A stretch of DNA of 64,000 nt from Dissulfuribacter thermophilus (GTDB taxonomy: Bacteria; Desulfobacterota; Dissulfuribacteria; Dissulfuribacterales; Dissulfuribacteraceae), in contig NZ_MAGO01000009.1 in assembly GCF_001687335.1 (NCBI RefSeq), positions 62,001 to 126,000 of the forward strand. Reading direction: 5' to 3'. The position numbers and the translations under genes are program-made. Shown here one piece after another: positions 1 through 64,000 of the stretch (positions are counted from its first letter, which is position 1; each line of letters opens with the position of its first letter). Below the pieces are notes generated by a model. The model searched no databases. It was not told the DNA's origin and saw nothing but the letters and a program-made list of their open reading frames with translations.

Positions 1-34
1 CTTTGCTGTGAGTAGTTAGCTGTTTTTTTTTCTA

Positions 35-1879
35 TCACGCCTCTTGGGAACACCTCTTCATTATTTCGTCGATATCTTTTGCTGTAAGCGTTTCCTTTTC
101 AAGTAGAGCATTTGCTATGCCATGTAGGCAATCTATGTGTGTCTCAATAATCTCCTTTGCCTTATTGTAAGCACTAAGTACCAGTTTTCTAACCTCTTCA
201 TCTATTTGCTTGGCCGTCTCCTCGCTGTAGTCTTTTACCTGGCCAAAGTCCTTGCCAAGGAAAATGTGCTCTTCATGTTTGCCAAATGCTACTGGGCCAA
301 ATTCATCGCTCATACCCCAGTTACACACCATTTTTCTTGCAAGATCAGTGACCCTTTCTATGTCGTTTCCTGCACCTGTTGTGAAGTCATTTAGGACTAA
401 TTCTTCAGCCACTCTACCTCCAAGGAGTATAGAGAGTTTATTTGCGAGATAACTCCTCGGATATGTGTGCCTATCATCTTCTGGCAGCTGCTGGGTAATA
501 CCCAGAGCCCTTCCCCTTGGTATAATGCTCACCTTGTGTATGGGATCAGAGCCTGGAAGTAGTTTTGCGACCAATGTGTGTCCTGCTTCGTGGTAGGCAG
601 TGGTGCGCTTTTCTTCCTCTGAAAGTATCATGCTCTTTCTTTCTGCACCCATCAATACCTTGTCTTTGGCCTTTTCAAAGTCATCCATTCCAACAGTATT
701 TTTATTGGCACGTGCAGCCAAAAGGGCTGCCTCATTTACCAGATTTTCCAGGTCAGCCCCTGAAAATCCAGGAGTGCCCTTTGCGATAACGGATAGGTCC
801 ACTTCTTTTGCCAATGGTATCTTTCTGGCGTGAACCTTGAGGATCTGCTCTCTTCCTCTGAGGTCTGGAACAGGCACTGTGACTTGCCTATCGAATCTAC
901 CAGGCCTGAGGAGTGCTGGATCCAAGACATCTGGCCTGTTTGTGGCTGCAATGACAATTACTCCTTCAGAGGTCTCAAAACCATCCATCTCCACAAGGAG
1001 CTGATTTAATGTCTGTTCTCTTTCATCGTGACCTCCTCCAAGGCCTGCGCCCCTGTGACGTCCAACAGCATCGATTTCATCTATGAAGATTATGCACGGG
1101 GCATTCTTTTTGGCCTGTACAAAGAGGTCCCTTACGCGGGATGCTCCGACTCCCACAAACATTTCTACGAAATCGGATCCGCTTATGCTGAAAAAGGGAC
1201 ATCCTGCTTCTCCTGCAATGGCCTTTGCAAGGAGGGTTTTGCCAGTACCCGGTGGCCCTACAAGGAGTACTCCCTTGGGCGGTCTGCCTCCTAGGCGTGT
1301 GAATTTTTGTGGATCTTTCAGAAAGTCGATTATCTCAGTGAGTTCTTCCTTTGCCTCATCAACGCCAGCTACATCCTCGAACTTAACCTTTATGTTCTGG
1401 CCAGTCAGCATCTTTGCCCGACTCCTGCCAAAGCTCATGGCCCTTCCACCGCCGCCTTGCATTTGCCTCATAAAGAATATCCATACTCCAATGAGGAGGA
1501 GCATTGGGAACCATGAGACCAGGAGGGTCATATACCAAGGAGTGTCTTCCTTAGGCTTTACTTTTATTATTACCTTTTTTTCCTTTAACAATTTGAAGAG
1601 GTCTTGATCTTGATATGGAATGGCAGTCCTAAAAGGACTCTGGTTTACGAATTGACCTCTCACCCTTTCGTTTTCTATTGTTACTTTAGCAACCTCACCC
1701 TTGTTAACATATGTCAAAAAATCCGTATAACTGATCTCTGGTATGGAGTTTTGGGGTTTACTGAAAAGATTAAAGAGAAAAACCACAACGAGGCCAATGA
1801 CTAGCCAGAGGCTGAGGTTTTTATAGAAAGCGTTCAAGAAATTATCCTCCTTATTATTCTTCTTCTTCATAACCTTCAA
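35..1879 (-). CDS. ftsH: ATP-dependent zinc metalloprotease FtsH
   Basis: Membrane-bound AAA+ protease that extracts and degrades membrane and some cytosolic proteins. Two hydrophobic segments (about residues 23-40 and 115-136) enclose a small periplasmic domain. They are followed by Walker A GPPGTGKT (208-215), Walker B IIFIDEID and the M41 protease with a HEAGH zinc motif near residue 430. At 614 aa it has normal family length and no key residue is missing. It is the last gene of a minus-strand run (FKBP isomerase, tilS, ftsH), starting 8 nt after the tilS stop; tilS-ftsH adjacency is common in bacteria. A second Met at residue 4 is an alternative start. Confidence 0.97.
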
Positions 1880-1887
1880 TCCCGTCT

Positions 1888-3351
1888 TTAATTTTGATAT
1901 AATAATTCAAATTCTTTTTTAATTTCAGGCCCTGGTTCCCAGGAAAGTTTGAGCACTTCTTCGGTTGTTTGGCGCACCTTATGAGATTCTGATACTTCGA
2001 TACCAGTTACTGCCACTACTTCGTTCCCTGAAATTATCAAGGGAATCATTGAACGAATATGTCTGGGGAGTTTCTTGGAAATAAAAAAATCCTTTAATTT
2101 ATAAGGCCTAGGTGCCCCAAGAGGCCAAAATCTCTCCCCATTTTGTCTTGTTCGAATAGTGAGAGGAAAGCTCACAGAACTGGCATCCAAAAAAAGGTCC
2201 TTAGGGAAAAGTTTTTCACTATTATATTTGTATTCAAATTTTTTTGGAGACCGCTCTATGCGCAAACTTCCTAAGGTCCTTGAAAGGGCGATGTCTCCTG
2301 GACCGTCAATTTTCTTTGGCTCCAGGGTGTCAAATTTATCGGCAAAAATGTTTTCTTTCTCAATGCCTTTACTATAAAAATATAATTTACCATAAATTTT
2401 TTTTGCAACAACTCCTGCTGGGAGGTCAATTTCTTTTGTGGAGCCTTGAGTGCTAACGAGACGATCAATGGATTCAAGGTGTTCCAGTGTGAGGTTTTTG
2501 AATATATCAGGTTTCAAATTTCTCAATGCCAATTTAAAGACCCTTCTTTTGATGGATGAAGGTTTGTTATTTAATCTGTTGAGAGCTAAAATAATAGCTC
2601 CATTTTCTTTAGAAAGAACCGCCTTGTCAAAGATTTTTTTAGCAAAATGATCAAGGAATTCATCATCTTCCCTTAAGACTTTGGCAGTCCTTGAGACAGT
2701 TTTGGTAATGGCTGGATTTAACTTTTTTAGTATGGGAACAACCTCGTTGCGTACTTTATTTCTTAAATATTTATTAGAGAGGTTGGAGGAATCAATGCAG
2801 AAGTCCTGTCCCTTTTGTTTTAAAAATGCGAGTAGTTCATGCTTTTCAATGCCAAGTAGTGGGCGTATAATTTTATCCTCGGTCCTCAAAGGGATACCAG
2901 AGAGTCCAGAGAGGCTTGCGCCCCTCAATAGCCTCATGACCATTTCTTCCACTTGATCGTCAGCGGTATGGGCAGTGGCAATCCAACTTGCTCTCAGCCT
3001 ATCCCTTAGATTCCTCAGGAATTTATAGCGGAGTTCCCTTGCTCCCTCTTGGATAGAAAGGCCCTTGGCCTTTGAATAGCTTTTCACCTCGCCATGACCA
3101 AGAAAAAATGGAAGTCCTAGCTTTTGGGAAAAATCTTTGACAAATAAGGCATCTCTTTTTGACTCTTCTCCTCTTAGACCGTGATCAAAGTGCGCCACAT
3201 ACAGAGATAACGCAAATTCTTCCTTTAAATCATCGAGTGCCAAGACAAGGGCCACTGAATCTGGACCACCTGAGCAGGCCACAACAACTGAATCGGCTTT
3301 CTCAATTCCAATATGATACAAGGTCTCACGGACCTTTTTTAGCACGCTCAC
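1888..3351 (-). CDS. tilS: tRNA(Ile)-lysidine synthase TilS
   Basis: ATP-dependent enzyme that converts the wobble C of tRNA-Ile(CAU) to lysidine so that it reads AUA. The PP-loop ATP motif SGGPDS lies near the N-terminus (about 28-33), followed by the N-type ATPase domain, a linker and a C-terminal TilS domain, together 487 aa. The start is GTG, and its GTGA overlaps the TGA stop of the upstream FKBP gene, which suggests translational coupling. ftsH follows after 8 nt. No irregularity is seen. Confidence 0.95.
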
Positions 3352-3833
3352 CCGCCTCCAGCACCTCTTGCAGCGTTAAGAGCTGCCATAATCTCCATTA
3401 TCGAGGCCTTTCGAACATCAAGTATCTTGGCATCTAACGTAATGGTCTTTCCAGCTGCAGGGTGATTAAAATCTGCAACTACATAATCGTCACAGATTTC
3501 TTTTACAGTGAAGGCAATATCGTTTCCATATCCACTAGGTTCATGATAGAATTCGCCCTCTTTTAAACGTTCAGGATGCTTTAAATTTGCAATGGGTACC
3601 TCATTGACAAGGTCTGGGTTGTAGGGACCAAAGGCCTGTTCAGGAGGGACGTCAATTTGGACAGAATCATCCTTTTCATGGCCTAAAAGTGCCTTCTCAA
3701 GAATGGGGTGAACTCTGTCTCGTCCGTATATAAATTCGATGCTCGATGGTTTCTTTATTATATCAGGAGTTTCTCCATCCTTTACCTTCATGGATATGTT
3801 TACTTTTACGATGGTGTCTAATCCGATCTTCAT
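3348..3833 (-). CDS. SlyD-like FKBP-type peptidyl-prolyl isomerase
   Basis: 161-aa cytosolic prolyl isomerase/chaperone of the SlyD type. An FKBP fold is split by an insert-in-flap domain, with the family motifs FGPYNPDLVNEVP and DFNHPAAGK visible. The His/Cys-rich nickel-binding tail of E. coli SlyD is absent, and the protein ends in Gly/Ala residues. A strong AGGAGGTG ribosome site precedes the ATG. It is first in the slyD-tilS-ftsH run and divergent from coaE, so the 120-bp gap 3834-3953 should hold both promoters. The family call is firm; the exact paralogue name is not. Confidence 0.9.
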   Translation of the reverse strand: MKIGLDTIVKVNISMKVKDGETPDIIKKPSSIEFIYGRDRVHPILEKALLGHEKDDSVQIDVPPEQAFGPYNPDLVNEVPIANLKHPERLKEGEFYHEPSGYGNDIAFTVKEICDDYVVADFNHPAAGKTITLDAKILDVRKASIMEIMAALNAARGAGGG

Positions 3834-3953
3834 TTATCTTTCCACACCTCCTATTTTGAGTAAATGAAGCTATTTTCTCCTGTTTTTTTTATTGATAAAT
3901 TAACATCTATATCCCTTTTGGGAAATACCTTCTTTTAAAACAAGAGTAACAAA

Positions 3954-4607
3954 ATGCTTAAAAAAGATTCTTTTAAAGGTTCAATGCTCTTTTTAGTCGG
4001 ACTCACTGGGGGTATTGGTACAGGCAAGAGCACTGTATTGGCAGGCCTGAAAACTAGAGGTTTTTCGTGTATAGACGTAGATAAGTATGCAAAGGATGCC
4101 CTGAGAAAAGGAACCAGCTGCTATGAAAGGGTCGTGGCACTATTTGGTCCTTCAATTCTTCTGCCTAATGGAGAGATCAATAGGGCCTGCTTAAGAGATA
4201 TTATACTACAGGATGCCCAAAAAAGAAGACTCCTGGAAGATATAGTTCACCCTCAGGTCTTAAGTGATTTGGAGGCACAGATAAAGGCCTATGTAGAGCA
4301 GGGGATAGGAATAGTAGTTGTGGAGGTCCCTCTTCTATATGAAGTGGGCTGGCAGTCTTTGTTCGCTTGTGTGGTTTGCGTAGTCTCTAGGGAAGAAACC
4401 GCTTTAAGACGCCTCATGAGGAGACATAATGTAGACGAAGAAACAGCAAAGACCTGGTTAAGGACCCAGATTCCCATTCAAGAAAAGGCCAAAATGGCAG
4501 ACTTTGTAGTTGCAAATGATGGTTCGATAGAGGAATTGGAAGAAAAGGTAGAGGCCTTGGCCAAGTGGATTAAAAAAGAATACAAAGACTGTGTTGCAGT
4601 GTTTTAA
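3954..4607 (+). CDS. coaE: dephospho-CoA kinase CoaE
   Basis: Catalyses the last step of coenzyme A synthesis, ATP-dependent 3'-phosphorylation of dephospho-CoA. The P-loop GGIGTGKST follows a LVGLTGG start typical of the family; the D-x-D region (CIDVDKYAKDAL) and the lid with RRLMRRHN are present. The ATG at 3954 has only a weak ribosome site. An internal ATG at 3984 is preceded by AAAGGT and would place the P-loop nearer the N-terminus as in most homologues, so it may be the true start. tRNA-Arg follows 32 nt downstream. Confidence 0.93.
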   Translation: MLKKDSFKGSMLFLVGLTGGIGTGKSTVLAGLKTRGFSCIDVDKYAKDALRKGTSCYERVVALFGPSILLPNGEINRACLRDIILQDAQKRRLLEDIVHPQVLSDLEAQIKAYVEQGIGIVVVEVPLLYEVGWQSLFACVVCVVSREETALRRLMRRHNVDEETAKTWLRTQIPIQEKAKMADFVVANDGSIEELEEKVEALAKWIKKEYKDCVAVF

Positions 4608-4639
4608 AGTAGAGGTTATATTTACGCCAATTGTTTCGC

Positions 4640-4718
<79 letters not shown>

Positions 4719-4724
4719 AAAATC

Positions 4725-4757
4725 AAGGGGTTGGCAGTTTCTGACATCCCCCTTTTT
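4725..4757 (+). terminator. Probable rho-independent terminator after tRNA-Arg
   Basis: AAGGGG (4725-4730) can pair with CCCCTT (4749-4754), with an inner CAG/CTG pairing and a run of five T at 4753-4757. It lies 8 nt after the tRNA CCA end, on the island side of the attachment core. Confidence 0.6.
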
Positions 4758-4762
4758 GCTTG

Positions 4763-4786
4763 AGGGCTAAATCAGGGCTAAACATC
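4763..4786 (+). repeat. 24-bp direct repeat, left copy (possible integrase arm site)
   Basis: Identical to 25318-25341 in the same orientation. The unit itself contains AGGGCTAAA twice with an 11-bp period, about one helical turn. It lies 44 bp inside attL, the position expected of arm-type recombinase sites or of a shared remnant of a lost integrase end. Confidence 0.6.
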
Positions 4787-4801
4787 GTCCTGGTTTTTCT
4801 C

Positions 4802-5008
4802 TCAATTTTCCCTCACAGGCTTTTTTGTAGATGAAACCAAGAATCTTTCCAGTTCTCTCCTTGCATACCTGATACAAGGTTTTTTCCCTTGTCCCTGGGT
4901 CAAATCCAGATAGGCTGGACCGCGTCCGAGCTTACGCTATCTGTCCAGGGTCCTGATGTCTAATCCCAAAAGCTGGGCTGTCTCCTTTCTGCTAAGTACT
5001 TCCTTCAT
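4802..5008 (-). pseudogene. Excisionase-like HTH protein with an in-frame amber codon
   Basis: A 68-codon reading frame has a good ribosome site (GGAGG, 9 nt before ATG). It encodes an AlpA/HTH_17-type small DNA-binding protein: a helix-turn-helix beginning KEVLSRKETAQLLGLD, then RKLGRGPAYL and RYARRELERFL, the usual pattern of excisionase-like regulators beside attachment sites. Codon 24 (4939-4937) is TAG in TLDR*RKLGRGP, where relatives typically have Trp (TLYRWRKxGRGP). The frame on both sides is intact to a proper TGA. An integrase would be expected next to it, but none is present. It may be a pseudogene or be read through. Confidence 0.65.
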
Positions 5009-5064
5009 TGTTATAACCTCCTGGGCTGATCCTTTTCACTCTTTCCTTATATCTCATGTGCCAA

Positions 5065-5361
5065 TCAAAAGGGCGGGTCCTCATAACCTTCCGGAGGGGC
5101 CCCTTCCATCAAGGCATCCCTATTTCTATCCCTACCTCCTGGTGGGCTTCCGTCCCTGTCTCTTCTTTCGCTCACCACCAGCAAGCCGTCCCACTGTCCG
5201 GAAACCGGCACTGTGTCAAGCTTTACACTCATCTTGCCGTTGTCTTTTTCTATGAGCACTATCTGGCCTGCGCCAAGGTTCACCGCCCTTATGGTCTTTC
5301 CTCCCACAGCCACCCTGAGCCTCAGGAGGTTTCCCTGGAGATATGGATAAATGCGTTTCAC
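5065..5361 (-). CDS. Hypothetical protein, 98 aa, coupled to the gene upstream
   Basis: Not recognised. The GTG start at 5361 overlaps the TGA of the upstream gene as GTGA, and an AGAGG lies about 11 nt before it. The N-terminal 65 residues look like a compact beta-rich domain (KRIYPYLQGNLLRLRVAVGG, then GQIVLIEKDNGKMSVKLDTV); the last 35 are charged and low complexity (ERRDRDGSPPGGRDRNRD). It is the last intact gene before the excisionase-like pseudogene in the phage-like arm. Confidence 0.55.
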   Translation of the reverse strand: MKRIYPYLQGNLLRLRVAVGGKTIRAVNLGAGQIVLIEKDNGKMSVKLDTVPVSGQWDGLLVVSERRDRDGSPPGGRDRNRDALMEGAPPEGYEDPPF

Positions 5362-6011
5362 TCCTTGATAAGCCTCTTTAGTTTCCTTCGCTTTTGTTTT
5401 GGCACAAAGGACAAAACCGCCTCCAGAGCATCTTTCAGCTCCTCTTGGCGGGCTGAAAGGTTCCGCTCCCTCTCCTTTAGGGCAAGGGCCTTTTCCATTA
5501 TCACCTTTTGCGGCTCTATGCCTGCCTCTGCCCTGCGCTTCAGCCAATAAAGCTCAAGCCTCAGATCCTTTAAGATGCTCTTTTCTCTTTTTAACCAGCG
5601 CCTGAGCTTCCTGTATCTTGAAAGGGCCCTTGAGGCCTCGCTCCTTAGCTGGCGCCTGAAGCCAAACTCATTCATCCTCATCTCAAGCCGCTCTCTCGGG
5701 CTAAAAAGGGGCATCTCGGCAATTATTCTTGCGTCATAGTCTCCCTGGCTAAAGACTCCATCTGCACCAATGGTCCCTGCACCTGTGCCAAAAGATGCCC
5801 TTGCCCTTATCCTCAGCCTGGAAAAGGCGTTTTCATTGTAGCGGCAAAGCTCCCTTAGCTCCGGGTTGTTTCTTACTATGAACTCAAGGGCATCCTGGGC
5901 CTTTGAAGGGGAAGCATGGAGCAAAAAGGTCCATAAAACTGCAATTAAAAGGCAGACTGCATCTGCCCTTGAGCGCCTCTTTCGCCTCTGATATAAAGCT
6001 ACCCCTTTCAT
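5358..6011 (-). CDS. Secreted coiled-coil protein, weakly TolC-like
   Basis: 217 aa. Basic N-terminus, hydrophobic core (about residues 18-33) and a SKAQ cleavage-like site indicate a signal peptide. The mature start (ALEFIVRNNPELREL) resembles the repeat entry of TolC-family outer-membrane factors, followed by a short beta-like stretch and then a long Arg/Lys/Glu-rich helical region with coiled-coil character. It is much shorter than a TolC protomer, so it is not a complete efflux channel. It begins 4 nt after the readthrough end of the small gene upstream and overlaps the next gene by 4 nt, so it is part of the same phage-like operon. An envelope protein here is odd; a role in lysis or surface exclusion is only a guess. 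Confidence 0.6.
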   Translation of the reverse strand: MKGVALYQRRKRRSRADAVCLLIAVLWTFLLHASPSKAQDALEFIVRNNPELRELCRYNENAFSRLRIRARASFGTGAGTIGADGVFSQGDYDARIIAEMPLFSPRERLEMRMNEFGFRRQLRSEASRALSRYRKLRRWLKREKSILKDLRLELYWLKRRAEAGIEPQKVIMEKALALKERERNLSARQEELKDALEAVLSFVPKQKRRKLKRLIKE

Positions 6012-6015
6012 GGTT

Positions 6016-6237
6016 TTACCCTTTTATCTTCCTGATGTATCCAACTGCCTTTCCGTCAGAAGAAAGGAGTTTCTACCTTCCATCTTCCGGCTTTACCTCA
6101 TGGGGAAGAAAGTCTGGCCGAAGCACCCTTGCGGCAGCCTTCAGCGCCAGCAGGTGGTTGTCTGCTCTCATCCTGATTTTCATTTTCCTCCTGGTCCTGG
6201 TGGGAATCTTTATCTCGAATGTGCCTTCTTTATTCAT
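6016..6237 (-). pseudogene. Small conserved-looking gene interrupted by TAG
   Basis: The ATG at 6237 overlaps the end of the VRR-NUC gene. The frame encodes a basic 54-residue segment (KIPTRTRRKMKIRMRADNHL...), meets TAG at 6075-6073, then continues in the same frame as KLLSSDGKAVGYIRKIKG to TAA at 6018-6016, only 4 nt before the next gene's ATG. The protein-like continuation and tight spacing suggest the original gene was 73 codons. The product is not recognised. Either a nonsense mutation or amber readthrough would explain it. Confidence 0.55.
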
Positions 6238-6559
6238 CTATATAGGCCGCCTTTCTGGTGTAGCTTTCCAGGGTTCCCACCACGTCTTCCAGGGACCTTG
6301 CAACAAAGCCCAGGCCACCTTGCCGGTTCACTGCGGAAAGAAAGGCCTCCTGGCGCCTTGTGAGCCTGCCCCGCCTTGTCTTCACCTCTATGGCAAGGAA
6401 CCTGCCACCCGGTAGCACTCCGAGTATGTCCGAAACCCCGGGCCTGCTCATTGGCCCCTGCCACTGTTTCCAGACGAAAAAGCCGTTCCATGAGACCCAG
6501 GCCATTATCTGCCGCGTAATTACCTTTTCAGAAAGCCCACCGCTTATGCCAGACGACAC
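6230..6559 (-). CDS. VRR-NUC domain nuclease
   Basis: 109-aa small phage-type nuclease of the PD-(D/E)xK superfamily. Core features are an N-terminal helix with E (SEKVITRQIMAW), GVSDILGVLPGGRFLAIEVKTRRGRLT carrying the D...E-x-K catalytic signature, then RRQEAFLSAVNRQGGLGFVARS. Such proteins are usually encoded beside phage replication genes. The only plausible in-frame start is GTG at 6559, 16 nt after the preceding stop, and it lacks an obvious ribosome site. Catalytic residues appear intact although neighbouring genes are broken. Confidence 0.8.
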   Translation of the reverse strand: MSSGISGGLSEKVITRQIMAWVSWNGFFVWKQWQGPMSRPGVSDILGVLPGGRFLAIEVKTRRGRLTRRQEAFLSAVNRQGGLGFVARSLEDVVGTLESYTRKAAYIDE

Positions 6560-6575
6560 CTTTTCATTCAGCTTC

Positions 6576-7357
6576 TCATTTGCCTCCTATTATTTTCATC
6601 TCGCCTGTCTGTATAAGTTTCCTAATGGTCCCCTCCACCATGAGTCCGTCTTTCATGAATATGCAAAGGCCATCTGTTATCTCAAAGGTCATTCCCTTAT
6701 AAGACACCCTCATGCCTGCACTTATGGCCACAGGCTGAAGGTCTAGTCCCTTCCTTGGAGGCTCAAAGGCATCAAGATACCTGATGGGAAGCCTGATCCT
6801 GGATGGCTCGATCCGTCCGGCCCTTATCTCTGAAAGAAGAAGCCTTGCCTTTTCCTCAAGCCGTTCAGGGAGTCTTGTGCCAAATATCCTCTTCCATTCA
6901 AGGAAGACGTCCTCCTCCTTTCCTGTAAGGCGCCTTTTCTTACCGGCCTTCCTTTTTTGTTATTGTTACCCGGTTCGGGAACGCCACATGTCTGGGGCAT
7001 GTCCTTTTCCCTTGGGCCATCCGGCCTGATCCCTGGCCTTTGTGCTTTAAACCAGACGGAATAGTCCTTGTTTATTCCAAGAAAGAGCCTGCCGTTTCTC
7101 TTCTCTAGATGAATGAGGCCCCTCGTCTTCAGCCTCCAGACGGTTTCATGCACGTGATCGAACCTTATTCCTGTCATCTTCTCTATCCTTCTTACCGGTA
7201 TAAAATCCGCCTTCTTGTTAATACCATAGGGCAGACGGACGATGGCCAGCCACACCAAAGCCTCGCGCTTTGTAAGCCTTCTGCCTGCCTTGAGGAAGGC
7301 GTCCAGGAGCTCGTTTGCAATGCGGGTAAATACATGTTCGCACTGTGGGCTTGCCAC
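6576..7357 (-). pseudogene. Phage replication protein O-like gene with a -1 frameshift
   Basis: GTG start. The N-terminal ~105 residues fit the phage replication O winged-helix domain (FTRIANELLDAFLKAGRRLTKRE..., LIHLEKRNGRLFLGINKDYSVW), which binds the origin. At a six-A run (6958-6953 on this strand, context AACAAAAAAGG) the coding potential moves to the -1 frame, KKRRLTGKEEDVFLEWKRIFG..., and runs to TGA at 6578-6576. No start codon exists early in the second frame, so it is not a separate gene. Restored length is about 258 aa. The cause may be a lost A, a sequencing undercall or frameshifting; the same 11-mer carries the same shift in rnr. Confidence 0.72.
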
Positions 7358-7381
7358 TTGCTTTCACAGCAAAAAAGGGGA

Positions 7382-7573
7382 TCAGACCATCTCCACTTCC
7401 AGTTCAGTGGGGTGAAAGTCAGCCTTGACCTATCTTTGTTGGAGCCTTACCAGCTCAAACAGGTTTTCTCTTCCCTTTTGGTCGTTTATGGCAAAGGTCA
7501 GCACTACCTGGGCCTCTATCTCCTCTGCCTTCCTGGTGTTGGTCACCTTCTTTATCTGAAAAATTTGATCCAT
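7382..7573 (-). pseudogene. Small phage-type gene interrupted by TAG
   Basis: ATG at 7573 with a strong AAGGAGAAGG ribosome site. The frame gives a 47-residue product (MDQIFQIKKVTNTRKAEE..., FELVRLQQR), meets TAG at 7432-7430, and continues in frame as VKADFHPTELEVEMV to TGA at 7384-7382, 24 nt before the RepO-like start. The continuation looks protein-coding. The family is not recognised; it looks like a small accessory phage protein. It is one of three TAG-interrupted genes in this arm. Confidence 0.58.
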
Positions 7574-7829
7574 TTCCTTCTCCTTTCTCTTTCCGTAACT
7601 CGTCTCTATTAGACGCATAATCTTCAAAAAAATATCCTGGCTCAACCTGCAAGGCCTCTGCCAGACCTGCCAGGGATGATGCCCTTGCCTGGTGGACCCC
7701 AGCCTCTATCCTTCTAAAGGACACCTCTGAAATAGAAGCCTTTTTGGCAAGGGCCCTCTTTGAAAGGCCAAGGTCAAGTCTTCTTTCAGCTATCTTTTCA
7801 TTTGCAAATCTCCAGGCTATCTCCAGCAC
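7455..7829 (-). CDS. Cro-like XRE-family HTH regulator
   Basis: GTG start. Residues 1-72 form an XRE-type helix-turn-helix protein: KIAERRLDLGLSKRALAKKASISEVSFRRIEAG..., then SSLAGLAEALQVEPGYFFED. It is divergent from a cI-like repressor, the arrangement of lambdoid switches. The last ~50 residues overlap the next gene in another frame and are low complexity (KGEGNGSNFSDKEGDQHQEG), so the natural stop may have been lost and only the first ~75 residues are likely meaningful. It is expected to control the leftward phage-like operon. Confidence 0.7.
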   Translation of the reverse strand: MLEIAWRFANEKIAERRLDLGLSKRALAKKASISEVSFRRIEAGVHQARASSLAGLAEALQVEPGYFFEDYASNRDELRKEKGEGNGSNFSDKEGDQHQEGRGDRGPGSADLCHKRPKGKRKPV

Positions 7830-7880
7830 TCCGACATGAACTCTTAAAACTCTCTATAACAAATAAGACGCAAAAAAGCA

Positions 7881-7901
7881 AACAAAAGGTTGCATTTTGT
7901 T
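7881..7901. promoter_or_regulatory. Dyad operator between the cro-like and cI-like genes
   Basis: Perfect 7-bp arms AACAAAA (7881-7887) and TTTTGTT (7895-7901) with a 7-bp centre, in the 125-bp gap between divergent HTH genes. The size and position fit an operator of one or both regulators. No second full dyad was found. Confidence 0.55.
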
Positions 7902-7954
7902 CCCCTCAAATGTAAACTCGAAAGAAAAGGTCGCACCTGAAGGAAAAAATCCAA

Positions 7955-8578
7955 ATGCCAACCTATTGGGAAATGATAAAAGAGGCCAGGAGCCAGCTCA
8001 AACTCAGCAGGAGACAAGTTGCAGAAAAGGCAGGGATCTCTGAGGCCCACCTGCGCTTTGTGGAAAAGGGAGAACGCCCCATGTCACCAAAGACCTTACA
8101 GAAGGTGGCCAGGGTGCTAAAAATGGACGAGACCAGGGTCATAGACGCGTGGCTCCAGGAAAACGTCAAGGGCATGAGCCTTGCGCCAAGAGACCTCCAG
8201 AAGGTTCCCATCATCTCCTGGGTAAATGCCGGTGATTTTGCCATGGCAGACGATCCCAGGCAGCTTGCAGACTATGACGAATGGGTCTGGATCCAGACCA
8301 GGGGGCCAAATGTCTTTGCCCTGCGAGTAGAAGGCGATTCCATGGAGCCTGAGTTCAGGGAGGGGGAGATCATCATAGTAAACCCGCACATAGCCTGGGA
8401 GGTGGGAAACTATGTCATTGTCAAGAACTCAGATGGCGAGGCCACTTTCAAGCAGATCAAGAAAAAGGGGGACAAGTGGGTGCTCCATCCGCTCAATCCC
8501 AAATATGAGGACATAGAGGTGGACAACCGCCAGCTCTATGTAGTTGGGGTGGTAGTGGAGAAGATTAAGAGGTATTGA
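7955..8578 (+). CDS. cI/LexA-like repressor (XRE HTH plus S24 peptidase domain)
   Basis: 207 aa. The N-terminal helix-turn-helix (about 8-62: RSQLKLSRRQVAEKAGISEAHLRFVEKGERPMSPKT) is followed by a linker and an S24 domain with VEGDSMEPEF carrying the nucleophilic Ser and a Lys in ATFKQIKK. An Ala-Gly pair (WVNAGDF) sits where phage repressors are self-cleaved after DNA damage. It faces the defence operon that begins 105 bp downstream, so it may also affect cargo expression. The call as a prophage-type repressor is firm; self-cleavage is inferred from motifs. Confidence 0.88.
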   Translation: MPTYWEMIKEARSQLKLSRRQVAEKAGISEAHLRFVEKGERPMSPKTLQKVARVLKMDETRVIDAWLQENVKGMSLAPRDLQKVPIISWVNAGDFAMADDPRQLADYDEWVWIQTRGPNVFALRVEGDSMEPEFREGEIIIVNPHIAWEVGNYVIVKNSDGEATFKQIKKKGDKWVLHPLNPKYEDIEVDNRQLYVVGVVVEKIKRY

Positions 8579-8682
8579 GAGGTTAATTTTTAAAGAGATA
8601 TAGTGGCTGGATATGCTAACAGTGTTTTTTAATTTGAATTTTAAAAGTTATCTTTCGATAATTTCAAAAAATAGAAGGTATC

Positions 8683-11600
8683 ATGGTACGTCTTGAAGAT
8701 CTCTCAATGGGATCCATCGTAAAAGGCATTTTGCCTGATGGATTTGTTACAGTCGTAGCTGTTCAGTGGATCGGATCTGAGTGCATAGAACTCACCTACA
8801 AGGACAGCAAAGGCCGGCTTGGAAACGAGCTGATGTACAGAAATCGCGAATCGGAACTCGAACTCGTCGAAAGCGGACGGCCCTGGAGTTTCGATGGCGA
8901 TCCTGCCCTCTTCCGCCTGGTCTCAGAGGCACACAGGATCCGCCTGGCCTATCTCTTTGATCCGCTCCTTGCCGTACACACATCCCTGGTGGATCCCCTG
9001 CCGCACCAGATAACCGCTGTTTACGAAGACATGCTGCCCAGGCAACCCCTGCGCTTTTTACTCGCGGACGATCCCGGTGCTGGGAAGACCATAATGACAG
9101 GACTTTTCATAAAGGAATTGATGGCAAGGGGCGATCTTGTCCGCTGTCTTATAGTCTGCCCTGGAAACCTGGTAGAGCAGTGGCAGGATGAACTTCACCG
9201 GCGCTTTCATCTACCCTTTGAGATAATGACCAACGACAACTACGAGGCAGCGCGGACTGGAAACTGGTTCAATGAAAATCCCCTGGCCATCTGCCGACTG
9301 GACAAGTTGAGCAGAAATGAAGACGTACAGGAAAAGCTAAAGACCACTGACTGGGACCTGGTAGTTATTGACGAGGCCCACAAAATGAGCGCCTCTTTCT
9401 GGGGAGGCGAAATCCGCCGCACAAAACGCTACAAGCTCGGTCAACTTCTCTCCACCCTCACCCGCCACTTCCTGCTTCTCACAGCCACGCCGCACAATGG
9501 AAAGGAAGAAGACTTTCAGCTCTTCATGGCCCTGCTGGACGGTGACCGCTTTGAAGGCAGATTTAGAGATGGCGTCCATTCCATAGACGTCTCGGACCTC
9601 ATGCGCCGTATGGTAAAAGAGGAACTTCTCACATTTGATGGTAAACCCCTATTCCCAGAGCGCCGGGCTTATACAGTGGAATATACCCTGTCAGATGGCG
9701 AGGCTGAACTTTACAAAAAGGTCACTGATTACGTCCGGGAGGAGTTCAACAGGGCTGAGCAACTAGAAAACGAGGGCAGGAAGGGCACTGTTGGCTTTGC
9801 TCTTACCATCCTGCAACGCAGGCTTGCTTCCTCCCCCGAGGCCATTTATCAGAGCCTGCGCCGCCGTCGCGAACGTCTTGAAAAACGTTTGAGGGAAGAA
9901 GAGCTTTTAAAACGCGGGGCTGAAGCCAGTTTGAGCTGGAAAAAGGAGGTGCCTTCCTTCACATCCGAAGATCTAGAAGACCTGGAGGATGCACCTGACA
10001 GCGAGGTCGAGGAAACTGAAGAGAAGGTGGTTGACCTGGCCTCGGCAGCACGCACCATTGCCGAGCTCAAAGCAGAGATTGCCATTCTGAAAAGTCTTGA
10101 AAAACTCGCTCTGGAAGTAAGACAATCAGGATCAGACAGGAAATGGGATGAGCTTTCAAGCCTTCTCCAGAATCAGGGAGAGATGTTTGATTCCTTTGGC
10201 CATCGCAGGAAGCTCATCATTTTTACAGAACACAAAGATACCCTTTTCTACCTGCAGGAACGTATCGGTGCTCTTCTTGGCCGTCCTGATGCAGTGGTCA
10301 CCATTCATGGAGGCATGGGAAGGGAAGAACGTCGAAAGGCGGAACAGCTTTTTACCCAGGACAAGAAGGTTGAGGTGCTAATCGCAACGGATGCAGCAGG
10401 CGAGGGAATCAATCTCCAACGCGCGCATCTCATGGTCAATTACGATCTTCCGTGGAATCCTAATCGGCTGGAGCAGCGCTTTGGGCGAATCCACAGGATC
10501 GGCCAGACAGAAGTGTGCCACTGCTGGAACCTTGTTGCCTCTGAGACCAGGGAAGGAGATGTATATCGCAGGCTCCTTGAAAAGCTTGATGAGGAGCGAA
10601 GGGCCCTGGGGGGTAAGGTCTTCGACATTCTTGGCAAGCTCACATTCAATGACAAGCCATTGAGACAACTTCTCATCGAGGCTGTTCGCTATGGAGACAG
10701 GCCGGAGGTCAGGAAAAAACTAGAGGAGGTAGTGGAATATGCCCTGGATAGGGCAAAGCTCCAAGCCCTCATTGAAGAACACGCTCTTGCCCACGACACC
10801 ATGGATGCCACTAGGGTCCAGAAGATAAGAGAAGAGATGGAGCGTGCCGAGGCAAGGCGCCTTCAACCCCACTTCATCTCTTCATTTTTCCTTGAGGCCT
10901 TCAAACGCCTTGGTGGAAAGGTCTATGAACGTGAGCCAAAGAGGTTTGAGATTACCAGGGTCCCAGCCGTCATCCGTAACCGTGACCGGGTTATCGGCAC
11001 ACGGGACCCAGTGCTGTTGAGATATGAAAGGATCACCTTTGAAAAGGCTCTCATCAACTTACCAGGAAAACCTATGGCAGAATTTATATGCCCTGGCCAT
11101 CCCCTACTTGATGCAACAATGGACCTGATTTTAGAGCGCCACAGGGACCTTCTGAAACAGGGTGCAGTCCTGATAGATGAAAACGATCCTGGTAATAATC
11201 CTCGCATCCTCATCTATCTGGAACACACCATCCAGGATGCACGGGTTGATAGAAACGGCAATCGCCGAGTGGTTTCAAGGGCAATGCAGTTTGTAGAGGT
11301 ATTACAGGATGGACATGTCTCTTTTGCTGGATATGCACCATATCTTGATTATCGTCCGCCAAAAGAGCAGGAGATGAAAATCATAGACCAGATATTTAGC
11401 CAAAACGGCAGACAGCGTTCAGATATTGAGTCACTGGCTCTAAAATATGCTGTTCAACACCTCGTCCCCAAACATCTTCAGGAGGTCAAGACCAGGAAAG
11501 AGGAGATGACAAATAAGATCATGGCTGCAGTAAAAGAGCGGCTGACTGCTGAGATTACATATTGGGACCACAGGGCAGAAGAGCTTAAGCTCCAGGAGCA

Positions 11601-12201
11601 GGCAGGCAAGATCAATGCAAAGATAAACTCAGTAAAGGCCCGCCAGAGGGCGGATGAACTCACAGGCAGGCTTCATAAACGCATGGAGGAGCTGAAACAG
11701 GAACGGCAGGTCTCCCCCCTGCCTCCAAATGTTACAGGAGGGGCGCTCATAGTACCCATTGGGCTCATCAGGAAGTATCAGCGTCCAGATGGAGACCATG
11801 AAGCCGCTACCTTTGCCAGGGAAACAACAAGAGTAGAACAGGCCGCCATGAAGGCAGTCATGGAAACAGAGAGGCGTCTCGGTTTTGAGCCATTGGATGT
11901 ATCTGGAGAAAAGTGCGGCTATGATATCGAATCGAAGGATGCTCAAAACCCAGGCACACTGCGATTCATTGAAGTAAAGGGCCGGATCAAGGGGGCCAAA
12001 ACCGTCACTATCACCAAAAACGAGATCCTAACCGCACTTAACAAGCCAGAGCAGTTCATTCTGGCCATAGTGGAGGTGGATAAAGATGAGACTTCCGTCT
12101 GGTATGTGAAGCGGCCCTTTAAGAAGGAACCCGATTTCGGGGTAACCAGTGTGAATTACAGGTTGGAGGATTTGTTAGTCAGAGGGAAACAGCCACTATG
12201 A
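8683..12201 (+). CDS. SNF2-type helicase/translocase with C-terminal DUF3883
   Basis: 1172-aa DNA translocase, first gene of the cargo operon. An N-terminal domain precedes the SF2 core: Walker A in ADDPGAGKTIM (128-138), DEAH at 230-233, TATPHNGK, and motif VI QRFGRIHRIGQ in the second RecA-like lobe. A highly charged helical insert lies around 380-500. The last ~120 residues (SGEKCGYDIESKDAQNPGTLRFIEVKGRI) are a DUF3883 domain, a degenerate nuclease-like fold found in defence proteins. It resembles the DrmD-like helicases of DISARM-type systems, but drmA, drmB and drmC are absent here. The ribosome site AAGG precedes ATG. The stop overlaps the next start (ATGA). Confidence 0.85.
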   Translation: MVRLEDLSMGSIVKGILPDGFVTVVAVQWIGSECIELTYKDSKGRLGNELMYRNRESELELVESGRPWSFDGDPALFRLVSEAHRIRLAYLFDPLLAVHTSLVDPLPHQITAVYEDMLPRQPLRFLLADDPGAGKTIMTGLFIKELMARGDLVRCLIVCPGNLVEQWQDELHRRFHLPFEIMTNDNYEAARTGNWFNENPLAICRLDKLSRNEDVQEKLKTTDWDLVVIDEAHKMSASFWGGEIRRTKRYKLGQLLSTLTRHFLLLTATPHNGKEEDFQLFMALLDGDRFEGRFRDGVHSIDVSDLMRRMVKEELLTFDGKPLFPERRAYTVEYTLSDGEAELYKKVTDYVREEFNRAEQLENEGRKGTVGFALTILQRRLASSPEAIYQSLRRRRERLEKRLREEELLKRGAEASLSWKKEVPSFTSEDLEDLEDAPDSEVEETEEKVVDLASAARTIAELKAEIAILKSLEKLALEVRQSGSDRKWDELSSLLQNQGEMFDSFGHRRKLIIFTEHKDTLFYLQERIGALLGRPDAVVTIHGGMGREERRKAEQLFTQDKKVEVLIATDAAGEGINLQRAHLMVNYDLPWNPNRLEQRFGRIHRIGQTEVCHCWNLVASETREGDVYRRLLEKLDEERRALGGKVFDILGKLTFNDKPLRQLLIEAVRYGDRPEVRKKLEEVVEYALDRAKLQALIEEHALAHDTMDATRVQKIREEMERAEARRLQPHFISSFFLEAFKRLGGKVYEREPKRFEITRVPAVIRNRDRVIGTRDPVLLRYERITFEKALINLPGKPMAEFICPGHPLLDATMDLILERHRDLLKQGAVLIDENDPGNNPRILIYLEHTIQDARVDRNGNRRVVSRAMQFVEVLQDGHVSFAGYAPYLDYRPPKEQEMKIIDQIFSQNGRQRSDIESLALKYAVQHLVPKHLQEVKTRKEEMTNKIMAAVKERLTAEITYWDHRAEELKLQEQAGKINAKINSVKARQRADELTGRLHKRMEELKQERQVSPLPPNVTGGALIVPIGLIRKYQRPDGDHEAATFARETTRVEQAAMKAVMETERRLGFEPLDVSGEKCGYDIESKDAQNPGTLRFIEVKGRIKGAKTVTITKNEILTALNKPEQFILAIVEVDKDETSVWYVKRPFKKEPDFGVTSVNYRLEDLLVRGKQPL

Positions 12202-12488
12202 TCACGATGATTGAGCAGCTGGAAAAGGTAGTCGATTCTCATGAAGGTGAGCATTGCGAATTCAAGGAAGCGAAAAACAACTATTATTTTGAGACATTAG
12301 CGAAATATTGTGCATCTCTGGCCAATGAAGGCGGAGGAGATTTTATTCTTGGGGTAACTGACAAAAGACCGAGGAGAATCGTCGGGACTCAGGCTTTTAA
12401 TCAACCTGAACGGAAACAGGCAGGGCTGATACAGCTTAAAAAGAGAAGAAGCGCAATATGGCGCAATGCAACTCTGATAACTTATTGA
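12198..12488 (+). pseudogene. AlbA_2 (Schlafen-like) protein, 3'-truncated
   Basis: Begins inside the helicase stop (ATGA). Residues 1-75 fit the AlbA_2 DNA-binding domain: EHCEFKEAKNNYYFETLAKYCASLANEGGGDFILGVTDKRPRRIVGTQAF. After PERKQAGLIQ the sequence turns into unrelated residues and stops at 96 aa, whereas family proteins carry several hundred more with a C-terminal winged helix. It is a decapitated remnant that may still make a small DNA-binding protein. Confidence 0.7.
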
Positions 12489-12571
12489 AATGTAAGTAAA
12501 TAATTTGCGCCGATAAAAATAGCCAAAGGTAATTATGGCGCAATGGCAAGTGATAAAACAGGAACAAGTAT

Positions 12572-12727
12572 ATGATACAACGCCGCAAGAAACTGATTGA
12601 AGTGGCCTTGCCCTTAAAAAAAATCAATGAGCAGGCAGCCAGGGAAAAATCCATAAGACATGGCCACCCCTCCACCCTGCATCTTTGGTGGGCCAGGCTT
12701 CTGTTTAACCACATTATGAGAGAATAA
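12572..12727 (+). pseudogene. DUF1156 methyltransferase, N-terminal fragment
   Basis: 51-codon remnant. [19 protein letters not shown]...[13 protein letters not shown] matches the start of the intact DUF1156 enzyme at 14202 ([19 protein letters not shown]...KGHPRAVHNWWAR) in pattern but clearly from a different family member. The match ends right after WWAR and a stop follows. It marks a deletion or replacement junction just before the coiled-coil gene. Confidence 0.75.
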
Positions 12728-12731
12728 CATC

Positions 12732-14066
12732 ATGACGCAATATAAACCAAGCCCATCAACACAACGCTATCGAGCCCATCCTGTTCACACAACGCTCAAC
12801 CAGTGGCGTGAAAAACTTCCTGCTGAGCGACCGGATAATTTTAAGGATTTGGATCCTGATCCTAAGAATGCCTACGTGCGTCTGCGTTGGGTTCTCCGAG
12901 ACCTCAAGGCTAGACTCGACAAACTGAACCCGATGTTGGCTCAAACAAAAGTCCTTAACAACATCAATCAACATCTGTCACAACTGCAGAATCCTTGGAT
13001 CCAATACCTGAGTAATCCAACCGGCCAATGGCAACAGCTCGATAATCACACGGAAGGCCTCATCAATCTTATTCGAACCCTCGCTACGAGCGACGGGGCG
13101 CAGGCATTGGAGGAATGCCTTGAAGAACTACGTACTGACATGAACGCCGCCATTGAAGAAGCGCAGAAAGCCATCCTGGATCTGCAGAACACTGCAGATG
13201 GAACTGAGAAGAAGTTCCAGAAAACAAATGAGCAACTCAAAGGGTTAGCGGCGGAGATTACCTCGCAAAAAGCTCGCCTTGATCAAATGCTGATCCAGCA
13301 TAACGAAGCCTTTACAAAAGCGCAGCAGGAGCGGGCAACGCAGTTTACAAACACTGAACAAGAGCGCATAACCAAATTCGGAGAAGCACAGGAACAAAGA
13401 AAAAGTAAGTTTGATGCGATGGTCAATGAATTTGAGAAAACCAAGAAAGAAGTAATTAAAAAGCATCAGGCAGAACTGGCCAGCATCGAATCGGATGGAA
13501 AGAAAAAATCAGATGAACTGCTGACTTTGATCAACGGACAACTCGACAAGGCCGTTGAGATTGTTGGCACCATCGTCAAAACAACCATGAGCGGGAATTA
13601 TCAGATTATTGCCAACAGAGAGTACAAGAATGCTTGGATCATGCGAGGAATTGCAATTCTGGCATTCCTGGGCATGGGCGGGATGGTCATCTGGGCGGTA
13701 TCGTCAATGAACCTTGGCCCCAACGGAATAAACTGGAGTACTTTTGCCTTTAGGATATCGCTCGGTACCGCCTTCCTCATTCCTGGAATTTACTGCGCCA
13801 AGGAGGCATCGCGGCACTGGAATGCTGAGAAGCACAATCGGCGAATAGCTTTGGAGTTGGCGGCGTTGGACCCGTTCCTTGTCAAGTTGGATGAAGCCAA
13901 GCAGAAGGAAATCATCGAGAAGAAGGCCGATGAGTATTTCGGGCAGGGGGTTTCACAAGATAGAGAAGATGACCTCCCGGCATTGAAGAATATTTACTTG
14001 CGGGGGGACCAACTGTTCAAGTTCGTCGAGCGCATAGCCAAGATCGTTCATGGAGGTGGGAAGTGA
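12732..14066 (+). CDS. Membrane-anchored coiled-coil protein
   Basis: 444 aa, family not recognised. Residues about 130-285 are almost continuous charged heptad-like helix (EECLEELRTDMNAAIEEAQKA... AELASIESDGKKKSDELL). Two hydrophobic segments follow (about 301-323 and 336-357), then a 90-residue cytoplasmic-type tail with EKKADEYFGQGVS. There is no signal peptide, so the long coil most likely lies in the cytosol and is tethered by a hairpin. It sits 4 nt after the DUF1156 fragment and overlaps the next small gene. In this setting a membrane effector or sensor role is possible but unproven. Confidence 0.75.
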   Translation: MTQYKPSPSTQRYRAHPVHTTLNQWREKLPAERPDNFKDLDPDPKNAYVRLRWVLRDLKARLDKLNPMLAQTKVLNNINQHLSQLQNPWIQYLSNPTGQWQQLDNHTEGLINLIRTLATSDGAQALEECLEELRTDMNAAIEEAQKAILDLQNTADGTEKKFQKTNEQLKGLAAEITSQKARLDQMLIQHNEAFTKAQQERATQFTNTEQERITKFGEAQEQRKSKFDAMVNEFEKTKKEVIKKHQAELASIESDGKKKSDELLTLINGQLDKAVEIVGTIVKTTMSGNYQIIANREYKNAWIMRGIAILAFLGMGGMVIWAVSSMNLGPNGINWSTFAFRISLGTAFLIPGIYCAKEASRHWNAEKHNRRIALELAALDPFLVKLDEAKQKEIIEKKADEYFGQGVSQDREDDLPALKNIYLRGDQLFKFVERIAKIVHGGGK

Positions 14067-14205
14067 TCCCGAGTTACGAAATGCTGCCTTCCCACACCTC
14101 AAGGAGGATCACGAGCATAATTACTCGGGACAGGTTCTCCATAATGGAATCGATTGGTACGATTTCGAGAGGGGAGTAGACTCGATGGAGACTTTCAAAG
14201 TATGA
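14050..14205 (+). CDS. Unrecognised 51-aa protein, overlapped on both sides
   Basis: ATG at 14050 lies 17 nt inside the end of the coiled-coil gene, and the stop TGA shares ATGA with the methyltransferase start. The product (MEVGSDPELRNAAFPHLKED... YSGQVLHNGIDWYDFERG) is acidic and has no low-complexity or shadow character. The other two frames here contain nothing comparable. The double overlap indicates translational coupling inside the operon. A small adaptor, inhibitor or antitoxin would fit, but no family can be named. Confidence 0.6.
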   Translation: MEVGSDPELRNAAFPHLKEDHEHNYSGQVLHNGIDWYDFERGVDSMETFKV

Positions 14206-16916
14206 CTTATCGTAAGAAACTCATTGAGGTGGCTCTGCCGCTGGAGGCGATCAATCAAGGAGCAAAACCTGAGACAGAAAACCCTTTTCTTAAAGGACAT
14301 CCTCGAGCTGTTCATAACTGGTGGGCACGTACTCCATTGTCTGTGGCCAGGGCTATTCTTTTTGCCCAGTTAATTGACGACCCAGGTAATGACCTTCCCC
14401 CGAAAGATGCTCGGGCAAAGCGAGAGGAACTTCTTCAATTGGTTGCCCGCATTGCTACTTGGGAGGCAACCACGGACTATGAACTCATTGACAAGGCCCG
14501 GAAGTTAATCAGGCAGCAGTTTAACGGCAACATGCCGGAATTCTGGGATATGTTTGGAGGGCGGGCGAGCATTCCTCTGGAAGCGCAACGTTTGGGCCTG
14601 AAGGTGACCAGCAGCGACCTGAATCCCGTGGCCGTGACAATTCAACGTGCTTTACTTGAATATCCGCAGAAATTTTCCGGCAAGCCGCCTGTGCATCCTA
14701 CCGATGATAATCTGCTGACCCAGGGTAATTGGCGAGGCGCTCAGGGATTGGCAGAAGATATCAGGTGGTATGGACGCTGGGTGTGCCAAAAGGCTAAACA
14801 ACAACTTGCCAATCTCTATCCACATGGGCCAGGTGGTGAGGCTGTGTTTGCCTGGATTTGGGCAAGAACAATTCCCAGTCCAGATCCTTCCACCAAGGGC
14901 GCAGCTGTTCCGCTCGTGCGATCTATGAAACTGGCAGGCAAGAAACATCCAGTTTGGGTTCATCTCAAAGTTGATCGAGAAAACAATTCTTACAGCTTTT
15001 CTATAGACACTACAGAACCAACTATCAAAACAACTGTATCCGGGAAGAATAAGGGCGCTACCTGCATCCTCAGCGGTGCAAATATCCCATTCGCACACAT
15101 CCGGGAATCCGCAAGAAACGGGCAAATGGGGATTCGCTTAATGGCGTTTGTTTGCCAGGGAAACCGAGCTCGCCATTATTACGCCCCGACAGAGGAACAG
15201 GAGCAGATAGCCTTATCCGCTCAACCGGAATGGAGACCGGACTGTGAGCTACCCAAGAAACACAGGAATTTTCAGCCACCTGTCTATGGGATGGACAATG
15301 TGGGTGATCTTTTCACCAACCGTCAGCTTGTGGCCTTTAACACCTTCGCCAGGATCATTAATGAAGACGTGAAAAAGGCGGTTCTTGCTCGTACTGACAA
15401 TGATGTTGAATATACCGATGCACTGGTTACATATCTGGCCTGTGCGTTATCAAGAATGGCTGACTACCATTGCAATTTATGCACATGGAATCCCACGAAT
15501 GAAAATGTAAGCCATCTGTTTCAACGACAGGCCATTCCAATGGCATGGGATTTCTGCGAAGCGAATCCCATCGAGGGGAAATTGAGTTATGAAGTGGCAA
15601 CCGAGTGGGTCGCATCATCTTTGACCAACTTGCCAGAGAATCGGATTCCAGCACGAGTTCGACAACTGGATGCCTGCCGGGCAGAACTGGACTTCGAACA
15701 AGGGGCGGTTATTTCAACCGATCCCCCTTACTATGACAATATCAGTTATGCGGAGCTGGGCGACTTCTTCTACTGTTGGTTACGTAAAGTGTTGCGGAGT
15801 GTTGATCCGCAAACATTTGCAACGCTTAATACACCCAAAGCTCCGGAATTGATCGCCTCTCCGACACGCCACGGATCTGTGGAAAAAGCTGAGGAGCACT
15901 TTCGCAGTGGCTTTCAAGCGGTATTTAGGAACCTGTTGGCTGTCAGTCGAGATGATGTTCCCTGCACGATTTATTATGCGTTCAAACAGGAAGAAACGGA
16001 CAAATCTACCGATAACCGCGCATCCACCGGTTGGGAGACAATGTTGACAGGCCTGATTGAAGCAGGATTTCAAATTACTGGCACTTGGCCTGTGCGAACG
16101 ACCAAAAAGGCAAGATCTGTTGCAAAAGACGCCAATGCATTGGCATCTGCCATTGTATTGGTGACGCGGAAACGTCGAGTCGATGCTTCCTTGGCCACCC
16201 GTAAGGAATTCATTGCTGCCCTCCGGCGGGAACTGCCACAGGCCGTGGCAGGGCTTACGCAGAGTAATATCGCGCCAGTTGATTTGGCACAGGCATCCAT
16301 TGGACCTGGTATCAGCGTATTTTCAAGATATGCCCACGTTCTTGAAGCTGATGGGTCGTATATGACGGTTCGTGCAGCTTTGGAGCTTATCAACCGAGTG
16401 CTGGATGAAGTCTTTGCTGAACAGGAAGGCGAATTTGATGCTGATACTCGCTGGGCATTGGCTTGGTTTGAACAGTACGGGATGGATGAAGGAGAGTTTG
16501 GCGAGGCAGAAACTCTTTCACGCGCAAAGAATACGGCAGTTAACGGTCTTGTTGATGCGGGGCTTATCACTGCACGTTCAGGCAAGGTCAGATTGATTCC
16601 CCGCGATCAAATGCCAAAAGACTGGGACCCTGCAACAGAAAGCCGTCTGACTGTATGGGAAGCCACGCAGCACCTAATTCGGGCGTTGGATCAAGACGGT
16701 GAAAGCGGTGCCGCAAGACTTCTGAGAAAGTTGGGCGGTCTTGGTGAAACGGCCAGAGATCTGGCCTATCGTCTGTTCAGCATCTGCGAGCGTAAGGGGT
16801 GGTCCGGCGAGGCACTGGCGTACAACAGCCTAGTCATCGCCTGGCCGGAGATAAGCAGACTTGCCATGAGTCAGGAAGTCGGAAAAGAAAGGCTAAGGAA
16901 TAAGGAGCTTTTTTAA
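14202..16916 (+). CDS. DUF1156 adenine-type DNA methyltransferase
   Basis: 904 aa. The N-terminal DUF1156 region ([38 protein letters not shown]) precedes a SAM-binding motif DMFGGRASIPLEAQRLG (116-131) with SSDLNPVAV, and the catalytic motif DPPYYDN (507-513), an N6-adenine/N4-cytosine type signature. Large inserts lie between them, and an alpha-helical tail follows residue 720. The start at 14202 is preferred over an in-frame ATG-like start at 14154 because homologues begin at this motif and GGAG lies 11 nt upstream. It probably marks self DNA for the neighbouring helicase. The Fic gene follows immediately. Confidence 0.85.
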   Translation: MTYRKKLIEVALPLEAINQGAKPETENPFLKGHPRAVHNWWARTPLSVARAILFAQLIDDPGNDLPPKDARAKREELLQLVARIATWEATTDYELIDKARKLIRQQFNGNMPEFWDMFGGRASIPLEAQRLGLKVTSSDLNPVAVTIQRALLEYPQKFSGKPPVHPTDDNLLTQGNWRGAQGLAEDIRWYGRWVCQKAKQQLANLYPHGPGGEAVFAWIWARTIPSPDPSTKGAAVPLVRSMKLAGKKHPVWVHLKVDRENNSYSFSIDTTEPTIKTTVSGKNKGATCILSGANIPFAHIRESARNGQMGIRLMAFVCQGNRARHYYAPTEEQEQIALSAQPEWRPDCELPKKHRNFQPPVYGMDNVGDLFTNRQLVAFNTFARIINEDVKKAVLARTDNDVEYTDALVTYLACALSRMADYHCNLCTWNPTNENVSHLFQRQAIPMAWDFCEANPIEGKLSYEVATEWVASSLTNLPENRIPARVRQLDACRAELDFEQGAVISTDPPYYDNISYAELGDFFYCWLRKVLRSVDPQTFATLNTPKAPELIASPTRHGSVEKAEEHFRSGFQAVFRNLLAVSRDDVPCTIYYAFKQEETDKSTDNRASTGWETMLTGLIEAGFQITGTWPVRTTKKARSVAKDANALASAIVLVTRKRRVDASLATRKEFIAALRRELPQAVAGLTQSNIAPVDLAQASIGPGISVFSRYAHVLEADGSYMTVRAALELINRVLDEVFAEQEGEFDADTRWALAWFEQYGMDEGEFGEAETLSRAKNTAVNGLVDAGLITARSGKVRLIPRDQMPKDWDPATESRLTVWEATQHLIRALDQDGESGAARLLRKLGGLGETARDLAYRLFSICERKGWSGEALAYNSLVIAWPEISRLAMSQEVGKERLRNKELF

Positions 16917-18035
16917 ATGCCGCCTGTTTATTACCATGATAACAAATTCCCTCCCAAGAGGCTCGACTGGGAGCGGCTGATCCCATCCATCGGGCCTGCA
17001 AATGCCGCGGTTGCCAGATACGACGGGCTCTTGTCCGCCATTCCCAATGCCGCAGTGCTCCTCAGCCCTTTGACTACCCAGGAAGCAGTCCTTTCGTCCA
17101 AGATCGAGGGGACCCAGGCCACAATGGGAGAGGTGCTGGAGTATGAGGCAGAGGGTGACTCCCACAGGTTCTCTTCAGAGCGCAAGGCGGATATACAGGA
17201 GATCCTGAACTACCGAGCTGCCATGCGTATGGCAGAGGAGATGTTGAAAGAGCTTCCCCTGTGCCAGCGGGTAATAAAGCATTGTCACGAGGTCTTGATG
17301 ACAGGGGTCAGGGGAAGAAACAAGGCTCCCGGCCAGTACCGGAAGGTCCCAAACTGGATAGGTCCAAAGGGCTGTTCACAAGATGAGGCCTATTTCGTCC
17401 CTGTTCAACCAGAGAATGTGCCAGATGCCATGAGCAGGTGGGAGAGGTATCTCCACTCGACGGCCCCTGACCGGCTGGTGCAGCTTGCCATACTTCATGC
17501 GGAATTTGAGGCCATCCATCCATTTCTTGATGGCAACGGCCGCTTGGGGCGGATGTTCATTCCGCTTTTCATGTATTACACCAAGATCATCAACAGCCCA
17601 ATGTTTTATATCAGCGCCTATCTGGAAGCACACCGTGATGAATACTATGAAAGGTTAAGGCGCATCTCAAGCCATGATGAATGGACCGAGTGGTGTGCCT
17701 TTTTCCTGGAGGCCATTCGGCAGCAGGCCAATGAGAATCAGCAAAAGGCCAGGCAGATCCTTGATCTCTATGACGAGATGAAGGACAGGTTTGTTGAGCT
17801 GACCCATTCTCAGTATGCCATCACCGCACTGGACTGGATATTCCAGCAGCCGATTTTCAAGAGTTCCGATTTCGTGCGGTCGGCAAATATACCAGAGCCT
17901 ACTGCCAAGAGAATTCTAAAGGTGTTGAAACAAGAGAAGATAATAAATATCCTGGCCCCAGGCAGAGGCCGCAGGGCCGCTATACTTGCTTTAACAAAAC
18001 TATTGAACATTGTGGAAGGATACGATGCATTTTGA
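16917..18035 (+). CDS. Fic-family adenylyltransferase with winged-helix tail
   Basis: 372 aa. Fic proteins transfer AMP (or related groups) onto target proteins. Order: an N-terminal Fic_N region with inhibitory motif SSKIEG (60-65, S-x3-E-G), a Fic core with intact HPFLDGNGRLGR (201-212), and a C-terminal winged helix (about 300-360, FVRSANIPEPTAKRILKVLKQEKII) that should bind DNA. The active-site His and the inhibitory Glu are both present, so it is a regulated, intact enzyme. It starts at the base after the methyltransferase stop. A dyad directly downstream may be its operator. Confidence 0.88.
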   Translation: MPPVYYHDNKFPPKRLDWERLIPSIGPANAAVARYDGLLSAIPNAAVLLSPLTTQEAVLSSKIEGTQATMGEVLEYEAEGDSHRFSSERKADIQEILNYRAAMRMAEEMLKELPLCQRVIKHCHEVLMTGVRGRNKAPGQYRKVPNWIGPKGCSQDEAYFVPVQPENVPDAMSRWERYLHSTAPDRLVQLAILHAEFEAIHPFLDGNGRLGRMFIPLFMYYTKIINSPMFYISAYLEAHRDEYYERLRRISSHDEWTEWCAFFLEAIRQQANENQQKARQILDLYDEMKDRFVELTHSQYAITALDWIFQQPIFKSSDFVRSANIPEPTAKRILKVLKQEKIINILAPGRGRRAAILALTKLLNIVEGYDAF

Positions 18036-18060
18036 CTCTAATAGAATAGCAACAAAATCA

Positions 18061-18096
18061 TTTGTGGATCATATTTTTTATTTTACGATCCACAAA
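18061..18096. promoter_or_regulatory. Inverted repeat between fic and the HEPN-ATPase gene
   Basis: TTTGTGGATC (18061-18070) and GATCCACAAA (18087-18096) are perfect 10-bp arms with a 16-bp AT-rich centre, 25 bp after the Fic stop and about 90 bp before the next ATG. No T run follows, so an operator is more likely than a terminator. The winged helix of the Fic protein is a natural candidate to bind it. Confidence 0.5.
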
Positions 18097-18185
18097 ATGA
18101 GTAGCGGTCATTTCATGAGCTGCTAATCAAACCATTTGAAGGATGCATTAAGGATTCTTTAATAAAACTGTAGGGGAATGAAACC

Positions 18186-21100
18186 ATGGCCAAGACCAAC
18201 CATGCCAGAGTAGGAGATGCACTGGAGCTTTTGAGAAAGGGGCTGATGCCCTTTGTTGAAAGGGAATTCCGGGCCAAATATGGAGAGAGGTGGGAACAAG
18301 AGGCGGCCGGATTCTTGAATATCGAATCTGGGAACATCAACTGGGACATTGCAGCCATTTTCAAGCTCATGTGGAATGCCTGGAATGTGGTCTTCAGGGA
18401 TGTACTCGGCCGCTCTGAGCGTTCTCTGGTCAGCGAACTGAGGGATGTACGGAACAGGTGGGCGCACCAGGAGGCCTTTTCGAGCGACGATGCCTACAGG
18501 GCACTTGATAGCATGGGAAGGCTCCTTTCTGCAGTGTCTGCCCCGGAAGCCAGGGAGATCGAGGGCCAGAAGATGGCCCTTTTACGGGTGCGTTTTGACG
18601 AGCAGCGCCGAAATGAGATGCGGAAGATTGCTGTTCAGGCCACAGACGGAAAGCCGAAAGGAGGGCTCAAACCCTGGCGCGAGATCGTAACTCCGCATCC
18701 AGACGTTGCAAGCGGAAAATACCAGCAGGCAGAGTTCGCAGCAGATCTCTGGCAGGTCTACCTGGGAGAAGCTTCATCTGAATATCAACATCCATCAGAG
18801 TTTTTCCGCAGGACCTTTATTACAGAGGGTCTTGGGCAACTACTCCTGAACGCGGTGTGCCGTCTTACCGGAAAGGGTGGAGATCCAGTGGTGGAGCTTC
18901 AGACCAATTTTGGAGGCGGCAAGACTCACAGTATGCTGGCCCTGTATCACCTCTTTTCCGGAACACCTGTAGCAGAACTCCCAGGAGTTGAAGAGCTCAT
19001 CAGAGAGACCGAATGCAAGATACCGGCAACTACTGTCAGAAGGGCGGTTCTCGTAGGCACCAAAATTTCACCTGGAAATCCTAGTAAGAAGGAGGACGGA
19101 ACAGTTGTCCGGACTCTGTGGGGTGAGATCGCCTGGCAGCTTGGCGGCAAAGAGGGCTATGAGATGGTGCGGCTGGATGATGAAAAGGCCACTAATCCAG
19201 GAGACAAGCTCAAAGACCTTTTCAACCGTTATGCACCGTGCCTCATCCTCATTGACGAATGGGTGGCCTTTGCCCGTCAGCTTCATGCCGGAAGCGATCT
19301 ACCTGCAGGCTCATTTGACACCCAGTTCACATTTGCCCAGGCCCTTAGTGAAGCGGCAAAGGCGGCCAATGATACCTTTCTTGTGGTTAGCATACCTGCC
19401 TCTGACAATGAAATTGGAGGAGAATGGGGCGCAAGGGCACTGGAGCGGCTCAAAAACGCCATAGGCAGGGTGGAGTCAAGCTGGAGGCCAGCAAGCCCGG
19501 ATGAGGGATTTGAGATAGTAAGGCGGCGGCTTTTTGAGCCAATTACCCATAAGCAGGCCTTTGTGGCCCGTGATGCAGTCGCCAGGGCCTTTGTTGAAAT
19601 GTATGGGAGCCAGCACAATGAATTTCCCTCTGAATGCCGGGAAGCAGAATATGAACGGCGTATCAAAATGGCCTATCCTATACATCCTGAACTCTTTGAC
19701 AGGCTTTACAATGACTGGTCAACCCTTGATAAGTTCCAACGCACCAGAGGTGTGCTGCGTCTAATGGCATCAGTTATTCACTCCCTTTGGGAGAGACAGG
19801 ATTCAAACCTATTGATAATGCCCGCCACGGTACCAATCGATGACCCGGCAGTGCAGTTTGAGCTTACCCGATATCTTGATGACCACTGGAATCCGGTTAT
19901 TGCCAAAGATGTGGACGGAGAGCATTCCCTGCCCCTTGCCATTGACAGGGAGGTTCCCAATCTTGGCCGGTATTCTGCCTGTCGCAGGGTGGCAAGGACC
20001 ATCTATATCGGCTCAGCCCCTCTCCAGCGGGTGGCCAACAAGGGAATCGACGACAAACAGATAAAGCTAGGATGCCTGCAGCCGGGAGAGACGGTGGCAA
20101 CCTTTGGGGACGCCCTGAGGAGGCTGACAGACAGGGCCACCTATCTCTATGTTGATGGAAATAGATATTGGTATTCCACGCAGCCTACAGTTACAAGACT
20201 GGCCGAAGACAGGGCGGGTCAGCTCAATGAGCATGAGGTTATAGATGAGATTACGGCTCGACTCAGGAAAGAGGCTAGGAGCCGAGGAGATTTCCATAGG
20301 GTCCATAGCTGTTCGCCAGGCAGTGATATTCCGGATGAGAAGGAGGCCCGCCTGGTGATCCTGGGGCCAGAATTCCCCCACAGCAAAGGAAACCATGACA
20401 GCCCGGCAAGGAAGGAGGCGGCCCAGATCCTGGAAAAGCGTGGCAGCAGCCCAAGGAATTACAAGAACAGCCTTGTCTTTCTGGCAGCAGACGCTACAAG
20501 ATTGCAGGAACAAAGTGGCGCTGTCCGGAAATATCTTGCCTGGAAATCCATTTTTGATGAGCGGGAACAGCTCAATCTCGATCCCTTTCAGACAAAACAG
20601 GCTGAGACAAAGCTGAAGAGTGCAGATGAGACCGTAAGGGCCAGGATTCCGGAGACCTGGATCTGGCTGTTGGTGCCGGATCAGCCTGAACTTCATGGAG
20701 ATATGGAGTGGGTGGAAATAAGGCTGCAGGGCTCGGGGAGTCTTGCTGTGAGGGCCAGCAAGAAACTAAAGAATGAGGAACTGCTCCTTACCCAGATGGG
20801 CGGGATCCGGCTGCGCATGGAACTTGACCGGGTACCCCTGTGGAACGGCGACGATGTGGCTATAAAAAAGCTGGTAGAATATTTCGCAACCTATAACTAT
20901 CTTCCGAGGCTTCGCGATAGGGAAGTGCTGCTTGCCGCCATTCGAGAGGGCGTTTCTCTTCTAACCTGGGGAACAGATACATTTGCCTATGCCCAGGGGA
21001 AAGATGAGACCACAGGACGCTATCTTGGCCTGGTTGCTGGACGGGCGAACGTGAATATCCAGGCCGAGTCGGGAAATCTCATCGTAAAGCCGGATGTAGC

Positions 21101-21485
21101 AATTAAGCAGATCGAAAAAGAAAAGGCTGAAAGGGAGGCTGAAAGAAAGGAAAAAAGATATCCCCTTTTTGAAGAGGAATCAAAAAAAGATCCAACGATA
21201 TCGGAAAATCGGGAAGAAATCCTGTATGAAGAACGGCCCAAAAAACCTGTTTATCGAAGGTTTTATGGTTCGGTTAAGTTGGATCCCCTGCGTGTGGGCC
21301 GGGATGCCGCACAGATTGCTGATGAGGTCATTCAGCATCTCACTAAGCTCATGGGAGCAGATGTCCAGGTAACTTTAGAAATTCAGGCCAATATTCCAGA
21401 TGGCATCAGTGAAGAAACTATGCTCTCTCTAAGAGAAAACTGCCATACGCTCAAATTCGATAGCTTCGATTTTGAAGAGGAGTAA
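18186..21485 (+). CDS. Swt1-type HEPN RNase-like domain fused to DUF499 ATPase
   Basis: 1099 aa. Residues 1-120 resemble the Swt1 HEPN domain, with the RNase-type motif R-N-R-W-A-H at 89-94 (R-x4-H) intact. The following DUF499 region carries Walker A FGGGKTHSM (242-250) and Walker B LILIDEW, with an arginine-rich middle and a Lys/Glu-rich linker near 960-1010. DUF499 ATPases (COG1483) are repeatedly found beside DUF1156 methyltransferases (COG1743) in defence islands. A plausible role is nucleotide-dependent sensing that licenses HEPN RNA cleavage. The domain calls are good; the mechanism is inferred. Confidence 0.83.
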   Translation: MAKTNHARVGDALELLRKGLMPFVEREFRAKYGERWEQEAAGFLNIESGNINWDIAAIFKLMWNAWNVVFRDVLGRSERSLVSELRDVRNRWAHQEAFSSDDAYRALDSMGRLLSAVSAPEAREIEGQKMALLRVRFDEQRRNEMRKIAVQATDGKPKGGLKPWREIVTPHPDVASGKYQQAEFAADLWQVYLGEASSEYQHPSEFFRRTFITEGLGQLLLNAVCRLTGKGGDPVVELQTNFGGGKTHSMLALYHLFSGTPVAELPGVEELIRETECKIPATTVRRAVLVGTKISPGNPSKKEDGTVVRTLWGEIAWQLGGKEGYEMVRLDDEKATNPGDKLKDLFNRYAPCLILIDEWVAFARQLHAGSDLPAGSFDTQFTFAQALSEAAKAANDTFLVVSIPASDNEIGGEWGARALERLKNAIGRVESSWRPASPDEGFEIVRRRLFEPITHKQAFVARDAVARAFVEMYGSQHNEFPSECREAEYERRIKMAYPIHPELFDRLYNDWSTLDKFQRTRGVLRLMASVIHSLWERQDSNLLIMPATVPIDDPAVQFELTRYLDDHWNPVIAKDVDGEHSLPLAIDREVPNLGRYSACRRVARTIYIGSAPLQRVANKGIDDKQIKLGCLQPGETVATFGDALRRLTDRATYLYVDGNRYWYSTQPTVTRLAEDRAGQLNEHEVIDEITARLRKEARSRGDFHRVHSCSPGSDIPDEKEARLVILGPEFPHSKGNHDSPARKEAAQILEKRGSSPRNYKNSLVFLAADATRLQEQSGAVRKYLAWKSIFDEREQLNLDPFQTKQAETKLKSADETVRARIPETWIWLLVPDQPELHGDMEWVEIRLQGSGSLAVRASKKLKNEELLLTQMGGIRLRMELDRVPLWNGDDVAIKKLVEYFATYNYLPRLRDREVLLAAIREGVSLLTWGTDTFAYAQGKDETTGRYLGLVAGRANVNIQAESGNLIVKPDVAIKQIEKEKAEREAERKEKRYPLFEEESKKDPTISENREEILYEERPKKPVYRRFYGSVKLDPLRVGRDAAQIADEVIQHLTKLMGADVQVTLEIQANIPDGISEETMLSLRENCHTLKFDSFDFEEE

Positions 21486-21508
21486 TCAGAGAAGGGCCAA
21501 AAAAGTAA

Positions 21509-21927
21509 ATGTGTGGCCGCTTCGCCTTCACAGCCTCGAAAAGGCAGCTCCTGGAACACTTCTCCCCTTCCTTTAGCCCCAGAGATTCCGCTCTGTTACA
21601 ACATCGCCTCAGGAACCGATATTACGGCCATAAGGCAGCTTCCAGGGCATCCGCGCCAGCTTGCCCTTGTCCGCTGGGAGCTTTATCCCATCATAGCCAA
21701 AGGACAAAAAGGCAGGTTACCGTATGATAAACGCTCGTGCCGAGTCTGTTACCACAAAGCCTGCCTTCAAAAATGCCTTTCGGTATCGAAGGTGTCTAAT
21801 ACCTGCAAATGGATTTTATGAGTGGCAAAAAAGAGACGGCAGAAAACAGCCCTGGTCCATCACTTTAAAAGGGAAAAGGGGACAGGCTAATTATGTTCTG
21901 TTGAAATTTCCAGCATTGTTTTTTTGA
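21509..21927 (+). pseudogene. SRAP/YedK-type abasic-site shield protein, frameshifted and truncated
   Basis: Three frames must be joined. MCGRFAFTASKRQLLEHF carries the catalytic Cys2. After a shift near a CCCC run (about 21565) comes PLAPEIPLCYNIASGTDITAIRQLPG...LVRWELYPIIAKGQ. After a second shift near 21720 come INARAESV and RCLIPANGFYEWQKRDGRKQPW. These are the ordered SRAP motifs. The 3' end after QPWSITLKG is lost. SRAP proteins crosslink to abasic sites in single-stranded DNA. Confidence 0.8.
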
Positions 21928-22020
21928 ATGCACCGCAATTATTGGAAAAAAGCAATTTTTAGTGATAGCCTTCACAATTTCTTATAGTTATGCTAAGGTT
22001 TTGCTATCAAGGAGGTTTGT

Positions 22021-22206
22021 ATGACAAAGGAGGAACAGGCAAAATTTACCAGCCCTAAGATTGCTAAAGAACTAAGAAAAAAGTTTGCCAATCAGGCCGA
22101 AGTTATTCCTATAAATTTGAAATATAAAAGAAATATAGGGCGATTTATCAGGAAAATTGAACGAGCTCACAAGAAGGCAGAAAAAAGCACCCTCTTCTTC
22201 TCTTAA
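22021..22206 (+). CDS. Small basic hypothetical protein, 61 aa
   Basis: A strong AAGGAGG ribosome site lies 5 nt before ATG. The Lys-rich protein (SPKIAKELRKKFANQAEVIPINLKYKRNIGRFIRKIERAHKKAEKS) is mostly predicted helix and could bind nucleic acid. The family is not recognised. It is followed by a possible terminator that overlaps its end. Confidence 0.5.
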   Translation: MTKEEQAKFTSPKIAKELRKKFANQAEVIPINLKYKRNIGRFIRKIERAHKKAEKSTLFFS

Positions 22207-22218
22207 AAGGGCGTTTTT
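22183..22218 (+). terminator. Possible terminator overlapping the end of the 61-aa gene
   Basis: AAAAGCACCC (22183-22192) pairs with GGGCGTTTTT (22209-22218) with one mismatch and one G-T pair, and the right arm ends in five T. The 16-nt loop is large. Confidence 0.35.
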
Positions 22219-22224
22219 GTTGTA

Positions 22225-22950
22225 ATGTCCAGTCATAGAAATATTTCAGTTGATCAAATTGAAATTCATCCAGCTATTTCGCCATCTTCCAGCTTTGATT
22301 TTGTAGAATCCTATTTTAAGGGCATAGACTCTACAAGGTGTTGTTTTTCTCTTGCAAGATCCCTTGGGATGCAGACAATCACATTAGAAAAACTTCCCGC
22401 CCATGGGCTAATTTTAGAAGAAAATAATGAACTGAAAGAATATTTTCCTGATTATGAATTTAAAGAAGCAATCAGGCTTTGTTTCTGGAAACCGCGGTTT
22501 CAAAATCAGGATGGACTACAAAAGGTAACTAGCCGAAATCTCATAGGTTATGCCATATTAAAGCATGACGTGGTATCGTCAAAAAAATTTGATCGGTGGC
22601 ATATCTTTGAAGCTGTTTTCAAAAAATATCCGCATCCTCATAATTATGTTGCTAGACCCAAAACCTTCCAACTTGCTTGTGGGAACAGACGTTTTTCAAT
22701 AAAAGGAATCCTATATTGTCAGCAGAATTCATTAAACAAGGCCTGTGCCCAAGTTGCCATTAGAAGTCTTTTGGCTAATCATCTTTCTCATGGTGATATT
22801 TCTTATAAAAAAATAAACGAACTGGCGGGTGTCACTCCAGATAGCGGTCGAGAGCCTGGAAAAGGTTTGGCCGTGATAGATATCAGAAAAGAAGAAAAGG
22901 GGACAGGCGCATTATATTCCACGTTGCATAAAGAAGATGTTAGCGCTTAA
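22225..22950 (+). CDS. Papain/C39-like cysteine peptidase-type protein, probably 3'-truncated
   Basis: 241 aa. The region ILYCQQNSLNKACAQVAIRSLLANHL has the QQN...CAxVA(L/I)R pattern seen in uncharacterised C39-like papain-fold proteins, with the second Cys as likely nucleophile. The expected distal His/Asp block is missing: the frame ends in KEEKGTGALYSTLHKEDVSA soon after the first helix. No clear ribosome site precedes the ATG. The family assignment is tentative, and the gene is probably a remnant like its neighbours. Confidence 0.45.
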   Translation: MSSHRNISVDQIEIHPAISPSSSFDFVESYFKGIDSTRCCFSLARSLGMQTITLEKLPAHGLILEENNELKEYFPDYEFKEAIRLCFWKPRFQNQDGLQKVTSRNLIGYAILKHDVVSSKKFDRWHIFEAVFKKYPHPHNYVARPKTFQLACGNRRFSIKGILYCQQNSLNKACAQVAIRSLLANHLSHGDISYKKINELAGVTPDSGREPGKGLAVIDIRKEEKGTGALYSTLHKEDVSA

Positions 22951-22989
22951 ATGTAATTCGATGTAACAAAAGCACTAAGGGGCCTAAAA

Positions 22990-23169
22990 ATGGAATTAAA
23001 AGAAAAAATAAAAAAGGAGATCGATTTGATACCCGAGGAGTATTTACCTCAACTTGAGCAATATCTTAAAATAATAAAAAGCGGCAAGCGAAGGAACCTG
23101 CGTATCAAGACTGTACATTTAAAAGGAAAATATGACAATGCGAATATAAGAAAATTGGCATATGAATAA
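22990..23169 (+). CDS. Antitoxin of the PIN-toxin pair, 59 aa
   Basis: Small charged protein (MELKEKIKKEIDLIPEEYL, QLEQYLKIIKSGKRRN) in the style of DUF2281-type VapB partners. It ends 2 nt before the PIN-domain gene, the standard order for antitoxin then toxin. Assignment rests on size, charge and position. Confidence 0.65.
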   Translation: MELKEKIKKEIDLIPEEYLPQLEQYLKIIKSGKRRNLRIKTVHLKGKYDNANIRKLAYE

Positions 23170-23171
23170 TT

Positions 23172-23588
23172 ATGGATAATTCAATACTAGTTGATACAAA
23201 TGTGCTGATTTATGCTGTGGATGCCGACTCTCAATTTAATAATCAGGCAGTCAAGTTCTTGTCTGATTCAGCATTGAAGCTTTTTACGACTTCCAAAAAT
23301 ATTTCCGAGTTTTTGGTTGTATTAACCAGGAACGCGGAAATAGAGCTATCTTCCAGTGAATGTTTAGATATCCTTAGCAGCTTACTAAGTGATATTGAAA
23401 TCCTGTATCCTACTCCTATATCAATGGATGTCTTTCAGAAATTAGTTCGCAAATATAATCCTCGTGGTTTATGGATTCATGATGTGGAAATAGCCAGTAT
23501 TGGTATGGCACATGGTATATCAGTGATCGCTACTAACAATATCGCTGATTTTAAACGTATTGCAGAATTGGAAGTTATAGAAATATAG
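23172..23588 (+). CDS. PIN-domain RNase toxin, VapC-like
   Basis: 138 aa. Single-domain PIN nuclease with the ordered acidic residues: VDTNVLIYAVD at the N-terminus, SEFLVVL in the middle, HDVEIASIGMAHGISVIATNN towards the end. Length and motif spacing are normal, so it should be active. With the preceding gene it forms a toxin-antitoxin module, one of the few intact units in the right part of the island. Confidence 0.85.
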   Translation: MDNSILVDTNVLIYAVDADSQFNNQAVKFLSDSALKLFTTSKNISEFLVVLTRNAEIELSSSECLDILSSLLSDIEILYPTPISMDVFQKLVRKYNPRGLWIHDVEIASIGMAHGISVIATNNIADFKRIAELEVIEI

Positions 23589-23667
23589 ATAGATATTGCG
23601 CTAATAATTGGGTGCAGTTGACCGCTATTCCACTGGCGCTCCTTGGCGGCAACTGACCCTCGACGAT

Positions 23668-23757
23668 ATGTATGTGACCTTGTGCCCTGAGCTGGATATT
23701 GCGTCTCAAGGTTCGACCATGGAAGAAGCGAAAAAGAATTTGAAAGAAAAGGTGTAA
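23668..23757 (+). pseudogene. HicB-like antitoxin remnant
   Basis: 29 codons, MYVTLCPELDIASQGSTMEE and AKKNLKEKV, match the core of HicB antitoxins (CPELDVASQG-type motif). The beta strand before it and the C-terminal DNA-binding part are missing, and no hicA is nearby. Confidence 0.6.
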
Positions 23758-23763
23758 CTGAAG

Positions 23764-24833
23764 ATGGCCTCTTTTGACAAAAAGCTTGCACTGTTTCACT
23801 GGCTGCTCTGCCAGTTTGGGGCAGAAGAATTTGTTCAGCTTAAAAAAATCCTGTCAAATGATGACCTCATCGGCTTTGACGAGGAAAATTCCACACTTTT
23901 TTCCCATGAGCTTTCAGAACACCTTAAGGCCAGCCAAAGCCCCATTAGCAAAGAGATGCTCTCTTCCTATGATGCCAACATCGTAAGGCACTGGAAAAAG
24001 ATCACCAAGAAAAGAAACAGCTCTGGCCATGTGCTCTATCCTCTCTATTTTCAGTACCTTTCAATGCTGTTTACAGAATATTATCTGGACAGGTACTTTG
24101 CTGGAAAGGAAGGCCTTTGTGATGAACTCAATCAATTTTTGGAAGAGGAGTTCAATAAAAGGCTTCCAAAGGCCGAGGCCATTTTACCCTTTGCTGAAAG
24201 GGATCTTAACAAGCTTGCCGTCTGGATAGCCACAGGCGGCGGTAAGACCCTTATAATGCACGTAAACATCCTACAATTTCAGCACTATCTCAAAAAGGCC
24301 CATAAGCGGCTCCCTTTTTGAAAAGTCTGCCGGCCCTCTTTTCACAAGTGATACGCATAGCTCCTGTCCCTTTAAACAAGGGAGAATATGAGTTTGTTTC
24401 GGATCTCAGGGAATTTTACAGTTCAATGCCTGATATTTTGAAAGATTGCGAGCTTGATCTCCTCAGAAATATGTCCAAAAAAGGCATAGGCTTCTTTGTG
24501 GGAAGCAATTTCTATCCAGATTTTATCATGTGGATAAAAAAGGGCCAGAGACAGCACGTGGTCTTCATTGATTCCAAAGGACTAAGACAGGTTCACGGCT
24601 TTAAGGATCAAAGATACGCTTTTCAAAAAAAGAACAAGGAGCTTGAAAAACGCCTTGGCGATCCTGACGTAAAACTTGAGGCATTTATCATTTCAAATAC
24701 GTCCAAGAGGGATGTTTCCTGGTGGTCTCAAGGAGAAAAAGCCAGCAGAGATTTTGCTCATCACCATATTCTTTTTAGAAAAGATGATCATTCAAGATAT
24801 TTATTGCAGTTTTTTGAGGAGGTCTTGGCCTGA
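23764..24833 (+). pseudogene. DEAD-helicase/restriction-nuclease gene with internal deletion
   Basis: The first part (23764-24321) encodes 185 aa ending just past a Walker A in WIATGGGKTLIMHVNILQF, the start of a large type III restriction-like helicase. The second part (24318-24833, another frame) encodes the C-terminal end with a nuclease-like core FYPDFIMWIKKG... HVVFIDSKGL (PD-(D/E)xK pattern). Most of the helicase motor between them is gone. The two halves overlap by 4 nt, so the junction is a deletion that joined codons around position 24318. Confidence 0.8.
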
Positions 24834-25142
24834 ATGAAACGCAATATTGACCTTATTCGGGAACTGTTGCACCGCGTCGAGGCCGGTGAAATAAAGGGGA
24901 CAGATAATTTTAACATACCCGGGTACCAGGACGATGAAATCAAGTACCACCTTGTTTTATTGGCTGAAGCAGGACTTATAAAGGCAACTTTTTTGGAAAG
25001 TGATCAGGCAGGTGTAGAAGCTGTTATTGTTCATCGCCTCACATGGGACGGGCATGAATTCCTTGATGCTGCTCGAAACGCCTTCTCTGGGCAGCCTCAG
25101 GCGTCCAGCCTTCGGAAGCCCATCCGCATCTTTCCCACCTGA
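24834..25142 (+). CDS. DUF2513-like protein, probably truncated at the C-terminus
   Basis: 102 aa. MKRNIDLIRELLHRVEAGE, GYQDDEIKYHLVLLAEAGLI and HRLTWDGHEFLDAARNAF are the typical blocks of DUF2513, a small helical family of unknown role common in phages and islands. After DAARNAF the residues become Pro/Ser-rich and unlike the family, so the end is probably replaced. It starts directly after the previous stop. Confidence 0.6.
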   Translation: MKRNIDLIRELLHRVEAGEIKGTDNFNIPGYQDDEIKYHLVLLAEAGLIKATFLESDQAGVEAVIVHRLTWDGHEFLDAARNAFSGQPQASSLRKPIRIFPT

Positions 25143-25317
25143 GCTTGCCAGTTTGGGAGTCTTGGAATACCACCCAGAAACATCTGTCTGGTCTTTCCCG
25201 CCATTTTTTGACCTTGTTTTCTGAGTAATAGACCCCAGTATATTTTTTGATTTTTTTTTACTTGGAAGCCACTTTCAGACCCTTTCAATGGAATCCGTTG
25301 GTCTCAAAAGAAAATCC

Positions 25318-25341
25318 AGGGCTAAATCAGGGCTAAACATC
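25318..25341 (+). repeat. 24-bp direct repeat, right copy (possible integrase arm site)
   Basis: Identical to 4763-4786 and in the same orientation. It lies 123 bp inside attR. The interval to attR has no credible gene. Confidence 0.6.
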
Positions 25342-25464
25342 TTTCGGGATTTTCTTGCACCTTTAGTACTTTTCTATCATGTAAATAATATAGATAACTT
25401 ACTGTAGTCAAAGACTTTTTTACCCATATTTCAACACCTGTCAATTCCTGCCTTTTCCTCAAAA

Positions 25465-25517
25465 AACGGACTTCTAATCCGTAGGTTCTGAGTTCGAATC
25501 CCTGTGGGCGGGCCAAT
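25465..25517 (+). repeat. attR: displaced tRNA-Arg 3' half
   Basis: Copy of 4666-4718 with three substitutions, all in or next to the T arm (T stem becomes CTGAG/CCCTG, with two mispairs). It lacks the acceptor 5' strand and D arm, so it is not a tRNA gene. It marks the right edge of the island. Confidence 0.9.
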
Positions 25518-25529
25518 GATTTCAGGTAC

Positions 25530-25592
25530 TTATGAGCTTTCGTAGGTGTCTTTTTTAAAAGAAGAGAGCAACGACTGATTTCTCTCGACCAT
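25530..25592 (-). CDS. Possible 20-aa peptide with a very strong ribosome site
   Basis: An AAAGGAGGTGGAT sequence stands directly before ATG at 25592, followed by 20 codons (MVERNQSLLSSFKKDTYESS) and TAA, 13 bp short of attR. It could be a short peptide or the head of a chromosomal gene cut when the island entered. Confidence 0.25.
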   Translation of the reverse strand: MVERNQSLLSSFKKDTYESS

Positions 25593-25667
25593 ATCCACCT
25601 CCTTTTTCTAGAAAATCTGTCTGCCTATGACTTGTTTCTTTTAGAAAATCCTGTTAATGGTGCATCT

Positions 25668-26024
25668 ATGAGTGAGGATTATCTTTTTGTTTACGGGACA
25701 CTAAAGAAGGGCTTTGTGAATCACTCATATCTTAGGGGTGCCAAATTTGTTGGTAAGGCATATACCAAATCAAAATATGCACTCTATGTGGGGGAGTACC
25801 CATTCGTTGTCAAGAATCAGCCTCTTTCCAACATTTTTGGTGAATTATATGAAATTAATGAAGCGATCCTATCTCACGTGGATGAGCTAGAGGAACATCC
25901 TGACTTATACTGTAGGGAAAAGGTCCCTGTTATAATTGAAGAGAAAGAGGAAGAGGTCTTGGCTTGGATATACTTTTTCCCAAGACCCAGGGGAAGGCTT
26001 GTAAGGGATGGGGTCTTCAAGTAG
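25668..26024 (+). CDS. AIG2/gamma-glutamylcyclotransferase-family protein
   Basis: 118 aa from the ATG at 25668 (an upstream TTG at 25632 is possible but less natural). The hallmark YGTLKKG near the N-terminus, the catalytic-Glu region HVDELEEHPDLY and the closing block AWIYFFPRPRG fit the small gamma-glutamylcyclotransferase-like fold, which acts on gamma-glutamyl amines or amino acids. It is the first chromosomal gene right of the island, convergent with nifA. Confidence 0.8.
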   Translation: MSEDYLFVYGTLKKGFVNHSYLRGAKFVGKAYTKSKYALYVGEYPFVVKNQPLSNIFGELYEINEAILSHVDELEEHPDLYCREKVPVIIEEKEEEVLAWIYFFPRPRGRLVRDGVFK

Positions 26025-26033
26025 ATCGTGATG

Positions 26034-26062
26034 CCACCATAGGGCATTGTTGCCCTAGGTGG
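26034..26062. terminator. Hairpin between convergent AIG2-like gene and nifA
   Basis: CCACCATAGGGCA (26034-26046) pairs with TGCCCTAGGTGG (26051-26062), a 12-bp stem with a single bulged A and a 4-nt loop. It lies 9 nt after one stop and 6 nt beyond the other, so it probably serves both genes. T runs are weak. Confidence 0.6.
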
Positions 26063-26067
26063 ATCTC

Positions 26068-27699
26068 TTAGTTTTCATACTCCCATGGAAATTTTATATT
26101 ATATTTTTTTATCTTATAACCAATTTGCCTTTGCGTAAGCCCCAGTTCTCTGGCAGCCCTTGCCTGTATCCAACCATTTCTAGCGAGGGCAGATATTATT
26201 TCCCGCCTTTCCAGTTCCTTTAGGGTTGTAGCTTGTGTTACGGTCTCTTCGTTATGCCCTTCATTTCTGGTTGGCGGTCTGTGGTTGGAGCAGGCTACTT
26301 TTTCATCGACATTTATGTACATAGGTAAGTTCTGAGGCAGGATCCGCGAAGTTTCAGACATTATTACGAGCTGTTCAATTAGATTTTCCAGTTCTCTCAC
26401 ATTACCAGGCCAGTTGTATTTTAGGAGGATGTCAAGGGCTTCCTTTGATATAGTGACATGTCTTTTGTGCCTCTTGTTACTTTCCCTCAAGAAATGGTCT
26501 ATTAGGGGGGGGATATCCGATTTTCGTGACCGCAAGGGCGGTATTGGAATTGGTACTACATTTAGCCTATAGTACAAATCTTCTCGGAATCTTCCCTTTG
26601 AAACCTCATCGTGGAGGTCTCTGTTGGTTGCAGCAATCAGCCTCACGTCCACGGATATGGTCTTGGTGCCCCCAAGCCTCTCGAATTCCCTTTCCTGGAT
26701 TACTCGCAAGAGCTTGGCCTGGATAGAGATTGGCATCTCTCCTATTTCGTCCAGAAACAGTGTGCCTCCGTGGGCAAGTTCAAAGCGCCCCATTCTCTTG
26801 GAGCTGGCCCCTGTAAAGGCGCCCTTTTCATGGCCAAAGAGCTCACTTTCTAGGAGATTTTCTGGTAGCGCAGCACAATTCACCTTGATGAATGGGCCAT
26901 TTGCCCTGTCGCTAGCTTGATGAATCGCCCTTGCTATTAATTCCTTACCAGTCCCTGATTCTCCTAATATGAGCACTGTGGCAGTGCTTGGTGCGACTCT
27001 CTTTATTATCTTAAAGATGTCTCTAAGGGCCTTAGAGTTCCCCACTATATTGGGAAAACTGTATTTGCTCTGGAGTTCAGCCTTTAGATCCAGATTCTCT
27101 TCAACGAGTTTGGCGTGTTTGAGTTTGATGGCATTATTTAGGAGTAGAAATTGTCCGATTAGGGTGGCAACTACAGATAGAAAACTGATGTCTTCCTCAA
27201 ACGAGATATTGGGCCCAAAGAGCCTATCCACGGTCAATACCCCAACGGCCTCATTGTTTAATACGATAGGGACACCTATAAACGAAATAGTGCCTTTTTT
27301 GAGATTTTTTCTAGCCCCAGTCTTGTTCAGAAATAGTGGTTCGCTATTTACGTCTTTAACTACGAAAGGGGTGGCAGTCCTAAATACCTTTCCGCACACC
27401 CCTTCGGAAATCTTATAAATTCCCCTTTTTTCCTGTTCTGGGGTCAGTCCATACGATGCCCTTATCTTAAGGGTAGTCCCAGATTCATCTAACAATAGGA
27501 GGGTTGCCCTCTCCATTTTTAGTCTCTTGTTTAGGATGTACAACACCTTGTTAAGGGCTTTGTCCAGATCTAGAGCTGAACCTATGAGCTTAGCTATCTC
27601 GTAAAGTGTCTCGAGTTCCAGCCCTTTTATATTAAGGTCATTTGTTTTAATGAAAGTCATACGACTCCGGGTCCCTTTTTGAATGATATTGGTCCTCAT
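26068..27699 (-). CDS. nifA: NifA, sigma-54-dependent activator of nif genes
   Basis: 543 aa. An N-terminal GAF domain (about 28-190) precedes the AAA+ module with Walker A GESGTGKE (246-253) and the sigma-54 contact loop GAFTGA (293-298). A Fis-type helix-turn-helix closes it ([20 protein letters not shown]). The linker has a single Cys rather than the paired cysteines of rhizobial oxygen-sensitive NifA, and no nifL is nearby, so control probably passes through the GAF domain or PII proteins. A good ribosome site precedes ATG. It is divergent from the nifH operon it should activate. Confidence 0.93.
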
Positions 27700-27808
27700 G
27701 GCTACTCCTTTTCTCCTTCAAAGCTATTAAAGCAAAAACTGTTCCAGGAGGTAAGATTAATTATTTCAGCATGTTATGCTTAAGAGGTTAGTGGTTCTCT
27801 CAATTGCA

Positions 27809-27892
27809 TAACAATTTTGTGGATCATTTTAGTTGAAAAATTACAAAATTGTTAACTAATTCCGTTCTGGGACATTCCTTACAGAATTGTTA
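27809..27892. promoter_or_regulatory. Cluster of three related 12-bp sites upstream of nifH
   Basis: TAACAATTTTGT (27809-27820) and ACAAAATTGTTA (27843-27854) are perfect inverted copies; ACAGAATTGTTA (27881-27892) is a third copy with one change, 38 bp further. Each core (ACAA-AA-TTGT) is itself a small dyad. They lie about 145-230 bp before the sigma-54 promoter. No textbook NifA site (TGT-N10-ACA) was found in the gap, so these may bind NifA or another regulator. Confidence 0.5.
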
Positions 27893-27969
27893 CAGATATT
27901 TCAAAAATGAATCTTTTATTTCATAAACGAGTATCCTGCCTTGATGGATTTTTTTGTGATCTTAGTTTG

Positions 27970-27988
27970 TGTTTTTTATGAAAAAACA
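27970..27988. promoter_or_regulatory. A/T dyad upstream of the nifH promoter
   Basis: TGTTTTTT and AAAAAACA arms around a 3-bp centre, 47 bp before the -24 box. It has TGT and ACA ends but a 13-bp spacer instead of the canonical 10, so it could be a variant enhancer site or a bend element. Confidence 0.4.
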
Positions 27989-28034
27989 ATGAAATCAATA
28001 TATTAACATTCCATGATAGAGTTTGTTCCCTCCT

Positions 28035-28051
28035 TTGGCATCGGTCTTGCT
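28035..28051 (+). promoter_or_regulatory. Sigma-54 (-24/-12) promoter of the nifH operon
   Basis: TTGGCATCGGTCTTGCT matches the sigma-54 consensus, with GG at 28037-28038 and GC at 28049-28050 separated by exactly 10 bp. The predicted start of transcription is near 28062, about 32 bp before the nifH ATG. It needs an activator such as NifA. Confidence 0.88.
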
Positions 28052-28057
28052 CTGTAA

Positions 28058-28918
<861 letters not shown>

Positions 28919-28936
28919 AAAAGGAGGAAATGAAAA

Positions 28937-29266
28937 ATGATGACAATGATAAGGGCCATAGTGAGGCCTGAAAAATCCGACGCGGTGATGAGTGCCCTTC
29001 TCGACGCAGGATATCCAGCAGTCACAAAGATTGAGGTCTATGGAAGGGGAAAGCAGAGGGGAATCAAGGTAGGGGATGTCTACTATGACGAACTTCCCAA
29101 GGTAATGCTCTTTACAGTTGTCCCTGAAGAAGAAAAGGACCTCGTGGTCAAGGCCATAATGGAGAGTGCAAAGACAGGAGAAAAGGGCGCCTTTGGTGAC
29201 GGCAAGATCTTCGTCTCCCCAGTTGAAGAGATCTACACCATCAGTTCAGGGACAAAGGAGGCGTGA
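28937..29266 (+). CDS. nifI1: PII-like nitrogenase regulator NifI1
   Basis: 109-aa PII-family protein (IRAIVRPEKSDAVMSALLDAGYPAVTKIEVYGRG, then GDGKIFVSPVEEIYTI). Located between nifH and nifD, it is the NifI1 member of the pair that inactivates nitrogenase directly when ammonium or low 2-oxoglutarate signals nitrogen sufficiency. nifI2 follows at once, and the pair acts as a hetero-oligomer in methanogens. GGAGG lies upstream of ATG. Confidence 0.93.
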   Translation: MMTMIRAIVRPEKSDAVMSALLDAGYPAVTKIEVYGRGKQRGIKVGDVYYDELPKVMLFTVVPEEEKDLVVKAIMESAKTGEKGAFGDGKIFVSPVEEIYTISSGTKEA

Positions 29267-29268
29267 TA

Positions 29269-29667
29269 ATGAAGGAAGTGGTTGCCGTCATAAGGATAAA
29301 CAAGATGAACCAGACCAAAGAGGCCCTTGTCCAGGCTGGATTCCCCGCATTTACAGCGACAAAGGTGATGGGAAGGGGGAAAAAGGCACTGGACCAGAAG
29401 TTGGTCGCCGCCATCGAGGAAAACCCTGAAGACAGTCTGGATGCCCTCTCCCTGGTGGCTCAGGGACCGAGGCTAATGCCAAAACGAATGGTGAAGTTGG
29501 TGGTACCTGATAGTGCTGTGAGTGAGGTGGTTGAGACAATAATCAAGGTGAACCAGACTAATAGCCCGGGAGATGGGAAGATATTCGTCTTACCTATTTC
29601 AGACGTAGTAAGGGTTAGAACTGGCGAGACCGGAGAACAGGCAATTGATGAGATGATGAGTGCCTGA
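29269..29667 (+). CDS. nifI2: PII-like nitrogenase regulator NifI2
   Basis: 132 aa from ATG at 29269. This start is preferred over GTG at 29263 because AGGAGG lies 7 nt before it. PII core blocks are present (KEVVAVIRINKMNQTKEALVQAGFPAFTATKVMGRG; GDGKIFVLPISDVVRVRTGE) with a longer T-loop region (ENPEDSLDALSLVAQGPRLMPKRM) typical of NifI2. Partner of NifI1 in switch-off of NifDK. Confidence 0.92.
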   Translation: MKEVVAVIRINKMNQTKEALVQAGFPAFTATKVMGRGKKALDQKLVAAIEENPEDSLDALSLVAQGPRLMPKRMVKLVVPDSAVSEVVETIIKVNQTNSPGDGKIFVLPISDVVRVRTGETGEQAIDEMMSA

Positions 29668-29690
29668 AATCTAGCAGGAGGATGAGCGAT

Positions 29691-31322
29691 ATGACTGCTG
29701 TAATAGAAGAAAAGAGGCGAGACATAGATTTCGATATAGAAGACGTCGTTGAAAATATTATAAGGGTCTATCCAACAAAGGTGGCCAAAAAGAGGAGAAA
29801 ACACATTGTTGTACGAGACCCTTCAGAACCTCAGGAAATAGAGGCCAATGTCCGTACGGTGCCAGGAATAATTACCCAGCGCGGTTGCTGTTTTGCCGGG
29901 TGTAAGGGAGTTGTCATAGGCCCAATAGTGGACATGATTCACATAGTCCATGGGCCGATTGGCTGCTCTTACTATTCCTGGATGACCCGCAGAAACCAGG
30001 GGGTTCCAAGGGAAGACGGGCACTATTACCTGGAATATTGTTTCTCCACAGACATGCAGGAGGACAATATCATCTTCGGAGGTGAGAAAAAGTTAAGGGC
30101 CGCAATACGAGAGGCCTATGAAATCTTTAAACCCAAGGCCATAAGCATTCACGCAACGTGCCCTGTAGGCCTTATTGGCGATGACATTCATACCGTTGCC
30201 AAGGAAATGAGTAAAGAGCTTGGCATCGATATAGTTGCCTTCAGTTGTGAAGGATATCGTGGTGTTAGCCAGTCTGCAGGCCATCATATAGCAAATAATG
30301 GCCTTTTTGAACACATTGTTGGAAAAGATGACATAGAGCTGGACGGTTACACAGTAAACTGTCTGGGAGAATACAACATTGGTGGAGATGCGTGGGAGAT
30401 TGAACGCATCCTTGATCGCTGTGGTATCAAGGTGGCCTCTACCTTTAGCGGTAACGGTTCCTACACTGAATACAGGCGTGCTCACATGGCAAACGTCAAC
30501 CTCGTTCAGTGTCACCGTTCAATAAATTACATGGCAGAGATGATGGAGACTAAGTTCGGTATTCCATGGATTAAGGTGAATTTCATTGGCGTAAAGGCCA
30601 CTTCAAAATCTCTTAGAAAGCTTGCAGCCTTCTTTGAGGACGATGCCCTTACAGAGCAGATTGAAAAGGTTATTGAAGAAGAAGAAAGAGCGGCTGAAGA
30701 GGCCATAGCTCCTTACAGGGAAAGGCTTGAGGGCAAGACCGCTTTCCTCTTTGTAGGAGGCTCCAGGGCCCACCATTATCAAGATCTTTTTAGAGATCTT
30801 GGAATGAAGACCATTGTGGCAGGCTATGAGTTTGCCCACAGGGATGATTACGAAGGACGTGATGTACTCCCTTACATTAAAGTCGATGCAGACAGTAGGA
30901 ACATCCCAGAACTTGATGTAGAGCCTGATCCAGAGCGTTTTAAACCAAGGAAAGACCCTGAGAAGCTTAAAAAATTGAAGGAAATGGGCATCGTAGACAC
31001 CTACGAGGGAATGATGAAGGACATGGGGTCTGGGACCCTGGTGGTAGACGATATCAGCCATTTCGAACTCGAATACCTAATGAAAGAACTGAAGCCAGAC
31101 ATTGTCTGTTCAGGCATTAAGGACAAGTACGTAATCCAGAAGATGGGGGTGCCATCTAAGCAGCTTCACAACTACGACTATAGCGGTCCCTTTGCTGGCT
31201 ATAAAGGCGCAGTGAATTTTGCAAAGGAAATCGACATGTTAATCAATAATCCGTCGTGGTCCTTTGCAAAGGCCCCATGGGAAGCATCTCCACTCATAAA
31301 GGGCGCTCTTATTATTGAGTAG
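29691..31322 (+). CDS. nifD: Nitrogenase MoFe protein alpha chain NifD
   Basis: 543 aa. The ATG at 29691 is preferred to 29682 because AGGAGG abuts the latter but is 9 nt from the former. P-cluster cysteines lie in RGCCFAGCKG, PIGCSYY and HATCPVG; FeMo-cofactor ligands are the Cys in LVQCHRS and the His in QLHNYDYSGPF. An insert of about 50 residues near 390-440 (VEPDPERFKPRKDPEKLKKLK) is found in clostridial, archaeal and Desulfobacterota-type NifD and not in the Azotobacter type. The stop codon is TAG. Confidence 0.97.
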   Translation: MTAVIEEKRRDIDFDIEDVVENIIRVYPTKVAKKRRKHIVVRDPSEPQEIEANVRTVPGIITQRGCCFAGCKGVVIGPIVDMIHIVHGPIGCSYYSWMTRRNQGVPREDGHYYLEYCFSTDMQEDNIIFGGEKKLRAAIREAYEIFKPKAISIHATCPVGLIGDDIHTVAKEMSKELGIDIVAFSCEGYRGVSQSAGHHIANNGLFEHIVGKDDIELDGYTVNCLGEYNIGGDAWEIERILDRCGIKVASTFSGNGSYTEYRRAHMANVNLVQCHRSINYMAEMMETKFGIPWIKVNFIGVKATSKSLRKLAAFFEDDALTEQIEKVIEEEERAAEEAIAPYRERLEGKTAFLFVGGSRAHHYQDLFRDLGMKTIVAGYEFAHRDDYEGRDVLPYIKVDADSRNIPELDVEPDPERFKPRKDPEKLKKLKEMGIVDTYEGMMKDMGSGTLVVDDISHFELEYLMKELKPDIVCSGIKDKYVIQKMGVPSKQLHNYDYSGPFAGYKGAVNFAKEIDMLINNPSWSFAKAPWEASPLIKGALIIE

Positions 31323-31338
31323 AAGGAGGATCTAGAAC

Positions 31339-32712
31339 ATGCTCAACATGACACCAAAAGAGATATTTGAAAGAAAGGCCTTGAGAATAAATCCTGCCAA
31401 GACCTGTCAACCTATTGGGGCCCTTTATGCATCACTTGGTATCCACAACTGTCTTCCCCATAGCCATGGGAGCCAGGGCTGTTGTGCATATCACAGGAGC
31501 CATCTAACACGTCATTACAAAGAGCCCATAATGGCATCTACAAGTTCATTTACTGAAGGCTCCTCAGTCTTTGGAGGGGGTGCAAATCTTAGACAGGCCT
31601 TGAAGACCATATTTCAGGTCTATGACCCAGAGATCGTGGCAGTACATACCACGTGTCTGTCTGAGACCATTGGAGACGATCTCCCAAGCCTAATAAAAAA
31701 GGCGAGGGAAGACGGGATAATTCCTGAGGGAAAGTTCGTAATCCATACAAATACACCAAGCTATGTGGGTTCGCATGTCACTGGATTCTCCAACATGACA
31801 GCGGCCATGGTCAAGTATTTTGCGAAAAAAAATGGTGCCTCTAAAGACACCATAAACGTCGTTCCAGGATACGTTGAGCCATCTGACATGCGCGAGATCA
31901 AGAGACTGGTTGGTCAAATGGGGATAAAGTACATACTCTTCCCCGATACCTCAGACGTCCTTGACTCGCCACAGAGGGCGCGATTCAGCATGTATCCAAA
32001 GGGAGGAGTGAAAATTGAGGATCTCAAGGACACAGGATCATCAAAGATTACGCTTTCCCTGGGAAAATTTGCATCAGAAGGTGCGGCAACACTCTTGGAT
32101 CAGATGTGTGAGGTACCATACAAGGTCCTTGATCTACCCATAGGTATTGCGGCAACAGACAGGTTCATCGAGGCCCTCATTGAAGTTACTGGCAAAGAGC
32201 CCCCTGAATCCATAACAGATGAAAGGGGGAGGGTCGTGGACATAATGACTGATATGCTCCAGTATTTTCATGGAAAAAAGGTCGCCGTATTTGGAGATCC
32301 AGACCAGGTGATTAGCATGACGGAATTCCTGGTTCATCTCGGAATGAAACCCGTACACATAGTCACAGGGACTCCTGGTAAGTACTTTGAAAGACGCATA
32401 AAGGAAATAGTTAAAGGCGTGGTGGACAATCCGAATGTAAAGGCCTTCGGGGACCTCTTTTTGCTCCATCAGTGGATCAAAAATGAACCAGTTGATCTGT
32501 TGATTGGTAATACCTACGGCAAATACATTGCAAGGGCCGAAGACATCCCGTTTGTGCGTTTTGGATTCCCAATTCTAGACAGGATCGGTCATAGCTACTT
32601 CCCAACCGTGGGCTATAGAGGGGCTATGAGATTACTTGAAAAGATGCTCGATGCCCTTCTGGACAGACAGGATCGAGATGCCCCAGATTCCAAATTCGAA
32701 CTTGTAATGTAG
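31339..32712 (+). CDS. nifK: Nitrogenase MoFe protein beta chain NifK
   Basis: 457 aa. P-cluster cysteines lie in TCQPIGALYA, SQGCCAYHRSH and TTCLSETIGDD. It lacks the ~50-residue N-terminal extension of Azotobacter NifK, matching the long-alpha/short-beta type. It starts 16 nt after nifD with an AAGGAGG site. Confidence 0.97.
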   Translation: MLNMTPKEIFERKALRINPAKTCQPIGALYASLGIHNCLPHSHGSQGCCAYHRSHLTRHYKEPIMASTSSFTEGSSVFGGGANLRQALKTIFQVYDPEIVAVHTTCLSETIGDDLPSLIKKAREDGIIPEGKFVIHTNTPSYVGSHVTGFSNMTAAMVKYFAKKNGASKDTINVVPGYVEPSDMREIKRLVGQMGIKYILFPDTSDVLDSPQRARFSMYPKGGVKIEDLKDTGSSKITLSLGKFASEGAATLLDQMCEVPYKVLDLPIGIAATDRFIEALIEVTGKEPPESITDERGRVVDIMTDMLQYFHGKKVAVFGDPDQVISMTEFLVHLGMKPVHIVTGTPGKYFERRIKEIVKGVVDNPNVKAFGDLFLLHQWIKNEPVDLLIGNTYGKYIARAEDIPFVRFGFPILDRIGHSYFPTVGYRGAMRLLEKMLDALLDRQDRDAPDSKFELVM

Positions 32713-32721
32713 TGCATAAAA

Positions 32722-32749
32722 AGGGGGCAAAATTTCTTAATTGCCCCCT
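32722..32749 (+). promoter_or_regulatory. Strong hairpin between nifK and nifE
   Basis: AGGGGGCAA (32722-32730) and TTGCCCCCT (32741-32749) form a perfect 9-bp stem with a 10-nt loop. No T run follows. Placed 10 nt after the nifK stop, it may protect the abundant nifHDK message or reduce readthrough into nifEN. Confidence 0.65.
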
Positions 32750-32776
32750 CTAACCCTAAATTCACTGGAGAGAATC

Positions 32777-34120
32777 ATGAACGGAGTCGTCTTAAAAGAA
32801 CGTACAGGACAGGTGTATGAAAAGGGTGCCGGTCCTTTTAAGTTGCAATGCAACTTAGACAGTCTGCCTGGCGCAGTGAGTCAGAGGGCGTGTGTCTTCT
32901 GCGGCTCAAGGGTGGTGCTCTACCCCATCACAGATGCCTTGCATCTTATTCATGGTCCCATCGGCTGCGCCGTCTATACATGGGATATTCGGGGAGCCCT
33001 TTCCTCAGATCGTGAACTTCACAGATTCAGCTTCTCAACAGATTTGCGGGAAAAAGACGTGATCTTCGGTGGTGAAAAGAAACTTGAGGCAGCTCTCTTG
33101 GAACTCATCGAAAGATATAATCCAGAAGCTGCATTTGTGTATTCAACTTGCATCGTTGGGATCATTGGAGATGACATTGGTGCGGTATGTAAGAGGGTAT
33201 CCAAAAAAACTGGGATCAAGTGCATTCCAGTCCAGTCTGAGGGGTTCAAGGGGAACAAAAGGGCTGGCTATGAGGCCGCCTGCAGGGCACTGATCAATTT
33301 GATAGGCGATGGAGATATAGAAGGGATCTCCCCCTTTAGCGTCAACATACTCGGAGACTTTAATCTCGCAGGAGAGATCTGGATCATAAAGGACTATTAC
33401 AGACGGATGGGGATTGAAGTGGTCTCCACCATTACCGGTGATGGAAGGGTCAAAGATATTAGCAGGGCCCACGGGGCCAAGTTGAATGTGGTGCAGTGCT
33501 CTGGTGCAACCTTGGCACTGGCCAAGATGATGAAGGAAAAATACGGGATCCCGTACATAAGGGTCTCATATTTTGGTGTGGATGACATGGCTGATGCCCT
33601 CTACAGGGTGGCGGACTTCTTTAAAGACAGACAGATTATGGAAAATACAAAGGCCCTCATAAATGACGAACTGAATAAGCTCTATCCAGCTCTCAAAGAA
33701 TTTCGGAGGGAACTGGCTGGTAAGAGGGCTGCCATCTATGTGGGAGGGGCATTTAAGGCCTTCTCGCTTATAAAGGCCTTCAGGCTCCTGGGAATGAAGG
33801 TGGTCCTTGTGGGATCCCAAACCGGGACCAAAGAGGACTACGAAGAGCTTGAGGCCATCACAGACCCAGGGACCATCATTGTTGATGATTCAAACCCCCT
33901 TGAGCTCTCGGAATTTCTCAAAGAAAAGAAGGTAGACATCTTTGTCGGTGGAGTGAAGGAACGGCCCATTGCATACAAGCTGGGGATAGGTTTCTGCGAC
34001 CACAATCATGAGAGAAAAGAGGCCTTAGAGGGGTTCATAGGCATGTATAACTTTGCAAAAGAGGTCTATTCCACTGTCATGAGCCCGGTTTGGCGTTTTG
34101 TGCCAAGAAAGGAGGGCTAA
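32777..34120 (+). CDS. nifE: FeMo-cofactor scaffold subunit NifE
   Basis: 447 aa from ATG at 32777 with GGAGAG upstream; an upstream TTG lies inside the hairpin and is unlikely. NifD-like fold with cysteines in RACVFCGSR, PIGCAVYTW and STCIVGIIGDD. The cofactor Cys of NifD is also present here (VVQCSGAT), while the terminal His ligand context is changed. With NifN it forms the scaffold that matures the NifB cofactor. Confidence 0.94.
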   Translation: MNGVVLKERTGQVYEKGAGPFKLQCNLDSLPGAVSQRACVFCGSRVVLYPITDALHLIHGPIGCAVYTWDIRGALSSDRELHRFSFSTDLREKDVIFGGEKKLEAALLELIERYNPEAAFVYSTCIVGIIGDDIGAVCKRVSKKTGIKCIPVQSEGFKGNKRAGYEAACRALINLIGDGDIEGISPFSVNILGDFNLAGEIWIIKDYYRRMGIEVVSTITGDGRVKDISRAHGAKLNVVQCSGATLALAKMMKEKYGIPYIRVSYFGVDDMADALYRVADFFKDRQIMENTKALINDELNKLYPALKEFRRELAGKRAAIYVGGAFKAFSLIKAFRLLGMKVVLVGSQTGTKEDYEELEAITDPGTIIVDDSNPLELSEFLKEKKVDIFVGGVKERPIAYKLGIGFCDHNHERKEALEGFIGMYNFAKEVYSTVMSPVWRFVPRKEG

Positions 34121-34122
34121 AG

Positions 34123-35481
34123 ATGAAACAATACGTATCAACCACCAATGCCTGTAAACTCTGTAGACCCATAGGGGCATGTCTTGCCTTCAGAGGGGTT
34201 GAAGGAGCAGTACCCTTTTTACACGGGTCTCAGGGGTGTGCAACCTATATGAGACGATACATCATAAGTCACTTTGGAGAACCCATAGATATAGCTTCAT
34301 CAGCCCTGGGGGAAAAGCACGCCGTATTTGGCGGCGGCCCCAATCTCAAACAGGGGATCATAAATGTTATCAAAAAGTACGAGCCCTCTCTAATTGGTGT
34401 TGCCACCACCTGTCTCACTGAGACTATTGGCGACGATGTCTCCATGATGCTCGATGAGTTCAAGAGGGAATTTCTGGCTGATGCAGATAGCCCAATCCTC
34501 ATTAATACCTCCACCCCAAGTTATGCAGGGACCCATATGGAGGGTTTCAGAGGGGCAACTAGAAGCATCGTAGAGAAACTGGCCCAGCATCGGCTTACAA
34601 GTGCAGAAGAAAAAAGGGTGAATCTCCTGCCTGGTTTTTTGTCGCCCCAGGATATCAGATACTTGAAAGAGCTATCTCGAGATTTTGAACTTCCACTCAC
34701 TATTCTGCCGGACCTATCAGAGACTCTTGATGCTCCAATACTGCTGGAATATCCGAAGATTCCTGCTGGTGGAACCCCTATAGATGCCATCAGAGACATG
34801 GGTAGCGCCTGTGCATCTATTGAGTTCGGTCGTACGGTTTCAGATGAGTTGTCTGCGGCATTATATCTTCGTGAGAGGTTTGGAGTCCAGGACTTTAGGA
34901 TAGGAACGCCAATAGGCATACGAGAGTCAGATCGTTTTTTCAGTCTTCTGGAAAAGATTTCAGGGAAAAAGACCCCATCCTTTCACAGAGAGGAAAGGGA
35001 TAGGCTCATCGATGCCATGGTAGACGGCCACAAGTATGTCTTTGGAAAGAAGGTCGTGGTCTATGGTGAGGAGGATCTGGTGGTGGGCATAACCTCATTT
35101 TTAGCAGAGATAGGTGCAAGGCCTGTTCTCTGTGCCACAGGAGGAAAGAGCGGAAGGTTCAAGAGCGCAATCAAGTCCGTTGTAGACGGTATCTTGAGGG
35201 ATTTACCAGAGATTAGAGAAGATGTGGACTTTTGGGAGATAGAAGAGCTTACAAGGCAGCTGGAGCCAGATCTCATTATGGGGCACAGCAAAGGTTACAA
35301 GATCTCGAGGGCCCTTGGAATCCCACTTATTCGCATAGGATTTCCCATTCACGATCGTATAGGTGGACAGCGAATTCTTCACATAGGCTACCGAGGGGCC
35401 CAGATGCTATTTGACAGGGTAGCGAATGCAATCATCGCCAAGAAACAAAGAGATTCTGACATAGGTTACGGATATTTTTAA
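34123..35481 (+). CDS. nifN: FeMo-cofactor scaffold subunit NifN
   Basis: 452 aa from ATG at 34123, 2 nt after the nifE stop with AAAGGAGG ahead; in-frame codons upstream lie within nifE. NifK-like: ACKLCRPIGACLAF, GSQGCATYMRRY and TTCLTETIGDD. Partner of NifE in the cofactor scaffold. Confidence 0.94.
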   Translation: MKQYVSTTNACKLCRPIGACLAFRGVEGAVPFLHGSQGCATYMRRYIISHFGEPIDIASSALGEKHAVFGGGPNLKQGIINVIKKYEPSLIGVATTCLTETIGDDVSMMLDEFKREFLADADSPILINTSTPSYAGTHMEGFRGATRSIVEKLAQHRLTSAEEKRVNLLPGFLSPQDIRYLKELSRDFELPLTILPDLSETLDAPILLEYPKIPAGGTPIDAIRDMGSACASIEFGRTVSDELSAALYLRERFGVQDFRIGTPIGIRESDRFFSLLEKISGKKTPSFHREERDRLIDAMVDGHKYVFGKKVVVYGEEDLVVGITSFLAEIGARPVLCATGGKSGRFKSAIKSVVDGILRDLPEIREDVDFWEIEELTRQLEPDLIMGHSKGYKISRALGIPLIRIGFPIHDRIGGQRILHIGYRGAQMLFDRVANAIIAKKQRDSDIGYGYF

Positions 35482-35511
35482 AATATTCAATGGACAGAAA
35501 GGAAGGTCATC

Positions 35512-36759
35512 ATGATATTACATCCATGTTTCAACGAAAAGGTCAAGGGACAATGCGGCAGAGTGCATCTTCCTGTGGCTCCAAAATGTAATATTAAATG
35601 TAATTACTGTGATAGGAAGTACGACTGTGTAAATGAAAGCAGGCCTGGTGTCACAAGCACTGTGCTTTCGCCATATCAAGCAGTTGCCTATTTAAAGAAG
35701 GTCCTAGAAAAAGAACCCCGTATCACAGTTGTAGGCATTGCCGGCCCTGGGGATCCGTTTGCAAACCCAGTGGAGACAATGGAGACCTTGAGGCTTGTTA
35801 AAAAGGAATTTCCAGACATCATACTCTGTCTTGCCACAAATGGTCTAAATATTGGTCCATATGTAGAGGAACTTAAAGATATTGGCGTAACCCACGTGAC
35901 CATCACTATCAACGCAGTGGACCCCAAGATTGGGAGCAAGATATATAGCTGGGTAAGGGATGGAAAGGTGGTTTATAGAGGCATAAAGGGCGCTGAATTG
36001 CTGCTTAGAAGGCAAAAAGAGGCCATAAAAAAATTAAAAGATTGTGGTATCACCGTAAAGACTAACTATATAGTGATCCCTGGTATAAATGATCATCATG
36101 TAGCTGATGTGGCCAGGGAAATGAAGGGCTACGGCGTGGATCTCTTCAATTGTATGGCCATGTTTCCCAATCCTGGAGCCCCATTTGGAACGTTGCCTCA
36201 GCCGTCAAAGGACGAAATGGATCGCGTAAGGGCCATTGCAGAGGAATACCTTCCCCAGATGCGCCACTGTACAAGGTGTAGGGCAGATGCAGTGGGGTTA
36301 TTGGAGGCGGATAGAACAGACGAATTCAGGGGATGTCTATCAGCGTGCTCCAAGCTTTCCATTGATGGTTCGAAGGACCGCAAATATGTAGCAGTGGCTA
36401 CCAGGGAAGGGATATTGGTAAATCAACATCTGGGTGAAGCAACATCCCTAGAGATATGGGGAAAGAGTGGAGATGGTTTCAAGTTGATTTGTAAAAGGGA
36501 AACACCACCTCCTGGAACTGGTATACGTCGCTGGGTAAAGCTGTCCCAACTCCTCTTTGATTGTAAATATCTTTTGGTAAGCGGGATTGGTGAAAATCCA
36601 AGACAGATCCTTGAGAAGTCGGGTATAAGACCCATAGAGATGTCAGGTTTCATTGAAGAGGGATTAGATGCCATCTTCAATGACGGTAACATCAACGCCT
36701 TTAAAAAGAGAAAAAAGGCCTGTTGTTCTGGGGGCATGGGGCGAAAAGGATGCCTTTAG
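35512..36759 (+). CDS. nifB: NifB radical SAM enzyme with C-terminal NifX-like domain
   Basis: 415 aa. It builds the 8Fe core (NifB-co) of the nitrogenase cofactor. The radical-SAM cluster motif CNIKCNYC lies near 28-35, with further conserved cysteines in CTRCRADAVG. Residues about 285-390 (YVAVATREGILVNQHLGEA) form the dinitrogenase cofactor-binding domain. The tail CCSGGMGRKGCL is Cys-rich. It closes the nif catalytic and assembly operon; nifV, nifU and nifS are not in the window. Confidence 0.95.
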   Translation: MILHPCFNEKVKGQCGRVHLPVAPKCNIKCNYCDRKYDCVNESRPGVTSTVLSPYQAVAYLKKVLEKEPRITVVGIAGPGDPFANPVETMETLRLVKKEFPDIILCLATNGLNIGPYVEELKDIGVTHVTITINAVDPKIGSKIYSWVRDGKVVYRGIKGAELLLRRQKEAIKKLKDCGITVKTNYIVIPGINDHHVADVAREMKGYGVDLFNCMAMFPNPGAPFGTLPQPSKDEMDRVRAIAEEYLPQMRHCTRCRADAVGLLEADRTDEFRGCLSACSKLSIDGSKDRKYVAVATREGILVNQHLGEATSLEIWGKSGDGFKLICKRETPPPGTGIRRWVKLSQLLFDCKYLLVSGIGENPRQILEKSGIRPIEMSGFIEEGLDAIFNDGNINAFKKRKKACCSGGMGRKGCL

Positions 36760-36844
36760 CAGAAATTCCGAGTATTATGAATTAAAGGGCCTATTGTCGG
36801 CGTTATAGTTTTGCCAAGAGTACAATGAAATGGAGTGTACTGGA

Positions 36845-37252
36845 ATGAAAATAACCAAACCCAAATTCAGAGTCAGTGAAAAGGATCGATCTCCACCGGA
36901 TATCTCGGTGGGAAATGGAAACTATGAACTCAAAGGCAGGATTTGGCTTGAAGGCTCATCAGGCACTTTTCTTGGTTATGGTAGAGTAGTGCTTTTAGAG
37001 CGAATTAAGAAGTATGGATCGATCTCTAAGGCAGCCCGTTCCATGGGCATGTCATATAGACATGCATGGGAGCTTGTGGATTCTATCAATCGTAATGCCA
37101 AGTCCCCTCTCGTGATTACCTCTATAGGGGGGAAAGGAGGCGGGGGAGCCCAAGTCACCAGGGAAGGTGAAAGGGCAATAGAATTTTTCTGGAGGCTCTA
37201 TTCTAAATTTGAAACCTTTTTAAAGGAAGAGATGAAGAGCCTGGATTTTTAA
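36845..37252 (+). CDS. ModE-type molybdate-responsive HTH regulator, HTH-only form
   Basis: 135 aa from ATG at 36845, chosen because GGAG lies 8-9 nt upstream; an ATG at 36830 is possible. The winged helix is that of ModE (GYGRVVLLERIKKYGSISKAARSMGMSYRHAWELVDSIN; GGKGGGGAQVTREG). The C-terminal molybdate-binding Mop domains are missing, so it either senses by a partner or acts as a plain regulator. Its place after nifB fits control of the Mo-dependent nif genes. Confidence 0.85.
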   Translation: MKITKPKFRVSEKDRSPPDISVGNGNYELKGRIWLEGSSGTFLGYGRVVLLERIKKYGSISKAARSMGMSYRHAWELVDSINRNAKSPLVITSIGGKGGGGAQVTREGERAIEFFWRLYSKFETFLKEEMKSLDF

Positions 37253-37336
37253 GTGAAGCTCCTTTGTACGATGCAAGGCTGGTCCCACCAAATTCGGATT
37301 TATCAGGATATTGAGATGTTGATAATATATAGAGGG

Positions 37337-39733
37337 TCAAGTGGTAAGTAAGCGATATATCTCTGCTATCCTTCTATGTAGATGAGAAACATCTTTGACC
37401 AAGACATAGTTAACTTCCCCATACATGTGGGGCAGATATTGTTTGGCTTCTTTGTCTATGGTTATGCAGAATGGTTTTATGCCTTGTTCTCGTGCCTCTA
37501 GGAGCGCCTTCCTCGTATCTTCTATTGCATAAGGTCCTTTATACTCATCATAGTCCTCGGGCTTTCCGTCACTCAAGGTGACAAGTATTTTAAGTCTGGC
37601 CTCAACCTCCTTGAAGAGTTTAGTGACATGTCTGATTGCCGGTCCCATTCTCGTATAATCTCGTGGTGTTATCCCGCTTATTTTTGCCTTGACACTGTGG
37701 CCATATGCCTCATCAAAATCTTTTATACGGAAGAAGTGACAGCCAGTGCGTCTCATGCCTGAGAAGCCATAAATGGCATATTGGTCCTCTAATACGTTAA
37801 GCGACTCACACAGCAATATGAGTGCCTCCTTTATTGAACGATTTATCCATCCTTCTGTAGAGGCGCTCATGTCAACCAAGAAGGTGACTGCTATGTCCCT
37901 TTCTTTTCTCTCCTGTCTTATGAAAAGATGTTCTGAAGGGCTACAGCGCGCATGGATATCAGAGTATGCCTCAACAACTGCATCCAAATCGATTTCTTCT
38001 CCCTCAGATTGTCTTTTCAGGAAACAGTGCTGGGGTCTCAACATTTCGAATTGTCTTTTTAGGATGGAGATCTGTCCTCTGTATCTTTTGAGGGTCTGAT
38101 CTACAAAATCTCCAGTGGTCTCAGTAAGTTGGATTTCTCTTAAGGTGCACCACCTCTTCCTATAGGCCTGTCTTCTAAAGTCCCATTCGTCATAGGCGAA
38201 AAACGAATGACTTCCTTCGCCTTCTTCTTCAAGGTCTAGGTTCACGTCTGCCCATGCATTAGTAGATAGCCCGAAACCACTTGATACGTATGAAGAAGGG
38301 ACGTGCCCTAGATCCGATTTGATTTCAGAGATCAAATTGCGAAGCTCCTCTGCTAGGGATTCGTCCTGACATGACAAAAGGATGCACTCTAGGATTTCAT
38401 TGATGTCAGTTCTTTCATTTTCACTAGTCCCAAACCCAGTGATGAGTGCAGTTGCCTTGTCTTTGTCCAAGAGGCTTGGACCAAGGGGTGCTATACAGGC
38501 ATTTTTATCTTTTTTGCCCCTATTGGCCTCACCAGTGGCTATTATGGCTGCCATGATCTCCAGGAATTTTTTTTCGCACTCTTTGCGTCTCTTTAGCAGC
38601 GCCTTATTGATTAACGTTGGGCTTGCAGTACCAATATAGGGTAGAATCTTTTCTGCTTCGTCAAGAGCTGTTTCCAATTCATTGGAACCTGCCAAGAACT
38701 TCGCAACCACAGCACTTTGACTCGCCGTGGCCCAAGGTTGAATAAGTTCCGAAAGCATTCTTCTCATCTCAGGTGGTATATCGAGTTGATCTATTGGGTG
38801 GTATCCTTGTAGGATCCAGGAGGCAAGTTTAAGGACAGGAGATGAATTATTTTCGAAGGATTTTTGCATCCCCAGTATTAAAGTCTGTTTTAAGCGGTTT
38901 AGGTCGCGAAAGATCCCAGGAAAGTCCCTTTTTAGTGCGGCTTCTATCCGTACGGTGTCAACCAGGACATAAAGCCTGCTGGCAACTTCTATGTCTTTGT
39001 GAAGATTTTTGAGGAAAACAAATATACCAGTATTTTCATGGTCAACGGTCAATGCATTTGATTTAGGCGTCTTCAAGGTATCAGAGGGCAGTAGAGGGAG
39101 ATTGAAAGATGCGTAACGTGTTTGTGCGCATTTGTGGAGGATCATGATTTTCAAAAGGAGTTCATTGTCTTGGCGGCTGGGAAAAAGTGACAAGTGGTCC
39201 CGTAGATATATCTTTTCAGTGTCAGTGAACAGCCTATCCCCCTTTTTTATGGGCATAATCTTGCCTGTGATGCCTGTAACGAGCAGTGTGAGTCTGGAGG
39301 CCACCTCGTCCAGAGAGACAAACTGATTCGCCCTGCAAAATTGAAGAGATGTCTCTTCTGGTCTTGCTAGATAGTCCTCTGCAGGATGCAGCCCTTGTTC
39401 CTCATAAACAGCCAAGGCCCCTGTGACCCAGTCGCGTAACTGATTTGTGTCTAGGAATTCCAGGGCACGTGGTACATTTTCAATAAAACTGAAGGCCAAA
39501 AGATCAGATACAGAATATGCTATCAATCTTACAAGAGAAAGCACAGGGCCTATGTCGCGTTTCGGGACTTTTAAAAGGGATTCAACAGCCTGGTCTACGT
39601 GGTAGTGGCCGATGTTTTCTGAAAAAAAGATTTCCAATAGCGCAGATCTAAGCGCCTGTTCAGTTTTTAGATTATCTGGACCACACAAATTTTTAGAATA
39701 AGATTTTGTCGACATATAATCCATTTGCTTCAC
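37337..39733 (-). CDS. NorD/CbbO-like von Willebrand A-domain protein
   Basis: 798 aa. A long helical N-terminal region is followed by a C-terminal VWA domain with the MIDAS motif VDMSASTEG (near 615), a TRMGPAIRH block and LVTLSDGKPEDYDEYKG. NorD/CbbO proteins work with a MoxR-type ATPase to activate or insert metal into an enzyme (nitric oxide reductase, Rubisco and others). The partner ATPase gene is directly upstream. No client (norCB, cbbLS) is in the window, so the target is unknown. Confidence 0.85.
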   Translation of the reverse strand: MKQMDYMSTKSYSKNLCGPDNLKTEQALRSALLEIFFSENIGHYHVDQAVESLLKVPKRDIGPVLSLVRLIAYSVSDLLAFSFIENVPRALEFLDTNQLRDWVTGALAVYEEQGLHPAEDYLARPEETSLQFCRANQFVSLDEVASRLTLLVTGITGKIMPIKKGDRLFTDTEKIYLRDHLSLFPSRQDNELLLKIMILHKCAQTRYASFNLPLLPSDTLKTPKSNALTVDHENTGIFVFLKNLHKDIEVASRLYVLVDTVRIEAALKRDFPGIFRDLNRLKQTLILGMQKSFENNSSPVLKLASWILQGYHPIDQLDIPPEMRRMLSELIQPWATASQSAVVAKFLAGSNELETALDEAEKILPYIGTASPTLINKALLKRRKECEKKFLEIMAAIIATGEANRGKKDKNACIAPLGPSLLDKDKATALITGFGTSENERTDINEILECILLSCQDESLAEELRNLISEIKSDLGHVPSSYVSSGFGLSTNAWADVNLDLEEEGEGSHSFFAYDEWDFRRQAYRKRWCTLREIQLTETTGDFVDQTLKRYRGQISILKRQFEMLRPQHCFLKRQSEGEEIDLDAVVEAYSDIHARCSPSEHLFIRQERKERDIAVTFLVDMSASTEGWINRSIKEALILLCESLNVLEDQYAIYGFSGMRRTGCHFFRIKDFDEAYGHSVKAKISGITPRDYTRMGPAIRHVTKLFKEVEARLKILVTLSDGKPEDYDEYKGPYAIEDTRKALLEAREQGIKPFCITIDKEAKQYLPHMYGEVNYVLVKDVSHLHRRIAEIYRLLTT

Positions 39734-39843
39734 ATTAAGTTTTACGTGCCATCTCTTATGGAATGACCAGGATCACCAAAGGTATGAGGTCTAGGACCTC
39801 TGATGGCACACTTGGAAATTCCATAGACAAAGCGGCCACTGTG

Positions 39844-40651
39844 TCAGAACACGGCCTTTACCATCTCCGAAAGACCGGAAAGGAGTTCGTGGTCATCTGT
39901 CAATGGCTGGCATATAGCCACCTCACATGCCAACCTCGGCTCAATTCCGCCTCGTATCAACTTTCCGGCATGGATGAGCAATCTCGTGCTTGCACCCTCC
40001 TGAAGGCCCTGTTCCTTCAGGTTTCGTGTAAGGTGTCCAAGGCACACAGGGGATACTTTTGGCGAGGGTTTCATCTATCCCTGATTCATGGGCAACGATT
40101 TCAGCTTCTAGCTCTGGTTCTGGATAAGAGAATTCAATTGCCACGAAACGTTGCCTAGTACTGGGCTTTAGATCCTTTAAAACGCTTTGGTAGCCTGGGT
40201 TATAGGATATGGCCAGCATGAATTCCTTTGGGGCTGTGAGGATCTCACCACGTTTTTCGATTGGAAGGGTCCTCCTGTCATCTGCAAGTGGGTGAATAAC
40301 CACTGTGGTGTCCTTTCTGGCCTCCACTATCTCATCTAGGTAGCAGATGCCCCCTGCCTTTACAGCCAGGGCCAAAGGGCCATCTATCCATACAGTCTCG
40401 CCTGAGCGTATGAGATAGCGTCCCACAAGATCACTGGTAGTCAGGTCATCGTGGCAGGAAACAGTTATAAGGGGACGCTCTAGTCTCCAAGCCATGTATT
40501 CCATGAACCTTGTCTTGCCACACCCAGTGGGTCCTTTGAGTAAGAGAGGGAGATTGTGTTCATATGCCGCGGTTGCAATGTCGATTTCATTTGCCTGGGG
40601 CTTATAATATGGTTGTTTTTCAATAAAAAATTTGTCTGATTTAATTGCCAT
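39844..40651 (-). pseudogene. NorQ/CbbQ-like MoxR AAA+ ATPase with a frameshift
   Basis: Walker A GPTGCGKT, Walker B ICYLDEI and PLADDRRTL identify a CbbQ/NorQ ATPase. At a four-A run (40060-40057) coding shifts from DETLAK to the frame giving [16 protein letters not shown]... LARLLIH-type C-terminal residues and ending ...EMVKAVF at 39844. Restored length is about 268 aa, normal for the family. The change is one inserted or two missing bases. The rest is undamaged, so a recent mutation or an assembly error is likely. It sits 110 bp upstream of its NorD-like partner. Confidence 0.8.
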
Positions 40652-40687
40652 TTATACGCCTCTTGAAATTAAAAATTAATTCTTACC

Positions 40688-40807
40688 AAAATTCTGTAAT
40701 TGGCGAGTTTGCCCAAGATGCAAGGCGGAAGGGGCGTAAGCCTACTTAGGTATTCCAAGCCCCTGACAACGCAAAGACCCGGGTAAAATCGCCGAGTGCA
40801 GGATTTA
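40688..40807. repeat. 120-bp imperfect palindrome, probable dispersed structured repeat
   Basis: Outer arms AAAATTCTGTAATTGGCGAG and its imperfect complement TCGCCGAGTGCAGGATTTA pair with a few G-T and mismatched positions. An inner stem AGGGGC/GCCCCT is followed by AAGCCTACTTAGGTATTCC at the tip. The whole could fold into one long hairpin. It lies upstream of the norQ-like gene in a 756-bp non-coding stretch. Confidence 0.6.
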
Positions 40808-40987
40808 GGTCTTATTTCAAATTAAGCAGGAAAGCGGATTATGCAATTGTAGAGACCAAAGAAGAGTCAATAGTCATGACATAGGACTTGGTCAAAGCAG
40901 TAATAGGGCCAGGCGGAAGACGTGCGGGCGGTGGCGTCTTCAAACGGAACATGGTCTCGCTTTTTCCTCCATGCTCCGCTTGGCCGG

Positions 40988-41356
40988 CTTTTTAAAAGTG
41001 TTGAGCACTTCAGAAGTGTTGAGTTTTGAGTTATGAGTTTTGAGTTGAAGGAAAGACTTTGAACCTTTACCTTTTTATAATGTCTTCGGCCTTCGGCCTC
41101 TGAGTTTGGTACATGCAGGTCTTGCTTCTACCTTCTACCTTCTGCCTTCTACCTGTTAAGATTAGGGAGAAGTTAGAAGCTTTTTAAAAGTGTTGAGTTA
41201 TGAGCACTTCAGAAGTGTTGAGTTTTAAGTGTTGAGTTATGAGTTGAAGGAAAAGAACTTTGGAAGTTTTGAGTTGAAGCTAGAAGGGAGGGCCTCTGGC
41301 TATTGTACGAGCAGGGCTTGCTTCTACCTTCTACCTTCTGCCTTCTACCTGTTAAG
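40988..41356. repeat. Two ~190-bp tandem-like units ending in heptamer runs
   Basis: Unit 1 starts CTTTTTAAAAGTG at 40988 and unit 2 with the same sequence at 41180. Both continue with TTGAGTT/ATGAG-rich stretches and end in CTTCTAC heptamer arrays (41125-41160 and 41321-41356) closed by CTACCTGTTAAGATT. No coding frame is apparent. The heptamer block recurs at 45524-45554 (inverted), 45659-45694 and 61844-61868. Confidence 0.75.
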
Positions 41357-41407
41357 ATTTGGAAAGTGTAGTCGAAAGATATTAGTTTTGCTTATGAGGT
41401 TTGCATA

Positions 41408-42208
41408 ATGGTTACAGTATTTGATATTATCAAGTTAACCTTAAAAAATAACTGCGGGCAGTGCGGAGAGCCAACCTGCATGTCCTTTGCCACAAAGGTG
41501 GTTACCAGAGGATTGGACATACGAGGATGTCCCTATATCAAAGAGATTCCAGCTGAGTTGGCAGAAAAGACTGAGGGAGGAGGTCCAAGGGACAATGATC
41601 CTGAAACAGCACTACTAAAGGAACTCCGAGAGAAGATACGAGGTATTGATCTTAGTCGAATAGCAGCAGACCTGGGGGCAGGACTAAAAACTTCCAACAA
41701 AGGTGCCGAAGTAGTCCTAGAACTCCCATTCTTTGACGATGTTGTTTATGTCTCCAAAGACGAATTGACTTCAGCAAAAGATATAGAGCTAGACCCAAGG
41801 GACCAGATCCTCATTTACAACTACTGCTTTTTTGGGGGCAGAGGCCCTGTGTCAGGCCAATGGGTTGGCCTTGAGTCTTTCCCAAATTCTGTTTCAAAGG
41901 TTAGCACCCTCAAGCGTTACACTGAGGATAAGCTATCAGAAGAATTTTCAAGTAACATCGAGGCCCTGACAGAGAGAGTCACGGCCATTGGAGGCCAGCT
42001 TGTAGAGCCCTGTAGCGCTGACCTGTGTTTTGAGATACAGGTATTTCCAAAGCTTATCCTTAGATTTCACTTTTGGGGGGAAGAGCCTGAGGAGGGCTTT
42101 AGCGCCAGGGCAAAGGTCCTCTATGACAGACGTGCCATAGAGTTCCTGGACCTAGAGTCCCTTGTGTTTGCAGCAGAGAGGGCTGTTGAAAAGATCATTC
42201 ACCAATAA
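41408..42208 (+). CDS. DUF3786 protein with N-terminal 4Fe-4S domain
   Basis: 266 aa. The N-terminal motif CGQCGEPTC with a further Cys at CPYI is the 4Fe-4S 'FeS' domain found in corrinoid and Rnf-related proteins. The remainder, with [21 protein letters not shown] and [23 protein letters not shown], is DUF3786, an uncharacterised domain common in anaerobes. It overlaps the convergent YjbQ gene by 14 nt. Confidence 0.85.
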
Positions 42209-42614
42209 TCTTTACCAATACCCTCTTTTTGCGTCTTCCATCGAATTCACCGTAAAAGATCTGTTCCCAGGGACCAAAATCCAGACGTCCATCTGTTACT
42301 GCAACCACTACTTCGCGTCCCATGATTTGGCGTTTCAGGTGTGCGTCGCCATTGTCCTCACCAGTCCTGTTGTGTCTGTAGCGTTCTATTGGCTCGTGTG
42401 GAGCAAGCTCTTCCAGCCATTGGTCATAATCCTGATGAAGCCCTGGTTCATCATCATTGATAAAGACTGAGGCTGTGATGTGCATCGCATTTACAAGGCA
42501 GAGTCCTTCTTTTATGCCGCTTTCCCTCAAACACTCCTCTACATGAGGCGTGATATTTATAAAAGCCCTCCTACTTGGCACCTGGAACCAAAGTTCTTTT
42601 CTGTAAGATTTCAT
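42195..42614 (-). CDS. YjbQ/UPF0047 family protein
   Basis: 139 aa, full family length. Conserved blocks [38 protein letters not shown] and [35 protein letters not shown]. Members have secondary thiamine-phosphate synthase activity in vitro; the physiological role is uncertain. Convergent overlap with the DUF3786 gene. Confidence 0.92.
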
Positions 42615-42742
42615 GAAGTTCGTCTCCTCTCAAAGCTTTGTCTAATAAAAATAAACTAGTATTTTTTTTATATCAATTTTAAGATCTGGAATACGCGTCA
42701 AAAATATTCAAAACATACTGTTCAGGAAAAGGAGAATCTGGA

Positions 42743-43381
42743 ATGCGAATATCTCTTATAGGGATGTCTGGTGTTGGAAAATCATATTGGTCTAAGCAGC
42801 TGGAAGGGCAGGGGTTTGTCCGTTATTGCTGTGATGATCTTATAGAAGAAAAGCTTTCTTCGGTACTTATTAGAGCCGATGGAACACGAATGAACATGGG
42901 AGAGTGGATGGGATTCCCGTTTGAGAAGGGATTTAGAGAGCGGGAGGCCCTTTACCTAAAATATGAGAAAGAGGTAATGAACTGGATATTAGATGAACTT
43001 GAAAGAGCCGATCACTATGGACAGATGAAAGACATAGTAATAGATACCACCGGAAGCGTCATATACACAGGTGACGAAATTCTCGAACGACTAAAAAAGA
43101 AGACCCGTATCGTGCACTTTTCCACACCTCCTGATGTCCAGGAGAAGATGTTTTCCGCCTTTGTGCAAAGGCCGACTCCAATGCTTTGGTTGGACTCCTA
43201 TGACAAGAAAGAGGGCGAGAGCGGCATGGATGCCATGAGACGGTGTTACCCTATACTACTTTCCAAAAGAGAGAGACTTTACAGTCAATACGCTAATGTA
43301 ACCATAGATTACCGTGTAGAAAGAGGACAGGACTTTTCTGTTGAGGATCTACTAAAACTTATCTCTTCACACTCCCACTAG
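42743..43381 (+). CDS. P-loop kinase-like protein (shikimate-kinase fold)
   Basis: 212 aa. Walker A GMSGVGKSYW at 7-16 and a DTTGSVIYTG block with an RIVHFSTPPDVQ strand suggest a nucleoside-monophosphate/shikimate kinase-like fold. A substrate cannot be named. AAAAGGAG stands before the ATG. It is a stand-alone gene between YjbQ and the DUF711 gene. Confidence 0.7.
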   Translation: MRISLIGMSGVGKSYWSKQLEGQGFVRYCCDDLIEEKLSSVLIRADGTRMNMGEWMGFPFEKGFREREALYLKYEKEVMNWILDELERADHYGQMKDIVIDTTGSVIYTGDEILERLKKKTRIVHFSTPPDVQEKMFSAFVQRPTPMLWLDSYDKKEGESGMDAMRRCYPILLSKRERLYSQYANVTIDYRVERGQDFSVEDLLKLISSHSH

Positions 43382-43408
43382 TTGTGAATAGAGTCAATCT
43401 GTTCGATC

Positions 43409-44782
43409 CTAATTTACCAGGCTCTGGGTCGGTGCGGGAATCCTTCCCCCTATACGTATGAAATCCTCTGAGCTTCCCTTGTCCATTACTGGAAGGATGG
43501 TGGATTCTCCCAGGAGGCCACCGAAGCAAGCCTTCTCCCCTGCTTTCTTACCGGGAACAGGGATGAGTCTAGCAGCAGTGGTCTTCTTGTTGATCACCCC
43601 TATTGCCATTTCATCAGCGATAATTGCAGCAATAGTCTCAACAGGGGTGTCTCCAGGCAGTGCCACCATGTCTAGCCCCACGGAGCACACACTGGTCATG
43701 GCCTCTAGTTTTTCCAGAGAGAGGAAGCCGTCTCTTGCGGCCTGAGCAATATTTAGGTCCTCGCTAACCGGTATGAATGCACCGCTTAGCCCACCGACGT
43801 AGGAGCTGGCAAAAGCCCCTCCCTTCTTGACTGCATCGTTCAACATAGCAAGTACGGCTGTAGAGCCTGGGGAGCCGATACTTGCGAGGCCAAGGCTCTG
43901 GAATATCTCCCCAACACTGTCTCCAACGTTTGGAGTAGGGGCAAGGGATAGGTCTGCCACGCCGAAGGCTACATTTAGCCTGTCAGCCACCTCACGACCA
44001 ATAAGCTCACCAACCCTTGTGACCTTGAATGCAGTCTTTTTTATGATCTCTGATAAATCTCCAAGGGTAAGAGAGGGGTTGGCATTCCGTGCCCTATCTA
44101 TAGCCTTTTTAACTACTCCGGGCCCGCTTACTCCAACGTTTATGACTACGTCTGGTTCTCCAATGCCTAGATAGGCACCTGCCATGAAGGGGATATCTTC
44201 TGGGATATTGGCAAAAACGCACAGTTTTGCACAGGCCAGTCCGTCTTTGTCAGCAGTCTTTTCAGCAGCGGCCTTGATGATCTTCCCCATGAGGTAGACA
44301 GCATCCATATTGATACCCGCACGAGTTGAGGCCACATTTACAGACGCACAGACTCGATCTGTCACAGCAAGAGCTTCTGGGATCGCCTCGATGAGGGAGA
44401 TGTCGCCATTTGCAAAACCCTTTTCAACCAATGCACTGAAGCCGCCTACAAAGTCTACATTTACCTCACGTGCGGCCTCATCCAGAGTCAAGGCCACACT
44501 AACCATCTGTTCACTTGAAAAAGGTGCTGCCGCAACTGCCACAGGGCTCACAGCTATGCGTTTATTTATTACGGGTATGCCGTATTTGTCTCCCACCTCG
44601 TCACAGACCCGTACCAGATCTTTTGCCACACCAGTAATCTTTTCCTTGACTCTGGACCTAAAGGTGTCTAGATCATGGCTTGCACAGTCTAGTAGGCTTA
44701 TTCCAAGAGTAACTGTGCGGACGTCCAGGTGTTCATTTTTAAGCATTTCAAGGGTTGAAACTATTTCTCTTTCAGTCAACAT
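43409..44782 (-). CDS. DUF711/UPF0210 (PFL-related) family protein
   Basis: 457 aa. Family signature blocks: VRTVTLGISLLDCA, NKRIAVSPVAVAAAP, VNVASTRAGINMDAVYLMG and GGLLGESTILPVMD. Structural relatives place it near glycyl-radical enzymes, but it lacks an assigned reaction. It is paired, as in many genomes, with an ACT-domain gene directly upstream (gap 23 nt), so an amino-acid-related role is likely. Confidence 0.9.
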   Translation of the reverse strand: MLTEREIVSTLEMLKNEHLDVRTVTLGISLLDCASHDLDTFRSRVKEKITGVAKDLVRVCDEVGDKYGIPVINKRIAVSPVAVAAAPFSSEQMVSVALTLDEAAREVNVDFVGGFSALVEKGFANGDISLIEAIPEALAVTDRVCASVNVASTRAGINMDAVYLMGKIIKAAAEKTADKDGLACAKLCVFANIPEDIPFMAGAYLGIGEPDVVINVGVSGPGVVKKAIDRARNANPSLTLGDLSEIIKKTAFKVTRVGELIGREVADRLNVAFGVADLSLAPTPNVGDSVGEIFQSLGLASIGSPGSTAVLAMLNDAVKKGGAFASSYVGGLSGAFIPVSEDLNIAQAARDGFLSLEKLEAMTSVCSVGLDMVALPGDTPVETIAAIIADEMAIGVINKKTTAARLIPVPGKKAGEKACFGGLLGESTILPVMDKGSSEDFIRIGGRIPAPTQSLVN

Positions 44783-44805
44783 AGGGTCAGCCTCTAATCA
44801 ACGGT

Positions 44806-45378
44806 TTAAATCCGGTTAATTTCCTCGAATATCTTCCTGTGCTGAAGGTTTAGGTCTATGCCCAGGGCTTCAGCCCTGTCTTTAAGGGCCTTTCTGAAAC
44901 GTTCCTGATCGATGTCCTTGGGGATGTCAACTTCATAGATCATGATGTTGCGGGCAGGATCTGTTCCCCCTCTGAACACAGCTCTCAAATTGGTGATGTT
45001 TACCCCGAAGTCAGCCATGACTTCGGTAATTCCAGCCACAAGACCGAGCCTGTCTGGGCCAATAGTGGTAACGACAAAAGGCTCTCCCTCCACATTATGT
45101 ACATACCTTTCGTCTGTTACCATCTCCTTTACCAGCACGTGGAGTCCTAGGGGGTCAAGGGCATCCTGTAACAGTGAGCGGAGACCATGTGCCTCCAAAC
45201 CATCTGGGATGGAAACGATGAATATGGCAGCTAATTCTGTCTGGAGCCTTGTCTGGTTTACATCTTCAATATTGCAACCATTTTCGAAAAGATGTCTGGC
45301 TACCAGTGCCACTATACCTGGCCTGTCAGTACCCAAGACCGAGATAACTATTTTCTTCCCTTTTTTTTGTACGTTCAT
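44806..45378 (-). CDS. ACT-domain regulator (GcvR-like)
   Basis: 190 aa with two ACT-like domains: ISVLGTDRPGIVALVARHLFENGCNIEDVNQTRL and TTIGPDRLGLVAGITEVMADFGVNITNLRAVF. Similar proteins regulate by binding amino acids. Probably co-transcribed with the DUF711 gene, its usual neighbour. Confidence 0.88.
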   Translation of the reverse strand: MNVQKKGKKIVISVLGTDRPGIVALVARHLFENGCNIEDVNQTRLQTELAAIFIVSIPDGLEAHGLRSLLQDALDPLGLHVLVKEMVTDERYVHNVEGEPFVVTTIGPDRLGLVAGITEVMADFGVNITNLRAVFRGGTDPARNIMIYEVDIPKDIDQERFRKALKDRAEALGIDLNLQHRKIFEEINRI

Positions 45379-45478
45379 GGTATCAAATCAAATACTCTCT
45401 ATTACATCTTCTCTATGTACAATCCGGTATAGCTCAAGATCTACCCAAAAGTCAATAGTTTTCCCGAATTATACACTT

Positions 45479-45752
45479 CATACTACACGACACCACATTC
45501 TGCCAATTTATGATATAGTTATTAGGAAGAAGGTAGAAGGAAGAAGGTAGAAGCTTGGCAAAAGCTGATACTATTGCCTGCAGGCCTGCGGGAAAGCCTG
45601 GCAAACCCTACTCCAAGTTCCACCCAGTGGCCCATAGGCAGTGGCATCAGCAATTCATGCTTCTCCCTTCTACCTTCTTCCTTCTACCTGTTACACTGTA
45701 CGGGGTAAATTTTTCATGATTACAGCATATTATCCTGGTGTCGTGTAGTATG
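45479..45752. mobile_element. 274-bp MITE-like element with 17-bp terminal inverted repeats
   Basis: CATACTACACGACACCA (45479-45495) and its exact complement (45736-45752) bound a non-coding segment. A second, inner inverted pair of heptamer-rich sequence (45524-45554 and 45659-45694) is nested within. No transposase frame is present and no clear target duplication was found. It lies in the 458-bp gap between the ACT gene and a histidine kinase. Confidence 0.65.
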
Positions 45753-45836
45753 ATGCACTTACAGGCCTTAGGGTACACGAGTAACGCCTGTGTTTGGTAC
45801 GAACCAGGAATGCTCCCATACCATACCTCGTTTTTG

Positions 45837-46994
45837 TCAGTATTCTGATAAACGACGGCACAGTTCAGGGAAATCTATATCTTCCTGTTCCTTGGAACCA
45901 CTAGAAGACGGCCATACAATGGGTTTTTTGGGCAGGCGGACGTGGAATATTGCACCCCCCTGTGGGTTGTCCTCTACGTTGATATAACCGCCATGCAGGG
46001 CAACTGTCTGACTGGCAATGGCCAGTCCAAGTCCTGTACCAGGTATGTCTTTGGCCAGCCTTTCAAATTGCTTGAAGATGCGTTTTTTATACTTGTCTGG
46101 TATGCCCGGACCAAAGTCAGTGATAAATACTGATATGTATTCTGGGTCTTCTTTGGCAGACAGTATCAGTTTGCCGCCACTGGATGCGTATTTGGCTGCG
46201 TTTACCAGGATGTTTTCAAATACTGTCTTGAGTATGGACAGTCCTTTTATGGGAAGGCTCTGATCAATGAGGTTTTCCACCTTCATACCAGCCTGTTTGA
46301 AGGTAGGCTCAAGTTGAGATACCAATTCTTTGATGAGGGCGGCCACGTCGACATCCTGGAAAGTCAATTGCTGACGATTGAGTACGCTTGACAGTACATC
46401 TACGTCCCGTATGAGCTGTAATATATGGCTAGCACTCTGATATATGTCTTCTATATCATCCTTGATTGGACCGAGCTTTTCCGGTTCATCCAGTAGCATC
46501 TCGGTGGCATGTAGTATGGCTCCAATAGGGGTCCCAAGATCATGACGTACCATGCGTAATAACAGGTCCTTTAGCCTATTGGCCCTTGACAGGCCCACAG
46601 CTGTTTCCTGAAGGGCTTGTTCCATCTGCTTTCGTTCGGTGATGTCGCGCAAGATCTCCAGTGCACCAATCAGCTCGCCATTTTCATCATAGATGGGGGA
46701 GGCTGCTGAGTGAACCACCATACGTTCTTGGCCGTGAAACTCTATGACGGACTCGTGCTCATGTCTGTGCCCGTCTAGAAACACTCTGCGGACCGAGCAG
46801 TGAGGGCATGGTTTGTCTATGTCATGTAGCCACCGGTAACATAGACCGCCAGTCTTGAGAGATGGAAACCATTCACGACTACGACGATTCCTGAGGATAA
46901 TACGCATATCAGGCGATATGATATGGATCGCGTCTGGTGCCGCGTCTATAACATGTTGATATATAGAAAGTTGTTTTTTTAGTGAATCAGTCAT
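45837..46994 (-). CDS. Cytosolic PAS-domain sensor histidine kinase
   Basis: 385 aa without membrane segments. The N-terminal PAS domain contains a Cys cluster GGLCYRWLHDIDKPCPHCSVRR, a C-x11-C-x2-C pattern that could bind metal or sense redox. It is followed by PAC, H-box MVRHDLGTPIGAIL, N-box NILVNAAKYAS, and ATP-lid DFGPGIPDKYKKRIFKQFERL with GTGLGLA. No response regulator is adjacent. The 269 bp upstream (46995-47263) are very AT-rich and hold no gene. Confidence 0.9.
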   Translation of the reverse strand: MTDSLKKQLSIYQHVIDAAPDAIHIISPDMRIILRNRRSREWFPSLKTGGLCYRWLHDIDKPCPHCSVRRVFLDGHRHEHESVIEFHGQERMVVHSAASPIYDENGELIGALEILRDITERKQMEQALQETAVGLSRANRLKDLLLRMVRHDLGTPIGAILHATEMLLDEPEKLGPIKDDIEDIYQSASHILQLIRDVDVLSSVLNRQQLTFQDVDVAALIKELVSQLEPTFKQAGMKVENLIDQSLPIKGLSILKTVFENILVNAAKYASSGGKLILSAKEDPEYISVFITDFGPGIPDKYKKRIFKQFERLAKDIPGTGLGLAIASQTVALHGGYINVEDNPQGGAIFHVRLPKKPIVWPSSSGSKEQEDIDFPELCRRLSEY

Positions 46995-47263
46995 ACGGCT
47001 AAATTATTAATTAAATGAAAAGATAAAAAATATTTTTTTGATTTTATTAAATATGGAGCAAGCTTGATTTTTTATAATTATTTAAAATATAACATAGCAT
47101 GATAAAAATATATGTCAATAAATTGTAGAAAATGACGAAATATATGCATTTATACTAATTCTTAGCTAAAAATCATATTTTTAGTTTGGCGTGTTTTTTC
47201 ACTATCTGTCTAGATGCCTGTTATTCATTAATCAGGAGACCGTTAGCTGGACTTTATGCCAGA

Positions 47264-48175
47264 TTAAGCATTATCAATTGAGAAGGGTAAAACCTCATCA
47301 ATTGTCTCGGCATTGGCAATAAGCATTGTGAACCTGTCAACGCCAAAGGCCATGCCAGCGCAGGGTTGGAGTTTTGAAAGGGACTCTAAAAAGTCCTTAG
47401 GCCACGGGTAGACCCTTTTGCCCATCTTTTGTCGTTCTTCTATCATGACCTTAAAGCGTTCGGCCTGAAGGCCCGGATCAGTGAGCTCTGAAAAACCGTT
47501 TCCAAGCTCGAGTCCTCCGGCATAGAGTTCCACCCTCTCCGCTACAGTGGGATCGTCTTCTTTGAGGCGTGAAAGAGATGCCCGTTCCCTGGGCCAATCA
47601 TAGACAAATGCAGGGCCCATAGAGGCCAGGCCCACTTCTACCTTTTCGACGAAATCGAGGTCGAACTTCTCTTCGTCCAGTGGAGAAGATGGCGTCCAGC
47701 CAGCAAACCTACTGAAGGCCTCTTTGACAGTCAATCTTTTAAAGGGGGGTGTAAAATCCACTTGTTTCCCCCGGTATTCGATTGCCCTATTCATACCCAA
47801 AGACTCAAGTACAAAACCTATGAGCTCTTCACATTCGTCCATTAGATCAAAATAGTTGTTACCAACACTATACCATTCGAGCATTATGAATTCGGGGTTG
47901 TGAAATCTTCCCTTCTCCTCTTTTCTAAAGACCGGCCCCAGTTGAAATACCTTTTCAAGGCCGGTTTCGGCCATGAGCCTCTTGATATTGAGTTCAGGGG
48001 AGGGGATCAAATAGAAACCATCTTCTACCCCCATGGCCTCTATATAAGGCTCTGGGGCCGGGGCCCTGGTAAGGAATGGGGTGAAGACCTCTACAAACCC
48101 CTTGTTAGTAAAAAAGGCCCGAATAGCCTGTATGATCCGGGCCTTAAGTATAATTCTACTTCTTTTTGCGCTCAA
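47264..48175 (-). CDS. epmA: Elongation factor P lysyl-transferase EpmA (GenX/PoxA)
   Basis: Class II lysyl-tRNA-synthetase-like enzyme without anticodon-binding domain. It attaches beta-lysine to a conserved Lys of EF-P. Motifs TPFLTRAPAPEPYIEA, FQLGPVFRKEEKGRFHNPEFIMLEWY and GLELGNGFSELTDP through GMAFGVDRF are intact. Homologues begin about 12 residues before KARIIQAIRAFF, and the only suitable codon there is TTG at 48175, which overlaps the end of efp by 20 nt, giving 303 aa. The EF-P substrate gene is directly upstream. Confidence 0.9.
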   Translation of the reverse strand: MSAKRSRIILKARIIQAIRAFFTNKGFVEVFTPFLTRAPAPEPYIEAMGVEDGFYLIPSPELNIKRLMAETGLEKVFQLGPVFRKEEKGRFHNPEFIMLEWYSVGNNYFDLMDECEELIGFVLESLGMNRAIEYRGKQVDFTPPFKRLTVKEAFSRFAGWTPSSPLDEEKFDLDFVEKVEVGLASMGPAFVYDWPRERASLSRLKEDDPTVAERVELYAGGLELGNGFSELTDPGLQAERFKVMIEERQKMGKRVYPWPKDFLESLSKLQPCAGMAFGVDRFTMLIANAETIDEVLPFSIDNA

Positions 48176-48719
48176 CGTACTGGCCAGTTCTCGTGTCGAT
48201 CTTGAGCCAGTCTCCTTCCTCCACAAAGAGCGGCACCTGAATGGTGTAGCCCGTTTCAAGCGTGACAGGTTTCGTGGCACCTGTAGCAGTGTCTCCTTTG
48301 ACCCCAGGAGGAGCATCTATTACTTCAAGTTCCACAAAGTTTGGTAGATCGATGGAGATGGGGGTCTCGTCAAAAAAGAGTATGCTGACCTCCATGTTTT
48401 CCTTGAGGAAGTTTTTGGCATCTCCCACCTGGTCTTCTGTCATGTCGATCTGTTCATAAGTTGTCATGTTCATGAAATGGTAGCCATCACCGTCTTTGTA
48501 AAGGAACTGCATTTTTACTTCATTCAGATTGGCAGGTTCGAACTTGTCTCCTGAACGGTAGGTCCTGTCCATGGTATAGCCGGTGAGCATGTTTTTTAAC
48601 TTGCATCTGTAAAGGGCCTGGCCTTTTCCAGGCTTTGAAAACTCAAAGTCTGTAATGATGTAAGGCTCACCGTCAATGACTATCTTTAGTCCTTTTCTAA
48701 GGTCTGAAGAATCGTACAT
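48156..48719 (-). CDS. efp: Elongation factor P
   Basis: 187 aa. EF-P relieves ribosomes stalled at polyproline. The modified lysine is Lys32 in KPGKGQALY. Three beta-barrel domains are full length (KN domain, then OB domains ending TGQYVERKKK). Overlap with epmA indicates coupled expression of substrate and modifier. The stop codon is TAG. Confidence 0.96.
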   Translation of the reverse strand: MYDSSDLRKGLKIVIDGEPYIITDFEFSKPGKGQALYRCKLKNMLTGYTMDRTYRSGDKFEPANLNEVKMQFLYKDGDGYHFMNMTTYEQIDMTEDQVGDAKNFLKENMEVSILFFDETPISIDLPNFVELEVIDAPPGVKGDTATGATKPVTLETGYTIQVPLFVEEGDWLKIDTRTGQYVERKKK

Positions 48720-48765
48720 ATTTGGCTCCTTTTAATATTTTACCTAAATCCTGCTTCCTTTTCCC

Positions 48766-53220
<4,455 letters not shown>

Positions 53221-54017
53221 TGATGATATTAGACACTTTTTTGGTGAAAAAGCAATAAGTAGTGGCCTCTTCAGAGGCTACAATGTAGATCACTAGGTCC
53301 TTTTGAGTTGGAACCTGCCCGCTCTAGTCTCTGGATGGAGTCGATCCTGTAAAGATACCCCCACTTTGGATGACTCGCGTACTAATCACTCTTGGCCCTA
53401 CCAGCAGTATTTTAGGTGTCCTCCCCTTGAGAATTGGGGGGTATAGTTCGAATATCTTTTAAGGTGGGGGATCTTTGTAAATTTATACTCCTCATACACT
53501 GTTATGCCGTCCTTTAGAAACTGTGACCCAAATGGCAGATTTGTCCATGTGCTTTTATAATGCTTCTTCTAAAAATGCCAAGGTTCTATAAAGTGGCTTC
53601 AAATGCCCGAGATTGAATTGACTGGTAAGGCTGCACCTTTTGGGTGAAGGCACTAACTAAAAAAGTTGCAGACAACTATTGAATTATTCTGAAAAAAAAT
53701 TTTTCTTGCAGGCTTTTGTAGTGCATAATCTAGGATTATATCTCATTCACTGAATAGGATTAATAAAGGATTATCAGAGAATTTGACAATTCTGGAGATG
53801 TTCAACTAAAATACCCTATTTCTAAAGCTATTTCGCTACAAAAAAATACGATTTTCTTTGAATGGAGGATTGACAACTTAAAAGATGAGTTCGCTTACGA
53901 CCCCATTCATAGATAAGTGATATCTTTTAAAGTCATCTCACTTCTGGCTGAAAAGTGCTGTTCTTGGACAGCAATGATTGATAGCATCTGCATTTACAGA
54001 CACATTTTGAGAAAGTG
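53221..54017. other. 797-bp stretch without a recognisable gene
   Basis: Short frames only. A small hairpin (GCCTCT/AGAGGC near 53265-53280) lies close to the rnr start and may belong to its leader. No insertion-sequence ends or RNA genes could be recognised. It separates rnr from the AT-rich O-antigen-ligase-like gene and may hold decayed sequence. Confidence 0.5.
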
Positions 54018-55928
54018 CTAACGTGATGTGCATATTTCCAAATTCTTTCTACAGATTGAATATAATAGTCTCAAATTGTTTCGAGCAATAGCCAAATTTG
54101 GATTCAAGGCGTTTGCGATTTTATATTCTGATTCAGCTGCTTTATAATTATGTTGATAAAAATATATATTGCCTAAATTAGCATGTCCTTCAGCTGATTG
54201 AGGCATTATAGTTAAAAATTTTTTTAAATATAACTTGGCATAATTGAAGTCTTGTTGTTTTGAATAAGATATTGCTATACGAAAAAGTGTATTGATATTA
54301 TTAGGATGTAGTTTTAGTGAAATTTTGTAATAAGTTATTGCCTTAGAATAGTTTTTGTTCATCTCGTTAATATAACCAAGTAAGCTGAAAACATTATAAT
54401 TCCAGTTATAAAACATCTGATACGATTTTTTGAGTTGCTCTTCGGCTTTGTTTAGCTGTCTATTACGCAAAAAATTTAATCCTTCTGCATAATACTTATC
54501 ATTTAGAATAATTTTAGGATACAGAAAAAAAGATGCTGATAAAATTAAAATAAGGAATATAGTCAAAATATTGTTGTGTTTTAAATTATATTTATTTTTA
54601 TTATAAACTGATTTTCTAAATGTTAATGAAATATACGCTATATTTATTATTAATAGAATAGGAGGAAGGGCTCTTTTTAATGGAAAAGAGAAGAAACATA
54701 TAATCAATAGATTAATTAAGCTCAAGGAAACATATAATAAAATTTGTTTTGAATATGGATTGACGACTCGTGAATTTGCTATCTTATAGACTTGGTAAAA
54801 AGAGTTTAAAATTATTAAAATAAAGGATAGAAATCCCCAGATACCAATCTCTGAAATTAACTCCAAAAAATCATTATGGACATGTTGTAATTGATATGAA
54901 TTTGAAAACATTGGATCAATACAATTAGAAGCATGGTATAGAGGATATACAATCTTGAAATTGCCTAATCCAATGCCAGTCCAAATATTATCTTTTATTA
55001 AACTAATAGTATTAGACCACCATATAAGTCTAAGCTGAGCTGAAGAAACTTTTTCATTTTGAAAACATTCTAATATTCTATTTAAAATATTATTTAATAA
55101 ACCTATTTCTTTAATAAATAAATAAAAACAAGATATTATAATGATCAAAATAATAAAGAACTGAATGTTAGCTAAATAATTATTGTTTTTGCGAAATTCA
55201 TGTGTGTTTAAATATAAAATGACAGCAATTGTCAAGCTTATTAATACGGCAAGCCAAGATGCTCTTGTTCCGGTTAATAATATATAAAAAAAAGATATAA
55301 TAAGGATAGAACAAAATAAATATTTATGTATCTTATTTTTGGAAAAAGATATAGCACCAAAAATATAGGGAATCAATATTGCTACAAAATGTGCTGCCAT
55401 ATTTTTATTACCAAATGTACCTGCTGGACTCACAGTTTGAGGTATAAAGGATATGAAATCTACTTGATAATTCTGTAAAATGCCGATAATTGCAATTAGC
55501 CCTACTGAAATAGAACTAAAGAAAAATAAATTAGGGAAAAGAGTTATCTCGTTAAATACAATAAAAAAATATAAAATGCCACAAAACCACCAGTGAATTA
55601 ATACGGGTATGGCCTGATAAGGATTTATAGCGTTATATAAAGAAGTTGAACATAAGATAAGAAATATAAGTATTAGGATGTCAATATAATTGAAAGTGAT
55701 AGTCTTTTTTATATGCCTTTCTTTAAAGAATTGATAAATTAATACCACAGACAATGACCACTGCAAGAAAGACATTTTGGGAAAATTTTCGAATTCTCCA
55801 GGAATTTTCAAAAATATGAACGGACTTATAGAAATAATTGAAATAATGATATATTGTATTTTATACTTATTTGTTGTTAATGTTTTAAAATACATAGAAA
55901 TAAACATTATATCTATTGAAGTCTTCAA
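54018..55928 (-). CDS. O-antigen ligase/polymerase-like membrane protein with C-terminal TPRs
   Basis: 636 aa. About twelve hydrophobic segments span residues 20-470, with a large loop containing the RLIWWSNTISLIKDNIWTGIGLGNF and HVHNDFLELISEIGIWGF blocks of the WaaL/Wzy_C family. Residues 490-620 form TPR repeats (SKAITYYKISLKLHPNNINTLFRIA; AEGHANLGNIYFYQHNYKAAESEYKIANALNPN). Such fusions act in surface polysaccharide ligation or protein glycosylation. The gene is strikingly AT-rich (long A/T runs, AAA/ATA/TTA codons) compared with its neighbours and stands alone between gene-poor stretches, which suggests transfer. Confidence 0.85.
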   Translation of the reverse strand: MKTSIDIMFISMYFKTLTTNKYKIQYIIISIISISPFIFLKIPGEFENFPKMSFLQWSLSVVLIYQFFKERHIKKTITFNYIDILILIFLILCSTSLYNAINPYQAIPVLIHWWFCGILYFFIVFNEITLFPNLFFFSSISVGLIAIIGILQNYQVDFISFIPQTVSPAGTFGNKNMAAHFVAILIPYIFGAISFSKNKIHKYLFCSILIISFFYILLTGTRASWLAVLISLTIAVILYLNTHEFRKNNNYLANIQFFIILIIIISCFYLFIKEIGLLNNILNRILECFQNEKVSSAQLRLIWWSNTISLIKDNIWTGIGLGNFKIVYPLYHASNCIDPMFSNSYQLQHVHNDFLELISEIGIWGFLSFILIILNSFYQVYKIANSRVVNPYSKQILLYVSLSLINLLIICFFSFPLKRALPPILLIINIAYISLTFRKSVYNKNKYNLKHNNILTIFLILILSASFFLYPKIILNDKYYAEGLNFLRNRQLNKAEEQLKKSYQMFYNWNYNVFSLLGYINEMNKNYSKAITYYKISLKLHPNNINTLFRIAISYSKQQDFNYAKLYLKKFLTIMPQSAEGHANLGNIYFYQHNYKAAESEYKIANALNPNLAIARNNLRLLYSICRKNLEICTSR

Positions 55929-57292
55929 AAGTAAGGCCTACAAATCTATTTAATATGTAACTGTATGAAGGATGCTTAAAAATTGATCCCGTAGCAGGAG
56001 ATCTCTGCGTACTTTGTAAATAAGCCGGTATATTGGCCATGAGTTTTTCTCTCTTCATGCTCCTCGTTTCTCGCTACTGAATTACTTTTAAGAACATTTG
56101 TTAAAGACTCATCCTAATACGGGAGGTAAACTTTTTGTCATCAAGTGTTTCCCGTCTGATGATCTGAACCTACCTCCATCTAATCACGTCAATGTATCTC
56201 CTCTGTTAGAGAAAGGTCAAGCCCCTTAATTTCATAAAAAAGCAGTGCATTGAGTACACCAAATTTCAATCTCCATTGTCCGGAAATGAAGGCTCAATTT
56301 AGGCATAAGACCAGCTTTTGCGAGTTCTTGAATCAGTAAACCTCGTTTTTACTTGGCCTCGAGATCCGGTGACTCGCAACTGGGCTAATTAAATATAGTC
56401 TGTTACATCGGGTATCCCACACTGGTGCCCAATCAGCTTCATTGGTATTGTGTCCTCTAGTAATTATCAATGCATCTCAAAACTCCCAGGGAATAACAAT
56501 CTTGGGGATAGGTTGCTGAGCATTTCCTTAATGGGTATTTGGTGATTTTTTTATTATTTTAACTTATTGGGAGTTTTTAGCTTCGGTTCCGCCAGTTGTT
56601 AGAATTTTACTCAAGGAGAGTAACTATGGTTTTGGCCTCTACAAAAGCTTAACGAGGAATGGGGAAGGTACTAGGGTCTATTTTATATTGGTCATTCTGC
56701 TTCAATGGTATGAAATGATTTAAGGAAAAGACCTTTGAGTCTGGAGAAAGAAAGGAGATGGCAGGAATTAGTGGTTGGAAGCTTTTCTGGATACCTGCCA
56801 AACTTACCAGGAGTGGCTCCAAAGTAAAACTCAGATTAGCATATTGGTGTGCCTACCAGAAGGAATTTTGCCAGGCTCTTATCGTTTTATTCTAATTATT
56901 CTGACTTGGCCTTGCCAACAGAATTCCTGATACTCAGCCCGAATCCTGTAGGATAGAAGTTTGTGCTCTTGTAACTCCATTTATAATATAAAAGCAGAAG
57001 ACAATACAAATTTAGTTATGAATATTAATATATTTATTAATTTGAGACTTAAAGTCATTGTGCTACATAATTTGGAATTATTGTTTTGCCAACTATTATT
57101 CAGATATTATCTGATTAATTTTGGATTGTTCTCTGGTCAATCTAAAATTGACTATTATGGAGTAACGTTTTACATTTTTGACACATATTTCATTTTTTCC
57201 TGAAATATTTAAACATAAATGAAATTAATAATCATTTTTTAAGCATTAATATGACATTTTTGTAGTCTTTGTGAAAAAAATACTTTTTGTAT
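55929..57292. other. 1.36-kb stretch without a supported gene
   Basis: Mixed composition. A short minus-strand frame near 56240-56350 (GLLIQELAKAGLMPKLS) has some protein character and could be the tail of a lost gene, but no family is recognisable. An 80-codon frame at 56961-57203 is AT-driven and unconvincing. No RNA, terminal repeats or promoters could be assigned. Confidence 0.5.
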
Positions 57293-58411
57293 ATGAATTT
57301 TTTAAAGCACATTATATTTATTTTTTTATTAGGAATATGTTTTTCAACTGGCTGTTCAAAGGAAGGACATCCAATAAAACTTGGTCTTTCCTTAAATTTA
57401 AGTGGTTATAGCGGCGCCTCTGCTGAAAATATTAAGGCTGGAGCGCTCCTGGCTGTAGAAGCGATAAACCGCCGTGGTGGAATCAATGGCCGGCCTTTAA
57501 AACTTATTATTAGAGATGATAAAAATACGAAAGAGGGGATATTAAAGGCGGACAAGAGTCTGATTGAGGCCGGATGCCCGGTAATTATAGGACACAACAA
57601 TTCTCAGAATACCTTTATTGCCTATCCATTGGTTACGTCGCATAAGAGGATACTTTTCACTGCATATAGTGCCACCACTAGACTTTCTGGCAAAGATGAT
57701 TTGTTTTTTAGGACGTCGGTTGACAACTCCTTATTTGGAAAGGCCTTTGGTAGGCTCTTTAAAGACGAGGGAATAGGCAGCATCGTTTTCCTATTGGATG
57801 TGTCAAACCCCACTTTTTCAGAGGATCTCAGAGAAGAGGTATCAAAAAATTTTGACGGACGCATTTCAACTGTGAGGATAAATTCCAGAACAGGTATTGA
57901 CTGGGATCGTACTGTTGAACGCCTTATGGCCACAAGAGCTGAAGCTGTAGTCATGGTTACTGAGGGGATATCCACTGGCATAGCTGCGCAAAAGTTGAAG
58001 CTGAAGGGATATAATGGACGTTACTTTGCCACGCTGTGGGCGCATGGCCCCAGCTTGATTGCCTATGGAAGCAAGGCAGTAGAAGGTATGGAGATCGTGA
58101 CCTTTTTAAAGCCAGAATATGACAATAGCATGTTTCGTGAGTTTAGTTATGAGATCTTAAGAGAGTTTAGCCTACGCCCCTCTCCAAAGGCAGCCAGGGC
58201 CTACGAAGCCCTTTTTATTTTAGCCGATGCCATGCAAAGGTGCGTTCCAAGTCCCGAAGATGTCATGTGTATTAAAAGACATTTAGTGTCAGATTCATAT
58301 AATTTTCTCCTTGGACCAGTCAGGTTTGACAAATTCGGAGACGTATTAAGACCTATCTATGATGTCCAGGTAAAAAATCAAAAGTTTGTACTTAAAAGGC
58401 GTCTTCTTTGA
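57293..58411 (+). CDS. Lipoprotein of the LivK/branched-chain periplasmic-binding family
   Basis: 372 aa from ATG at 57293 (an in-frame TTG lies 6 nt earlier). Signal peptide with lipobox FSTGC (lipidated Cys21), then a type 1 periplasmic-binding fold: IKLGLSLNLSGYSGASAENIKAGALLAVEAINRRGGINGRPLKLIIRDD, IIGHNNSQNT, FFRTSVDN. No transport permease or ATPase is adjacent. Instead it overlaps or abuts a hybrid sensor kinase with an extracytoplasmic sensor domain, so it probably serves signalling rather than uptake. Confidence 0.88.
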   Translation: MNFLKHIIFIFLLGICFSTGCSKEGHPIKLGLSLNLSGYSGASAENIKAGALLAVEAINRRGGINGRPLKLIIRDDKNTKEGILKADKSLIEAGCPVIIGHNNSQNTFIAYPLVTSHKRILFTAYSATTRLSGKDDLFFRTSVDNSLFGKAFGRLFKDEGIGSIVFLLDVSNPTFSEDLREEVSKNFDGRISTVRINSRTGIDWDRTVERLMATRAEAVVMVTEGISTGIAAQKLKLKGYNGRYFATLWAHGPSLIAYGSKAVEGMEIVTFLKPEYDNSMFREFSYEILREFSLRPSPKAARAYEALFILADAMQRCVPSPEDVMCIKRHLVSDSYNFLLGPVRFDKFGDVLRPIYDVQVKNQKFVLKRRLL

Positions 58412-58413
58412 GT

Positions 58414-60984
58414 ATGATCAAGTTCAATTCTATAACGAGTAAGATCAAAGCATTTGTCTGGATTATAGGGATCGTAACCTTCACATTGGTCTTTTTGGTC
58501 ACGGCCTATTCTGAAATGGACCTCTTAAAAAAAGAGTCCAGTTTAGAAATGAAAAGACTGTTTGCCTCCTGTGATGCCCTTATAAGGGATTATTTTTACA
58601 GAGATCACAGGTTACTGTCCTTTATAGCCTCACAGGCCCCTCTTGGTCCTGATGAGGCTGTAAAACGATATTTTAAAGAGGCTATGTCCAGTCTCTACGG
58701 AGACATAGACTATGTAGTATTGGATAAATCCGGACGGATATTAATGGTGGGTAAACCTGAATTAAAGCAATATGTTGGTCTCGATATGTCAGGTATAGAC
58801 TATGTGAAAAACAATTTGTCCATATCAAAAGTGCATCAATCTTTTTTTTCCTCTAGACCTGTTATCACCTTTTCTTATCCTGTAAGAGGTGGGAAAAGAC
58901 TCCTAGTTGAAAGGGATTTGGAAGGATTGAGTACTGTAATTGGCAAAATAGCAGTTCCTTTGATTAAAGGTTCAGTAATATTTGTACTAACTTCTTACGG
59001 AACTGTCGTCTATCATCCAGATAGGGATTTGATGAAAAGAAGAGAAAATTTGAAGTACGATTTTGAACAATTGTCTGGTCCAGATAAATACGGCCTTTAT
59101 AGACTGATTTTTAATGGAAAAGAATACTGGTGTTATAAAGAGGCATTGTCAATGCCTAAAGGATGGCATTTTTATGCGATCATTCCTATGAGAAATATTA
59201 TGCTATACATATGGCATAATATATGGCCCATTTTGTTTGCAATTTTTTTAATATTTTTTATTGCTCTAGTTGGAGTAGATAAAATTATATATAAATGCTT
59301 AACCAAATCCATTAAAGAACTATCGGATTGGCTCATTAAAATTGATCCCTCGAATTCAGAAGACTTTTTCTCTTCTAAACAAATGAGCCATAATTCATCC
59401 TGTATTGAGATCGAGTCCATTATTGAAAGCATAAACAATTTATTGGAAACAATTTATGAAAATAACCAGGAATTATTGAAGAGAGATCAACAACTTAGAA
59501 CGATTATTGAATCTGCAGCGGATTGGGCATATTGGATAGATGAAAACGGCCACTTTAAATATAATTCGAGGAGATGTGAAGCAATTACAGGATATTCTCA
59601 AGAAGAGTTTCAAAAAAATCCCGGACTGATTTTTGAAATAGTTCATCCAGAAGACAGAAAGCGCTTTGAAGACCATTTTCAGCGCATCCAGAGCGATTTA
59701 CCCCATGAGCCATTAGAATTTCGTATAATAAGAAAGGATGGGGAAATCAGGTGGATAAGTCACAATTGTACCAGGATCTTTGATAGCAAGGGGGCCTTTC
59801 TTGGTATAAGAGCAAGCAACCTCGATATTACAGATCAAAAACATGCCTCAATAGAGCTTGCAAAAATAGACAAACTTGAGTCACTTGGTGTGGTTGCGGG
59901 TGGAATAGCCCATGATTTCAATAACTTGTTAACTGCTATTTTGGGGAACGTCTCTCTTGCCAAAATGCAGCCAAATCTTGACACTAAGGTATATGAAAGG
60001 CTTGAGGCTGCAGAGAAAGCGAGTCTTAGGGCCAAGAGTTTGACTCAGCAACTATTGACCTTTGCTAGAGGGGGCTCTCCCATAAAGAGATTGTCTTCCC
60101 TCAAAAAGATCATACTAGAGACAACCGATTTTGTCTTAAAGGGATCTAATGTGGCATGTAGATTTGAATTTGCTGAGGATCTGTGGGCCGTCGAAGTCGA
60201 TCCAGGGCAATTCAGTCAGGTAATTCAAAACCTCGTTATGAATGCCGACCAGGCAATGCCCAATGGCGGGACTATTACAATAAAGGCCCAAAATATAGAA
60301 ATAGAAAACAAACACCACAAATTTCTTTCAATTGGCAAATATGTATTGATCAGCATAGAAGATCAAGGAGTGGGTATACCAAAGGAACATCTACCCAAAA
60401 TTTTTGATCCATATTTTTCCACCAAGGAACAAGGAAGTGGCCTGGGACTGGCAGTGTGTTTCTCTATCATAAGAAAACATGGTGGATATATTCGAGTAGA
60501 TTCTGAGCTGGGTAAGGGGACAAGATTCGATATATATCTTCCTGCTGCCCAGACTAAATTGGAAAATGGTGAGCACAATGAAAGGCTCCCTTCCACCCAT
60601 ATCGAAAGAAAAAGGATATTAGTCATGGATGATGAAAACAATATCCTAGAACTCTTGAAGGAAAGTCTCAATTACCTGGGCTATGAAGTGGAGCTCACTC
60701 GAACCGGAGAGGAGGCCATAAAATGCTATGAAAATGCCATGAGGGAAGGAAGGCCTTTCGATGCAGTCATTATGGATGTTACAATACCAGGAGGGATGGG
60801 AGGAAAGGAGGCAGTAAAGATTCTTCTTGAAAAGGATCCATCAGCCAGGGTCATCGTCTCGAGCGGATATGCAAAAGACGATATCATAACAAATTTTAAA
60901 AAATACGGTTTCTGCGAAGCCTTAGTAAAACCTTATAAACTGGAAGAACTCAGTAATACTTTGTTGAAAGTGCTATCTGAATAG
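58414..60984 (+). CDS. Hybrid sensor histidine kinase (Cache-like, PAS, kinase, receiver)
   Basis: 856 aa from ATG at 58414 (TTG at 58408 overlaps the upstream stop). TM1 near 11-30, extracytoplasmic double-Cache-like domain to about 262, TM2 near 268-290, PAS domain (IIESAADWAYWIDENGHFKYNSRRCEAITGY), H-box GGIAHDFNNLLTAILGN (His about 502), HATPase with DQGVGIPKEHLPKIFDPYFSTKEQGSGLGLAV, and a C-terminal receiver with the phospho-acceptor in VIMDVTIPGG. Likely partner of the binding lipoprotein just upstream. Confidence 0.92.
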   Translation: MIKFNSITSKIKAFVWIIGIVTFTLVFLVTAYSEMDLLKKESSLEMKRLFASCDALIRDYFYRDHRLLSFIASQAPLGPDEAVKRYFKEAMSSLYGDIDYVVLDKSGRILMVGKPELKQYVGLDMSGIDYVKNNLSISKVHQSFFSSRPVITFSYPVRGGKRLLVERDLEGLSTVIGKIAVPLIKGSVIFVLTSYGTVVYHPDRDLMKRRENLKYDFEQLSGPDKYGLYRLIFNGKEYWCYKEALSMPKGWHFYAIIPMRNIMLYIWHNIWPILFAIFLIFFIALVGVDKIIYKCLTKSIKELSDWLIKIDPSNSEDFFSSKQMSHNSSCIEIESIIESINNLLETIYENNQELLKRDQQLRTIIESAADWAYWIDENGHFKYNSRRCEAITGYSQEEFQKNPGLIFEIVHPEDRKRFEDHFQRIQSDLPHEPLEFRIIRKDGEIRWISHNCTRIFDSKGAFLGIRASNLDITDQKHASIELAKIDKLESLGVVAGGIAHDFNNLLTAILGNVSLAKMQPNLDTKVYERLEAAEKASLRAKSLTQQLLTFARGGSPIKRLSSLKKIILETTDFVLKGSNVACRFEFAEDLWAVEVDPGQFSQVIQNLVMNADQAMPNGGTITIKAQNIEIENKHHKFLSIGKYVLISIEDQGVGIPKEHLPKIFDPYFSTKEQGSGLGLAVCFSIIRKHGGYIRVDSELGKGTRFDIYLPAAQTKLENGEHNERLPSTHIERKRILVMDDENNILELLKESLNYLGYEVELTRTGEEAIKCYENAMREGRPFDAVIMDVTIPGGMGGKEAVKILLEKDPSARVIVSSGYAKDDIITNFKKYGFCEALVKPYKLEELSNTLLKVLSE

Positions 60985-61019
60985 TCAATTTCTCAAAAAG
61001 GGGTCTATTTACTCTAGGA

Positions 61020-61841
61020 CTATCCTTTAAGAAGGGGAGATGAATTGCATAGTGGGATCCTCATTAGGTCTTCTGCCAAGAACACCTGGCCCTTGAATTC
61101 CCTCCTCAACGGACTCAGAAGGTCCGATTCATCGCAGTCCGGGTAAAAATGAGTCAACAGCAATAGATCAGGTCCAGCAATTTGTGCAATCTTTCCAGCC
61201 TCGCTTGGGGTAAGGTGGCCCTGGACCTTTTTACCCTCAGGCCTGGCGCATTCGAGTATCAGAAGGTTTACTCCTTTTGCAAACTCTGCTAGTTCAAGGG
61301 AAAAGTCCGTATCTCCAGACACCACAACGCTATTTCCTTCTTCATCTTCAATCCTGTATGCAAGGCTGTTGGGGGTATGTTCTAGTGGCAGAGTCGAGAG
61401 TGTAACAGGTGGCATCTGGATCGAGGCCTTCATATGGTTGGGAATTTCTTCCAAGATTACCTTGTCTTGTTCTGGTTCGATCCAATGTCCAAAGGCCTTT
61501 TTGAGGCCATCCATGAGTTCAAGCAGGCCAATGGATGCCATTATCTTTACTGGCCTTTTGCGTGAAAAGCCTGGTGCATATTTTGTGGCAAATATGTATG
61601 GAACAAGCTCACCTATGTGGTCCGGATGAAAGTGAGTGTAAAGTATGAGATCTATCTCATCATATTTTATACCGGCACGTAAAAGCTGCCTCAGTGTGCC
61701 TGAGGCACTGTCCACCATGATGGTAAATGTCTCTTGGGTGAGGGAAGAAGACTGGGTCAATACGCGAATGAGAAGACCAGGGCCTGAGCGCTTCAATGAT
61801 GGAACGCAAGTTCCTGAGCCTAGGACGATGACTTCAATCAT
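61020..61841 (-). CDS. MBL-fold hydrolase, RNase Z-like
   Basis: 273 aa metallo-beta-lactamase fold. Zinc motif THFHPDHIGE, then VVSGDTDFS, LILECARPEG, GHLTPSEAGKIAQ and LLTHFYPD follow RNase Z/ElaC order, but the tRNA-binding flexible arm is not evident, so a general phosphodiesterase or hydrolase is equally likely. It starts just beyond the heptamer repeat that overlaps hisC's end. Confidence 0.85.
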   Translation of the reverse strand: MIEVIVLGSGTCVPSLKRSGPGLLIRVLTQSSSLTQETFTIMVDSASGTLRQLLRAGIKYDEIDLILYTHFHPDHIGELVPYIFATKYAPGFSRKRPVKIMASIGLLELMDGLKKAFGHWIEPEQDKVILEEIPNHMKASIQMPPVTLSTLPLEHTPNSLAYRIEDEEGNSVVVSGDTDFSLELAEFAKGVNLLILECARPEGKKVQGHLTPSEAGKIAQIAGPDLLLLTHFYPDCDESDLLSPLRREFKGQVFLAEDLMRIPLCNSSPLLKG

Positions 61842-61843
61842 GT

Positions 61844-61868
61844 CTCCCTTCTACCTTCTCCCTGTTAC
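61844..61868. repeat. Heptamer repeat block overlapping the end of hisC
   Basis: CCTTCTACCTTCTCCCTGTTA is the same motif that ends the units at 41125, 41321 and 45659. Here it supplies the last codons of hisC (VTGRR, stop TAG) and the gap before the MBL gene. Confidence 0.6.
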
Positions 61869-62954
61869 CTCTTTAAGTGCCTCTATACACCTCTGATTTT
61901 CCGCAGGTGTCCCAACTGTTATTCGAATCGATGTTGGGAAGCCATATGCGCTCATGGCCCTAATTATAACGCCGCATCTAAGCATCTTCTCATATATGGC
62001 CTTTGCATCCATACCAAGGTCTACGAGCATAAAGTTGGTATTGGATTTTAATGGTTTGAAACCAAGGTCTTGGAGTGTTTCAAAGTACCAGTCGAGTCCC
62101 TCCCATGTAGCCTGTAGCGTATGCTCGAGATGTTCTCTGTCTTCAAGGGCATTGAGTGCCCCGATCTGGGCAAGGGCATTGACGTTAAACGGCTGCCTTA
62201 CCCTCTCTAGGATAGAGGCAATCTCTTTTGCCATAATCCCATAACCGATCCTCAATCCTGAGAGTCCATAGGCCTTTGAAAAGGTGCGCAGGAATACTAC
62301 CCTGGGATCTTTTCTAAAATAGTCTATCCCAAAGGGTACGTCTTGTTCCCGTACGAATTCACCGTAGGCTTCGTCCAGGCATACTAGGACATGTTCTGGA
62401 AGGGCCTCCAAAAAGGCATTGAATTCGTCGGTCCTTATCACGGAGCCTGTTGGGTTGTGTGGATTGTCTAGAAAAATGAGCCTTGTCTTTTCGTTTACCT
62501 TGGATAGTATTGCATTGAGATCATGGGAATTTTCTCGAAGTGGCACCAGAATGTTTTTGCCACCAAAAACTTGGACCATCTTTCTATAAACGAGAAATGC
62601 CGGATCGCTGGAGATGACCTCGGTCCCTGGCCCTGAGAAGGCATGTATGAGAAACTGTATGATTTCATTCGAGCCATTGCCAAGCACAATATTTTGTGAC
62701 TCCACACCCCAGAGTTCTTTTAGTTTTTCCTTTAAGTAATAGCCGCTTCCGTCAGGATAGCGGTGTATTGCCCCTAGGGCATCTCTAATTGCCTCGATGG
62801 CCTTTGGAGATGGCCCAAATGGGTTTTCGTTTGATGCCAGTTTTATGGCCTCTTCAATGCCGTACTCACGTTTTAGCTCTTCAAGGGGTTTTCCAGGCGG
62901 ATATGGTTCGAGGTCACGAATATAATTTTTTACGTTTTCAATTAGACTCTTCAT
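61851..62954 (-). CDS. hisC: Histidinol-phosphate aminotransferase HisC
   Basis: 367 aa from ATG at 62954. PLP-dependent aminotransferase of histidine synthesis. KLASNENPFGPSPKA, DNPHNPTGS and the PLP-lysine block RTFSKAYGLSGLRIGY are intact. The start ATGA overlaps the rng stop; an upstream ATG at 62987 lies inside rng and is unlikely. A repeat element forms the last five codons. Confidence 0.94.
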   Translation of the reverse strand: MKSLIENVKNYIRDLEPYPPGKPLEELKREYGIEEAIKLASNENPFGPSPKAIEAIRDALGAIHRYPDGSGYYLKEKLKELWGVESQNIVLGNGSNEIIQFLIHAFSGPGTEVISSDPAFLVYRKMVQVFGGKNILVPLRENSHDLNAILSKVNEKTRLIFLDNPHNPTGSVIRTDEFNAFLEALPEHVLVCLDEAYGEFVREQDVPFGIDYFRKDPRVVFLRTFSKAYGLSGLRIGYGIMAKEIASILERVRQPFNVNALAQIGALNALEDREHLEHTLQATWEGLDWYFETLQDLGFKPLKSNTNFMLVDLGMDAKAIYEKMLRCGVIIRAMSAYGFPTSIRITVGTPAENQRCIEALKEVTGRR

Positions 62955-64000
62955 AACTCGTCCTCTACTAATCGAATTTCTTCCCAACCCAGGCTGGGGT
63001 CTCCTTCCACTATTATCTTTGCCTTAAAGCTATTTTCCAGTGATACGAGTTCATTTCTCTTTTGATTGAGGATATATTGGGCCACCTCTGGGGCTATTTT
63101 TACTATTATAGTCTTGGATCTCGTCTCCTCTGCCTTTATAAGTGCGCTCCTCAAATACCTAAAATGGGCGAGGGCAATTGACTCGACATTTTTTACTAGC
63201 CCCCTACCTCCACAATACGGACAGGGATGGCTTACGCCAATTTCAATGGGGGATCCAAGCTTTTGTCGCGCGATCGCAAGGAGTCCAAATTTGCTGATGG
63301 AGGAACAATCGGTCTTGGCCCTGTCTAGTCGCAGACACGCTCTCATCTGGCGTTCCACGAGTTGCCTCGACTTTTTATAGCGCATGTCAATAAAGTCTAT
63401 GACTATTATACCGCTGAGGTCACGAAGTCTGAGCTGTCTGGCTGCTTCTTCAGCTGCCTCGAGATTGGTCTGAAGCGCAGTTTCTTCAAGGTCCTTTTCC
63501 TTTGTGTGTTTCCCGGAATTTACATCAATGCTCACAAGGGCCTCTGTTGGTTCGATTATCAGGAAGCCACCTGAAGGGAGATCCACCCTTCTTGAAAATA
63601 TTTGGTCGATCTGTTTTTCAATGTCGAAGTGGCTGAAGATTGGTTCCTGTTCTGTGTAGAGTTTGACCCTTGCCAGTTGTCTAGGAGATATGACCCTTAT
63701 GAATGAGCGAATTTCATCGTATATTGGTTTTGAGTCAACAATGATCTCTTGGACGGAACTCGTCAGATTGTCTCTTAAAAATCGAATTACTAGGTCTCTT
63801 TCCTTGTATACTGGGCATGGAGCTGGTTCTTTCTTTGCCTTCTTTTTTATGTCTTCCCAGAGCCTAGCAAGATATCTGAGATCCTTTTGCAGATGAGTCT
63901 TGGCAACGCCACTTGATGCTGTCCTTGCAATGACTCCTACGCCTTCTGGGAGTTTCATGCTCTTGAGTATCTCTTTTAGGCGTTTTCTTTCGGCCTCGTC
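62951..64000 (-). CDS. rng: Ribonuclease E/G family protein, 5' end outside the window
   Basis: C-terminal 349 residues of an Rne/Rng endoribonuclease; the frame is open to the window edge (residues DEAERKRLKEILKS precede MKLPEGVGVI). Catalytic-domain motifs: GFLIIEPTEALVSIDVNSGK, IIVIDFIDM and the zinc-link CPYCGGRG. There is no long RNase E-type C-terminal scaffold, so it is the short Rng-like form. The stop overlaps the hisC start. Confidence 0.92.
   Translation of the reverse strand, partial: DEAERKRLKEILKSMKLPEGVGVIARTASSGVAKTHLQKDLRYLARLWEDIKKKAKKEPAPCPVYKERDLVIRFLRDNLTSSVQEIIVDSKPIYDEIRSFIRVISPRQLARVKLYTEQEPIFSHFDIEKQIDQIFSRRVDLPSGGFLIIEPTEALVSIDVNSGKHTKEKDLEETALQTNLEAAEEAARQLRLRDLSGIIVIDFIDMRYKKSRQLVERQMRACLRLDRAKTDCSSISKFGLLAIARQKLGSPIEIGVSHPCPYCGGRGLVKNVESIALAHFRYLRSALIKAEETRSKTIIVKIAPEVAQYILNQKRNELVSLENSFKAKIIVEGDPSLGWEEIRLVEDEL

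Follow-up and report, generated by a model that had tools for sequence, protein, structure and literature searches.

A probable MITE of Dissulfuribacter thermophilus with a heptamer-array interior and the same 17-bp ends as an IS4-like insertion sequence of a relative

The 274-bp element at 45479-45752 of the window (the whole 64-kb stretch of Dissulfuribacter thermophilus DNA that was analysed) is very probably a non-autonomous element of the MITE type, with an interior taken from a heptamer repeat family; an IS4-like DDE transposase recognising its 17-bp ends would move it in trans and produce a 9-bp target duplication. The original prediction had already read it as a MITE, a reading now supported by further copies in the same genome and by an insertion sequence (IS) with the same ends in a relative, although the window copy has an imperfect duplication of its own and no empty site turned up.

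The window element and its surroundings

Features of the element, its flanks and the neighbouring genes, in window coordinates:
44806-45378, minus strand: neighbouring gene with two ACT-domain stretches, the element lying upstream of it
45471-45478, no strand: left flank ATACACTT, possible degraded target duplication
45479-45752, no strand: whole element, probable non-autonomous transposable element, 274 bp
45479-45495, plus strand: left terminal inverted repeat, 17 bp, the same 17 bases as at both IS ends in locus L056 of the relative
45531-45553, plus strand: nested inverted pair, left arm, an array of GGWAGAA-type heptamers
45564-45578, plus strand: left arm of an inner imperfect inverted pair
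45637-45651, minus strand: right arm of the inner imperfect inverted pair
45667-45689, minus strand: nested inverted pair, right arm, a heptamer array complementary to the left arm at 23/23 positions
45736-45752, minus strand: right terminal inverted repeat, 17 bp, exact, again the same 17 bases as at both IS ends in L056
45753-45760, no strand: right flank ATGCACTT, possible degraded target duplication (from the flank comparison)
45837-46994, minus strand: neighbouring gene for a PAS sensor histidine kinase

The perfect 17-bp terminal inverted repeats that had been predicted 274 bp apart could be located exactly, with CATACTACACGACACCA at the left end and its exact reverse complement at the right (17 of 17 bases, beyond chance) and 240 bp between the arms; the inverted-repeat tool gives this pair 18-bp arms because a flanking T and A also pair. 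The second, nested pair proved to be the two 23-bp heptamer arrays, 100% complementary to each other, and inside it lies a third, imperfect pair of 15 bp, recognised by eye and paired in the predicted fold. Across the 64-kb window, a search for perfect inverted repeats (arms of 17 bp or more, spans of up to 300 bp) gave the terminal pair, the nested pair and a register-shifted heptamer match (45524/45682) and no more, and 30 simulated windows of the same composition (first-order Markov) yielded none. As proposed, the short element is non-coding as far as visible and lacks a transposase gene. The sole listed frame of at least 80 aa reaching into it (44942-45550, plus strand) runs antisense through the ACT-domain gene, which we take to be gcvR-like, and was rejected as not credible.

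Copies, shared ends and the candidate partner transposase

The 17-mer is not found only here, as the refuting outcome named for the MITE reading would have had it: it occurs exactly five times in the 2.52-Mb genome, against none for a reversed control, and 16 times at up to three mismatches, against two. A DNA search of the same genome for copies of the element, with the best 40 of 70 first-look candidates scored and copy numbers therefore to be read as 'at least', revealed several dispersed copies. One on contig C10 (C10:114190-114450) is 94% identical over 261 bp and lacks the outermost bases at one end; a related form of 293 bp (C1:303k), aligning in two pieces at 83% and 91%, is flanked by a perfect 9-bp target duplication, as had been foreseen for further copies of a MITE; another (C1:77k) is missing its right end; and two short forms, C1:132k and C15:24k, measure 118 and 101 bp. 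In alignment A1 the heptamer interior is common to the window copy, C10, C1:303k and C1:77k, both ends being present in the window copy and C1:303k, and the short forms C1:132k and C15 keep both ends with little interior. Since four copies share the interior together with at least one end, and two of them both ends, the ends and heptamer interior most likely moved together as one composite.

Among 60 genomes, the own genome counted, ten carry the 17-mer at up to one mismatch; all ten belong to the 46 genomes from its order, and the 14 remaining genomes have none. In one of these (G001; same family, another genus) two exact 17-mers face each other 1297 bp apart (L056:1501-2797) and enclose a 383-aa frame with a TTG start codon. 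The expectation that the 17-mer would lie at the ends of a transposase-bearing IS was thus borne out exactly, at both ends, in this relative, though not in the own genome. The window element and the G001 IS share, by eye, about 20 bp at the left end and 17 at the right. In the same IS, a 17-codon frame (L056:1571-1642, by eye) starts at an ATG preceded by AGGAGG; it ends just before the 383-aa frame and is out of frame with it.

The G001 transposase matches DDE_Tnp_1 (PF01609) at 38.8 bits (cut-off 23) and NCBIfam IS4_2 with an E-value of 9.9e-28, the latter at 97.2 bits and so below its cut-off of 152. With the IS4 family it has in common the DDE transposase domain, and the IS as a whole the CAT-starting ends (IS231 and ISH8 subgroups), a 9-bp duplication and a length of 1297 bp, judged by the sections of the family description that we drew on (PMC2266710). 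It departs from the family as described there in the Y(2)R(3)E(6)K motif, whose positions read F-R-E-N, and seemingly in the D-E spacing: D94, D166 and E264, chosen by eye, lie 71 and 97 residues apart, against D(60-110)D(100-150)E. Because of the motif and the D-E spacing of 97 we call the likely partner IS4-like rather than a full member of IS4; judged from its sequence, the transposase is IS4-like in part only.

Beyond G001, a contig of a Deltaproteobacteria MAG (JALWQB010000194.1) has the same two-end arrangement and, judging by contig number and coordinates, is presumably the G001 copy. The exact 17-mer was found in four stretches from three Deltaproteobacteria MAGs, one labelled SeepSRB2, in the genome_contigs collection, where records of the own genome may be left out, and in no stretch of the viral contigs. 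Within genus g4, five genomes hold seven paired short forms of 53-165 bp; six loci there (L049, L052, L053, L054, L055 and L062) are very short paired forms of 53-64 bp with the same ends. The transposase itself is scarcer: at E<=1e-10 only G001 has it among the 46 genomes of the order, and at E<=1e-15 a match was obtained in three of 395 genomes of the phylum, a sample drawn from a larger group and seemingly without G001, which was not matched. The transposase of one of these (G285), 40% identical to that of G001, is flanked by two 14-bp ends, CATACTACTGGACA; around the other two matches, both partial, no CATACTACTGGACA-type ends were found. A phmmer search for a transposase relative of solved structure gave no match at E-values up to 10.

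A search of the own genome with the G001 transposase gave nothing at E<=1e-10. The genome has nine PF01609 matches, and tblastn with the G001 transposase around six of the nine loci gave nothing better than E 0.5; around these six fetched loci the nearest end-like site has four mismatches (L111). On contig C16, CATAGTRCACAATATCA lies downstream of the transposase frame at two PF01609 loci (L111:2281 and L112:2257) and may mark the terminus of a different IS whose ends are distantly similar. The assembly is a draft of 27 contigs, not closed, so an unassembled IS copy is possible; a collapsed one is disfavoured, since even the end-like match closest to a contig end, among the 16, is about 7 kb away from it (C10). 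No matching transposase was found in the draft, so the copies are probably orphaned and immobile, left behind by an IS that has since been lost. The mover would then have been a G001-type transposase, or a close relative of it since lost, supplied in trans and recognising the 17-bp ends, and the later loss of the matching IS would have left the remaining copies immobile.

Target duplications

Flanks were compared for 13 paired elements of our choosing, the G285 IS having been added separately. We excluded L060 and L044 as second instances of the L056 IS and the window copy respectively, and also the L059 pair (arms pointing outward), the L051 pair (981 bp apart, one arm with four mismatches) and all single ends. 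In the 9-bp register, 66 of 117 flank bases agree over the 13 elements, compared with a mean of 37.0 when right flanks were permuted among them, and none of 20,000 such shuffles reached 66; registers of 8 and 10 bp were weaker than that of 9 (fractions 0.0021 and 0.0219). The family as a whole, over these chosen elements, therefore shows a 9-bp target duplication, consistent with transposition that would duplicate 9 bp of target. Agreement is complete in C1:303k and in the G001 IS (GTTCAAATT, 9/9), falls to 8 of 9 bases in L062, 6 in L049 and L052, 5 in C15, L055 and the G285 IS, 4 in L061 and 3 in L053 and L054, and is lowest in C1:132k (2, despite perfect ends) and the window copy (1). At 9 bp, the G001 IS duplication falls within the range of roughly one helix turn (7-13 bp) tabulated for IS4 family target duplications (PMC2266710, table 1). 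The duplications lie outside the 17-bp ends, in the G001 IS as well.

For the window copy, 7 of 8 bases agree between 45471-45478 and 45753-45760 in an 8-bp register, against 1 of 9 in the register of the family, and its own target duplication is therefore degraded at best. An empty site was sought by synteny in the family's other two genomes (G001 and G002), neither of which matched the neighbouring ACT protein at E<=1e-20.

The heptamer interior and competing explanations

Heptamer repeats like those of the interior are dispersed in the own genome, where a composed 102-base query gave at least 47 matches at E<=0.001, with the best 40 of 63 candidates scored. Members have a conserved start, TTTACCGTGAAAATACCCGTTGGG, and GGWAGAA-type heptamer arrays, which at many printed loci are followed by AACTCAA-type arrays; two lie in the window, at about 41096-41166 and 41292-41354. 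Elsewhere in the order, in 45 further genomes with at most 19 candidates scored per genome, there was no match at E<=1e-5, an absence that is not firm for G011, G017, G024, G026, G028, G031 and G040 because they had more candidates than were scored.

No element end of its own was found near 27 of 30 fetched heptamer-family loci. The other three (L071, L080 and L097) have an end beside the member, with scores of 20, 25 and 29 where 150 shuffled loci reached no more than 17; at L095 the only end shown is that of L080, about 0.9 kb off. At C1:174k (C1:174246, L080) and C5:62k (C5:62080, L097), one left end, about 30 bp long, leads directly into a family member, and the junction looks the same by eye in both, which either shared ancestry or recurrent insertion into one spot might explain. 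At C5:62080 the element end is preceded, 12 bases away, by the end of a gene for tRNA-Pro (anticodon tgg, ARAGORN; L097:1383-1459).

The element had been thought either to have captured the heptamers or to have generated them. Since the family is the more numerous and 27 of the 30 loci have no end of their own, capture fits better and generation less well: the interior looks, from its sequence, like a captured copy or variant of a family seen only in the own genome, and the element is probably not the ancestor of that family. With an interior of this origin, ends and interior could fold together into one long hairpin.

The hairpin bears on another explanation, in which the inverted repeats serve as a terminator, attenuator or small RNA and have been retained upstream of the ACT-domain gene for that role. 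Both strands of the element do fold far better than 200 shuffles each (z of -9.70 and -9.46), and it sits between two genes of the same reading direction. Nonetheless, the same sequence is present at other, unrelated sites and its ends are those of an IS. Against such a role, too, Rfam gave nothing above gathering score on 45379-45836 (MIR844 and MIR529 fell below threshold, at E 0.14 and 0.81), and a promoter/terminator scan stayed near background, with one promoter-like and one terminator-like site against 1.1 and 0.6 in shuffles. We regard a functional hairpin as extremely unlikely.

It is also very unlikely that the element is a decayed full-length IS whose transposase gene was lost at this site and whose small form never moved, for although its ends are identical to those of the G001 IS, the same small interior recurs in copies at other sites, the small form at C1:303k has its perfect 9-bp duplication, and beyond about 20 bp no G001 IS sequence can be recognised by eye in the window element. 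Similarly small are the chances that the heptamer family is itself the mobile unit, with the 17-bp ends as its passenger or target. Its greater number and the seemingly identical junctions at C1:174k and C5:62k would suit that account, but an end stands beside a member in only 3 of 30 loci and the duplications are placed outside the ends. Compatible with the MITE reading, though in our view unlikely, is the suggestion that the composite served as a vehicle: IS ends would have taken up a heptamer hairpin and brought it to new sites, the members at C1:174k and C5:62k being offshoots, and part of the heptamer expansion would have been driven in trans by the since-lost IS.

As a MITE, the window element looks like an ordinary kind of bacterial mobile element. 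BrickBuilt, a minisatellite-containing MITE of Porphyromonas gingivalis, is an earlier example of a tandem array within such an element, and in the portions of its description used here (PMC4596501) it resembles the window element in being small and intergenic, with inverted-repeat ends, several copies and an internal repeat array. BrickBuilt has a 23-nt tandem unit and occupies 19 places in ATCC 33277, whereas the window element has inverted heptamer arrays and fewer copies and, unlike BrickBuilt as described in those portions, shares its exact ends with an IS of a relative. In many bacteria heptamer repeats are over-represented, yet they have received little study; those of Xanthomonas and Nostoc (units GGGAATC and GGGGAYT) likewise form intergenic arrays, some as inverted repeats, but the units differ from those of the window element and the relevant passages do not mention transposon ends (PMC4692102, in the excerpts consulted). 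Our literature search returned no paper treating Dissulfuribacter together with MITEs, and 'IS4' does not occur in the main text of a review of prokaryotic MITEs, to the extent that text was available (PMC10969869).

The present family thus adds, within one bacterial order, a MITE family of paired elements of 53-293 bp for which a full-length IS with the same ends is identified. It also provides a case of a MITE-type element carrying a heptamer array, and carriage by transposable elements may be one testable way for heptamer repeats to reach new sites.
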